Assembly (NCBI GenBank): GCA_947172415.1
Contig: OX359194.1
Location: 6,516,401-6,580,400, forward strand
DNA: 64,000 bases
Source: Chondrosia reniformis
Taxonomy: Eukaryota; Porifera; Demospongiae; Chondrillida; Chondrillidae
Direction: 5' to 3'
Translations under genes and position numbers: made by a program
Shown here: positions 1 through 64,000 of the stretch, piece after piece
How the letters are laid out: the number at the start of each line of letters is the position of its first letter
Numbering within the stretch: position 1 is the first letter of the stretch
Notes under the pieces: generated by a model
What the model was told of the DNA's origin: nothing
What the model saw: the letters and a program-made list of their open reading frames with translations, nothing else
Databases searched by the model: none

Positions 1-2209
1 TGCTCTTCAAAGCTGAATTAAACATTTTAACTAATGAGGCTTTTGTTTATGACATTATTCTGTGTACCTGCAATGAAGCTGCTAGTCACAGAGTGAAAAG
101 CAGTATTCGCCCGGCTTTTTGCATCATTGATGAGGCTGCCATGGCAACAGAACCAGAGAGCCTGGCTCCTAGCAGTATCTCTGATCATGTGGTACTTATT
201 GGAGACCACAAACAACTCCAACCAGTCATTAAGCATGCGTAAGTCTTCATGAGCAATGTACAGCTCTTGAGAATGTAATAATTTGCATATACGTTCGTAT
301 AGCCTCTATTTAAACAATTTAATACAGTACAATGTTATACACTATGTGCACTTTGTATAACATTTTAATATTAATCATACTGAATAGTACTTAACTTCCA
401 TGTAGCCCTGCAGCAATAAATGGACTTTGTGTATCTCTCTTTGAGAGGTTTGCCAGCTATGAAGGATTCAAAACATCCCCTCATTTTAAAACCTTAGAGA
501 CCCAATACAGAATGGTAGGTTCTTGTCTAGAATGCAACCATCTTGAAATCACACTTTATAATATACATCTCGTGCACTTCATCTCTACAGCATGAAGCAA
601 TCTGCAGATTTCCTTCAGAATTCTTCTATGAGGGAAAATTAAACACAGATAGGAGTGTAATGAGGGACTATGAGACATTTATGGAGAGATACCAAGGATT
701 ACGTACTTTTTGGAGGGAACCAGATAGTCCAATAATGTTCTGTCATATTGAGGGTAAGGAATCCCAATCTGGAACAATGGATTCCACTGTTGCTGTTCAC
801 TCCAAATCAAATGAAATTGAAGCTAGATATGCAGTAAGTGTTCCTATTATTATGCTAACTAACTTCTGTACTAATTCACCCAGATTTTTAAGTATAATTA
901 TATAAGATTTTAATCCTAGTGGACATATGGAATGTACAGTATATGTGGATACATTATGGATATATACATATACATAGGGAATATATATATATGGATACAT
1001 ACACATACGTATGTGTACGTATACACATATAGAATATGGATACACACTGTACATACGTACACATAATTTAAAAAATCTTTGATATCATTTTTATAATTTA
1101 TTCTTTAGATAAACATTGTATGTAGACTTTTAATTCAAAAGCATAAAGTACAAGATGCCAAAATTGCTATCCTGACTCCTTATAAAGGACAAAAAAGACT
1201 ACTTGAGGAAAAATTGAAAATTGCTGGGAATTATGGAAATGTAGAAATAAGAACAATCCACGAAAGTCAAGGTGTGTAATTGCCTTCTTAAATGATTAAC
1301 AGCATACATACATGTACCGTACAGTACACACCATTGACAGCATGTAATAAGTGCATGGTTTATCACAAAAGTTGACCAGAAAATATACTGTACTTTTGAA
1401 ATCAAAAATTAGTCAGTATTATACTCCTTTCACCTGCACTGCACATATATAACACTGTACTTGATCAGTGATTTCAGATGGATTGAACTAATGTGTCATT
1501 AAAATCTGTAGGTGATGAATTTGACATTGTAATTCTGTCAACTGTGCGTTCCCTACCCAAAGAAGAGTACGATGAAAGAATAGTTGACTTGAGATGGAAA
1601 CGAGAAAACTTGGGATTTCTAACAAATCAACATCAAATATGTGTTGCAATCACAAGAGCCAAATATGGGCTTATCATTGTTGGTATGTGTTTAGCAATTA
1701 CATGCATATATAACTACAGCTTAACTCCTAACACACATCATGCCATACATATCCTGTACATTATGGCTCATAAAAAAATATACAGCAACAATAAAATCTA
1801 TTTTTATTTCCCTAAATTTAATTGATCAAAGCCATTATTCTTCCAATGTCAATACAATTCAATGGTCTATGTATAATATTAATCTACAGGGTTTTAATTT
1901 GTTAACATTGAGGTATCAAGTCCTTTATGGTATATATATATGCTGTATATGTATATAGTATTGCTTTGCTAATATATATATATAATACTGTACTTACTGT
2001 ATGCTCTGCAAATGAGTATATACGTATGTACATTATTATGGGTGCATGTAAGTTTAATTACTGTAGGTATATATATAAGCAGCAACAGCAATTCTATTTA
2101 TATAGGGAATTCAGACTTGCTGAACTGTGATGAAGAAACATGGAGAGAATTAATTAACCACTATGAAGACGCTGGAGCTTACAGACGTCAAAGGTTTAGG
2201 TTTTACTAG
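1..2209 (+). CDS. HELZ2/UPF1-like superfamily 1 helicase, C-terminal part
   Basis: Partial gene, cut by the window edge. Exons: 3-238, 406-514, 591-833, 1109-1271, 1512-1682, 2106-2209 (stop TAG), about 341 residues, with all junctions in phase. It shows the C-terminal motor motifs of UPF1-type helicases in order: Walker B FCIIDEAAM, motif III GDHKQLQP, the TQYRMHEAICRFPS block split by intron 2, SQGDEFDIVILSTVRSLP, and motif VI VAITRAKYGLIIVG. The DEAAMATEPESL stretch is closest to what I recall of vertebrate HELZ2, a nuclear-receptor coactivator and interferon-induced RNA helicase; ZNFX1 or another UPF1-like member remains possible. Known family role: ATP-driven unwinding of nucleic acid. 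The Walker A motif and any N-terminal domains lie outside the window. Confidence 0.85.
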
Positions 2210-3056
2210 TACTGATTCTGCTTTTTGTATTCTATAGCTAATCATGTGTGTATGGAAATATTTTTTGGAAATCATCATCTATACGTATATGCACAATTAT
2301 TAACAGCTGTGTCATTATATCTATATGAACATAATATATATATATTATTTTGATTTATGTAGTGTATACAAATAGATTTTAATTCTGTAAGCTCATAATT
2401 GTATTATAATGTCAACAGCAAAGATTGAAGATTTTTTGAGTCTAGATAGTACAGAAAGTAAGACTTGCTGCTGTCAACACTTAATATAATGATCAAATAT
2501 AGGCAGACTATACGTATATGTTTTGCAAGCCACCCCTCCATATGGCCATATTATATAATATGGAAACTTAGATGTATAATATTATGGTTGTATACAATTT
2601 TTAAGCAACATGCATATGACAGAAAGGCTTATATATAAATAAAAATAGTTATGTATGATCAAACTATATGTCCATATTCTGTTCGGAATCAAACTTGACA
2701 ATATTCAGGACTATATACTTGGACATGTTAGTGTACATGTTGGTTATTGCCTACATAACTGTGACAGCTAGTGTATACAATTGCAATCTTTATAGATTTT
2801 AATTCTAGATCTGCATGTATATATGCTCACATATACAACCTTGTGCATATAATTACATCAACATCAAAAGAGAGAATTTTTTTGAGTCTAACATATAGGG
2901 GGTCCATGTTTTTTTCAAGCATTCCTACAGCTATATATAAGTATTAAAGAAACTTAGATGCATACGTATATACATGCTAGCTGCATATACAACATATATT
3001 TACAGCAACAGAGAGGTTAATAAAAGTATAAATCAAATTACTTATAGAAGAATAGG
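2210..3056. other. AT-rich intergenic spacer
   Basis: The spacer between two converging genes is very AT-rich, with many TATA and TACGTA-type runs. I see no supported exon or RNA gene in it. Confidence 0.6.
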
Positions 3057-5372
3057 CTAATATGTACATTGTGTTGGATACTCTATTTGTTCATTTTCAG
3101 GACTTGGCACTTGGATACTTTCTAAACTTGGTTCCTGATTTATCGCTTGAGTGATTACAGTGTTAATGTTGGTTATTGCCTTGACTACCTGTTCATGTGG
3201 CTCCTCTAGATCTGAATGATTTTCCACTTGAGAAGGATTGATACATTCAGTTTCAGATCCCTTTGGGTGAGTATTTAAAAGTGGTCTTTCTTCGGGAATT
3301 GGAAGTTGATTCCCACAACGTCTATTTTTTAAAAGACGTCTTCTAGCAACATTTATTAGTGTAAACACTGATGCTATTACTATAAGGCAAGGTACTGAAA
3401 TCCCAAGTATTTTATTTAATGACAGAACAATTTCTCCTTTGTTTGGGTCTATTTTGAAATGGGTATATTTACCCAAGGGAAGCCAACAGTTCCATTTAAT
3501 AATGACATAAACTTGTGGTTGTAGGCTAATATCCTCTTGCATAGTCCAGGTGTATTTACATGTGGTGTGACCCTCTTCCTCATCCTCTGCCACTGAGTGT
3601 ATGATAGTGTGATCAGTCATATTGCAAGTGTCACCACACGGACAGCAGATAGTAGAATTCTCCATGCACAACCGTAGCAAGGCATCCTGTTGGTCTGTGG
3701 AGGCTATGTAGAAGGCTTCACTTCCCTTCTCTTTATCAGGTGAGCTGTGACCTTGAAAAGTGTCGCTTGATGGCCATTTATCACAACTATTGAAGGGTAA
3801 CATGAATAATTATACATAGAAAGAGTCATATGTATGTATGTGTACATATATATACACGTATGTAACCATACTTCTCAAATTTGATAATGGCCACTACAGT
3901 ATTGCTCCCAAGGTCATTTGATATGGTACAGTTGATCATCCAGCTTATCACATCAAAGCAATGAAAGAAAAGCCCCTGCATGAAATACAAACAATTTGAA
4001 ATAATTACCTATAGGTGTGATGAGGTCTGATTATGGATGCATAATATGTCAACCAACATATGCCTATATATGTAGGTATATATCTTCCAACTTATCATCC
4101 TGTTTGACTTTCTTACTAACTACATATACTATTAGCCTACACAGTATATAACCCAGCAAGGCTTGCTCTCATCAGATAGGCCATATGTACGTACCTGGAT
4201 ATGGGTGGATGGCCTATAATAGTAATTGTAAGTGGCACATATGTAAATATATGTATATAGACCTACATATGGCCATACAGTGTCACTGTGATAACAAATT
4301 CTTATTGATAATTCTCACATTGTCTAGAACATTGAAGCAGGAATTATTCTTTATTTCTTCACCAGTACTGAAGTTGTAGTACTTTAAGACTGGATAAGGG
4401 TCTCCGGTATAGTTAAGTTGGAGATCTGGGAAGCAGGTAGTACCGCATGTGAGCAACTTGTCTATGCAGTAGTAACCTCCGCAGTCTTGTATATACTCAA
4501 GGAACCTCGGAAAACCTATATACATTTAAAAAATGTACACATAGATAAAGTACTATAGTATACTGTATATATATACAATATGTAATACATTGAGGATCTA
4601 TGTACAATATGTTACATATTACCTTAATTTATGTAAATATTTACCTAAAATCATGAATATCTTTATAAAATAGCAAAATAAGCAAACAAACAACAACAGT
4701 TTTTGTGTGACTGAGCAAAAAGGATATGTGGGATCTGGGAAAGTTCACATACCATGTCAGTCTCCCTAATCATAGGCGATAGAAGTGGAGGGCAAGGAGA
4801 CACCACTTTTATAGACCAGGGGGCACAAGGGGCACTACTTACAGATCAAAATGATTGCCAACACTCGTGTATTATGATCTCTATAGCCATAGTGACCCCC
4901 TATCTGGATGCCTTTCTTCGCCTATGCCTAAGGACATCTTAATATATAATGCGGTCCGCGATCAATCTTTGATGACCGCTCTATATTAGTAATACATCAA
5001 TGGCTACAGACTACGTAAGAATAGAGAAACTACCTAACATTCGCTTTGTTGTAGCGGCGATCGTTTAGTTGCATGAACCGTACATTGCATTTAGCAACCA
5101 GCTAGTCTCCTTACGTTCCGACTTCTCTTGGCCTCTCCCTTTTGATTTACATACGCTCCACTTATAAAGGTATTAATTAGGATTATGGAACAAAAAACAT
5201 ATCGTCAAAACTGGAGAAAATAATTTAGCTTAGCTTATAGCATGAAAATAACTTAAAAACGACGCAAATTTAAAACCAACTTACTTCCTTCGTTACTTTG
5301 GCCTAAATGAAGGCATAAGCCATACAGAAGAAGATAACAGACTGTGAATTTCCATTCGCTTCGGCTAGACAT
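3057..5372 (-). CDS. Unrecognised type I single-pass membrane protein
   Basis: Four exons on the minus strand: 5372-5285, 4515-4319, 3975-3872 and 3786-3057, giving 372 residues in frame. Exon 1 encodes a signal peptide (hydrophobic core VCYLLLYGLCLHLG). The lumenal or extracellular part is cysteine-rich (for example CGGYYC, CGTTC, CCPCGDTC) with several N-glycosylation sequons. One transmembrane helix (ILGISVPCLIVIASVFTLI) is followed by a basic stop-transfer stretch (RRRLLKNRR). The cytoplasmic tail has EERPLL, which fits the [DE]xxxL[LI] acidic dileucine endosome/lysosome sorting signal. I recognise no domain. From topology it could be a receptor or an endolysosomal membrane protein; that is inference only. 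The start codon was chosen because it opens the signal peptide. Confidence 0.7.
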
Positions 5373-5449
5373 TTCGCTATCATCCTATGACGGCGTAGAG
5401 CAAAAGCAAACGACTGTAACAAATCATGTGACTAAATATTAAAATTAAA
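5373..5449. promoter_or_regulatory. Probable shared bidirectional promoter
   Basis: Only 77 bp separate the start codons of the membrane-protein gene (leftward) and the first PRSS16-like peptidase gene (rightward). Both promoters must overlap this gap or the 5' ends of the genes. No clear TATA box is visible inside it. Confidence 0.5.
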
Positions 5450-8400
5450 ATGGCTACCTGTGTAAATTGCATAAGCTTGCAATTGGTGTTCCTTCTACTA
5501 GTGTTCTGCCCCTACTTGGGTTCTGCATCTTCTCTCTTAAGAGATGGTAACATAAGAGTAGTAGGACTACCTCCTCCAGTGCCCAACGAAGGCTGTAAGG
5601 TGCCTCCTGACCAATGGATGACACAACAGCTGGATCACTTTGACCACACTAACATGCAAGTTAGTGATATTGTGTGCTTATCTGCATGTGCGATATGCAT
5701 GTCATAATGCAATGATTGTACTATAGGTAGAAACTATGTGTCGTTTCGATTGATGGACAATTAGTATGCTAATATATAAACTTGCAATGTACGTTTAGAC
5801 AAGTATATTATATGTATTATTATATTTCAGTTAAATGATAGCTTGCATGATAGCCTTTATTTCTGTATAATTTCAAAAGTTCCAAATCCACTGAAAGTAT
5901 ACTTTGAAGTAAGTGAAAAGAGAAATATATCATTATCTTTCCATAGCTACGTAGGTACTATTTAGACTTGAACAAAAACCACTGACTTTATGAATTTAGG
6001 TTGCTAATACATATCTTTTATACCTCTCCCATGGTAGACATGGCAACAGCGCTACTTTGTGAATGCCTCTCACTGGAACAAAGCTGGTGGACCAGTTTTC
6101 CTGATGATTGGAGGAGAAGGGAAAGCTGATCCATCCTGGCTTGCAGCTGACACAGAAATTATGATTAATGCTGTGAAGTACAGAGCTCTGGTTGTGTTCT
6201 TAGAGCACAGGTTAGTTCCTGTAAGTGGGTGCCTATAAGTGGGTGCCTGTAAGTGGGTGCCTGTATGTGGGTGCCTGTAAGTGGGTGCCTGTAAGTGGGT
6301 GCCTGTATGTGGGTGCCTATAAATGTACTACATGTTATATATAGTGTTTCCTGACACATATTACTATACAATAGGTTCTATGGAGAGAGTCACCCAACTA
6401 GTGACACTTCTGTGGATAATCTAAAGTACCTTTCAAGTCAGCAAGGTCTGGCAGACCTTGCTGAATTTCATGCCTTTATCACAAACAAGTTTAATTTGAC
6501 AGCTGCTAACAAGTGGATCTGCTTTGGAGGGTCCTACCCAGGTATATGTGCATGTACACACACGGACACACACACACATGTAGATGTATTGGGTTTGTAA
6601 AATGATCATTCTGTGAATTTTAGTCAATTTCCTGTTAATCACTTGATTCAGTAGCTTGAAATAGTATTCTTCTGTGTCTATGTCTTAGCTGTCTGCAGTC
6701 TAATTTGGGATATTCCCAATTCCTCCCCTTCCATTCAGCTGTGTAATACTTTGTAGGGCTTCTGTATATTCAGAATGTACTTATTATTGTTAACTCATAA
6801 CTTCAGAATTCTTCTACAATTTAAATAGTTTAAATGGCTAGACATCTGTATATATGACTATACGTTATCTAAAGCTTGCTATGTAACTACATTTTTTGAA
6901 GCAAGCTGATGATCTTATATTTCCCACAATTACTTTATAGTTAGTCTGTCAGCCGAGTAATCTCCCTTTCCTTCACAGGTAGTCTGTCTCTCTCTTTCCT
7001 TCACAGGTAGTCTGTCAGCGTGGTTCCGTATCAAGTATCCCAACTTGGTTGCGGGTGCAGTTGCTACTAGTGCCCCGGTGGAGGCCAAACTCAACTTTGT
7101 CGAGTACCTTGAGGTAGTGAGAGACTCCCTTGCTACATCCAAGCAAGGAGAGGACTGTGTTAATGCTGTCAGTGAGGCCAACATTCAGCTCACAGCACTC
7201 CTAAAGGACAAATCAAGCTGGCCTCAAGTTGAAAAGCTATTCAAGTGAGACCTTCTCATAAAAGCACTCTCATTTAAGTACCTCATTTCCAAGATGAATT
7301 TCCATTCTCTCTCTCTCCAATATCCTTCACAGGGGCAGATCTAAAAATTTTTAAAAGGGGACTTGCTAAGTTATATATAGGAGTGTAATAGAAAAGGTTA
7401 ATTACAGGGTAAGGTCCTACAGAAAGAATAGTGTTAATACAAAGTCAAGATGAAGGTGCTACAGCACCCAGACTGACCCTCTAAATCTGCCACTGTTTCA
7501 CTCTATTCTTGGTGTACGTACCACTTTTTACAAGTTGACTTTACATTCTCTCTCTCTATCTGTTCAAGGCTAGACCCGCCTCTGGAGAACCAGAATGATG
7601 TCATGAACTTAGCCCAGACACTGGCAGGCAACTTTATGGAAATTGTGCAATACAATAAGGATAACACTGCCTTTGAGGTACAATTATCTACCTCTCCAAT
7701 ATTTAAGGGAGTACCTTTTAATCTTATGAAATCATTTTAATTTCAAATCATTTCAGATTTCAAATATAACACAATCTGCTCTCCTCGGCACATATGGTGG
7801 CAAGCCTCTGTTTACCACCTACTCTTATGTATCAGCTGTTCTGGTGTGATTATATGGCATAGCTGTGTTCAGTATCCTTCCATGTTATCAATCCACCCTT
7901 TATAGGGGCGTGTGTTGCCTGGTACAATAGCAGATTTGTGTAATATTATGACCAATGCTTCGATTGGTAAGGAAATTGATCGATATGCAGAAGTGAATAG
8001 TGCAGAACTGGCCTTTTTCAAAGAGCCTAGTTTGGATGTCAGTTACTCTGGTTACATCAGTGATATGAAAGAGACCAATTGGAGTGCCCCATTTGTCGCT
8101 GGAGGAGGTAAGACACTTGCCTGTTGGGACCCACATGTATGTACATGTATGTATGGTCGTTTTGCTTGAACTGGTAGGCTGAAGAGGCTAATTTTGCTTC
8201 CTTTTTATTTCATAAGACTTGTATACCTATAAAGTTTATATCACAAGTGCTAATTGTCTCTACTGCAGCACGTCAATGGGTGTTTCAGACTTGCTCACAG
8301 TTTGCATTTTACCAAACCAGTGACAGTAAAGATCAACCATTTGGCTCACTCTTTCCACTAAAGTTTTCTATCCAGCAGTGTATGGATATCTTTGGAGATC

Positions 8401-9014
8401 AGTTCAATCAGTCAGCTATCCAGGCTGCCGTGGACTGGACCAACAACTACTATGGTGGATGGAACATCAGCACTTCTGTCACTAATATTGTGTTCCCCAA
8501 TGGCTCCATTGATCCATGGCATGCTCAAGGAATCACAAAGAGCCTCTCTGAGGATCTGGTGGCTATCTTCATAACTGGAACAGCCCACTGTGCCAACATG
8601 TATCCTGCCAGATCCAGCGACCCTCCTGGGCTTACTGCTGCTAGGCAACACATTACCCAGCTCATTGGAAAGGTCAGATTTAGACATTTAAACTAGTCAT
8701 TAATTCACTACTCATGGAATTCGATGTATATCAGTTGAGTATGCTTACTAGTATACCTGCCTGTTTGGTATACTGTTTATTGGTATATATAATAAATACC
8801 ACTTGTTCCCTTATTTTCCTTCCTTTCTATCATCAACTGTTCCATGACGTATAGTAAGAAAATTCTCTATTTTTACAAACTTTCAATTTAAACTTAAATT
8901 TTATTCTCTATGTCATGTCTATAATATAATACGTACATAATATATATGTATATATTTATGCACTCACTGTATATACCTTAATTATATTACATGTAGTGGC
9001 TTCAGGAGAAGTGA
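5450..9014 (+). CDS. PRSS16-like lysosomal serine carboxypeptidase, copy A
   Basis: Peptidase family S28 (thymus-specific serine protease / prolylcarboxypeptidase family), which removes residues from peptides in endosomes and lysosomes. Exons: 5450-5659, 6038-6210, 6375-6541, 7007-7244, 7569-7677, 7906-8107, 8269-8672, 8997-9014; 506 residues, close to human PRSS16. It has a signal peptide (VFLLLVFCPYLGSASS), the DHFDHT and WQQRYFVN landmarks, the nucleophile in GGSYPGSL (split by intron 3), the Asp in NGSIDPWH and the His in GTAHCANMYP, so all three catalytic residues are present. It is the upstream member of a tandem pair. It has an intron (7678-7905) that copy B lacks. The last exon encodes only WLQEK and the stop. 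Confidence 0.9.
6221..6324. repeat. 14-bp minisatellite in intron 2 of peptidase copy A
   Basis: About seven tandem copies of GTAAGTGGGTGCCT and near variants begin 10 bp after the exon 2 donor. Each unit carries a GTAAGT donor-like string. Copy B has a different, much longer array in the same intron. Confidence 0.9.
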
Positions 9015-9439
9015 CCACTTTGAAGAAACCAGAAGATGTTGGGAACCTAGTTAAAGTACTTATTGAAACTCTCAGTCTGTAACTTTCCAAGTTTTCCAAT
9101 GATTCTCCACATATACTATTTAGTATTGTACTAATTTAAAGAATTGTCTTTGCACAGAGTGTATACAAATCAGAATGTGGATCTATAACAATCTATGAAG
9201 ATTAAATGTGTTTACTGCATATTTTAATATGTGGGAGGATACTAATTGTTATTCATAAGTTTGTATATGCAGATGTACTGATATACATTGGCATGTGTAC
9301 ATACCGTAAAATAATAATATATATAAAGCCTACATACAATCAGCAAATCATTTTCCGAATCTGAAAAGTTAGCTGGGACTACGTATTACGAAAGACAAAT
9401 CATCTTTAAGTCCATTAGACTACTGGCAGCTATAACAAA

Positions 9440-9637
9440 ATGCCAACTTTCGTGACCTTGGTGTTCCTTCTACCAGTGTTCTGCCCCTACTTGGGTTCTG
9501 CATCTTCTCTCTTAAGAGATGGTAACATAAGAGTAGTAGGACTGCCCCCTCCAGTGCCCAACGAAGGCTATGAGGTGCCTCCCGAACAGTGGATGACACA
9601 ACAACTGGATCACTTTGACCACACTAACATGCAAGTT

Positions 9638-9681
<44 letters not shown>

Positions 9682-12600
9682 CTGTAATTCTCCCTACCTG
9701 TCTGTGCCTGTGCCTGTCTACTTATATAATTACCTATGTCATTGTATAAAATATCCTTCTGATATATATACAAGATACCAGTTAATCCTTTATGGTAAAC
9801 TCCCATGGTAGACATGGCAACAGCGCTACTTTGTGAATGCCTCTCACTGGATCAAAGCTGGTGGACCAGTTTTCCTGATGATTGGAGGAGAAGGAAGAGC
9901 TGATCCATCCTGGATTGCAGCTGACTCAGAAATTATGGTCAATGCTGATAAGTACAGAGCTCTGGTTGTGTTCATAGAACACAGGTTAGTGTCTGTACAT
10001 ATATGTGAGTTGCTATTCAAAGGGTACTGTTTTATTAGAGAATTGGCAATTTGTTGGTAATTAAGCACTGCTTACCTGTATTTCTAGTCAATATATGATT
10101 TTACCTAATCTTTAAAAAGTTTGTCTGATATAGAAAGTTTTAAAATTACACAGTTGACTATTCATTAGAACACTATTTTGATTCTTAGATGGTTACGTAT
10201 GTACACCTGCTAGATAATATTGTAAAATGACCGTATATGAAACAGTCTACTCAATCTATTCACAGACTTACAATATACAATATTCACTATATGAACCAGG
10301 CACACATGCTGAACAGACTAGAGTTTACATAGGCTAATGAGGTCAATAAAATTCCCTATTCCAAGTCACCAGTTTAACTGGAAAAATCCCCTTTCAAAGT
10401 CACGAGTTAACTCAAAGTTATGTTTACAAGTCATGAGTCCAACTCAAACAACACCTTACCAAGTCACGAGTCCAACTCAAACAACACCTTACCAAGTCAC
10501 GAGTCCAACTCAAACAACACCTTACCAAGTCACGAGTCCAACTCAAACAACACCTTACCAAGTCACGAGTCCAACTCAAACATCACCTTACCAAGTCATG
10601 AGTCCAACTCAAACATCACCTTACCAAGTCACGAGTCCAACTCAAACATCACCTTACCAAGTCACGAGTCCAACTCAAACATCACCTTACCAAGTCACGA
10701 GTCCAACTCAAACATCACCTTACCAAGTCACGAGTCCAACTCAAACAACACCTTACCAAGTCACGAGTCCAACTCAAACAACACCTTACCAAGTCACGAG
10801 TCCAACTCAAACAACACCTTACCAAGTCACGAGTCCAACTCAAACAACACCTTACCAAGTCACGAGTCCAACTCAAACATCACCTTACCAAGTCACGAGT
10901 CCAACTCAAACAACACCTTACCAAGTCACGAGTCCAACTCAAACATCACCTTACCAAATCACGAGTCCAACTCAAACATCACCTTACCAAGTCACGAGTC
11001 CAACTCAAACAACACCTTACCAAGTCACGAGTCCAACTCAAACAACACCTTACCAAGTCACGAGTCCAACTCAAACAACACCTTACCAAGTCACGAGTCC
11101 AACTCAAACATCACCTTACCAAATCACGAGTCCAACTCAAACATCACCTTACCAAGTCACGAGTCCAACTCAAACAACACCTTACCAAGTCACGAGTCCA
11201 ACTCAAACAACACCTTACCAAGTCACGAGTCCAACTCAAACAACACCTTACCAAGTCACGAGTCCAACTCAAACAACACCTTACCAAGTCACGAGTCCAA
11301 CTCAAACATCACCTTACCAAGTCACGAGTCCAACTCAAACATCACCTTACCAAGTCACGAGTCCAACTCAAACATCCAGTCATGAGTCCAATTCAAACAA
11401 CACCTTACCAAGTCACGAGTCCAACTCAAACATCACCTTACCAAGTCACGAGTCCAACTCAAACAACACCTTACCAAGTCACGAGTCCAACTCAAACATC
11501 ACCTTACCAAGTCACGAGTCCAACTCAAACAACACCTTACCAAGTCACGAGTCCAACTCAAACATCCAGTCATGAGTCCAATTCAAACAACACCTTACCA
11601 ACACCTTACCAAGAGGATTGATAAATTGAAGTTGTGTAGTGGTTTGTATATAACATGTTATAATGTTTCCTGACATGCATATGTACATCTTTTTACAATA
11701 GGTTCTATGGAGAAAGTCACCCAACTAGTGACACTTCTGTGGATAATCTAAAGTACCTTTCAAGTCAACAAGGTCTGGCAGACCTTGCTGAATTTCATGC
11801 CTTTATCACAAACAAGTTTAACTTGACAGCTGCTAACAAGTGGATCTGCTTTGGAGGGTCCTACCCAGGTATATGTGCATGTACACACTCACATGTACAC
11901 ACTCACATGCATACATGCCAAATGCACTCATTTATACACTTACTTGTTATGCCTAATTTATATCTGTTGCACTGTTTAACGTATTTATACTATTACAACA
12001 CGCCTTTACTACTTTATACACGTATACTGCATCACACAGCCTCATATATTGAAAACCGACTGTAAGTATGGTCCCGGAGTCGCTCTTTCCTTCACAGGTA
12101 GTCTCTCTCTCCCTTTCCTTCACAGGTAGTCTGTCAGCGTGGTTCCGTATCAAGTATCCCAACTTGGTTGCGGGTGCAGTTGCTACTAGTGCTCCAGTGG
12201 AGGCCAAACTCAACTTTGTCGAGTACCTTGAGGTAGTGAGAGACTCGCTTGCCACATCCAAACAAGGAGAGGACTGTGTTAATGCTGTCAGTGAGGCCAA
12301 TATTCAGCTCACAGCACTCCTAAAGGACAAATCAAGCTGGCCTCAAGTTGAAAAGCTATTCAAGTGAGACCTTCTCATAAAAGCACTCTTATTCAAGTAC
12401 CTCATTTCCAAGATGAATTTCCATTCTCCCTTTCCAATATCTTTCATTTTCTTCTCTCATTCCTCTTCCCATTTTATATACTAGCCTGACTTCAACTATA
12501 GAGAACCAGAACGATGTCATGAAACTAGCTGTAGCACTTGCTAGTAACTTTATGAATGTTGTACAAAGCAATAACTTGACAGATCCTTACACTATAAGAG

Positions 12601-13648
12601 ATTTGTGTAATACAATGACCAATGTTTCAATTGGTGAAGCTGTCAAAAGATATGCAGCTGTGAATATTGCCCGTACCAAAGGACGTGGCTTGAATGTCAA
12701 CTATTCATTTTATGTTGACCTAATGAAGCAGACTGGTTGGACTTCACCAATTGTAGTGGCACAAGGTATTCTTAGGATTACACTTTTATATAGATGCAGA
12801 TGTTTATACATTTAAATAATATTGCATGATATATATATTGAGTAAGGACACTCCTTAAGTTACTCCCATTGCATGTAACTGGAGGAGAACGAGATTGAAA
12901 TCTAGCTGAGATACTTGTCAGTGAATCTTAAACTGTTAACTACTAATTGTCAATCTCTACTGCAGCACGTCAATGGGTGTTTCAGACTTGCTCACAGTTT
13001 GCATTTTACCAAACCAGTGACAGTAAAGATCAACCGTTTGGCTCACTCTTTCCACTAAAGTTTTCTATCCAGCAGTGTATGGATATCTTTGGAGATCAGT
13101 TCAATCAGTCCGCTATCCAGGCTGCCGTGGACTGGACCAACAACTACTATGGTGGATGGAACATCAGCACTTCTGTCACTAATATTGTGTTCCCCAACGG
13201 CTCCATTGATCCATGGCATGCTCTAGGAATCACAAAGAGCCTCTCTGAGGATCTGGTGGCTATCTTCATAACTGGAACAGCCCACTGTGCCAACATGTAT
13301 CCTGCCAGATCCAGCGACCCTCCTGGGCTGACTGCTGCTAGGCAACACATTACCCAGCTCATTGGAAAGGTCAGATTTAAGCTAATCAAAATAATACTAG
13401 AAATTTACCATGATCACACCTTTAGTATAGTCATATAGTAATATCAATAATCTGGCATCTTTTTCGATAAATTTCATTTAGTATACTCATTGTTCTCTCT
13501 GTGAGGCTGCATCTAGGGCATTTTGAGTAGAATAGTAATGTTATAAAACGGTTATCTATTATTAGTACTAATTGTTACCTCATATGTACTTCATGCTATA
13601 ACTGTACAACCATTATGTTTTGCACTTTAGTGGCTTCAAGAGAAGTGA
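9440..13648 (+). CDS. PRSS16-like lysosomal serine carboxypeptidase, copy B
   Basis: Tandem paralogue of the gene just upstream. Exons: 9440-9634, 9812-9984, 11702-11868, 12126-12363, 12485-12765, 12966-13369, 13631-13648; 491 residues. The signal peptide (FVTLVFLLPVFCPYLGSASS) and all catalytic landmarks (GGSYPGSL, NGSIDPWH, GTAHCANMYP) are intact. Exon 5 is one continuous exon where copy A has two. Exons 3, 4 and 6 are almost identical to copy A at the DNA level, and the neighbouring introns also match. Exon 5 is strongly diverged in protein sequence (roughly half identical by eye). Both copies therefore look functional, and they may differ in substrate preference, since the diverged exon lies in the domain between the nucleophile and the Asp/His pair. 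Confidence 0.9.
9637..9676. repeat. CT dinucleotide run
   Basis: A simple CT repeat starts directly after the exon 1 donor of peptidase copy B. Confidence 0.95.
10430..11612. repeat. 33-bp minisatellite in intron 2 of peptidase copy B
   Basis: About 35 tandem copies of a 33-bp unit (core AGTCACGAGTCCAACTCAAA followed by CAACACCTTACCA or CATCACCTTACCA). The two unit types alternate irregularly. A shortened junction unit (TCCAGTCATGAGTCCAATTC) occurs twice, near 11374 and 11563, which points to a higher-order duplication. Because 33 is a multiple of three, long frames stay open through it, but it sits inside an intron and has no splice link to the gene. Confidence 0.95.
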
Positions 13649-14031
13649 ACAATGAGAACATTCTAAAATCTTTCAAGAAAGTCTTTGAGCTAACATTGCT
13701 ACTATTGGTATCTTTCTATGCATGCAGTGTAATTCTTATAGTTTAAGGAATTATAAATGTTAAGTTTACTAGACTAATAACAAGAAGGCATTGCAACCCC
13801 CAAAGTAATTATTATTCAATTGATGCATGCTCAGACACAAATCCTGACAAAACATGTTATTGCATCAATGACTGTCACATACTTTTACAATGAAACAGTT
13901 GGACAGAAAGTGTCAATGATAATTTAATAATTATAATCAATACAAAGTAATTCTCTGCATGCCTATAGCAGTCACAGATAGTTTCTGTTTAAAAGACAGG
14001 CACGTGAAGCACACACACTACATCACCTTCA

Positions 14032-14077
14032 CGTAGCGTGGCAGGGCAAGACTAGTAACTGGTCATAGGTCGGTCAG
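14032..14077 (+). repeat. 46-bp direct repeat, first copy
   Basis: Identical over 46 bp to 15082-15127. The two copies lie 1050 bp apart and bracket the less AT-rich block. It begins CGTAGCGTGGCAGGG and ends GGTCGGTCAG. I do not recognise it. Confidence 0.9.
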
Positions 14078-15081
14078 CCTATAAAATACCTCTCGAGTGT
14101 CTGCATGTACATGTAATTCTAAGCCGTCATACAGAAGGTGTAAAATTAATTGAGACACAAGGATATAGCTCACATATTTAGCTCGTACATTAGTGAATTA
14201 CTTTATACACCTACATGTATATCCTTTGATTGTTGTACATGCCGCTTGATATGCGATTTCATTATTGCTAAAACAATCAGAGGTTCATTAAGATACTGAT
14301 AGCTTGTTTATTAATTCATGCGGGGGTCACTAGACATTTTATGATTTGCTTCGCTGAATAGCCATGATTGATTTCTAGTCGAAACTCAATAACAAAAACA
14401 ACTTGCTGAATAGGCCGGGTTATGTTCTGCATGTTCTTGAACATGACCTCGAAAAACAATAAGCAAAATTGTGCTTCAACGATTTTCCGCCAAGGTCACG
14501 ATGTTTCCCGCCGACAATTTCTTATAAATAGTCAAGCAAATTTTCAGTCTTTGGCCTCCGGGCTATCAACTCTGGAGGTCTACTTTGGTGTGGATCGATG
14601 CGCCAACCGTGGTAGGAGCACGACCATGGTACCATGCGACAAAGGGTCATCGGTGTTCGTATAGTGGGGTGGTCTCTCTATCTATGGGTTAGTGCCTGGA
14701 GATGTATCTCACTATTAATCCTGCTAGTGTGCGGATTCTCACTATACGACCCGTACCTGGAGGAGCGTGGGTCCAGTGCCACTACGTAGTCGGTCAGGAA
14801 CCCCTGTTGTAGGCTGCAGCTTCAGGTTGGTTTGGATGGCATTTGCATTTGAATTTGTATTCAGTTCTCCTATCCATGCATTAATGCAGTATTTCATTGT
14901 ATTTCATGTATTTTCAATTCTTTTCTTATAGTTCAGTGAACTGATGGGTCCCTACTCTAAAGCGCCTGGCCGATCCCAATGAGCTAAAGTCTGTGTACAG
15001 TGCTCCCAAGCTACGTTGTGTGCACATGATGATTCTCATTGGTGGGAGTTTGTGGTCCGCCAGGGTCGGGCTTGTTCTGTT

Positions 15082-15127
15082 CGTAGCGTGGCAGGGCAAG
15101 ACTAGTAACTGGTCATAGGTCGGTCAG
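15082..15127 (+). repeat. 46-bp direct repeat, second copy
   Basis: Exact second copy of 14032-14077. It runs directly into the block at 15169-15295. Confidence 0.9.
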
Positions 15128-15168
15128 GTACGCCGGATCGCTCCCGTGCAACTTCTCTTACGACGCAA

Positions 15169-15295
15169 GTAGTGGAAGTGTCAAACAGAGTTGAGAAACC
15201 GGAGGCCATTTGGGGCACGAAGTACTTTTACCTCCTCGTGGTGTGCCCTGGGGTCACCTTTACTACACTCAGTAAGGTGATGCAAAAAGAAGTAC
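15169..15295 (+). repeat. About 120-bp duplicated block, first copy
   Basis: Similar to 15612-15728. Both copies contain a potential hairpin in which GGGGCACG pairs with CGTGGTGTGCCC. A frame without a start codon is open here for about 90 codons (roughly 15097-15320); the second copy loses that frame midway. No known family recognised. Confidence 0.75.
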
Positions 15296-15611
15296 TGAAG
15301 CAATTATCGTTCCAGTAACACTCGAGAAGAAACAACATGGTCTTGATATAACTATGAAGAACTTGTTTAAGAATCACATTGTTTGAACATTTTTTTTAAT
15401 TTAAAACCATGTACATGTATATTTCAGATTTGTCAAGCAAAAATAATCATTGTGCATTGGTTAGCAATCCCAATTGTCGAATTCATAATGAAATTGATAT
15501 ACGTACATTAAAATATAACCCAGCACATCACAAATACATACTTTTATATATTGTAAGCATTCAGTATACTCTTGTAAATTATTGCATAACGAGTATTATA
15601 AAATTCCAAAG

Positions 15612-15728
15612 GTAGTGGAAGTGTCAAACGGAGTTGAGAAAACGGAGGCCTTTTGGGGCACGAAGTATACTTCTACCTCCACGTGGTGTGCCCTGGGGTC
15701 ATCTTTCAGATGATGCAAAAAGAAGTAC
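15612..15728 (+). repeat. About 120-bp duplicated block, second copy
   Basis: Diverged copy of 15169-15295 with small insertions and deletions. The hairpin arms are kept although the loop differs. Confidence 0.75.
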
Positions 15729-18234
15729 AGGTCTAAGAAGCTTAAAGACTGAAAGGGAACATGTTGCTGTAAAACTGAACTCGTAAACTCTTGAATATTT
15801 TTGATTATTTTACAAATTTGTACATTTTACCAACTTTGCTAACCAATCTACCAACTTTTTATGCAACTTGTATCTTTAAATGTTTAAAGAGTATTGATGG
15901 TTTTAATTTAAAAGTATGAATGAATGATCATAATATAGTACTGCTGCAAATCAGGCAAGTTAAAGGGAAAGTCCCTTCACGTGACCGTATCTCTTTTTGA
16001 ATAATATATGAGCTTCGACATTCAAAGACTTTGGAATATTTGACTAAAGATGCCCTCTGTAAGTCCACGTACCTCTGATATCCGTTCTCAGTGACAACAG
16101 TAACATGAGACAGGTATATCTGATGATTTGATAATACTTTTACAAAAATAAAGTCGTAATTTACACATTGTGTAATAAAAATGTAAGTGTATATACGTAG
16201 ATTAGATAAATAGATAGATAAATCAAACAGCAGCATAAACCACACACCAAATCTGGCACACCACATTGATCTAAGATAGTTTAGAATTGATTGATGATAT
16301 TTAAGCAGGAAAGACCCATCAGCTAAAATTGCTGGTCAGACTGGGTGTCCTGACTAATTACACAGATAAAAAGACAATAAATAAATATAAGGTCATTTGG
16401 ATTGTTTATTTAGCTAAGTAGAACGTCAACAAAATTAATAATAATAATGGGTCCCAGGCCTGCAGACAGTGTATTCTCAGTGTCTCCTTGAAAATCTTAA
16501 CTGATTTGATGGCCCTGATATCATGTGGAAGCAAGTTCTAATCATGAGTTCCTCTGACTGATTGAATGTACAATCTTGCTGTACCTTATAATAGTTACCA
16601 TTAACTAATCTACATACGTACATGTCCAAATTTTCAAGAATTTATTTTATGATAATGAGCTTAATAATACATTGAATGAGTTATATACGTACTTAATAGT
16701 AATGTATAATGTCTTATATATAGCCTTGTGGTACTTTACTTCACCAGTTGGTACATACGTTACAAGGCTATATAAGGTCATATACTTCTGTTACCTGTAT
16801 TACCTGTATATATATAAGGTATAATGTTGCATATATTTGGTTATCTACTGTATATAGTTACAGCACTCGAACCATAGAATGTCATGTTGAAACTGAATGG
16901 ATAGCTATTCCAACAATTCTATTGGTTGGTTATTGGAGATGGTATTAATGTATTGTTGATTATAAGATTGTGTCACCTTATAAACTTCTAATGTGTTACT
17001 CCTGAACCAGTTATTTTCTGCAAAACCTGCCTCCTGTCATTAGCACTAATTGACAGCATTTATGGTTATAACTGTCTTGCACTTCCCTTAATAGCATTAT
17101 ATATACAAGCACTTACACATTGCGTGTTATATGAATAAACTTAATAATAGAAGCTAAAGATTGCATATTATATATAGAGTTCCAACGACATTCATTTAAT
17201 GACTTCTTCTAACTAGATTAAACTTATACCTTTGAGAGAATTCATCTACTATATAGTATAGCTAAATATGAGTGCATGTGCCATACATGTCTATATAGAT
17301 GCATGTACAGTAGTTATTTTTAGATTCAATGGATACATCAATCCTGCATAGGGCAAGGAGGATCTAAGTCATCAATAGGACAAAGTTATATAGTGCATAT
17401 TTTATTGATTTAAGTGCACCGTGTGACATGCACACTAGGGCTACTTGGCCCCATGTAGCACTATACAATATATACATCATAAGGAGTTATGTATATACTC
17501 CCTTGTATGCCCCTTCAATGATTCTCCTCATAGATTATATTATGGAAATATGTGTAGGGAGCTATGTATTGATTGTATTATATATATACCTAGCTATGGG
17601 TATGTAACATTTTATAGTGTCAATACACATTACTCACATTTGTTAGATCCCAATTTAGAACTAGCTCAGAAGCCTGTAAATTATTTGTGGCATGCAGGTT
17701 TGGGATCTGAAAGTTCATTCAAATGCAGTAAACTATTTCAGTTTGTGTATAACTATGTCACAGTATCTTCATTCCAGGTGTTGTTATAGTAGCTAAAGGT
17801 ATTTTCAAAATTCAAATGAAACCATTATAGTCTATAGATACTATATTAAGCCTTCTATGATGCAGTCTTCTTTGAAGTTTAAGACTGTCTGTTCACTTAA
17901 TGGGTGTTCCAATTAGTATGCAAGTGATACATTAAATATATTAAGCTACAAATTTTCACTCCTGGTTGATTAATTACAATAATTTTCAAGAACAAACTTT
18001 AGATCAAGGCTTGGGGATGCACATTTGTACATTTGGTGTCCATAGTGACCTTTATCCTACATTTGATCTGTCAGTTAACTTTGTAAAGTTGGTGCTTGTA
18101 AGCACATGTCCCTTAATTATATGATTATAACTAGTGAGTACACTAATCAGTCAAATGTGGCTAACTAGGTGCACATGAAAAATCTAAGATACCATTTTCC
18201 TACATGCTTTGCCTATTCTGTAAAAGAGCCTATA

Positions 18235-18402
18235 GGGGAACTAAACCTGAAGAGAGCTTTGGATGAAGATACAGGAGTCTTTTCTTCCTTCTTCTTCTCC
18301 ACTGGGTCAGACAGCCGTTTCTGGGAATTCCACCCTTCATCAGTGATCCTAGGAGTCTTTGTCTTTTTCTTTATCTTGATCTTCTGTGAATCCTTGGCTC
18401 AT
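18235..18402 (-). repeat. Dispersed repeat family R1, copy 1
   Basis: About 165 bp, similar to 20491-20650 and 60905-61071. All three copies lie in the same orientation. Read on the minus strand, copies 1 and 3 keep an open lysine-rich frame (with TDEGWNSQK in the middle) and copy 2 does not. It is probably a transposed or retrocopied fragment; family unknown. Confidence 0.75.
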
Positions 18403-18608
18403 GCACATTTGTTACTATTTCATATTATCCTGTTAAATGGACATGACAGAGAGGCTGTATAATACATTTATGATTAGCTAATAGCATTAAAGTTGGTGTC
18501 TTGCATTCTCTTTAATATATATAAGGCTACATTTTAATTGCTAAGGATTCCATTTAATACTATCAACCACATCAGACTATGATGAGCAGCCATTTAATGC
18601 CACAGCCT

Positions 18609-18665
18609 ATAAAATCAGCGAACCTTGAAAGATTGTAAATCGATAATTCAACTCTCTCGCGAAAG
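18609..18665 (+). promoter_or_regulatory. Filamin A promoter: TATA box and TCTCGCGA element
   Basis: TATAAAA lies at 18609-18615 and CTCTCGCGAAAG at 18654-18665, nine bases before the filamin A start codon. The same 12-mer lies 15 bases before the filamin B start codon. TCTCGCGA is the core of a known animal promoter element (TCTCGCGAGA). Confidence 0.55.
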
Positions 18666-18673
18666 TTGCAGAC

Positions 18674-21600
18674 ATGTCAACGGACTATAGAGATGCGGAG
18701 TGGAAACGAATCCAGGAAAAGACCTTTACACGATGGTGTAATCAGCACCTTCGCAAGGTCAATGTAGTTATCGAAAACATGGAAAAGGATTTCGGCGACG
18801 GAGTGGAACTGATTTACCTCCTGCAGATTCTATCTGGAAAGAGTTTAGGGCGCTTCAACAAAAAACCTAGGATAAGGGCCCAGTGTTTGGAGAATGTAGA
18901 ATTAGCATTGGCTTTTATTAAAAAGGAAGGAATCAAACTTGTAAATATTGGTAAGTGTTTTACTAACCCGTGCCGATCCGATAATACACTTGATCGCTGT
19001 TTATTTTATGTTTATTATTTATAAATGAGGAGATGGCATGTAAATTCTGTATATTACTATGGTATTTATGGATAATTTCGTGTTGTAGATAAGAGCGGAT
19101 ATTTTATCGGTGAAATGAAATGCATAGTGGAAGAAATCACCTGATGACTGTATAAACTTCACATACCATATATCTTGAATAAGCCTTTGTTGCTAGGTTC
19201 ATTAATCATGATTTAGAATCAAAACTATCACTAGCCAAACACATACCATACCATATATACTATGATCATGGACCTTCTTCTGTGGCTGCATATGTAGGCC
19301 CAGCTGACATAGCTGATGCCAACTTGAAGCTAATTCTTGGGCTAATCTGGACCCTCATTCTGAACTACCAGATTGCTGCTGGCTTTGATGAAGACCAGAA
19401 AGGCACTCCCAAACAGCTCCTTTTGGATTGGGTCAATGTAAGTTCAGCTATAACGGGAATTGGAACAGAAATAATTGTTTTTATAGGATCACTATAATAG
19501 TATTATAGTGACAATGTATGTACCCTATAATAAAAGTACTCTATTAACATATGTGGCCTCATGTATATACAATTACACACTAATAGTATTAACACTATTC
19601 TCAGACCAACTACCCCTCGTTTATAGGTGTGTATATGTAGATAAGATCATACTCTGGAGTATTACAGGGTAGTACATTATATTGTACTTTTCATAACACC
19701 TGCTGTTTGCAATTTTGCACTTTTGAACCTGATGATTAATTTCATGGTAATTAGTCGTGCCTCCATGATCAACTTGTTGTTATCAAGTTGTTTCAATTAA
19801 GTTCCCATGGTGGGATCCTTATAAAGTAACCTATATGTGACTAATGGCCACCTAATCGTTTGATTGATCCCATGTGCTGAATTTAACCTCCTCTCTGTAT
19901 AATTTTATCAATTTATACGGAATTTAACTTCCCAAACTCCTTTAGCCCTTACTTGTAGGAAGAAGACTTGGAAATATATAGTCTCTCTATATAATTTCTT
20001 ATCCTATAGGAAATTCCTACTTATGATTCACCATATATAAATGCAAGAGATGATTGTTTCAATCAATTTGTTATCACACTTAACCTATTCTATTCTACTC
20101 TATTAACTTTATATGGACACCTCTGTATTAGAAATACATGTAGTTTAGTATTAGCCAATATTCTATATGATTATGTTTTGAGTTACTTTCAATACAAGCT
20201 CTTTGTACCTTTCCAACAGGAAAAGATAAAGGATAAGGAAGGCTTAGATGGCCGCCGGGTCAAGAACTTCACATCTGATTGGAACGATGGCATAATAATA
20301 TCAGCTCTGGTTGATGCCATTGCTCCCGGTCTCTGTCCAGAGTATGAAGATATGAAACCAGAAAATGGAGAAGAAAATGCAGCTCGTGGAATGAAGCTTG
20401 CTGAAGATTGGTTAGATGTGCCACAGGTGAGTATGCCATGAATTATCTAACACACCATATTTCAGCATGATATAGAATAAAAGGCCTGTAGAGAACTAAA
20501 CCTATAGCTAGTGATACGTACCTTTGGATGAGGATACAAGAGTTTCCTTCTCTTCTTCTCCACTGGGCAGTATATCTGTTTCTGGGAATTCTACCGTTCG
20601 TCAGTGACCCTGAGAGTCTTTGTCTTCTTCTTGCTCTTTTGTGAGTCCATGTAAAACATATCCACGTATATCTGCTGCACAAAGGAAAATGATCCAAATA
20701 AGTGAAAAACATTCCTGCAACTCTCAAATACATGTGGCCTTTACTGGCACTAAATACTGAACCACTTTACCTCAGTGTGTGACCTAACCTCCAACTGTAC
20801 CACTGTACATCAGTGTGTGACCTAACCTCCAACTGAACCACTGTACATCAGTGTGTGACCTAACCTCCAACTGTACCACTGTACATCAGTGTGTGACCTA
20901 ACCTCCAACTGTACCACTGTACATCAGTGTGTGACCTAACCTCCAACTGAACCACTGTACATCAGTGTGTGACCTAACCTCCAACTGTACCACTGTACAT
21001 CAGTGTGTGACCTAACCTCCAACTGAACCACTTTACCTCAGTGTGTGACCTAACCTCCAACTGTACCACTGTACATCAGTGTGTGACCTAACCTCCAACT
21101 GTACCACTGTACATCAGTGTGTGACCTAACCTCCAACTGAACCACTGTACATCAGTGTGTTACCTTAATGGATTAGGTGGCTTCTTGAATGACTTGTCAA
21201 TTTGTTATCAGAAGAGCCACAGTGTAGGAATGTGTTGTGTGCAGCTCCCTCACTGAAACCTTTGCAGGCCTTCATACCAAAGATGCCTTTAGTGTGTTTT
21301 GCTGTCTGATTTTCACTGTGTGCTGGGATACGTATTTGAGTAGCATATTACAATTGCCTTACTATAATACATACCCACCTAATGCATAATACATACATAC
21401 ATATATACGTATGTACATATATATGTAGCTCAATGCACACTGATCAGTAGACTATATGTGTGACTGCAGCCAGTAGAAATTGAGAAAATGGCACCCCAAC
21501 CAAAGTGCCTTTAGTGTCAGATTTTCACTGTGCATTTGCTGGGATAATTGAGTATTATTCTTATAACTCAATGAACTTACCAGACTTTATATAAAATCAT

Positions 21601-24600
21601 GCCATAAACATGTAATACTTAGTCTTTCCTTATATGTATATAAATAAATGGCCTATATATAGTATAACATGCCTTTCTTAGGCTATATACGTACGTATAG
21701 TTATAGATACTATACTTATATCAGTATGTCCTTACATAGCCTCACAACTATAAGGATTCCGTGGCATGAGTGTGCATACCAATGTTAAATAGCACGTGTC
21801 AAGCAGTCTTGAGCTAATACTGTTCCTGTGTTGTGGAGTTTTGGGCTATTGCATCACTGAACTAAATGATATATACTGACCTTGGTTTGATGATAATGTA
21901 TGTATAGATATGGGTAACATAAACTATATCATTTCTTTAAAAGTATATATCATAATAGTGATAGATACTATGATACTATGGGGTACTTCCATACACATCT
22001 TGCTGAATAGGATTACATGGACCTTCAATAGTCTATATTGCATTGAATTATAAATTATGTTTACTCAATTAACTTTAAGAAGGTACGTATGTACGTATGT
22101 TGAATAAATTAGAATAATTAATATACTATTTATTATTTCACAGGTTTTGGAACCCCACGAGATGGCAAATCCTAAAGTTGATGATAAGAGTGTCATGACA
22201 TATGTGTCAATGTTTCCTGAGGCTCAGCTCAAAGAAGGTGCACCCTTAAGGACATCAAAATCTGCAGCTGATCCTAGTAAAGTAGTTGTCACTGGTCCAG
22301 GAATCAACGGAGAGGCACAGGAATGTGTTGAACAACCCCTTTGCTACACAATCGACACCACACAGGCAGGTGATGGAAAGCCGGAGGTGACTGTGGATGG
22401 ACCAGATGGCTGCAATAAGGATGTAGACATTCAGGAGACATCAGATGGCGTCTATCAAGCAAAATACACTCCTGATCTACCCGGTGATTACAAGGTCCAT
22501 GTAAACTACTGTGACACGGAAGTTCCTTCAAGTCCAGCCAATGTTCACGTAGCTGATCCTAGTAAAGTAGTTGTCACTGGTCCTGGAATCAATGGCGAGG
22601 CACAGGAATGTGTTGAACAACCCCTTTGCTACACAATCGACACCACACAGGCAGGTGATGGAAAGCCGGAGGTGACTGTGGATGGACCAGATGGCTGCAA
22701 TAAGGATGTAGACATTCAGGAGATATCAGATGGCGTCTATCAAGCAAAATACACTCCTGATCTACCCGGTGATTACAAGGTCCATGTAAACTATTGTGAC
22801 ATGGAAGTTCCTTCAAGTCCAGCCAATGTTCACATAGCTGATCCTAGTAAAGTAGTTGTCACTGGTCCAGGAATCAACGGAGAGGCACAGGAATGTGTTG
22901 AACAACCCCTTTGCTACACAATCGACACCACACAGGCAGGTGATGGAAAGCCGGAGGTGACTGTGGATGGACCAGATGGCTGCAATAAGGATGTAGACAT
23001 CGAGGAGACATCAGATGGCGTCTATCAAGCAAAATACACTCCTGATCTACCCGGTGATTACAAGGTCCATGTAAACTACTGTGACACGAAAGTTCCTTCA
23101 AGTCCAGCCAATGTTCACATAGCTGATCCTAGTAAAGTAGTTGTCACTGGTCCAGGAATCAACGGAGAGGCACAGGAATGTGTTGAACAACCGCTTTGCT
23201 ACACAATCGACACCACACAGGCAGGTGATGGAAAGCCGGAGGTGACTGTGGATGGACCAGATGGCTGCAATAAGGATGTAGACATTCAGGAGATATCAGA
23301 TGGCGTCTATCAAGCAAAATACACTCCTGATCTACCCGGTGATTACAAGGTCCATGTAAACTATTGTGACACGGAAGTTCCTTCAAGTCCAGCCAATGTT
23401 CACATAGCTGATCCTAGTAAAGTAGTTGTCACTGGTCCAGGAATCAATGGAGAGGCACAGGAATGTGTTGAACAACCGCTTTGCTACACAATCGACACCA
23501 CACAGGCAGGTGATGGAAAGCCGGAGGTGACTGTAGATGGACCAGATGGCTGCAATAAGGATGTAGACATTCAGGAGATATCAGATGGCGTCTATCAAGC
23601 AAAATACACTCCTGATCTACCCGGTGATTACAAGGTCCATGTAAACTACTGTGACATGGAAGTTCCTTCAAGTCCAGCCAATGTTCACGTAGCTGATCCT
23701 AGTAAAGTAGTTGTCACTGGTCCAGGAATCAATGGAGAGGCACAGGAATGTGTTGAACAACCGCTTTGCTACACAATCGACACCACACAGGCAGGTGATG
23801 GAAAGCCGGAGGTGACTGTGGATGGACCAGATGGCTGCAATAAGGATGTAGACATCGAGGAGACGTCAGATGGCGTCTATCAGGCAAAATACACTCCTGA
23901 TCTACCTGGTGATTACAAGGTCCATGTAAACTACTGTGACACGGAAGTTCCTTCAAGTCCAGCAAATGTTCACGTAGCGGATCCTAGTAAAGTGGTTGTC
24001 ACTGGTCCAGGAATCAATGATGAATCCTGTGAATGTGTAGAAAACCCATTGCTCTATGCCATTGACACATCGGGTGCTGGACCTGGTGATGTGAGGGTTA
24101 CTGTAGATGGACCAGATGGCAGTCAGGAATTAGAGGTAGTCGATACCGGTGATGACATGTATACCGCAGAATTTACACCAAAGGATCCAGGGCAATACCA
24201 AGTTCACATCAATTATAATGATAAGGAAGTTCCATCCAGCCCAGCCACTGTAGATGTAGTTGACCCTGGCAAAGTAATTATCTCAGGTGATATTGGTGCA
24301 TATGTCAAAGTTGATACACCAGCAAGATTTAATGTCAATGCCGTCAATGCTGGTAAAGGTGACATTAATGCCAAAGTACATGGTCCTAGTGACACAGATC
24401 TTGTTTGTGAGGATGTAGCTGATGGCAGCAAGAATTACACATTTACACCAAATGTGGTTGGAGACCACATCGTTACTGTTGATTTTGCAGACAAACCAGT
24501 GCCCAATTCTCCTTTTAGCATCAAAGCCTATGATCCTAGCAAGGTTGAAGTTACGGGATCTGGTATTACTGGTGATGGTGCCCGGGTGGGGCTTCCTGCA

Positions 24601-25980
24601 GTTGTGGAAGTGGATGCCACTAAATCAGGCGAAGCTCCAGTTGCGGTATCTGTCAGGACCCCCTCAGGAGAGGTATCTGTTGTTGAGATGACCCCAGAAA
24701 ATGAATCAGGGATCTACAAAGGTGACTACCTTCCACAGGAACCTGGGATCTATGATGTAGATGTGAAATATGGTAACGAGCCAGTACCTGATTCTCCCTT
24801 CCATGCGCCCATACCTGACCCAGAATCAGTTACAGTACAAGTAGCTGAACCAGAATTAGAGGCTGGTGTTGATTGGCAGGACAGCCTTGAGAGTTCACCA
24901 CTGTCCAAACCAATCTTGGCTACTGTGGACAAGCCTACTACATTAGACATCTACACAAATGAGAATGCTCCCGGGAAACTGGAAGCCATTTTTGATCCTG
25001 ACCCCTCGGAGGCCCCTCTTGACTACGAGTTCACAGAGGTGGAGCCTGGCCACCAGCAGCTCACATTCACACCCCATGATGCTGCTCCACGTAACTTAGC
25101 TGTTCTGTGCAATGGTCATCCGGTTGGCAAGCCACACAAAATTATTGTACGAGATCCCAGAGCAGTAAAGGCCTACGGCCCTGGTATAGGATCCAATCTC
25201 CCTGCACATAACATAGCAGAGATCTTTATTGATACAAGTGAAGCAGGTCCAGGAAAACCTACCTGTAGTATTACAGATCCTTTGACTAATGAAGTAGAAT
25301 TTACCCTTGAGAAGGGGGAGGATAAGAAATGGGTTGTTCAATATACTCCTGAGATACCAGGACACCACACTGTAGCACTTGATTTCGTTGGCTGTCCAAT
25401 CTCTGATAGTCCATATAAAGTGTTTGTATATGACCCAACCAGGGTTAAGGCATATGGTCCGGGGTTGAAGAAGGCCTATCTCTTTGGAGAGACTGAGTTT
25501 ACTGTGGAAACCACAGAAGCCGGAGGAGGAGAAGTTGAAATTACCCCTGATGGACCACAAGATGTGGGTCTGGAAGTAACTGATGAGCAGGAAGGCAAAT
25601 TTCATGCAACATACACTCCCCTGGTGACAGGTTTGTACACCTTTCATATCAAATACAAGGGAGTAAATGTTCCTGGAAGCCCTTATGAGGTACCAGTTGT
25701 GAGACCTCCGCCTGATGCCTCAAAGTGCGTCATGGAAGGCTTCAATGAAGAAGAGCCCGAAAACCCCGGTGACTTCATCATAGATGCTGAAAAGGCTGGA
25801 GGAAGTGGTGTGCTAGAAGTAAGTGGAGGTGAATCAGAAACTCCTGCTAATCATCTGTCAGTAGACCATATGGGAAACTTTAAGTTCAAGGTCAAATTTG
25901 ATATGCCTGGTTCAGGGAATAAGGTTCTCAACCTGAAGTGGCACGGAGAACATGTACCTGGAAGTCCATTCAACTTTTAG
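18674..25980 (+). CDS. Filamin-type actin cross-linker, gene A
   Basis: Exons: 18674-18950, 19298-19437, 20220-20426, 22144-25980 (stop TAG); 1486 residues. The N-terminus is an actin-binding pair of calponin-homology domains (CH1 starts [20 protein letters not shown]2 includes [22 protein letters not shown]). Thirteen filamin Ig-like repeats follow. Repeats 1-6 are nearly identical 95-residue units; repeats 7-13 correspond one to one with repeats 10-16 of gene B. The last repeat begins RPPPDASKC and ends [11 protein letters not shown], the position of the dimerisation domain. The long last exon holds all repeats. Known role: a V-shaped dimer that cross-links actin filaments and binds membrane receptors. 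The small number of repeats, with six recently amplified, is unusual against the 24 of vertebrate filamins. Confidence 0.93.
20491..20650 (-). repeat. Dispersed repeat family R1, copy 2
   Basis: Most diverged of the three copies, in filamin A intron 3, 65 bp after the exon 3 donor. Its minus-strand frame is interrupted. Confidence 0.7.
20756..21163. repeat. 38-bp minisatellite in filamin A intron 3
   Basis: Ten to eleven tandem copies of a 38-bp unit (CAGTGTGTGACCTAACCTCC plus ACTGTACCACTGTACAT). Variation is confined to a few positions (CTGTACATC or CTTTACCTC; CTGTACC or CTGAACC). Confidence 0.93.
22267..23976 (+). repeat. Six near-identical 285-bp coding repeats in filamin A
   Basis: Six consecutive 285-bp units, each one filamin Ig repeat of 95 residues, start at 22267, 22552, 22837, 23122, 23407 and 23692. 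They differ at only a handful of bases, including synonymous sites. The variants QET, QEI, EET then QEI, QEI, EET suggest duplication of a block of three units (855 bp). Confidence 0.95.
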
Positions 25981-26473
25981 GAATTTGGTACATTTAATAT
26001 TTAGCTAAACAATTAGAACTCTATCATACTATATATCTACATATTTGCAATAGTACAATTAGCCAGATTGTATAATTTAATTGTAATTCAATTGTAGCTA
26101 ATGTATTAATTGACAGAGTAATAATTTTGTTTTGTAATTATCATGCTGAATAGGGCTGGCGAAGCACAATAAGCAATATACACATGGAAAATTAAAATTT
26201 TAAGTAACCTTTCAACTCACGATTGGGCACAGTATATCGTTAATAGAAAGTATATATGGAATAAAGTACACTACATAGATATATGGTGTTGCTGCTACAT
26301 ATTTTAGTAATTTGTATCTATGTAAATAAAATTATCCATGTATAATTATGGCTATACACATATTAGTAATAATTCATGTGTTTAAAAACAAATTATGTAC
26401 GATTACGTCAATGACCACCTTAATGTGACGATATTCATTACACGTTGCTAAGGGCGTTCCTCCTATCTTATTC
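25981..26473. other. Spacer between the two filamin genes
   Basis: AT-rich 3' flank of filamin A and upstream region of filamin B. No exon or RNA gene seen. Confidence 0.6.
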
Positions 26474-26485
26474 CTCTCGCGAAAG
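26474..26485 (+). promoter_or_regulatory. TCTCGCGA element upstream of filamin B
   Basis: CTCTCGCGAAAG, identical to the 12-mer before filamin A, ends 15 bases before the filamin B start codon. Confidence 0.5.
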
Positions 26486-26500
26486 AAAGATTGAGTGAAG

Positions 26501-29500
26501 ATGGAAGCAGAGTGGAAGCGCATTCAAAAGAAAACGTTCACTCGTTGGTGTAATGAACAGCTTAGAGTGCGTCACTTGAGTTTGACTGAACTTAATGAGG
26601 ATTTCTGTGATGGGCTCACCCTGATTGCTCTCGTGGAAGTACTCTCTGAAAAGAAGATGAGTAAATACAACAGGAGGCCTCGTATTCATGCTCAAAAGGT
26701 CGAAAATATTCAGATGGCACTTAATTTTTTGAAATCGGAAGGAGTGAAGCTTGTAAATATTGGTAAGTTCAACACATAGCAATTGCTATGGCTTCAGATC
26801 AGAGCACTTTGTAGGATTCACTTTTATACGCGAAATTCGAAGTCTTTAAGATTACACTTACATTAACTTTACCCTCTAAAGTCAGAATTATTTATATCCT
26901 TACGACCTCTGTGGGTAGAAAAAACTACACGTTTGTCGCTCTACAATGGCGTTGTCATAATAAGCATTTAACCTTATAAGCTTGCTCAAAGACATGAACT
27001 GGTGTCTTAGTGTGTCACAATGGTTCTTTTACCTGCGAGTGCTGAAGATACAAGTATCAAATGGTTTCCTTTTGGCAAGTCGAAGTTGTTATGCATAATG
27101 TTAAGGATTTCAAAGCTTGTATCTCTTACATTCGGGTTCTGTTTAACGTTTTCTTATATTGCAGTCCGAGGCCACTGAGGGCGTGGCTTCACCATTTCAG
27201 ATCACGGATACTGATGTATCGACAGCCTCAGAACGTTCAAGGCTAACATTATCTACAAACATATTATAATCAGTCACGTCCCAATTAAACTGTCATTTGT
27301 AAATTCCATGTACCCTCCTCTCCAGGTAAATATTGTATATAAATGTGGGTGTTCAGTTTATTATACATACTTGCTTCTCCTAGCCCTGATCATACTGTGT
27401 TTTGTTTTAAATAACTCCGAGTTTTATGCCTTTATTCACATAATGTGCTTTCGCTTACTAAAATGTTTTCAGATGAACTCCACCATAGATTACATATACG
27501 TACGTGTACATACGTACATACGTATGACAGACATATGTATTTCTCTTATTTAATAGGTTCTGAGGACATTGTGAACCCCAATACAAAGTTGATCCTGGGA
27601 CTGGTATGGACATTAATCCTGCACTATCAAATTGCAGCTTGGGCAGCAGAGGCTACTGAGGTATCTGGCAAAAGTGAAGGACCAAAGAAGGCACTCCTTG
27701 CATTTGTGAATGTGAGTTAGTAGATTACAAACAATGTATATATGTATATATATAGTATGTAGCTACTATAGGTACAAGGTAACATTGCAAAAGTCTAGAA
27801 TCCAAATGTGTCTTCACTCCATATTAATCATATTCATATTTTAAATCATATTCATAGCTAGTATGTCAACATTCCTCACTTTTTATCTCACATCGTTACA
27901 CAAACACAGACATTATACAGCCTCTAGCTAGCTTGTGGGGGAAAGTCACAACCTTGTGAACCCAGAGGACAACATTAACACTTGTTAAATATTCAGTTTC
28001 CTTTAGGAAGGGGAGGTATTTGCCTCCTCTTTAAAATATTCCCTCCCCCATGAAGAAAGTCAAAGTGCCCATTTTAATAGCAAACAAACATATTGAACTA
28101 GGTTCCACTTCAAAATTTTGCTATATGTATTTATATTTTGCCCCCCTCCCTGTGATATTTTCTAAAATATTGCTAGCTATTTATAACTACCTAATCCTTG
28201 TATCTTAGTTACTATTTATCCTTGTACATACTTAGTTACTATTTAATCCTTGTATAATAGTTACTATTTAATCCTTGTATCTTAGTTACTATTTAATCCT
28301 TGTACTTAGTTACTATTTATACTTGTACATACTTAGTTACTATTTAATCCTTGTATCTTAGTTACTATTTAATTCTTGTACTTAGGACAAGATAAGAGGC
28401 AGAGGGAGAGAGGTTGGTAACTTCAACAAGGACTGGAATGATGGCACTATTGTGGCAACTCTTGTGGATGCAATTGCCCCCGGACTGTGTCCCGAGTATG
28501 TAGACATGGAGCCACAGAGTGCCTTGGAGAATGCATCACATGCCATGAAATTGGCTGAGGACTGGCTTGATGTACCTATGGTGAGGAGACCCCGCACAGT
28601 GTGTCAGTAATGTATGTAATGTTACTATGATACGTACTTACGTAGTTATTGTGTGTTGCTAATGTAAAAGCACACTTTATCTTGACTGTATTTTTGCACA
28701 GGTTCTTCAACCAGAAGATTTAACAAATCCTCATGTTGACGAGCTCAGTGTGATGACCTACATTTCCCAGTTCCCAGAGGCCAAACTGAAACCAGGTGCT
28801 CCTATCAGAGTCGCTAGGTCCTCAGATCCCTCCAAAGTGCAGGCCTTTGGTCGAGGTCTTGAGCCTGAAGGATTGACAACTGATGACACCACCGCAGAAT
28901 TCACCGTAGATGTGAGTGAAGCTGGTTTTGGGAGTCTAAACATTTCAGTAGACTCGCCAGGTGGATCCGAGGATTTAGTTATCACTGACAAAGGCAAGGG
29001 AATCTTCAACTGTTCCTATGTTCCTGACTCAGCTGGAGCCTACAAGATCAACATTGATTGGGGTGATCAAGCGGTCCCTGGCTCTCCCTTCATGGTCAAT
29101 GTAGCCCAAGGATCTGACGCCTATGCCTGCACTGCATATGGTCCTGGACTAGAAGGAAAAGACTTGAAGGAAGGCTGTGAGACAGAGTTTTGGGTTGACA
29201 CTGCTGGAGCTGGAGAGGGTACCCTTGGCATTACCATCAAGGGACCAAAGGGGCCCATTTCTGGTGACAAATACATGAGAGTGGAAGAGGATGAAAACGA
29301 CAAGTACCATGTATACTACACAGCTCCAATGGCTGGACATTACGTCATTGAAATTTGGTTTGGAGGCCTACACATTGCTGAGAGTCCGTACAATGTCCAT
29401 ATTGCAAGAGACAGGGCTGTCGCCTCCAAGTGCTGGGCCGAGGGGGATGGTATTACTGGTAAGGGTGTCCAGGTAGGAAAAGTCAGTACATTCTGGGTAC

Positions 29501-32500
29501 ACACCAAAGGGGCCGGTAAGGGCAATATGAATATCCACATTCGTAGCAAATCTGGAACAGTTCCCATAAAAATGATTGAGAAGGAGCCAAGTCTCTATGA
29601 GTGTAGCTACATGCCCGAGGAGGATGGCGACTATGTCATAACTGTCAAATATGGAGGGGAAAATATTCCCGGTAGCAGATTCAAGACACACGTTGAGCCA
29701 CCCACTAACTCCTCAAGGTGTTTTGCTTCTGGTCCAGGATTAGAGCCTCAGGGTGTTCGTGTGGGAATTCCAACCAAATTTGAAGTCCGCACAAAAGATG
29801 CTGGTTTGGGAGATCTTGAGGTTGCCATTCTCGGTCCTGATGGTCCTCTGGAGTACAACTGCAAGACCTATCCTTATACTTATGACTACACTTATGAGGC
29901 AACCTCTCCTGGTCTCTATACCGTAGATGTGAAGTTTGCCGGAGAACACATCCCCAGTTCTCCGTACAGTGTAGCTGTCACAGATACAAGCAAAGTCCGC
30001 ATCATAGGACCGGGTATGAAAGGGGAGTTCCTTCCCATTAATGAGCCGCTGGAGTACTTTGTTGATGCTCGAGGAGCAGGACCTGGAAAAGTTGGATGCA
30101 GTGTGCAAGGTCCAATGCGACCTGACAATTATGATGCCGATGCTCCTGTGATAACAGACAATGAAGATGGTACCTTTAAGATTGTCTACACTCCAGACGA
30201 TGCCGGCCGACTGAAGATGAATGCTACCTTTGCTGAAGCTGCCATTCCAGATACTCCCATTAAGCTGTATGTTTATGATGCCAGTCAAGTGGTGGCCAAT
30301 GGAAAGGGACTGGAAGACGGCAATGTTTCCGGAGAGCTGACCCACTTCACTGTTGACATGAGAAAAGGAGGAGAAGGTCGTCTGCATGTTGGCATTGATG
30401 GTCCAGTACGTACACCAGTCACCATAAAGGATCAGGCAAACAATGTGGTCAACTGTGAGTACATTCCACTGGAAGCAGGAGAGTACGACATTAACATTCT
30501 CTGGGAGGGGGTGCACATTCCAAACAGCCCTTACCACATCAAGGTACGTCCTGCCGTTGATCCATCTGCAGTATTGTGCTACGGTGAAGGTCTAGAGACT
30601 GGGAAACTCTTTACGGACATGTGGGCTGAGTTCTTCATTGACACACGGAAGGCTGGGAAAGGAGAGCTACAAGTTCAGGTGACTGGGCCAGGCGGAGGGG
30701 AGGAACTGGAGATGGAGGAAGTAGAAGATGGAGTTACCAAAGTCCGCTATTTTATTGATCCTGATGAAGCTGGAACCTACAGAATCAGTGTTCTCTTTGC
30801 AGATACTCATGTTCCTGGCAGTCTGTTCACTGTAGCAGCTGCATGGAAGACAGATGCCTCAAAGGTTCATGCTTATGGACCTGGTTTGGAAGGAGGCATA
30901 ACCAACAATTGGGCAGAATTCTATCTGGACATGAAGAAGGGTGGTGATGGTGGTTTATCGCTGTCCATTGAGGGACCCTGTGAAGCTGAAGCTGTGGTTG
31001 ACGACCACAACGATGGAACTGCTACTGTGAAGTACCTTCCAACTGAGCCTGGGGAATATTGTGTCACCGTTTTGTTTGCAGATGAAACCATTCCTAGCTC
31101 ACCATTCAAGCCAGTGTTTGTTCCCTGCACTGATCCTTCAAAGGTAAAGGCATTTGGACCAGGCATTGAGCCATATGGTGTCCATCTTGGTGAACCTGCT
31201 GTATTTACAGTTGACACGTCTGAAGCTGGAACAGGTGCTGTTGACGTTATAGTTGAAGGCCACCTGTCAGAGGGGGAGGCTCAGAAGAGACGGGTCACAT
31301 CCCCCACATCCCTGACTCCAGGCTCCTCCACAAAGAAGCAAAACAGCTTGAGAAGAAGGAGTGGAGCCATCAACATTCTCAGACCGCACATTACCAATAA
31401 TAATGATGACACCTATGGAATTCAATATGCCCCAAGAAAAGTCGGACCTCACCACATCTTTGTTACCTACGAGGGTGTTGATATCCCAAATAGCCCTTAT
31501 CTGGTCCATGTAACTGACCCCAGCAAGGTTAAGTTTAAAGGTCCCGGAGTAACTGCAGAATCAGTAGAATGTGTTGGAAATCCATTATGCTACACTTTGG
31601 ATGCCAGCGAAGCAGGCCCGGCTGAAATGAAGGCCTACCTGGATACCCCCGAGGATGACCACAAGGACCTAAAATTGGAAGCAGTGGATGATCACAACTA
31701 CAAGTGTCAATTCACCCCCAAAGTTCCTGGCCAGTACAGCCTTCATGCAGAATATGCAGGAGTTGAGATCCCAAGCAGCCCAGCTGAGGTGATGATAGTG
31801 GACCCAGCCAAGGTAGAGGTGACGGGCGATTGCTTTGAAACTCCTATCAGAGTAGACTCTGAGGCTTGTTTCAGTGTTGATGCCACTGAGGCAGGAAATG
31901 GTGAACTTGGGCTGAACCTGCATGGCCCAGTTACTGTTGCAATGAACTCTGAGCAGCAGGATGATGGGACCTTTAATTTTGAGTTTGTACCAACCATGCC
32001 TGGTGACTACAACATTGATGCTACCTATGCTGGCAAACCCATACCAGGTTCTCCATATATTGTTAGTGTATATGATCCCACCAAAGTGGAAGTTAGTGGC
32101 CCTGGTGTTACTGGAAATGGAGCACGGGTTGGAGAAGTGGCACCAGTGAAGGTTGACACATCCAAGGCTGGTAAAGCTCTCTTGGAGGCTACTGTGAAGA
32201 CTCCATCTGGAGAAGAAGTGCAGATGGAATTGACACCCTCTGTGGAGTCTGGAGTGTACAATTTTGATTACCTTCCAGAGGAACCAGGGGTGTATGAAGT
32301 GGATATCAAGTTTGGAGATGAAAAAATACCAAAATCTCCATTCCAGGTTCCCATTTCTGATCCAGATGCAGTTAAGATTCTGCCTCCAGTCCTAGCTGAA
32401 GATGTGGCCACTGAGTGGGTAGACAATGCCGAGTCTCCTCCAATATTTGCCTTTGTTGATGATACAACAACAGTGGATGTGTTTACCGAAGAAGCTGGTC

Positions 32501-33513
32501 CAGGTGTAGTGACTGCAAAATTTGATACTGTTTCTGGAAAGGATGTTCCGGTTGATTTTGGTTTTGTTGAAGTGGACCCTGACCACCAACAACTTCAGTT
32601 TACCCCTCACAGACCTGGAGAGATGGAACTCAGCTTCTTCTACAACGACTATCAAGTTGGAGAAGCAAGGAAGGTGCTAATATCTGACCCTAAGGCCTGC
32701 AAGGCACATGGTCCAGGTTTGGAGGATGGCTTGAAGGCAAATGAGGTGACACTATTCTATGTCAACACAAAGGATGCCGGGCCAGGAACAGTCACATGCA
32801 TGATTAGTGCACCGGGAGATGCAGAGGTAGCATGCGATGTGCAGAAGATGAAGCCTGACATGTATCAAGCGACCTACACACCATTTTGTGCTGGCAACCA
32901 CAAAATAGCTGTCAACTTTGCCGGAGGAGCCATTACAGATAGCCCCTTTACCGTTGCTGTTTGTGATCCCTCAGTAGTTAAGGCTTTTGGTCCTGGATTG
33001 GAGTCTGCCATTGTTGGCGAAGAAACTGAATTTACCATCGATGCAACAGAAGCTGGACAAGGGGAATTGAATATTACTGTAGATGGACCAGAAGGTGTTC
33101 AAGTGTCTTGTAATTCTGTCGATGAGGGCCTGTTCCAGGTATCTTACACACCAGTCAAAGCAGGAATGTACAGCTTCAGTGTCCAGTTTGCAGGCACTGA
33201 TGTCCCTGGCAGTCAATTCCCAGTCCGTGCTGTTAGGCCTCCCCCTGATGCTTCCAAGTGTGAAGTGGTTGGTATCCATGAAGCACCTGGCAGGTTCACA
33301 GTGTTGGCTCAGGATGCTGGTGGGTGTGGTCTGCTTGAAGTGGGAGCCACCTCCAAGTATTGCCCAGTCCAAAATGTTGCTGTAAAGCACAATGGAGATT
33401 ACACCTTTGGTGTGACATATGGTTTGGAGACAGAGGATGAGGAAGCTACCATTTACGTGAGATGGCATGGGGAGCATGTTCCTGGAAGTCCTTTTACCGT
33501 CTACCCAAAGTGA
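26501..33513 (+). CDS. Filamin-type actin cross-linker, gene B
   Basis: Exons: 26501-26762, 27557-27711, 28386-28580, 28702-33513 (stop TGA); 1807 residues. Two calponin-homology domains ([40 protein letters not shown]) are followed by 16 diverged filamin Ig repeats, the last starting RPPPDASKC and ending [11 protein letters not shown]. Intron positions match gene A exactly. Repeat 9 carries a basic insertion of about 40 residues (contains KKQNSLRRRSG), which looks like a flexible loop with a possible basophilic kinase site (RRRS). This gene looks like the standard filamin of the pair, gene A being shorter and re-amplified. It lies only 177 bp upstream of the C9orf72-like start codon. Confidence 0.94.
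28196..28385. repeat. Tandem repeat ending in the exon 3 splice acceptor of filamin B
   Basis: Seven to eight copies of a 23- to 31-bp unit (CTTAGTTACTATTTAATC then CTTGTA) fill the end of intron 2. The real acceptor (CTTAG before GACAAG) is the start of the next unit, so most units carry a CTTAG acceptor-like string. Confidence 0.85.
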
Positions 33514-33690
33514 ACGATAATTAAGACTTTATTAAAATATAGGGTATTCAAATAGCCAAGCTAGTCCAACTGTTAAACCCTTTAGTTTTATACTCTTTTC
33601 TTAGGATAAGTCTCGTCTTTTTTGCAAACTTATATTGAGACTCACTTGTGTTATTAAGTAATCTGAGGCAATTTTACGCAATACTAGAAA

Positions 33691-36600
33691 ATGGCGACCA
33701 GGAAGAAACCAAAGAGCGATTCGCCGCCTTCACATAGAAAAACGTTATATAGCATCACTTATTTCGATGTCATTCTGTTAACAACTTGGGATAACGTACT
33801 AGGGCCAAAAATTCTTCGCCAATGGGACCGGGGGGATACGCCGGCGGATCCCGAAGGGGGCGTTCCCTTGCGAAGAGACCCTGAAGACGTTAGGAGTATT
33901 GCAACGTACAGCATCGACGTACCGGATGAGGGAGAATTTAAGGACGACCCTGGAATTGTTCAAAAGTTCTTTATACTCCCAGACAAGTCCGTAGTTGTCT
34001 CCTCCTTCTTGATTCATCTTGCTATGCCAAAGAAAACAGAGGACAAGCGGACCTTCTCGCTCGCCTTTGTTCTGCCCATCAGAGAACTAAAAGAATGGCT
34101 TGCTAGAAGAACACTAATGGAGAATGCTAGCCAAAGAATAATCAAGAGGAACCTAACAGTGGGACTGCGTCAAGCCCTCGAGGAAGTTAGCAAATTGATT
34201 GCATAAACAAAAATTTAGTTGTTCTAGGTTCAATTCCTAACAATTGCTTCTCTCATGTTTGTAATGATTTGATTATCGCTTTGATTATTCATGCATGATC
34301 ATTTAGTATGAGAAAAAAGGACTGGATGCTTATAATCATGCACTGGAGAAGGCTTTGGATGAATTTGAGTCTTCGGGACCAGACAGTCTTGTTAGATTTG
34401 TCTGTACTGCCAGCTCTCTTAGACACAACTGTATCTCTGGAGTAAAGGAGGTATGATGTCTTCACAGAGCATGGTACCTATCTAAACTGATTAGCTTTAG
34501 ATGATAGGGATGTCTTCTAACTGTGCCAAACTTTTCTTTGAGATGGTTCATCTTTAGTCTTTTGAGTCACTGAAGAAGACCCCCAGGGTTGAAACGTCCC
34601 TCCTCGTCTGCAGAAAAGAAACTGTGTCTTTAGATGCTCGAATGACCAAAGATGAATCATCTCAAGGACTGACTAACTCACAATTGTGTGGACTGGGTTT
34701 TTATTGTTTTAGTTGATACTCCTTAATTTAGTAAAGAATATTTTAAGTAAAAAGGGAATTAACTGCACAACACCTGTACAAAGGCTATGATATACTATGG
34801 AAATTGGTGTAATACGTATATATGCAGTGATTTTCCATAGCATAAACAGTTTCAATTGTCCGTGCGATTAGCTTACCAAAATAATCACTTTATACTAGAA
34901 TACAGATATTTATGTATTTTATCACTTTCACAATATCCAGGAGGACACACTCTTCAAGAAGGAACTATTCAGCAAATCCAATAAAGATCAGTTGGATTTT
35001 GTAAAAAGGTGAGCTTGGCGTGTGGTGAGGTGCGGGCAGGGGGTATAACTACATATGAATTTTTAAGAAGAATATTAGTTGGAATTTTCTAATTTTATAG
35101 GGCAGTAACTGGTCACTTGTCAAGTCAAGGAAGGACTTTGGTCATTGGAAAATATAAAGAAGACATTAATCAAGTGAGTCTCTCAGATATATTATAATTA
35201 AAGAGATTCTCCAAATGTTGAAACGAGGATAGGTACGTAGGTGCATGTCATCTCTTAGTCTGACTATAATGGTACGTGGTCAAAGTGTTTAAGAGGGAGC
35301 TTTGGTATTTGTTGTTCAAGTGAAATTGCAAATAAATAAGCTACGGAAAATCTCTTTGTTATTTAAATAATTACAAATAATTACATATGTGTAGGAAGGT
35401 CGAGGACATTTTCCTCCTTAGAGATTTTGATAGGTACTTAATCAAAGGCAATTAATTACTGGTATTAATTAATATCTTATTCTTAATTAGATGATCTGCT
35501 CATTAGCTCTCCTCTCCACTCCCAATGAATGGAAGATGTCGTTGACCGTTCAAGAAGACTTCTGCTGTGATGTCTATCTTCAAGGAAAGGAATTGGTGAG
35601 TGTTTGTCTGCAAGAATACTTTTTGTTTGTTTTTAATGAGAAACACATAGCTTTATGATATTCACCATCTTTCCATTTGTTTGTCCCAGACAAGTGACCA
35701 ACTGAAGTCCTTGGAAATACCAATAAAGTACAAAGACCTCTTTCCCATTTTCTGTCCCTCTACAGTGTATCCTCTCTGTGTAGTGTGCGTGGACACAAAG
35801 AAGGTATGGAACAAGGTCAACCCCACCCCTTCAGGGATACAGTAGATGTATCATTTTAGCAAATTACTAGGAAAACGACTAATTAACAGTATGAGCGTCA
35901 TCTTTAGCACATTTAACAGGAGCACAGTCGCTAGTATACAGATGCTTGGTTTTAGTATATGTACAGGCTTGCCAACCTCAATGAAGTCAAAATCATCAGT
36001 CTTCTTTAGAGAAATAGTCTTGTGTAATTTGTTCAGATTATTGTGTAATACTGTTTTGCAATAGAGTAGACATTGTCAAATTACAAAAAGTAGAAAAGAG
36101 CCACATTTATAGTGTAATATTGGTGTACCTTATTTATAAAATTGTGGTAATATAATTATATCATAGTAGTTAGGCCTATTTAGTATTGGGTGCCAAACAT
36201 GTCAAAATTACAGGTTACGGCTAAGGTTTATAATGCCTCTATTTCACTTCTGTTAGGTGTACAAGATGGACAGTATTATTTATTGGAGTTACATTTCCGC
36301 TAATCCCTTTGATGGGTTTGAGAAGCAAGATAGTAACCCTTTGTTCAGAAATGTCAGATTGTAAGTCACTTTGGTCATGCAGTGGTTAACACAGTGAAAA
36401 GCCTAAACTAGTTTGGAGGACTAACTATCACTAGACTAAATCAGATATCATGTCAGTTTACTCAGTTGTACTTGTTTTCATTGTAGAGGTATGAAAGAAG
36501 GCTTCTTTGAGATTGGTCACTCGTCTTTTCTTGTGAATGATTTATTTCATGATGTTAGTTTGCTAGCAAAGTGCAAACATTTAAGTTGTATAATCTTGCT

Positions 36601-37621
36601 CTTGTCCTGAATGTGTTGAGGTGTACAGAGATCGTGATTATCAGCTTACTCTGATATAAGAATTAATTAGTTGCAACACAGTCTATTTTAGTGTAAAATG
36701 AAAGCAATGAATGGAGCATTGCTCTGGCAATTGGAGCTCAGTGGTAGAGTACTGGTAGTCAAAACCAGCTGTCCTGGGTTTGAATCTTAGCATTTGCTTT
36801 GTTTTAGTTTTCCCTCTTTATTTTGTTTATCTATGGTTACTTGCGGTTTTATTATTAGTTATATCTGCATGTAATTTATAGCAAAGTGTAGGTTTTGGTA
36901 AATTTATTACTAATTACTGAAAGAGGTTCTTGGTTCAAATTTAACACACTTTACTATATATATGGTTTTAATAAATGCTATGAAATGAAACATCTTTTGC
37001 AACCTTTAACAACCTGGTAGCATTACGTTATGTTGATTTACTTGGATTGTACAGTTAAAGGACCTTCCTGGAGTACCAGAATTGAGAAAGACATACTTGG
37101 AACACTTTATGAGGTTGCTGCAAAGGAAGGCACTGGTTATGGCAGAGGTAATCAATCAGGTCATTCCTAGCAATCAGCCCACCACAATCAGGTAATAATA
37201 TACTGCTAAGTAGAGAAGCAGAATAATGAAACATTTTAAATGAAGTGATCCTCAAAGTGTTGGTTAGTGTGTATAGTGGATATACTGTGCGGTCTAGGCC
37301 ATTAGAGAGATGTGCTGTGAGTAACTTGCAAGCATGGAAATATGCTGTTGTTAAATGTATAGATTTTATTCCTAGCTATAATTAAGTTTCAGTATGCTGA
37401 AATGGACTACCCCACTTTATTCTTTATTTAGCGTGGATGCAGTGGAAACTTATTTAACACGCATGAAGCATGCTCTGTCTGTGGTAGCTGAAATTGATTT
37501 GAGAATCATTCACTCTTCTCTCGGAAGAAGTGATCCACTATTAATGTGCAAGTATTTGCCTATCCTCTATGCTACCGAGAAAAAATCAACCAGACTGGAC
37601 GCTGAATTTGGTGTATTGTAA
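33691..37621 (+). CDS. C9orf72: C9orf72-like DENN-domain protein
   Basis: Ten exons: 33691-34185, 34307-34450, 34941-35008, 35101-35173, 35491-35595, 35690-35803, 36257-36360, 36487-36553, 37055-37191, 37432-37621; 498 residues against 481 in human C9orf72. Matches I recall: the longin start (YFDVILLTTWDNVLGPKI, residues 24-41, against AYWDNILGPRV), VQKFFILPDKSVVVSSFL against VKFFVLSEKGVIIVSLIF, GRTLVIGKYKEDINQMICSL with a following STP, and a C-terminal IDLRIIHSSLG. Known role in vertebrates: complex with SMCR8 and WDR41, acting on small GTPases in autophagy, lysosome and endosome traffic. SMCR8 and folliculin are related folds, but the WDNILGP-type motif and length favour C9orf72. Confidence 0.82.
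34218..34300 (+). mobile_element. tRNA-derived SINE, truncated copy (family S1)
   Basis: In C9orf72 intron 1. Contains a B-box-like AGGTTCAATTCC and the family tail (TTTGATTATCGCTTTGATTA). It ends just before the exon 2 acceptor. Confidence 0.6.
34537..34666 (+). mobile_element. Small inverted-repeat element (MITE family M1), copy 1
   Basis: In C9orf72 intron 2. The ends are inverted repeats (TTGAGATGGTTCATCTTT against AAAGATGAATCATCTCAA, one mismatch). The core at 34570-34599 reads CTGAAGAAGACCCCCAGGG then TTGAAACGTCC. Copy 2 lies at 52077-52203 in reverse orientation. Confidence 0.75.
36725..36880 (+). mobile_element. tRNA-derived SINE (family S1), best preserved head
   Basis: In C9orf72 intron 8. 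Has an A-box-like GAGCTCAGTGGTAGAG and a B-box-like GGGTTTGAATCT in tRNA spacing, then the family tail (GGTTACTTGCGGTTTTATTA). The tRNA head has lost pairing elsewhere, so it is a SINE, not a tRNA gene. Confidence 0.7.
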
Positions 37622-37748
37622 CTAATTTTTGTATGTTTCTGGTAATACTGAATGTTACTGTAATTTTTAAGGTATTAGCGCATTGTATTTTTAATAAGCG
37701 CCCGTATGGGCGCTCTTCCTTTTAAGGAATTGGTACGCGCAAACCAAA

Positions 37749-37779
37749 TTTTCCCGCCTGATAAGAGTTATGTGATTGG
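37749..37779 (+). promoter_or_regulatory. E2F site and inverted CCAAT box of the RRM2 promoter
   Basis: TTTTCCCGCC (E2F consensus) lies at 37749-37758 and ATTGG (inverted CCAAT, NF-Y type) at 37775-37779, about 100-130 bp before the RRM2 start codon in the 259-bp gap behind the C9orf72-like gene. E2F and NF-Y control are established for RRM2 in mammals, which fits S-phase expression here. Confidence 0.6.
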
Positions 37780-37880
37780 CTGAAGGTTTTGAAATTCAGC
37801 GCCAGATTTTCCATAAAAAGGTAAATTCACCCAGAGCAGCAAAAAACCTTCATTAGAAAGCTAGATTGTGATTATTCGTC

Positions 37881-39351
37881 ATGCTTACGACTCAGAATTA
37901 TCAATCAACTGAAGTTGTCTCGCATAAGAAGACAGTGAGTTATGATAATTTATTTGAAATTTAACTGTCAACCCAGCCTTTGTCTCTTAAAGAAAAACGA
38001 AAATTTTACGGAAGAGAGTTTGAGATTAAAAGAACTTGAAAAAGAAGAACCTCTCCTTAAGGAAAACCCGAAGCGTTTTGTGGTCCTACCAATCCGTTAC
38101 CCCGACATCTGGCAGTTTTACAAGAAGGCGGAAGGTAAGGGTGCAAGTTATCATGAAGGTACCTAAGTCGATCTCTCCTTCCATATATCTAGCATCCTTC
38201 TGGACTGCGGAAGAGGTCGACCTTTCAAAAGACATACCAGATTGGGAATCTTTAAAGGAAGATGAAAGATACTTTATCAAGCACGTGTTGGCTTTCTTTG
38301 CAGCTAGCGATGGCATTGTGAATGAGAACCTGGTAAGTAATCAAGGAAAAGAAATCACAAAGCAAACGTTACTCGCACTCATCTTTATTCGGAAAAGGTT
38401 GAACGCTTCAGCTCCGAAATACAAGTGACTGAAGCCAGGTGCTTCTATGGTTTTCAAATAGCCATTGAAAACATTCACTCTGAAATGTACAGTCTGTTAA
38501 TTGATACCTATATACAAGATTCTGAAGAGAGGAGACAACTTTTTGATGCCATTGAGACAAGTAAGACTTATTAATCCTTAATTTATGATACTCTCCCCCA
38601 TGTCTACTTGACATCTAGTTCCATGTGTGAAGAGGAAGGCAGACTGGGCATTGAGGTGGATCGGTGCTGACAATGCAAGCTATGCTGAGAGAATTATTGC
38701 ATTTGCAGCTGTCGAGGGTATCTTCTTTTCTGGATCCTTTGCAGCTATATTTTGGCTTAAGAAAAGGCAAGATTTAGCTTCTGAAAGTAATCACTTTTCA
38801 TTATAACATATGTACCTTACTCATCTATAGGGGTCTAATGCCAGGGTTGACCTTCTCCAATGAATTGATTAGCCGCGATGAAGGACTGCATTGTGACTTT
38901 GCTTGCTTGATGTTTTCACACCTAAAGTATAAGCCATCAGATGAGAGGATCTATTCAATCATAACTGATGCTGTTAAGATTGAGCAAGAGTTTCTCTGTG
39001 AAGCCCTTCCCTGTGCTCTTATTGGAATGAACAACAAGCTCATGGCGCAATACATAGAATTTGTTGCAGATAGATTAATAGGAGCACTTGGTCTTGCAAA
39101 GGTAAGTCTATAAGCAGTATGTCAAGTAATTCCGTAATAGTTCCATGTTCTGTGCCATTCTGTCACTTCTGCTCTTCCTACCACTGAAACGTCTGTAGAT
39201 TTACAATGTGGAGAATCCATTTGATTTTATGGAAAATATATCTCTTGAAGGCAAGACAAATTTTTTTGAGAAACGTGTTGGTGAATACCAGAAATCTGGT
39301 GTGATGTCTACTAAGGAAGATCAAGTGTTCACTTTAGACGCTGACTTTTAG
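37881..39351 (+). CDS. RRM2: Ribonucleoside-diphosphate reductase small subunit (R2)
   Basis: Seven exons: 37881-37934, 37993-38134, 38193-38332, 38398-38560, 38619-38766, 38831-39101, 39199-39351; 356 residues. R2 supplies the di-iron tyrosyl radical for making deoxyribonucleotides. Iron ligands and radical site are all present by homology: Asp105 (SDGIVNEN), Glu136 and His139 with radical Tyr143 (ENIHSEMY), Glu199 (AVEGIFF), Glu233 and His236 (RDEGLHCD). The C-terminal FTLDADF binds the large subunit. Intron 5 (38767-38830) has a GC-AG boundary with the usual AG/GCAAG donor. The short N-terminus resembles p53R2 in length, but the conserved C-terminus is common to both R2 types. Confidence 0.96.
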
Positions 39352-39957
39352 TTACTTTTATTTTGAACCTATAAAGTCTTTATTGACACCATTTACATAT
39401 TATGTAGTGCATTTTGATTATGGTAATATGCATGACTATCTTAAAGGAATTTTCTGTCATTATAGTGGCTATTTGCTGATGAGGGTTAATAAAATTGGAG
39501 AAATTGGTTAGAATATTCTGAGATTGTTAATACTGTTACCAGACAATAACAAAGACAACTGTATAGCAGGGCCATGTACATCAAACTCAAAACAACTTGT
39601 GCATTTACAATCCTCTTACAGCTTTATGGCCATATATGGCAACACTTCATAAGTCTGACTGTACTGTATGTGTATATATGACTAGTCCAGATCATGGCCA
39701 GCTAGTGGAAATACTTGATTAATTATGCCTTATAATACTGGACAACTAATATTGTATTCTAGATGGCAGTGTTGCCATTGTAACACTTCATGAACTTGTT
39801 GTTCTTAAATAGTTGAGCAATTTTCTTCTAGTCAGACTAGAACCATGTTCTTGGAGTTGTCTACATCACTCCATGAATTGATAGTTTTTAAAAAGCCAGT
39901 GAGGACGGAGGGAAGAGGGGTAGGGTGGGGGGACACAGCCCTCCCCCACACTTAACT
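39352..39957. other. Spacer between RRM2 and the first thioredoxin gene
   Basis: No gene seen in this 600-bp stretch. The foldback element at 39958-40198 follows, and then 148 bp up to the thioredoxin start codon. Confidence 0.6.
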
Positions 39958-40198
39958 ACCGTCCTGCTTCCATTTTCGTATGACGTCATGGGCAGGACAG
40001 TGGTCTGGAAGATAACTCAACTAAATCGTTTTCAGCCCCACAAGACCATGGGGAAGTGATAACTGTTAATTACCCTTTGATCTTCGCCGCAATGCGTGAT
40101 AGTTTAGAATCAGGCTTTCTTCTATTTAATCGAGTTATCTTCCAGCTCCAGACCACTGTCCTGCCCATGACGTCATGCGAAAATGGAAGCAGGACGGT
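39958..40198. mobile_element. Foldback MITE with 61/67-bp inverted arms
   Basis: The left arm 39958-40018 and right arm 40132-40198 are inverted copies that differ by one base and a six-base indel, around a 113-bp loop. Each arm contains ATGACGTCAT. CTTAAC occurs on both outer sides (39951-39956, 40222-40227) and may relate to the insertion. The near-identity of the arms suggests a young element. The DNA transposon family is not recognised. Confidence 0.8.
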
Positions 40199-40346
40199 GG
40201 TCGGGCTACGTCAGACTACCACTTAACAGGTTATATATACCACGAGTATTTTGGGCGCATGTTCTAAGAGCCCGAGGCCCTAAAGTTCACATCCAGGTAC
40301 ACTAGGTTTCCGGTCAAGTTTTGCCTTCTCAGCTTCGTTTATCAAG

Positions 40347-43300
40347 ATGCCAAAATTCCTCGAGACAAAAGTGAGGCCGAAGTCTAGTAGTAAAGAGGAT
40401 ATAATAAATGTGTTGTTACTGATTTATCTGGCTTACTAGGCGGAGTTCGATGCAGGCCTCCAGGAAGCTGGTGACAAGTTAGTGGTAGTCGACTTCACCG
40501 CCTCGTGGTGCGGGCCCTGTCAAATGATTTCCCCCAAGTTTGAGGTAAAACGATAAATTACACTGTTATTATTTCGCCATCATTGTTGACGAATAAATTA
40601 TAAATACTTAACGATAATCTATTTAGAGGAATTTGAGATGATCGTTAGATAATAAGTAATAATCCAGACCTGTATCCGAGCCTGTATCCCGTTACTCCAC
40701 TAATAGATGGAATTTCCAGGTTATGTAGTTTGTATTTAGAATAGTGATATACTACATTGCACAATGTTGTAACCTTTACATTTAGTGATGTTATGCACAA
40801 CCAACTGACACGAGTTGACAGGGTCATGCCCATAAATCTGGTTATAACAGTCCATCCCACTACATATTTGATTAACTGTAATAACAGGATTTGCATATAT
40901 GTATAGGATCATAGACTAACCAACATACGGGATTGGAAACGCGTGACGTCACTATACTGATATTTATATGGTGACGTTGTACTTCCGTGTTGGAACTCCT
41001 GATCCATTGTGGTTTCTAAGTAACGAGTTTCCGTAGTTACATTCGCTATACTTTTAGGGCTATCGCCAGCTTATAACGTCGAATAACGAAGGGGTTTCCC
41101 CTCTAAGCAATGGCAGTGATAATCGGCTACACAATGGAAAACGGTTCGCCTATTGTTCTTTCGTATCGTACTAGATAAAGGTACAAAACGACAGACGCTT
41201 CGGCCAGCGGGTAAGTTTTGTACCAATATAAAAGCGATGAAAGACGTTTTTTTCATTCTAAACGGCTTTTAATAATTACGGCCTTCAGCTACGTTGCCTC
41301 CGACTATCCGTACGCCGATCGTGTTCATCAACCATTTACCAATTGAAGGTTTAAGCCAATGGGAAGAAAGAAGCGTCTATCACATAGGAAGAGTAAGGGA
41401 AAACAGTCAAAAGTGGCAAATGAATCGTCAGGCCCATCAACTGTTAGTCTAACAATGCCTTCAGTACCTCCTACTGACACACTGAGTGAGCAAGAACCAA
41501 GTCCATCAGCAGACAATAAAAGTTAGCTCCCAAACTTAAACTCATGCATGCACTAATTAATTATAAATAGGAGTCTACAGAGGCAGTCAACTGCACACAA
41601 TTATTTGCATGCCATGAGTCTATTAATAGTTAATCATACTATGATACACATTATATTTTTGACTTCTTTATGTAGCTGATTCCGATGTAGATGCCAGTAT
41701 GCAAATGGCAACCCCATTGAAGCCACTTGTTCCAACTTCTATTTCTCCGGGTTTTCATCCTGTCCCCAATTTGGATACCATTGCAGATGAAGTTCTTCAG
41801 CAGTTTCCAATGTGGAGAATTGGCATAAATCATAGCCTATATCGACTCCATGTACAAGAAAAGTTTACTGAACAGCAGCCTATCAGCATATCACATGTAA
41901 TAGCAACAGTAAATGGATCATGGAGACTGTGGATATGGGGTCATTTAATAAATAGGGATGGCATTCCAGATTTGCAGTTGCTTCCTGATACATTAGATGT
42001 AACTACTCTTCAGCGAATCCTAAGTTATTTGGAAACTGCACCTCTCTGTAAAGGCGTATGTGATGACCAACTACTGCAAATGGCTACACCAAAAAATGCA
42101 ATTGTTAAGTTAGTGGACAGATCAAAAGATACTCCTGTTTTGAGAGGTGAGAAATGTTCAATATTATTACGGGAGGGCATGGACTTATGTACTAATTGCA
42201 AATCACTACGACATCAAATGTTGATCACTGCAAAGAAGGAGAAGAGGAAATCAATCACCATTTACCAACCTCCAGCCAAGCATACCCCTAATGTGGCTTT
42301 GTCAAGTCCCCAAAAGTTAATGAAACTTGCTACTTTAGCGAGAGAGAAGGAAGTGGAAGCACGAAGGGTTAGGCAGTTGAAAGGGTATATTTCTAAGTTC
42401 AACAAATCTGATGCCATAGCCATTGATGAAGACCTAGATGTAGATTTGATAACAATTATGGAATCTGAAAAAGAAAAGGTACTAAATGCATTCCCAAAAG
42501 ATAGTTTCCAGCAATTATTTTGGCAACAACAAATGGAGGCCAGTACTGCTTCAGGTCCACAACAAAGGAGATGGCATCCACTGCTCATAAAGTGGTGCTT
42601 AAACTTGCGTATGATTTCTTCTGCAGCATACCATAATCTTAGAACATCTGGTATGATCATTTTGCCCTCAGAACGAACACTGCGAGACTACTCCAGTGTC
42701 ATAAAGAGTGGAGATGGCTTTAATATGGATGTTCTACAGCAGCTTTATGATGAAGCCAGGATGGAACAAGATGACATTCCTTGCCAAAGAAAGTTTGTGG
42801 GTATTGCCTTTGATGAAATCTACATTAAGTCTGATTTAGTGTATGACAAGAACACATCTCGTATAATTGGCTTTGTCAATCTTGGAGCAGTAGACCAACA
42901 ACTTATTACATTAGAGAAAGGAAGCACTCCAGCAATAGCTACACGTGTATTGACTGTTATGGTTAGGGGAATTTTTTTCAAGCTCAACTTTCCCTTGGCT
43001 AACTTCCCAACTTCTGGTGTAACATGTGTAAACCTCTTTGAAATACTCTGGCAAGCTGTTGAGCTTCTTGAGAGATCCGATTTTACTGTTGTGTTTCAGA
43101 CTGCTGATGGATCAAGCCCTAACCGCCGTTACTTCAATATGCATCAAGATCCATCAAATTTGCACCAACTGGTTCACAAAGCTATCAATCCATACAGTGC
43201 CATTAAGGGGAAGTTAGTTTTAAATTACTTCTTTTCTGATGCACCGCACTTACTGAAGACAGCTAGAAATAACTTAAGTAATTCAGGTAGTCACACCTTC

Positions 43301-46300
43301 AGCAGGCAATTGTGGAATGGCATGGCCATATCTTGGAAGCATCTTCTGCAACTAGAAGAAGCCTTGATGCATTGCTCTAAACAAAGTGCAGGCTTACATA
43401 TTGCATACAAGTTGAAAAGGGAGCATTTTCATCTTACATCATTCTCCAAGATGAGAGTTAGTCTAGCTGTGCAGATACTTAGCCGTTCAACATGTGAGGC
43501 ACTGCAGTTTTATGCAATTCCAGGCTCTGCTGGTACTCAGACTTTTCTCCTATTTATGGATCGATTTTTTGATATGTTGAATGTTAGAAGCAAGGACGAA
43601 TGGATTCACAAGAAAAAGGATGACTTGAAGCCATATACATCACCAAATGATAGTCGACTGACTTGGCTAGAAGATGCTTTTCTTGGTTACTTAGATGCTT
43701 GGAAAGTTGCCATATCAGAGCGAACTGGATATACCAAAGCAGAGAAAGCCTTAATGATGCTTAGCCATGAAACTCAAGTGGGGCTGAGAATGACAGTGCT
43801 TTCATTTGTTGCTGTTGTGAAGGAACGTTTGCAACATCCTGAATTACAAGGCCACTACCTACTTAGTGAAAGATTCAGTCAAGACCCCTTAGAGAATTTT
43901 TTTGGAAAAGTTAGACAGGCTGGAGGAAGAAATACAAACCCTAGTGTTATAAGAATGCAGGAGGCAACAGATTTGCTTAGATTACAAGCATCTGCTACTC
44001 TAGATGAAGTCAGGAGTGAATCTCGCTTAAAGAAACGCTTATTTCCGCAGCAACCTGGGGTGTCACAATCAGTGCCACTCCCAAAGAGACCTAAGAAAAC
44101 AAACTGAAACTTCATAATTGTTTTATACTTTTCAATACATTTTTCCTGTCACATGAATATACTTGAAATTGAAAAGTATAACTGACACTGTGTCATTGAA
44201 TAAAAATAAATTACAGTTACTGTAACATGTTTCAATAATTATTTTCTGGAACTTGTACTACTTAGAGAACTTAAATTAGCTCTGAGGGATGTTGCTTTAG
44301 ATGTTGTAATTTCCTTTTCTTTTTTAAATTGTTCCAAAATCATTTTGGTAAATGCATGCAGTCTAATGGTCAACCACAATTCAATGATATCCTTCAGTAA
44401 GGCCATTTTAGACTCTTCTCTTAGTGTACTTGCTAAACTCTCCCAGTGAGAGAGAACAGATTCACTTGAGCAAACAGATGATATTATCTCACTGTCTGCA
44501 ACAGTGCTGCCTACAACATGCCCCTTCATTGCAGTCCTCATTTCCATACATCTGAAGAACTGGTAGGATGCATCAGTGCATTCAAAGAGACCACCTCTGT
44601 TAATAGCCTTAATCCATTCACTAGTGTATGCCAAAAAACTGCTTTCTTCTCCCTGGACTGCCATATTAGACAGACAATTTACAATTGCAGCAGCTTCTTC
44701 CGTGTCTTTCTTCTTATACTTTTTTAACAATTTAAAGGGTACAAAACCTGCAGCGTATCTAAGTGCATTCTCCTGATCTGCCTGAATCACTGCTGATTCT
44801 TCTGTAGAAACTGCACCTTTGCTCCTTTTCTCTGATAGCCTTTTTGCCAATGAATCCTCAAAAATAAGCCTAGTTATGGTTTGAGGCCAAAGAGGGTCTG
44901 GAGGCTGCAAAGAGAGCTCACGATGGACTTTATGCCATAAATCGATAACAACTTTTAGTTGCAGCTGGTAAAAAGCCTTTGAGGACCTTTCTCGACATTG
45001 TTGCTCAGTAGCACATGATAATATTATACAGCGTTGCACAACTTCATAAAGATCGATCGAAAATTGTCTTACTATTTCTTCCTGTGCACTCGCTGCTTCT
45101 AAAAATCGCTTGATCTCGGTGTTTTGTGTCTTTCCTCTTTTCGAAAAGTTGTTTGAATGGATTCCGTTTTCAAGAGAAGTCACGAAGCTCAGAAACAAAC
45201 TATACGTATCGATTCGGTCGGCCATTTTCTAACACTTTCCCGTAACTAAGCAGAATTTCCGGTGTTCCAAGTTTCGATTTAATGACGTCACGCGTTTCCA
45301 ATCCCGTATGTTGGTTAGTCTATGATAGGATCACATGACTTAGAATACTGTAATCAACAAATAGCATTCACTGGCCATTTGCCCATAAATGGTGCTCACT
45401 CACCCTTGTGAAATTTATCTGAAAATGTGATCCAGCTGTTTATTACTTTTAAATTATCTATAAAGTGTTTGTTTACCTTAAAAGACCATTTCTCTGTCTC
45501 AGTGTGCATGGTTGATTGTGGCTGTCACTAATAGTTGAACATTTGGAAATGACTTTCTAATACCACTTACATCATAATAATATTATGTTCATTAGACTCC
45601 TCCAAAAGGGGACTCCCCTCATGCCAAGATTAGTCCATTGGTGGATATGTTGTAGTCACATTTACTTCTCCTCACTGTAGAAAATGGAAGAAGAATTTTC
45701 CGATTGCATCTTTTACAAGGTGGATGTGGACAAGAATGAAGTGAGCTCTTCTGTTCTACATTAATCGCATAATATACACATGCATCTATTATTTCATAGC
45801 AATATGTCTGTTACTACATAATGGTTCATTTTAGTATAGCCTTTGATACTGTAGTTTGTTTACCTTGCAACCTAATTCTATTGCAGTCTGCTTCATATAT
45901 ATTACACTAGTTATAAAATAATGAGTAATGAGTGTTATTTTGATTGGGAATGCCTTTATCAAAAGGCACCCTCAGAAGCTGGGTTTAACAGAATGTAAGA
46001 ATAATAAGCATTTTTAGCATATCATATGTATCCATGTAAGTAGGAGGTGTTACAGGATATTCCCTGAGTTGACGGCCTATTCTATAATTGAAAAACATTC
46101 TAGTTGACACTCGTAACACATGGGTGACACTCGTAACACATGGGTGATGCTTGTAACACATGGGTGATGCTCGTAACACATGGGTGATGCTCGTAACACA
46201 TGGGTGATGCTCGTAACACATGGGTGATGCTCGTAACACATGGGTGATGCTTGTAACACATGGGTGATGCTCGTAACACATGGGTGACGCTTGTAACACA

Positions 46301-47625
46301 TGGGTGATGCTCGTAACACATGGGTGATGCTTGTAACACATGGTCTATACTTGTGATTCCCATGATGTGGTCTACTGTTCTTTATTGATAACTTATCCAT
46401 ACTGTATGACCCATCAGCCAAGGAAGGCTACTTTTCATTGGGCCCAGTTAACATACAGAAAGTAAATCAAATAAATAGCAGAAAGTTTAGTGATAAATAC
46501 AATCATTATAAAGGAAATGTATGTACTGCTGGTTAAACTCTTCATTTATCATTCCTAGCCACCTCTTACAGCTATATATCTTGATCTGCCATTTTGAACA
46601 TGTTGGTAATTTAGTCAGCAAGTGCATTTTACAGTATTTGTTACTTAAAGAAATGCAACACATCAGCTCTGCTTATTTCTTCTGTTAGGAAACTTCTGAA
46701 GCTGAGGGAATTAATGCAATGCCAACTTTCAAGTTCTACAGAAATGGAAAGAAGGTATTTTAGTGCACCGCATCACCTAACTAGTGTCATGTAGATTTAG
46801 AATGGACATATAGATGTAGGAAGTGGGGGGCACCAGGGGAATGTGCCCCCCCCCCCCCAAACTATCTAGATTTTCACTCTTAAGCTGAGTAAAGTTATAC
46901 TAGGCTTAAAGATTTTGAAATAAATGTAACATTCTAAATATTAAATGTAAACTTTCAACAAATTATTATTGTGTCGTTCTATACTGAAACAGAATGAGTC
47001 ATGTTTATAATACTAACCTTGACGAAGTCGGAAATGTTTGTAATCAGACTAGCAATTAGTATGCAAAGGAAAAATGGCAGTGCAAAGATCGATCGATTAT
47101 TTTGGTTCTCACAATGCACATATGGCCATATATATCTCAATGTCATGGTGATAGTCAAAGTTCGCTATCAGGAGATAACTTGACAAATTCGAATAGAAAG
47201 AAACTTAACAATTTTCTTTTATCTTTTATAATACAAGTGTGATATATATAATAATGTGTAATGCTATAGCCTTGCTATAAATAATTTATGACCGTATGCA
47301 CCTTTCAGATCAAGTGAGCTACCAGGTATATGGTGCCTCACCTTTCTATTTGGCATTCCTACGCCTATGATAATGGATATTGTTATGAATTATTGGGCTC
47401 CCTAAAAAGTAGCCAGATCAAGAGCTACATCAGTATAATAGTGAAAAAGTAAAGGAGTTAGTGTATTCAGGTACCTTGTAATTGTGATTTGACTTTGGGA
47501 AATAACCTCCTTTGAATAGTGTGCCTTGATGATATGTGTATTATACAGTTTTGAATATGTAGGTTGATGAAATGACTGGAGCCAGTGAAGCAAAGTTGAG
47601 AGAGAAGATTGAACAGAATAAGTAG
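40347..47625 (+). CDS. TXN: Thioredoxin, copy A
   Basis: Five exons: 40347-40370, 40440-40544, 45681-45740, 46689-46754, 47563-47625; 105 residues, the same length as human thioredoxin. It has the classical redox site WCGPC (in [11 protein letters not shown]), the AMPTFKFY block with the cis-proline, and GDKLVVVDF. Role: cytosolic disulfide reductase, reduced by thioredoxin reductase, and an electron donor for ribonucleotide reductase, whose R2 gene lies immediately upstream. Intron 2 is 5.1 kb because of a 4.4-kb transposon; the same intron in copy B is 268 bp. Start chosen by alignment of [11 protein letters not shown] with MVKQIESKTAF. Confidence 0.96.
40911..40951 (+). repeat. Left terminal inverted repeat of the P-like transposon
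   Basis: Pairs perfectly with 45283-45323. The inner end contains ACGCGT and the palindrome TGACGTCA (CRE/ATF-type site). Confidence 0.95.
41227..41233 (+). promoter_or_regulatory. TATA box of the transposase gene
   Basis: TATAAAA lies 126 bp before the transposase start codon, inside the element. No start codon that opens a zinc-finger frame lies between it and 41359. Confidence 0.5.
41359..44107 (+). CDS. P-element-type transposase without visible THAP domain
   Basis: Two exons: 41359-41521 and 41676-44107; 864 residues. The N-terminus is very basic ([15 protein letters not shown]), with no C2CH THAP finger visible. A possible metal-binding stretch has Cys215, Cys226 and Cys229. The middle and end match P-element/THAP9 transposases: [21 protein letters not shown], then an RNase H-like core with Asp434 (FDEIYIK), Asp576 (SDAPHLLK), and Asp791/Glu794 in [16 protein letters not shown]. 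The DxxE spacing agrees with the acidic pair known in the Drosophila enzyme. The protein ends in a nuclear-localisation-like [16 protein letters not shown] signals follow at about 44198. Role: cut-and-paste transposition of its own element; the intact frame suggests function. Confidence 0.9.
44239..45225 (-). CDS. Second protein of the P-like transposon (accessory, unknown)
   Basis: Single exon of 328 residues, with its start codon 58 bp inside the right terminal repeat, so its promoter must lie in or next to that repeat. No known domain name can be given with certainty. The block [20 protein letters not shown] and the later [17 protein letters not shown] resemble the YiaGyvvrKL and RGGL-ps motifs I recall from C-terminal parts of P/THAP9-like transposases. 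The transposase encoded by the other gene stops shortly after its DPLENFF motif and lacks these blocks. I infer a split: one part of the ancestral protein is now made from a separate, convergent gene. The tail is rich in Lys and Ser. It could also be an unrelated captured gene. Confidence 0.75.
   Translation of the reverse strand: MADRIDTYSLFLSFVTSLENGIHSNNFSKRGKTQNTEIKRFLEAASAQEEIVRQFSIDLYEVVQRCIILSCATEQQCRERSSKAFYQLQLKVVIDLWHKVHRELSLQPPDPLWPQTITRLIFEDSLAKRLSEKRSKGAVSTEESAVIQADQENALRYAAGFVPFKLLKKYKKKDTEEAAAIVNCLSNMAVQGEESSFLAYTSEWIKAINRGGLFECTDASYQFFRCMEMRTAMKGHVVGSTVADSEIISSVCSSESVLSHWESLASTLREESKMALLKDIIELWLTIRLHAFTKMILEQFKKEKEITTSKATSLRANLSSLSSTSSRK
45283..45323 (-). repeat. Right terminal inverted repeat of the P-like transposon
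   Basis: Reverse complement of 40911-40951 without mismatch. Contains TGACGTCA 58 bp upstream of the second gene's start codon. Confidence 0.95.
46102..46346. repeat. 20-bp minisatellite in thioredoxin A intron 3
   Basis: About 12 copies of GTAACACATGGGTGATGCTC with a few variants (TTGTAACAC, GTGACAC). Frames on the minus strand stay open through it but belong to no gene. Confidence 0.93.
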
Positions 47626-47791
47626 CAACCTGCATTGATCAATACATAGTAGTATTAACTCGATATAGTATAGCAGTATAGTGTATACCTATGAGCAGCT
47701 AAATTAGCTTTTCCTTTTTGTATAATTGTGAATTTCGCATCGATTCCAGAGCGCTGGTTCACGGGGGGAATACCCTAATCCTCTCCAAAGA

Positions 47792-48890
47792 ATGCAGCCA
47801 AAAATTTTGAAGACGAGTGTAGGTTTTCTTGTACATTACGAGCCTATAGTTTGTGAGATTTTTACTTGATCATAAAGCTTAGGTTTGTGCCAACATAGGG
47901 CGAGTTTGATGAGTCGCTTGCTGGAGCTGGGGACAGACTGGTGGTCGTACTGTTTTATGCAGAATGGTGTCTGTCGTGCAGATCTATGACGCCTATTTAT
48001 GAGGTAGGAAGTGAGTATAACCTTACCAGTCAAAGCTTATAATCAGTTGCGTTCGGTTTTACCAGGTAACACCACACCGCTAGTACACACTTAAAATATT
48101 GCATATATGTGTACATGACTTAGAATTCTGTAATAAGCAAATAGCATTCACTGGGCATTTGCCCGTAAATGGTGCTCATTCACCCTTGTGAAAATTATCT
48201 GAAAATGTGATCAGGCTGTTTATTACTTTTAAATTATCTATACACATAATTTTACTTCCTGATTATAATAGACATTGAGTGAAGAATTTACAGATTCCAT
48301 ATTCTACAAGGTTCATATTGAAGACAATGAGGTATGCTAGTGATCTTATTAGCTTATTAGGACAGTGGGCGTGATCATATATCCACCATGTGGAGTACTG
48401 TACATGTATGGGCAGTTTCCAAGCTTTGGTGATATTTTTTGTCATTAAATTTACAGGAAACAGCAGAGAGCCAGAAAATAAAGGCTTTGCCAACCTTTAT
48501 ATTTTACAGAAAGGCTGAGAAGGTAAAATCTTAATCTTGTCCCTATGTATGTCTTGTCTATGAGTAATCATGTGATAATCAAACCACAAGTAATCATTTT
48601 CAAACATATGAAGAGGGAAAAATACAGTGCACCTAGTCTCAATTCCAGCCCCTATCCTCCACGTGCATCACTATTGCACTTTATTTGTCCCCAGATATAG
48701 TAATGTTAACAGATGAGGTACATTTTGAAATACATATACAGTACGCAAATTTAGAGTGCAGTATCAATGCGTGTAATTACACTCTGTTTTTTCTATGTAA
48801 TGCACGTAGGTGTTCTCAATAATTGGAGCAAATGAACAAAAATTAAGAGAAGCCATTGCGAAATATACAGCGGTTGCCAAGCAACGATAA
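47792..48890 (+). CDS. Thioredoxin-like protein, copy B, with WCLSC active site
   Basis: Five exons: 47792-47818, 47899-48003, 48272-48331, 48457-48522, 48810-48890; 112 residues. Intron positions equal those of copy A, so it is a tandem duplicate, and part of intron 2 is still alignable (48097-48240 against the two flanks of the transposon in copy A). The redox site is WCLSC instead of WCGPC. Both cysteines are kept, but the middle residues change, which in thioredoxins shifts redox potential and partner choice. The cis-proline block ALPTFIFY is intact. The C-terminus is seven residues longer, and its codons contain the RFX X-box described below. The stop lies 61 bp before the IFT46 start. 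Confidence 0.93.
48873..48885 (+). promoter_or_regulatory. RFX X-box upstream of IFT46
   Basis: GTTGCCAAGCAAC matches the RFX consensus GTNRCC N RGYAAC at every position. It overlaps the last codons of thioredoxin B and ends 66 bp before the IFT46 start codon. Ciliary genes are established RFX targets in several animals. Confidence 0.7.
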
Positions 48891-48951
48891 TGAAAATTTA
48901 TATTGATATTACCAGTATGATTTACATAAATTTAATCATTGTTTGAACAAT

Positions 48952-51900
48952 ATGGCGACCCACGAAGTAAGTCCGAAGTTTGGTAGAGAAGTGCGATTTT
49001 AAATTAATCAATATTAGAGAAAGGATAAAGTCAATTTTATAGTGCGCTTAATCTTCTGGTGTAGAGTAAGGTCGTTCAGAACCAACCGTATGATGAAACT
49101 GTCGATATAAGCGATCCAGAAGAGATTCCTAGTGTGCAGGCGAGCCCCAGAGTACCTGTAGGAGCTCCTCAGACGGAGGGAGAAGTAAGTTGTACAGATG
49201 ACACGTCTTTTATCCCAACAGGCTGCACCATTAGGGCTTCATACCTGTATAACATACACATAGGTTTCATGAGTTAGCTTAAGAAGAGGGAGGTATTGAG
49301 GCAGTTGTAACTCATTGGCAGAGCATCTGGTGGTGATACGTATGTATGCAATATTGTTTTATGAAACATGAGTGAGGGTAATAACAGCTCTTCTGGGTTC
49401 AATTTTCAGCAATTGTTTCTTTCATGTTTTTCTCTCTTCATTATGCTTGAGACCGATTAAAATTACTTGTGGTTTGATTATCACCTCAATTATTCATATG
49501 TAATGCTACTATATGTAGGTACAGCGGCAACGTGGAGATGACCACATAGGTATGTATGATTCGGAAGAGAGTGAAGGAGAGGAGCCCTCGGAGAGCGAAG
49601 AAGATGGTAGAACGCAAGGACCACTCGCAGGGTAAGACCCCCTCATCTATTAGGCTCACGTAGCCAGACCACTACTCCATGAATGTGGAGGTGAGATAGC
49701 GGTCTGGCTACACACACTACTGATCTATAATGACATATTAATTTTTTTGATTAAGCTTGTTTAGATGTGTGTTGACTACTTGATGTACATATCCCCTCCT
49801 TGCATTAGTGCTTATGATCCATCAGAGTTTGATCATTTGGTAGTCTCTCCTGAAGTGAAGGACCTATTCAAACATATAACTAGATTTCAGCCCCAAAGCA
49901 TTGAATTGGACAACAAATTGAAACCTTTCATTCCAGAATACATTCCTGCAATTGGAGATATTGACGCCTATCTTAAAGTACATATGTACCAATTCAAGCT
50001 GTCCATGTTAAATGTTAATGGTTTAGAGGACTACTTTATGCTTCCCTTTTTAATGTTTATCATAGGTCAGCAGGCCTGATGGTGTAGTCGACGATCTGGG
50101 GTCAAAGGTCCTGGATGAGCCATGTGCCAAGCAGTCAGACCCAACTGTGCTTGACCTCCACTTGAGAGCCATAGCCAAACAGACCAACGTGAAGCCAATG
50201 GTATGTGTACCATTAACTGTAACCCTATTACCAAAATTTGTTGAGTTGTTTGAAAAATGATGGATAGTTGTTTTGTATTGATCATATGAATACGGTCAAC
50301 TCTCGACTGTCCTCTGGTGTACTTTATAATGAGAGTTGACTGTAGTCAACAGATGGTTTGAGAAGAAAAGATGAATGTACACAGATGTGAGGAGTACTGA
50401 TGTGTATGTACAGGTTGTGAGGAGTACTGATGTATATGTACAGGTTGTGAGGAGTACTGATGTGTATGTACAGGTTGTGAGGAGTATTGATGTGTATGTA
50501 CAGGTTGTGAGGAGTACTGATGTGTATGTACAGGTTGTGAGGAGTACTGATGTATATGTACAGGTTGTGAGGAGTACTGATGTGTATGTACAGGTTGTGA
50601 GGAGTATTGATGTATATGTACAGGTTGTGAGGAGTACTGATGTGTATGTACAGGTTGTGAGGAGTACTGATGTGTATGTACAGGTTGTGAGGAGTACTGA
50701 TGTGTATGTACAGGTTGTGAGGAGTACTGATGTGTATGTACAGGTTGTGAGGAGTACTGATGTGTATGTACAGGTTGTGAGGAGTATTGATGTGTATGTA
50801 CAGGTTGTGAGGAGTACTGATGTATATGTACAGGTTGTGAGGAGTACTGATGTATATGTACAGGTTGTGAGGAGTACTGATGTGTATGTACAGGTTGTGA
50901 GGAGTACTGATGTGTATGTACAGGTTGTGAGGAGTACTGATGTGTATGTACAGGTTGTGAGGAGTACTGATGTGTATGTACAGGTTGTGAGGAGTACTGA
51001 TGTGTATGTACAGGTTGTGAGGAGTATTGATGTGTATGTACAGGTTGTGAGGAGTACTGATGTATATGTACAGGTTGTGAGGAGTACTGATGTATATGTA
51101 CAGGTTGTGAGGAGTACTGATGTGTATGTACAGGTTGTGAGGAGTACTGATGTGTATGTACATGTTGTGAGGAGTGTTGATGTGTATGTACATGTTGTGA
51201 GGAGTGTTGATGTGTATGTACAGGTTGTGAGGAGTATTGATGTATATGTACAGGTTGTGAGGAGTATTGATGATCCAGAGAAGAACCCAAAGGCTTTGGA
51301 CAACTGGATAGATAACATTGCTGAACTTCACAGACAAAAACCTGCACAAACAGTACATTATACAAAGTATGTGCATGTTACAGTCACCATGCATAGATCT
51401 ACAATGTAGTTCCCCAAGGTGTAACAGCTCCACTGATTATCTTTGAACTAGGACGATGCCTGAAATGGAGAGTCTCATGCAAGAATGGCCTCAGCAGTTT
51501 GAGGAGCTCCTCGGCACAGTTGGGCTGCCCAAAGCTGAACTGGACTGCAGCTTAACTGAATATGTGGACATTGCATGTGGTAAAGAGAAATGCATGACAA
51601 ACATACATACGTACATGCATACAGATGTACGTACAAATAATCTTGGTACATGTACGTATATACGTACTTATGTTTTGGATGACTGGGAGGTGATCACTGG
51701 TTGCCATTCAATAAGACTCAAGTCCCCCAACCAAGATAAGACTTTAGTCACTTGGTTGGTCAGGCATAATACGTAATTCCAGTATATACATACATTTGTA
51801 TTTCAGTATTGTGTATGTTATATATGAACTTTGTAACAGCATTATTAGATATTCCAGTCTACAAGAACCGTGTCCAGTCTCTACACGTGCTGTTTTCTCT

Positions 51901-52485
51901 TTACATGGAGTTTAAGAATTCACAAGTACGTACGTACATGATATGTGTAATTGTTAGCACTGAGAAGTGTGAGAAGTTGAACTTGCTACATCTACTTAGT
52001 GTATATGTGTGTGCAGACTCTTTATATGTACTCACAACCACTGAGCAGTATTTTAAATATTTAACAATTTTATAATATCTTTTGGATGGTTCATCTGTCG
52101 ATAATTTTGAGCATCTAAAGACACAGTTTTTTTGTTCTTCGTTCTGTCGGACGTTTCGACCCTGGGGGTCTTCTTCAGCGACTGAATGAGCCATCCAAAA
52201 GATAAGTTTGACACAGTCAGAAGAAATCCTTATTCTATTAACTTTATAATAATACATAGCTAGCAAATTATAGGCTGGAATCAAGAATGACGGATCATGA
52301 TACATACCTAAGAACCAGCTGCCTCTGTAATCTTTATGCAGTTGTCATAGTATTTACCCATATATACGTAGGTCATTCCTTTAATGTCTATAGCTGTATA
52401 TATGTATATATACTTGTAGCATTTTAAGAAGAGCAGTGCACACCAGAGAAAGCAAAGGAGTGACAGTGTTACTACAGAACCTTGA
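48952..52485 (+). CDS. IFT46: Intraflagellar transport protein 46
   Basis: Nine exons: 48952-48966, 49065-49184, 49519-49631, 49809-49977, 50066-50200, 51254-51366, 51452-51579, 51840-51925, 52420-52485; 314 residues against about 304 in human. IFT46 is a core subunit of the IFT-B complex that carries cargo along cilia. The match to the family runs through the whole C-terminal domain: AYDPSEFDHL, LDNKLKPFIPEYIPAIGDID, VLDEPCAKQSDPTVL, DDPEKNPKALDNWID, MQEWPQQFEELL, LLDIPVYKNRVQSLHVLFSL. The N-terminus is acidic (SEESEGEEPSESEED), as usual. Intron 5 contains 29 copies of a 30-bp unit that repeats the exon 6 acceptor and first codons; the model uses the last acceptor, which gives the conserved length. 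Confidence 0.95.
49312..49505 (+). mobile_element. tRNA-derived SINE (family S1) in IFT46 intron 2
   Basis: A-box-like TAACTCATTGGCAGAGC and B-box-like GGGTTCAATTTT, separated by an insertion, then the shared tail ACTTGTGGTTTGATTATC. Confidence 0.65.
49660..49712. repeat. Short imperfect hairpin in IFT46 intron 3
   Basis: GTAGCCAGACC is inverted as GGTCTGGCTAC about 30 bp further on, and the inner bases also pair in part. It is probably the remnant of a foldback element. Confidence 0.5.
50384..51253 (+). repeat. 30-bp minisatellite that repeats the IFT46 exon 6 acceptor
   Basis: Twenty-nine tandem units of GTTGTGAGGAGTACTGAT plus GTGTATGTACAG (with ATTG or TATATG variants) run directly into exon 6. 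The unit contains the TGTACAG acceptor and the sequence that opens the exon (codons V V R S I/T D). Since 30 is a multiple of three and no unit has a stop in that frame, the whole array is open and in frame with exon 6. Confidence 0.95.
52077..52203 (-). mobile_element. Small inverted-repeat element (MITE family M1), copy 2
   Basis: In IFT46 intron 8. Inverted ends (ATCTTTTGGATGGTTCAT against ATGAGCCATCCAAAAGAT, one mismatch). On the minus strand the core at 52178-52149 is CTGAAGAAGACCCCCAGGG then TCGAAACGTCC. Confidence 0.75.
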
Positions 52486-53139
52486 ACACTTCAATCTTCT
52501 TTTATACTATATGCATGTCCCTATGTATGTGTATAAATTTGACACATTAATATTCAAATGACTGCCACTTTACCAATTCAGCATTTAAAGTAGTTTGTAT
52601 GTACTCAATGCTACATTTGCACCAAATTATAGTATATGTACTATTGAGTTTTCATGGTGAAGTTATTTTAATCATTACTAATTTTAGTGCTTGATTCTGC
52701 TACATATATATTAAAATTTATGTATATAATACATATATATATATATATATACTTTATGATGATATGCCCATTTTGTTTCTAGGTCCTTTCTTGGAGCCAT
52801 ATGAATTATTTAATTAATTAATTAATTATATTATATTATATTATTTATTTATATTAGATTACCTTAGTATATTGTAACTTGTACTGTATATATAGTTATA
52901 CACTCCGCCCCTCAGAGTGTATGTATATATATTGCATAACAGTTACTATGGTTACACTGTCCAATTTTAGTATACACAATTACAATTGTACATGTAATGA
53001 TCATGTTGACATACATATGTAACTATTCAGTGTCACTATAGGTACTCTTGCAATTGATATTGAATTAAATACATAAAAATTGAGTACAATCGTTAAAAAG
53101 ATTTTGTATATATACAGTTAAATAAAGTATGTACGTATG
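52486..53139. other. AT-rich spacer between convergent IFT46 and MCTP genes
   Basis: Contains TA and TTAA runs (about 52735-52850). No exon or RNA gene seen. Confidence 0.6.
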
Positions 53140-56100
53140 TTACTGTTTCTTCTTTTTTCTTGAATTTTTCTTACTAGATTTCTTGCTGTCTCTGTCCAGA
53201 CTCTCCCATTTAGCCTATGATTAATGAATATAATTATGTATCATGTGACCAGCATTGCCAAGTATCATACACAGTAACAAGGCAATGTGCTGGGGACATT
53301 ACAGTGATATATACATGAGTGTGTCACACGACTGTCACATGAGTGTCACATGGGCTACTCACCAGTTCCCTATCATTGGGTAGTCTAGATAAAAAGTCTA
53401 GCAGTTCATTGTTTGGTATATAGTTTGGATTCAATAGCCTTTTTGAAAACTTGTTTAATCCTAATAACACAAACAACATGAGAATGAAAGCAAGCAGTCG
53501 GCCATATTGTAGTCATGGAAACAGTGCAACTCACCCCATGCTAAGATCAAGAATCTAGGTGGAATGGCATAGAGGACTGCAGTAGCTAATAGTAACAGAG
53601 TAATAGCGAGCCAACAGCAGAATGGGACTGACCACTGAAAGAGACTACAGGATAAAGAAAGAACTTAACACAACTGCACAATAAAGAGGTTGCTGGACTT
53701 CTTCAGACTATAATGAAGCAATCCTCACTTTTTAATTCTTTCTCCAAGACTAGCAATGTACACCAAAACAATTTGCACCGATAGAAGAACGTCTTGGATT
53801 TGCTTGAACTTGCTTACTAAACTACTTGGTGATCCAGCCTCATTATCACTCCAATCTTCATCCGATTCTGAAAGTTCAGACTGAAGATGGAATTCAATAC
53901 AGAACATAAAATTGGTGCAAGCAATAAATGAAGTATTTGAACTTTACTAAATTGCATCGTGTACATAATAATGTGTAACACAATGCAATAAATAATAAAT
54001 AAGCTGGTACCACTTTCAAGAATATTATGTGCGAATAAGAAATAGAATACCTTACAAAATGTAAGTTATGCAAAACATGCACACTCTATCAATATTTAAC
54101 AAAAACAATATTTCCATTGAAAAGTTTTCTAAGCCCTCGACCTTCATATTGAATCCAAAATCTCACACACACAATGTATGTACATTCCTGAAGCATCAGT
54201 GACACTTTATTGATCAGGTCACTCTCAGCTATTCTCTATAGCTGGTAGCTCAAAAGGGTGAAGACCTACTTATTAACATATTTTGCAGTGTGTTTCAATA
54301 GATTTATAAAATATTGCTCCACTCCAGTCACATTCCTGCACAGGCAAATCGCCTTATGACACACTAAATTGCCAGCATACTTCATCGTTTACGTATACAC
54401 ACATATGAGAGAGTCTAGCACATGTTATTGACATATATATACATTACAGCCTAGGGAAAAAAGGGAAAAAAGGGAAAAAGGGAAATATATCCTTATACAA
54501 GTTTTCAAGTCCTAAGCCTCATGTTGACATCAACCATGTCTTTGCTGTCTGAAAATGGTCTTTTAGATTATTCATACATATGTAGCCTAACAAATATGAT
54601 ATTCATTTAAGAGAGCAAGCTTACCTCAAATTGGTCATAAGAAAATACTGTCCTTTGTGTCTTCTGAGAGCCTACCGTGAGCCTGAGGTACTGCACGATG
54701 AAAACCATCGCAAGCAGGAAGCATGGCATCCAATATTCAAAACAGAGACATCCCCAGACAAAGACCTACACACAAGTACGCATACAGAAGCAACATGACA
54801 CAAGGTACCCCTACAATAATAAATACTACATACATATATATGAGGAATATATAATACTACATACAGGGATGTATGTATAACTTATAACCAGTGGTGAGAG
54901 GACAGTAGCCAAAATATAATACAAGGCTGATTAATTATATTCTAGTGTGGACATCCAATTCCATGGGCTATCACTCCTTTATACATGACGATGCAATACA
55001 ACTGATCAATGAATACTATTAGCTTGATCGTCTATAAATGTCTTTCATTCTGTGTACTGCAGAGTGTCACTTACTATTAGAGCTAAAACTGAATGAACCT
55101 TATTCTCCCAGGCAAACAAGCCATTCACAAACTGGAGCACCATAAGAATAGTACGAATAATATTAGCCACACGCCTTATGCCTGAGACAAGAACTCTGCG
55201 ATTAAATTTGTCTTCTTCATGTAATACTTTTACTTCTCGAGGTTGGATGGTCCGAATACTAGCTCTAACGGGGTTGTAAACCATCTGACAATACAGGTGT
55301 ATTTCGGCCTTTCCAACTTGCTCAATTCCCCCTTTATCCCGAAGTGTAACAGCTTGTGGACCAGCTTGTAGCTACAGAGCAGGCAAAAGAGATGGATCAA
55401 CACAAATAAAATAATAGTCTCACTCCCACTGACTATGGAGAAGGGGTACACTTAAACTTTTAAATATGAAAATATATGAGGTGTACTCCTAATCCAAATC
55501 AAAACTGATTTCATCCATTTTCTCTATGTACATACATATATACAGATGTGTGTATACAGAAAGGTTGAATACAGTGCCCAATTATGAATACACTACAATT
55601 TGAGATGAAGTGACAATTTGCTAGATATTATATTTTCACTTCTAAGTTTAGTTAACAGTGACTCATGGCCTCAGCTTGCCCTTGTGCTCTTTTTTGATGC
55701 ATGTGTCACTTAAATAATAATAATATTTAAAACAATAAACTACGCAACGGAGAACATAAGACTGGAGCCCACTATTACTCATGTACACATGTTGGTAAGA
55801 AATTAATTTGATCTTTTCTTTGATCTCTATTTAATCTTTATCTTAATTGGTAACAGTTCCAGTTACTCAATGATGTAATAAAATATAGTACATACCTTAA
55901 GCAAAGGAATGGAAACTTTTCCAAGAAATTCACTTCCCTTTTTCGCCTCTCCACTGTATAGTGTTATATCAAGGGCTTCATGTATATCCTTAATATGACT
56001 ACAAAGGATATATCGCACATGCCTTAAGGTGAGAATAATCATACAACTTAAACAGAGTGGGCGAAGTGAGAAAATGTTGGCAGACGGACTCACAAGTTAA

Positions 56101-59100
56101 ACCGCTTGTTCCATGTAGGATTGTTGGTCTTTGCGAGGGAGGATGTCCTTACAGAGGTGTTCCCTAATTCTAGGATGGCCATTGGGTCACAGAATTGGTG
56201 CCGAGAGGAATGAAGATTTACGGCCTTCTCCACTGTAAACAATGAATACAGGGGACAGTATGATAAATTTAGAGATCATAATATTTAAATTTTTCTCCCC
56301 TATTACTTTCAGGAAGGAGACACCGCACTGAAACCTTTAAACCATGCAGCAACAACCAAGGTGTAGAGGAAACTAATTAATTAATCAATTACCAATTTAA
56401 TTCCAGTAACAATCTACAGAAACTTTGCTAAGCTGTGCATTTCACTCACTCTACATTACACTAGATACGTACGTACATACGTATATGACACTTCTTAGGT
56501 ACACACATAATAGACATCAAATACTACTATAAAAGTACCTGTTACTTGAAGAAAACCCACATCCTTGATGGCCTTGTGAGTATTCAGCAGGTGCTACAGG
56601 AAGATACAAAGGTTATTAACAAATGCACCTAATATACCAACTCAGATGATTGGAATTATACCAATACAGCATCAATGTAGAATACTTTTACTACTTTTTA
56701 GAATTTGAATGGCAACCTGGTTTAATGTTTGTTTGCTTGTCAAATTGGCGCTTTAATTCTCTTCAAGGGGAGGCAAATACCATCCTGGCCCTTTAAAAAC
56801 CCTGACCATAACACATACGTACGTAGTTTATATCAGATTGAAGTATATATGTATTATGCAATTTGCAATTCAGGAATTCCAATCGAGAAGAGTAATAGTT
56901 TTTTTCAATTGCTTTTCTTTACAGATACACATCTAAGGGGTTTATAATTGACTTACATATTTCTTTCGAACCTCTGCCCAGTCTAAATAGAGTGGATGGT
57001 TTCCGAGTGAAACCCTGTTATCAGCTTCCCCCTCTGTCTCATGTGACCAAGCGGCTGCTGCTGTGCCAGTGATGGTTAGTAGAAAATGGATCTTCCCTTC
57101 TCCACTATCCAATGGAACTACCATCTCATGTGTCTCCTCGTGAGACAACTTGGACAAGTCAACAGATGTTCTATAGTTTCAGAATGGATATTCAATATAA
57201 TATTTATCCATTGTTCATATATACATGAAGCTATTAAAACAGACTATTCAGAATAAGATTTTAATTGTGAGTTGAACTCTTGTACCTGGTAAATAAAATG
57301 ACTTTACTTCTGCATAGACAAGTAGAAAATTGATTTTCTTTGTGCGACAGCACTGCCATTCAGACAAGAAATTGAACATTTCAATCCGTAGGCATTCATT
57401 AGCAGTGAATGGGGAAAGATATAACTAAATAGCTCTTTCTCTATTTCTATTTCTATTTAATTGGTTGTATTTCACTGCTAAATCAGATAAAGATCTGTGG
57501 ATCAAAATATCTGATTTCTGTGACTTAATAATGCTTTCGATGCTCACATTTTTTTTAACTATAAATGCAAAAGTTTCCCTTTCCATTTCCCTTTCCATTT
57601 GTGTATAAATAGGGTACAAGGATACTTGTAATAAGAAGGCAAGTACGTAGGTATTTCCTATTTCCTAAATACAATGTACACAAATTGGATGTTCACTCGT
57701 TACAATGACTAGCAAACAAGCAGACATGTGTCTGCAGCAAGCAATCCAAATACCTCAAATACATCATACAGTACTTTTTGGGTCAGTTGTCCAGATGCTG
57801 TGCAATCGGTAACTCGTGACTACCATTTGAGCAAAATTTCCCACTAGAATGATGTCACCATGCATGCGGCGATTACCGATTTCAATGTCTGGTCTGGACA
57901 ACCAACGCAAAGGTACTGACTGTACCGTACCTTCCCATGAAGTCATCTTTCTTCCAATCCTTATCCCAAACTTCAATGTGTAGTGTAGGGGAATCCCCTT
58001 CATAGAGCCTCAAGTCAAACTGTTCTTTCCATGTTGGGTTCAATGACTTTTGAATCACCTTACTCTTATAACGCTGACTGCCCAGCTTGAACTTACAGTA
58101 CGGATCACTTAGACCTGTAGTAGTAGATACAATTATATCACAGTAGGGCCAGCGCAATGCTGCATGACTGTATTAGAGTTCCCAATTTCAAGGTAGTTGA
58201 AATTGGGAGACTCCCTAGCCAATCAGTAACAAGACAGAATTTTTTGTGGCAGATTTTCACAAATTTTGCGGATAGATTGCAATTCGTGAAAATATTCTCT
58301 GTGAAATTTCTCGCTACATGATATCAACTTAGAAAATATCACAAGGGAGGATAAAATGTTGAGGACAACCTAGTTGAATATTTGTTTGCAATTAAAAATT
58401 GGTAATTTGACTGTTTGGAACATTAGGAGGGATATTTTAAGAGGTTATTCCCCTGTCCCTTAAAGAGACAGGTGGCTATGCTAACCAGACCAGACATACT
58501 GTAGTACGAGCCAGGAAAAGGTGACATCAGTAGTAGAGTGGTAAAGTGGTAATGTGGTAAAGTGGTGCCATGATAGGAAACTACAGCATGCAGCTACGTA
58601 TAAAAGTGACACTCTAGCTGCATGGTGTAGTTTTCCAGCTAAAAGTGACATCATTGGGTACAACTGACCATTGTCGTCCATAGGAGCCAGGTCCATTCCT
58701 TTTAAAAGTGTGACGTTCAATATGCTGTTCCACTGCTGCACTTTGGACACATTGACTGGTTTCTATGACAACAATGAATGAAACATTAGCTATGACATCA
58801 ACAGTTGGGGGACAAAGGTAAACTAGTGGGTGGGGCATATGGTATATGGGGTGGGGCACATGGGGTGGGGTATATGGTATATGGGGTGGGGCACATGGGG
58901 TGGGGTATATGGGGTAGGACACATGGAGTGGGGCACATGGAGTGAGCAGACACTGCATACGTATATACAAGTCCCAAACTATCAGTTTGTATAACTTTGC
59001 TATTTGCACTTTGAACTGGTACTGCACACATACTGTAACCAGTAACAAATGTAGGTGTCACATGCCACTAATGTACGAGGTCTCTGTTGGCAGCCAGTAT

Positions 59101-62100
59101 AGACTTACCTTCTTTTGGCTAGTTATGTGTTTCACCATTTCCATACTCTCTGATGATAAGGACTGCATTGTCACTTCAAATCCAACCACCAAATGACCCA
59201 AATCTTCATCTGTAGATCTGTCTTCTAGCACCAAATTTCGTGTCACCAAGCTAATATGAAGAAGAACCAATAACATCACATGACAGTCACATGACAGTCA
59301 CATGACAGTCACATGAGTGTCACATGACTATTGACTGTCCACTTACGTATCAAGTGGAATTTCAGAGATATATACATCTACTCCTCCCATGTAGTCGTCC
59401 ATCATCCCTCGATCGTAGTCGTACACCTTTATGTGCAGGGGCTCGTAGAGTGAGTTGGTCCATAGCATGAAGGCCTCCTCCCACTTGGGATTCAGGTCCC
59501 TCATTACTGTCCGACTGCGATACTTTTGATTGCCAATGCGGAATTTGACATACGGATCACTTGTTCCTTAAAGAATGGAAGACTTAATAAATCTTTCAGT
59601 AGCTAACAGCTTATCACGTGTATAAGTTGCTATATAAAACCAGTCTATTTGTAAAAGTGAATGCAGCTATCATTAAGACACAAAGTTAATAATCTGGTAG
59701 CTTACAACACAACAATGTACGTACACTGGACAGCTCAAATGTGCTAAACTAGGAAAGTGAGCAATAGGACATCACAACTTCTTGTGGCTCCCTCTCAATA
59801 TCGTACATATGCACTTAACTGGAAAGCAGGAGTTAATTTTACGATACACACACATGCAAAGGCTATGATGTACATAATATGGATATAATTGATGGGACTC
59901 ATTAGAGCTGTTCATACTCAACTAGAGGGTAAACTTCACATGCACAAGTGATACATAAACTGTCAAAAGAGACTTCATAAGCGTATACACACACACACAT
60001 ACACACACACACACACACACCATAAATAATGCAAAAATTTACATGTCTTGTTTGCCATGGTGAAGATTAAGGCTGGTTATCAGATATACACAAGTATATA
60101 CACAACCCATTTATATTAATTTACAATTGATTAGTTAATAGTAGCCATATTTATACACACATTTACAAGTTATAATGTGTGAAAATCATACATTATAGCT
60201 ACCACACTTGTTGAATTCAAATTCAGGCGGCTTATGACATACGTACATATAGAAAACACATTTCAGGTAAAGAACATTTGGTACATTCTGTAAAGTGGAA
60301 GCATTTCAGGGACACTCAATTGGTTTACAAGCAGACACTTACCACCTCTGTCTCTGATGGCGAGCTTCACTCCTTCTACGAGGTGAATGTGGATGGCGAA
60401 TAGGGAGCCTTGAGGAGCAACCAGAGAGGATCTTGACAAATTAATGGGTCGAACCTGCAAGGGTGAGCGGGTGCTATAGGAGCATGACAAGGAAGGGCGG
60501 CGGGACAGTTTCTTTACAGAGTATCACAGGGCAAAATACAATTTGGAGGGCAACCTAGTACAATGTCATTTGTTAATAAAATTTGGTGTAACCAGAGATT
60601 GATTACTTTGTACTTTACACATGTACTTCACATGTACTACGTACGTACATGTGACATAGGTATACTCTCACACTTCAATAGAAGAATACAGTCTATATAG
60701 AAGAACAACAGAAAACTAACAAATACAATTATTCACACCTTGCTTCCCATTTTTCCACATTCCACCTTGCTAAAGATAATATTATAATGAAGTTGACACA
60801 TATCTTGTAGGTATTCCATAAGGTGAATGTAGCCACCGAGGAATGCCCTAATGTCTACCTCATTTGTTAAATCATACATGCTATGTCTAATCTATAATAA
60901 ATATAGGGAAACTAAACCTAGTGAGAGCTTGGGATAAGGATACAGGAGTCTTCTCTTTCTTTTTTTGCTCCATGGGGCCAGACAGCTGTTTCTGGGAATT
61001 CCATCCTTCATCAGTGACCCTGGGAATCTTTGTCCTTTTGTTGATCTTGCTCTTTTGTGAATCCTTGGCTCTCTATGCTAAATCTAGGGGTCACGCATGA
61101 TGAAGCATGTTTGCTAAACCATGCTTACACAAGTAAGTCCCTATGTAATACATACATAACACATTAATTGGTTAAAAAAACCTATATATATTCAATTAAC
61201 GATAACAGTCAAAATACCAAACTATACGGTTATTGCATTACTACTCTAAACTGCATAGTCTCAATTAAGTTAATGTGCATTGTGTACACGTACGTATATA
61301 CATATATACGTATGCATAATGGTTGGTATAAACAACGTTATTACTTTCATAAAATCCATACAATTCTGGCCAGTACAGTAAGCTACTCAAGCTATGATGA
61401 GTACATTAACGAGCAATTATAAATAATTATAAAATATTCATTATAACAGGTACATTAATTTAATTTTCCCATTTACTTGGTTGATAATTGAAAAACATTT
61501 GTTATATGAATATCACAGGGTACAGACGAGTTCATCACATTTATTGTCAAAACAGAAATACCACAATTGGCTTATATACAGCTATGTATGTATCCGACTC
61601 AAAGAACACATACAAAAATGAATGTTGACATTATGACAAGCTATCATGTTTGCACTCACCTTATCCTCCATTTTGATCAGAGATGGTTCACCTAGACCAG
61701 GCTCCCCACCCTGGGGTACTGGGGTCTGTTGTCCCCCCTCCTCCTCCTCCTCCTCAAAGGAGGACTGATGGACGAGAACAGACGGTGGATGAGTATCCAA
61801 AGTGGGGGATTCTTTGGTGTCTAATGAAGGGCTGTGGTCTCCATGGGAACCATTTACCATTCTCCTTAGGAGCAGTGGGGAGGTGCTAGTGCTAGCCGGG
61901 TTGCTGTGCGAGGAGGTATCTTGTGATGATATATTACAAGAAATGCTGTGAGGCATTCTAGAGTTGCCGTGGTATGGGAGCACAGGTGGCGTGAGGGATC
62001 GCTTGTACGGCTCAGCTGCGAGCCTCCTGAAGGTAGCAACATTTAACGACCCTGGATCAAAGGATGCAGCGAGATCCATCGAATCCCCTTTCTTCTCCTT

Positions 62101-62357
62101 CTTGGACTTTTTAAAATGCATTTTAATCTTTTTGGCAAGGCCATGTCTATGTTTCTTGTTTGACGGTTCTACATATTCCGACTGGTTGGGACTTAGCCAA
62201 GCGCTCTCCGACCCTTCGCGAGTAAATTCTAGTACAAAACAAGAGTAGACATAAATTATCATTCCCAAGGCATATTTAGTAAGTCCATATGTGAAGTTGT
62301 ACTAAAATAGCCGCCACGTGATCGATTCCTACCTCCGTTTTGAGCATCATCATTCAT
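53140..62357 (-). CDS. Multiple C2 and transmembrane domain protein (MCTP)
   Basis: Seventeen exons on the minus strand, in order: 62357-62333, 62228-61660, 60454-60343, 59566-59347, 59250-59109, 58762-58669, 58114-57931, 57170-56957, 56593-56539, 56232-56094, 55998-55896, 55371-55075, 54765-54625, 53880-53729, 53644-53535, 53460-53363, 53214-53140. All phases agree; 909 residues. The N-terminus is basic and Ser-rich, with a run of Glu. Three C2 domains follow: C2A ([30 protein letters not shown]), C2B ([29 protein letters not shown]) and C2C ([24 protein letters not shown]). The C-terminal MCTP domain has two hydrophobic hairpins and [14 protein letters not shown]. Known role: Ca2+-binding ER protein shaping membranes and synaptic or endosomal traffic. 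C2C has lost the acidic residues of its second Ca2+ loop. Confidence 0.94.
58828..58935. repeat. G-rich minisatellite in MCTP intron 5
   Basis: Four to five irregular copies of a unit around CACATGGGGTGGGGTATATG. The plus strand has repeated GGGG runs. Confidence 0.8.
59272..59325. repeat. 11-bp tandem repeat in MCTP intron 4
   Basis: Four to five copies of CACATGACAGT. Related CACATGAGTGT words recur at about 53310-53350 in the last intron. Confidence 0.8.
59988..60020. repeat. CA dinucleotide run
   Basis: Simple AC repeat in MCTP intron 3. Confidence 0.9.
60905..61071 (-). repeat. Dispersed repeat family R1, copy 3
   Basis: In MCTP intron 2. Same orientation as the copies at 18235 and 20491, about 40 kb away. 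The minus-strand Lys-rich frame (TDEGWNSQK) is open. Confidence 0.75.
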
Positions 62358-62826
62358 TCCTTCCAGTGGTCCACTCAATTCAAAGTCATTAGCGTATATA
62401 TAGCCTTGGTGGTTTATAAGCCGAGCACGCACTGCTGATATATATACCTACCTAGTAGGCGACTTGTATGCGGAAACAAGAAGTTATTTACATTTCTTGA
62501 GTGGATTCATTGCGTCTGATGTAATTTCCGAATGTGCTTGTGACGTCATCAACTAACGGTTCTAATGTTACAATCTTTGTTCAGGCTTGTGAAAAACGAT
62601 ATATAATCATACAAGTGTTTTAACAGTTGTCTTAAAATCACTCATCGTATGTAGTTGCTGTGTTTTTGTGCTAACTCTAGTGAAAGATTTTAATTTGCAC
62701 AGTCATGCTCCTATTAGCTGCCATTTACTTATGACTTGAGGAATATGGTACAAACTAACACATATATAGCATATCATAAAAATAGACACTAATAAGTTGA
62801 CATATCCAAATAAAATGTACAAAACA
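62358..62826. promoter_or_regulatory. MCTP promoter region
   Basis: Between the MCTP start and the stop codon of the next gene on the same strand. On the minus strand a TATATATA lies at about 62403-62395, some 40 bp before the chosen start codon, and CTTATAAACC lies further upstream. No exon seen. Confidence 0.5.
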
Positions 62827-63560
62827 TTATAAACATGCAAAGGTTAGATGGCCATTGGTAGCCATGCTGAGAGATACCTCCATTGTGTTATCAGCTGCAC
62901 CTATTTTTACATTTTGAATACATCCATTGAATCCTGTTTCTGCTGCAACATTAATCACATTAAGGTTAGGAGCACCTCCTGTTAGAAAGACAATTAAATA
63001 CATGCTCAACTGGAGAATTATGTAATGCAATTACACTGACATACCTAAATATACAACTGTGCTAGCTGTTGGCACATTCAACATCACATTAGATCCAGGG
63101 GATGCCCCTGTAATTGCATTAAAGCCTTGCAATTCCAGAGTACCAATGCCACCAGTTCTATTAAAAAAGACATACACAAACAGTGTTGTGGTATTTCTAA
63201 TTGTTTGAGAATGAGCGTATGAATGAGAAGAGAACAGTTTGGAGAAATGGAGAGCAAACTGAATAAATGAATGACAAAGGTAATGTGTGACACAGAAGCT
63301 GATAATATACATAAACAGGAAGGAGGCATTGCTGTGACAATTGTAGCTCAGTAACCAGCTGTCCTGAGTTCACAATTCCTGGCAATTGCTTCTTCCCTCT
63401 TCATGGTATTTGAGGATGATTTTGGTTACTTGTGGTTTGATTATCATTTCGATTAATCATATGTTGCATAACTAACTGCTTGGCTATGACAGTGTAGGTT
63501 GCTCCAAGCTGTATTTCCAAAGGATGTTCTAAAACTCCTTCTCCTGATCCTAAGTCAAAC
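62827..63560 (-). CDS. Laminin-G-domain protein, C-terminal end
   Basis: Three last exons on the minus strand: 63560-63477, 63157-63045, 62978-62827 (stop TAA); earlier exons lie beyond what I can place. They encode the second half of one laminin G domain: FDLGSGEGVLEHPLEIQLGATYTVIAKQ, then GGIGTLELQGF, and the typical closing GFNGCIQNVKIG with one cysteine, followed by a short tail ending in CL. The middle donor GTTAGT was chosen because it alone gives the right phase. Such domains bind glycans, laminin receptors or steroids in extracellular matrix and surface proteins (laminin alpha, agrin, perlecan, neurexin types). Which of these cannot be told from one domain. Confidence 0.75.
63335..63470 (+). 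mobile_element. tRNA-derived SINE (family S1), shortened head
   Basis: In an intron of the laminin-G gene, ending six bases from its donor. Contains TAGCTCAGTAACCAGCTGTC and the best tail of the family (GGTTACTTGTGGTTTGATTA then TCATTTCGATTAATCATATG). Confidence 0.7.
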
Positions 63561-64000
63561 CTGTGAGGCACACAATATAAGAAACAGTTGGTAACACCAC
63601 TTTATAATCACTATCCATGGCACATAACAGCTAATTTGAGAAGAGAGTTAATTGCACTTGGCCTGTGAAGACTTTGGTCACTTGGCGGTCTGGTATATAT
63701 AATACATTCCAGTGAATATTTACTTATACTAGCTAAATATAAGTGTATATACATTTGACTGTCAGCCTGCATTTGTACAATACAGTTACGTAGTAAGTTT
63801 GCATTATGTACATGAAATTGTGTTATTAAGTCTAGTCTAAGAATTTTGTGTTCTTGAGTCTAGACTAAGAAATTCACTTGAGTCTTTTGCTTATTTAGAC
63901 ATAATAACCATTTTTTGAAATATGGTGTTCTAGATTGTTCATATATGATAATCATGGTTCAAAGGGATTACAACATTCACATGTACATGGCCATGCACAA
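63561..64000. other. Intron or upstream region of the laminin-G gene
   Basis: AT-rich. I could not place a further exon. A word around 63669-63712 (GACTTTGGTCACTTGG) recurs near 51740 in IFT46 intron 7, which suggests another old repeat. Confidence 0.4.

Follow-up and report, generated by a model that had tools for sequence, protein, structure and literature searches.

The mirages of amphioxus are tandem duplications of minisatellite type that take in an intron-exon boundary; they have been described in Adh3 and the globin genes BflGb6 and BflGb9 (PMC3087553), with further cases in PGBD5 and troponin C (PMC3902484). AG/GT signals are present in many of the repeat units, those at the edges are not homogenised with the rest, the Adh3 units span 10-72 bp, and the mirages are reported as not disturbing splicing (PMC3087553, PMC3902484). 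A minisatellite at a splice boundary also occurs in human IFI6 (6-16), in which it gives several splice donors (Turri 1995, via PMC4526556), and tandem duplication carrying AG-GT sites underlies intron gain in the Rogers model, with cases in potato RdRp and in Drosophila (PMC3087553). A literature search of a limited library, judged by title and abstract, found no mirage case in a sponge. The array described here, which lies at an intron-exon boundary of a sponge gene, is, as judged from its sequence, most likely a mirage in a sponge.

The IFT46 gene and its boundary array

The window, the whole 64,000-base stretch of DNA analysed (C6:6516401-6580400 of a searched genome of 117,379,552 bases in 15 contigs), contains on the plus strand, at 48952-52485, the gene for IFT46, identified from its translated model, PF12317 and PDB 8bd7_D. 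Its nine coding exons encode 314 residues: exons 1-5 lie at 48952-48966, 49065-49184, 49519-49631, 49809-49977 and 50066-50200, and exons 6-9 at 51254-51366, 51452-51579, 51840-51925 and 52420-52485, with the stop codon within the last. Exons 6-9 were read by hand from the sequence, then checked against Pfam and PDB. The end of exon 5 (50200) and the start of exon 6 (51254) are in phase 0, and joining them gives a complete IFT46 without insertion, which spans PF12317 (IFT46_B_C) from 1 to 211 of 211 positions (317 bits, E 6.6e-95) and bears out the gene's earlier identification from sequence. Among PDB entries, the model matches 8bd7_D, which we take to be a Chlamydomonas structure, with E 8.7e-75, and 4uzz with E 2.3e-31. 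Around residues 184/185, which flank the exon 5/6 junction, the model and 8bd7 align with two one-residue gaps and nothing more; extra residues are thus not needed to explain the protein. A family search of the genome returned five IFT46 matches, every one an exon of this gene.

Intron 5 (50201-51253, plus strand, GT...AG) measures 1053 bases, of which the minisatellite occupies 50384-51253, leaving 183 bases; the median predicted intron is 271 bases in the 264-kb sample (the window plus two 100-kb stretches), so the intron minus its array is of ordinary length here. The array comprises 29 exact 30-bp units, most commonly GTTGTGAGGAGTACTGATGTGTATGTACAG, each made of the first 19 bases of exon 6 plus 11 bases of the intron 5 end. 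Cut in the phase of exon 6, the units stop at 51253 and the exon copy GTTGTGAGGAGTATTGATG follows at 51254; exon 6 (51254-51366, plus strand), which opens with residues VVRSIDDPEKNPKALDNW, is the copy that aligns to homologous proteins. Tandem Repeats Finder reports the array at 50386-51272 with period 30, 29.6 copies, 97% matches and 0% indels. A repeat of this kind is far more than chance would produce, and two claims of the sequence-only reading, that an array sits at this junction and that its unit is the intron-exon boundary itself, are confirmed.

The left flank GATGAATGTACACA (50370-50383, plus strand) is probably a decayed half-unit. GATG motifs occur at 50370, 50399 and 50429 at one end and at 51209, 51239 and 51269 at the other. 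Eight unit types are found among the 29 units, and units 2-29 vary in four columns (13, 14, 21 and 30). Changes in column 2 are confined to the first unit and those in columns 13 and 30 to three of the last four, placing edge units outside homogenisation as in mirages, with the limits that the last and the eighth unit are of one type and that a single base sets the first apart. Unit types recur at a lag of eight in 11 of 20 comparisons, other lags up to 15 reaching at most 0.39; together with the changes confined to the edges, this is as in minisatellite turnover. A genome search that skips simple repeats and very common words found no second copy of the array: the best match elsewhere (74%, covering bases 18-688 of the 983-base query) falls in the 16-bp array of an SRCR gene, and two further matches at 67% lie on C13.

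Duplicate acceptors and the coding signal

Candidate in-frame exon starts recur every 30 bases from 50414 to 51254, and AG precedes 27 of these 29; the exceptions, 51164 and 51194, are preceded by CAT. The repeats thus carry splice signals, as those of mirages do, and the 26 duplicate acceptors (first exon bases 50414-51224, plus strand) place CAG before GTTGTG. The exon frame is free of stops from 50414 to 51253, as had been claimed, so that the repeat sites lie in frame with the exon, a feature of IFI6-type arrays. The statement that 29 in-frame copies exist holds for the units and fails for upstream acceptors, 26 of which are usable in frame. The frame check agrees that their use would lengthen IFT46 by multiples of ten residues, the possible insertions being 10, 40, 50 ... 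280. Further upstream, the frame closes at once: the first unit begins GATGTG, and an exon from the AG at 50383-50384 would read ATG TGA, while the AG at 50351-50352 would give ATG GTT TGA, a stop within three codons.

Splice-site statistics come from the second version of a gene finder, which predicted 188 introns and recovered IFT46 exons 6-9 in neither its masked nor its unmasked decode; a minus-strand coding call at 50327-51358 in the unmasked decode is, in our view, an artefact. Local scores of the 27 in-frame acceptors are nearly equal (0.65 to 1.61, the last at 1.25), so the last acceptor has no advantage in its local sequence. It is weak by the standards of the sample, ranking 6th by percentile among 156 predicted acceptors with IFT46 left out of the model, at the 3rd percentile of 188 when IFT46 sites served among the model seeds, and at the 1st percentile in pyrimidine content; of the sample's 17,093 AGs, 20% score no worse. 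When 3' splice sites are duplicated and compete, the one closest to the donor can be preferred. The choice of acceptor must rest on position, on exon context and on selection for a working IFT46.

Branch points and RNA folding do not single out one acceptor. In units with ACT, TACTGAT, a branch point candidate, sits 13 bases before the end of the AG. Starts of CTNAY motifs in the 156 predicted acceptors peak at -50 to -41 (26 against 11.5 expected) and at -20 to -11 (24), where TACTGAT starts three times against 0.3 expected; ranking the array acceptors by branch point was dropped, the signal being too noisy. Against 20 dinucleotide shuffles, which destroy its repetition, the 870-base array gives the better fold (z -7.1), and 56 of 150 tiled unit shuffles of eight copies each fold as well, which led us to reject a special RNA structure. 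Local pairing does not set the last acceptor apart (mean unpaired 0.31, against 0.18 to 0.33 for the 26 upstream), and folding of four short stretches gave no clear result.

The coding signal bears on what the array could add to the protein. Per 30 bp, the array has a score of -1.81 in the exon frame, against -5.32 and -5.00 in the other sense frames, whereas IFT46 exons 3 to 8 score 0.94, 1.46, 2.59, 0.5, 2.37 and -0.7 under the same model, a crude one whose training left out arrays and IFT46 and for which coding arrays were not scored as a positive control. The host frame thus lacks the signal of a coding minisatellite; that it is the best sense frame is expected of exon copies and equally of weak coding. 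Neither is openness distinctive. The 264-kb sample contains 34 arrays with at least 4.5 copies of a 10-100 bp unit, counting IFT46 and leaving out overlapping rows; in 22 of them the unit length is a multiple of three, or in 16 of 28 without six related 33-bp NACHT arrays. The IFT46 array itself has no stop in four of its six frames. Because such units are common, four frames are open and the score is non-coding, the open frame needs no selection; being in frame and open is not beyond chance.

These results weigh against constitutive coding, in which the first usable acceptor, 50414, would be used and IFT46 would be about 280 residues longer. The frame is indeed open over 840 bases, a NACHT-gene cluster provides minisatellites read as coding in the same genome, and the first version of the gene finder, since discarded because it drifted into tiny exons, took 50385-51366 as one exon. 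Yet an exon start at 50385 runs into a stop, the solved Chlamydomonas homologue has no insertion here, and the score is non-coding under the crude model; we consider this reading highly unlikely.

The sequence-only reading had raised the possibility of a length-variable coding switch. On such a reading a sizeable share of transcripts would use upstream acceptors, adding 10, 40 ... 280 residues to IFT46, with differences between individuals as the array grows or shrinks. The 26 upstream acceptors are in frame, without stops and equal in local score, and the alignment of the 4uzz construct begins at query residue 195, ten past the junction, so that an insert would border the crystallised C-terminal portion, perhaps in a tolerant linker. 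The proposal is nevertheless unsupported: the array scores as non-coding, 3n units and open frames are common in the sampled arrays, the acceptors are weak and nearly identical, and the last join yields a collinear IFT46. One of the four variable columns in units 2-29 is synonymous in the exon frame, which at so few sites gives no sign of selection on the protein, and described mirages are reported to be spliced normally (PMC3087553, PMC3902484). On balance a switch is unlikely, and the odds are slimmer still for a heritable IFT46 length dial, in which 26 equal in-frame acceptors would add 10 to 280 residues and array length would differ between individuals.

The reading we favour, and hold with good though not full confidence, is that the array is an intronic mirage and that splicing connects 50200 mainly with the last acceptor, at 51254, to make ordinary IFT46. 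Against it stand the equal local acceptor scores, the weakness of the last acceptor, local pairing that does not mark it out, the advantage that a site close to the donor can have, the exon frame being the best-scoring sense frame, and the two gene finder versions, of which the discarded first ran 50385-51366 as one exon and the second leaves out exon 6. The minisatellite would have arisen as 30 bp across the intron 5/exon 6 boundary were duplicated in tandem; a slip between GATG motifs that flank the boundary at a spacing of about 30 bp may have set the unit length, and the eight-unit periodicity suggests later unequal exchange. The array would now be intronic and splicing dominated by the last acceptor, whose exon start at 51254 gives normal IFT46. 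The upstream acceptors may see occasional use, adding in-frame residues in rare isoforms longer by 10n; such errors, being in frame, would be milder than frameshifts.

Arrays at other splice junctions

Acceptors are duplicated elsewhere in this genome. In an S28-peptidase gene (PF05577, E 3e-78 over the first 232 residues scanned), an acceptor plus exon start is duplicated with a 28-bp period at 6941-7018 on the plus strand, with the authentic exon start at 7007 and an additional partial exon-start copy at 6941. A second paralog, recognised through its near-identical translation, likewise has a 28-bp acceptor duplication at 12083-12136 (plus strand; authentic exon start 12126). With 28-bp spacing, the copies are not in frame: in the first gene, the upstream copy leads to a frameshift and a stop (GSLSLSFLHR*), while the last acceptor leads to the open S28 frame, and in the second paralog the same spacing must shift the frame. 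We infer that the last acceptor is the one in use in both paralogs. Since the two keep the duplication, duplicated acceptors are tolerated in this genome. Unrelated arrays occupy the corresponding introns of the two genes, at 6218-6322 (14 bp x 7.5) and 10427-11601 (33 bp x 36.1).

Together with IFT46 and the SRCR gene, whose array starts exactly at a donor, these paralogs could suggest that minisatellites are specially nucleated at splice junctions by a splicing mechanism or by AG-GT motifs. However, among the junctions predicted in the 264 kb, 186 of each kind lie far enough from the ends for testing (IFT46 exon 6 is absent from this set), and a nearby copy matching at least 24 of 30 bases occurs in 5 of 186 acceptor and 3 of 186 donor windows, seven of these eight being within arrays called coding by the unmasked decode. 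After a shift of 30-100 bases, 0 to 13 of 186 windows had such a copy. In the absence of enrichment in 264 kb, junction nucleation as a general rule was rejected, and special nucleation seems to us very improbable.

The SRCR gene (PF00530, minus strand) carries its 16-bp array at about 1490-2199 of its sequence stretch, with units that repeat GTACATAC. In a cluster of related genes at C1:2000001-2100000, identified as NACHT (PF05729) from the single gene scanned, a 33-bp minisatellite with a unit of about GPSGTHPPSVG is read as coding in 7.5 to 38.5 copies; arrays lie at 23750, 38141, 47511, 69040, 76179 and 96146 of that stretch, and in all six a sense frame is open across the array. At 22266-24019 of the window, the gene finder reads as coding a 285-bp repeat of 6.2 copies that are 97% alike.

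IFT46 intron 5 beside described boundary repeats

IFT46 intron 5 is a natural experiment in which the spliceosome chooses among 27 nearly identical acceptors, with ten-residue insertions as the readout. Public RNA-seq is listed for the likely species (ERR10177766; PMC12181767).

The Rogers model shares with this locus a tandem duplication that copies splice signals, but IFT46 gains no new intron; an existing one is lengthened. Closer is IFI6, a boundary minisatellite whose units can act as alternative splice sites; there, however, the repeat is on the donor side and mRNA species are reported, whereas the IFT46 array is on the acceptor side and its isoforms are putative. The closest likeness is to the amphioxus mirages: the IFT46 repeats span an intron-exon boundary, carry splice signals and differ in their edge units. 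They also depart from them, the sponge array having 29 units of 30 bp, a multiple of three, with an open frame, where BflGb6 has 3-6 units of 150-160 bp. The amphioxus cases show length change between haplotypes and in somatic cells, and splicing that is reported as undisturbed; the IFT46 array is known from the sequence of one haplotype. As a probable member of the mirage kind, the sponge IFT46 array would extend that kind beyond the lancelets.
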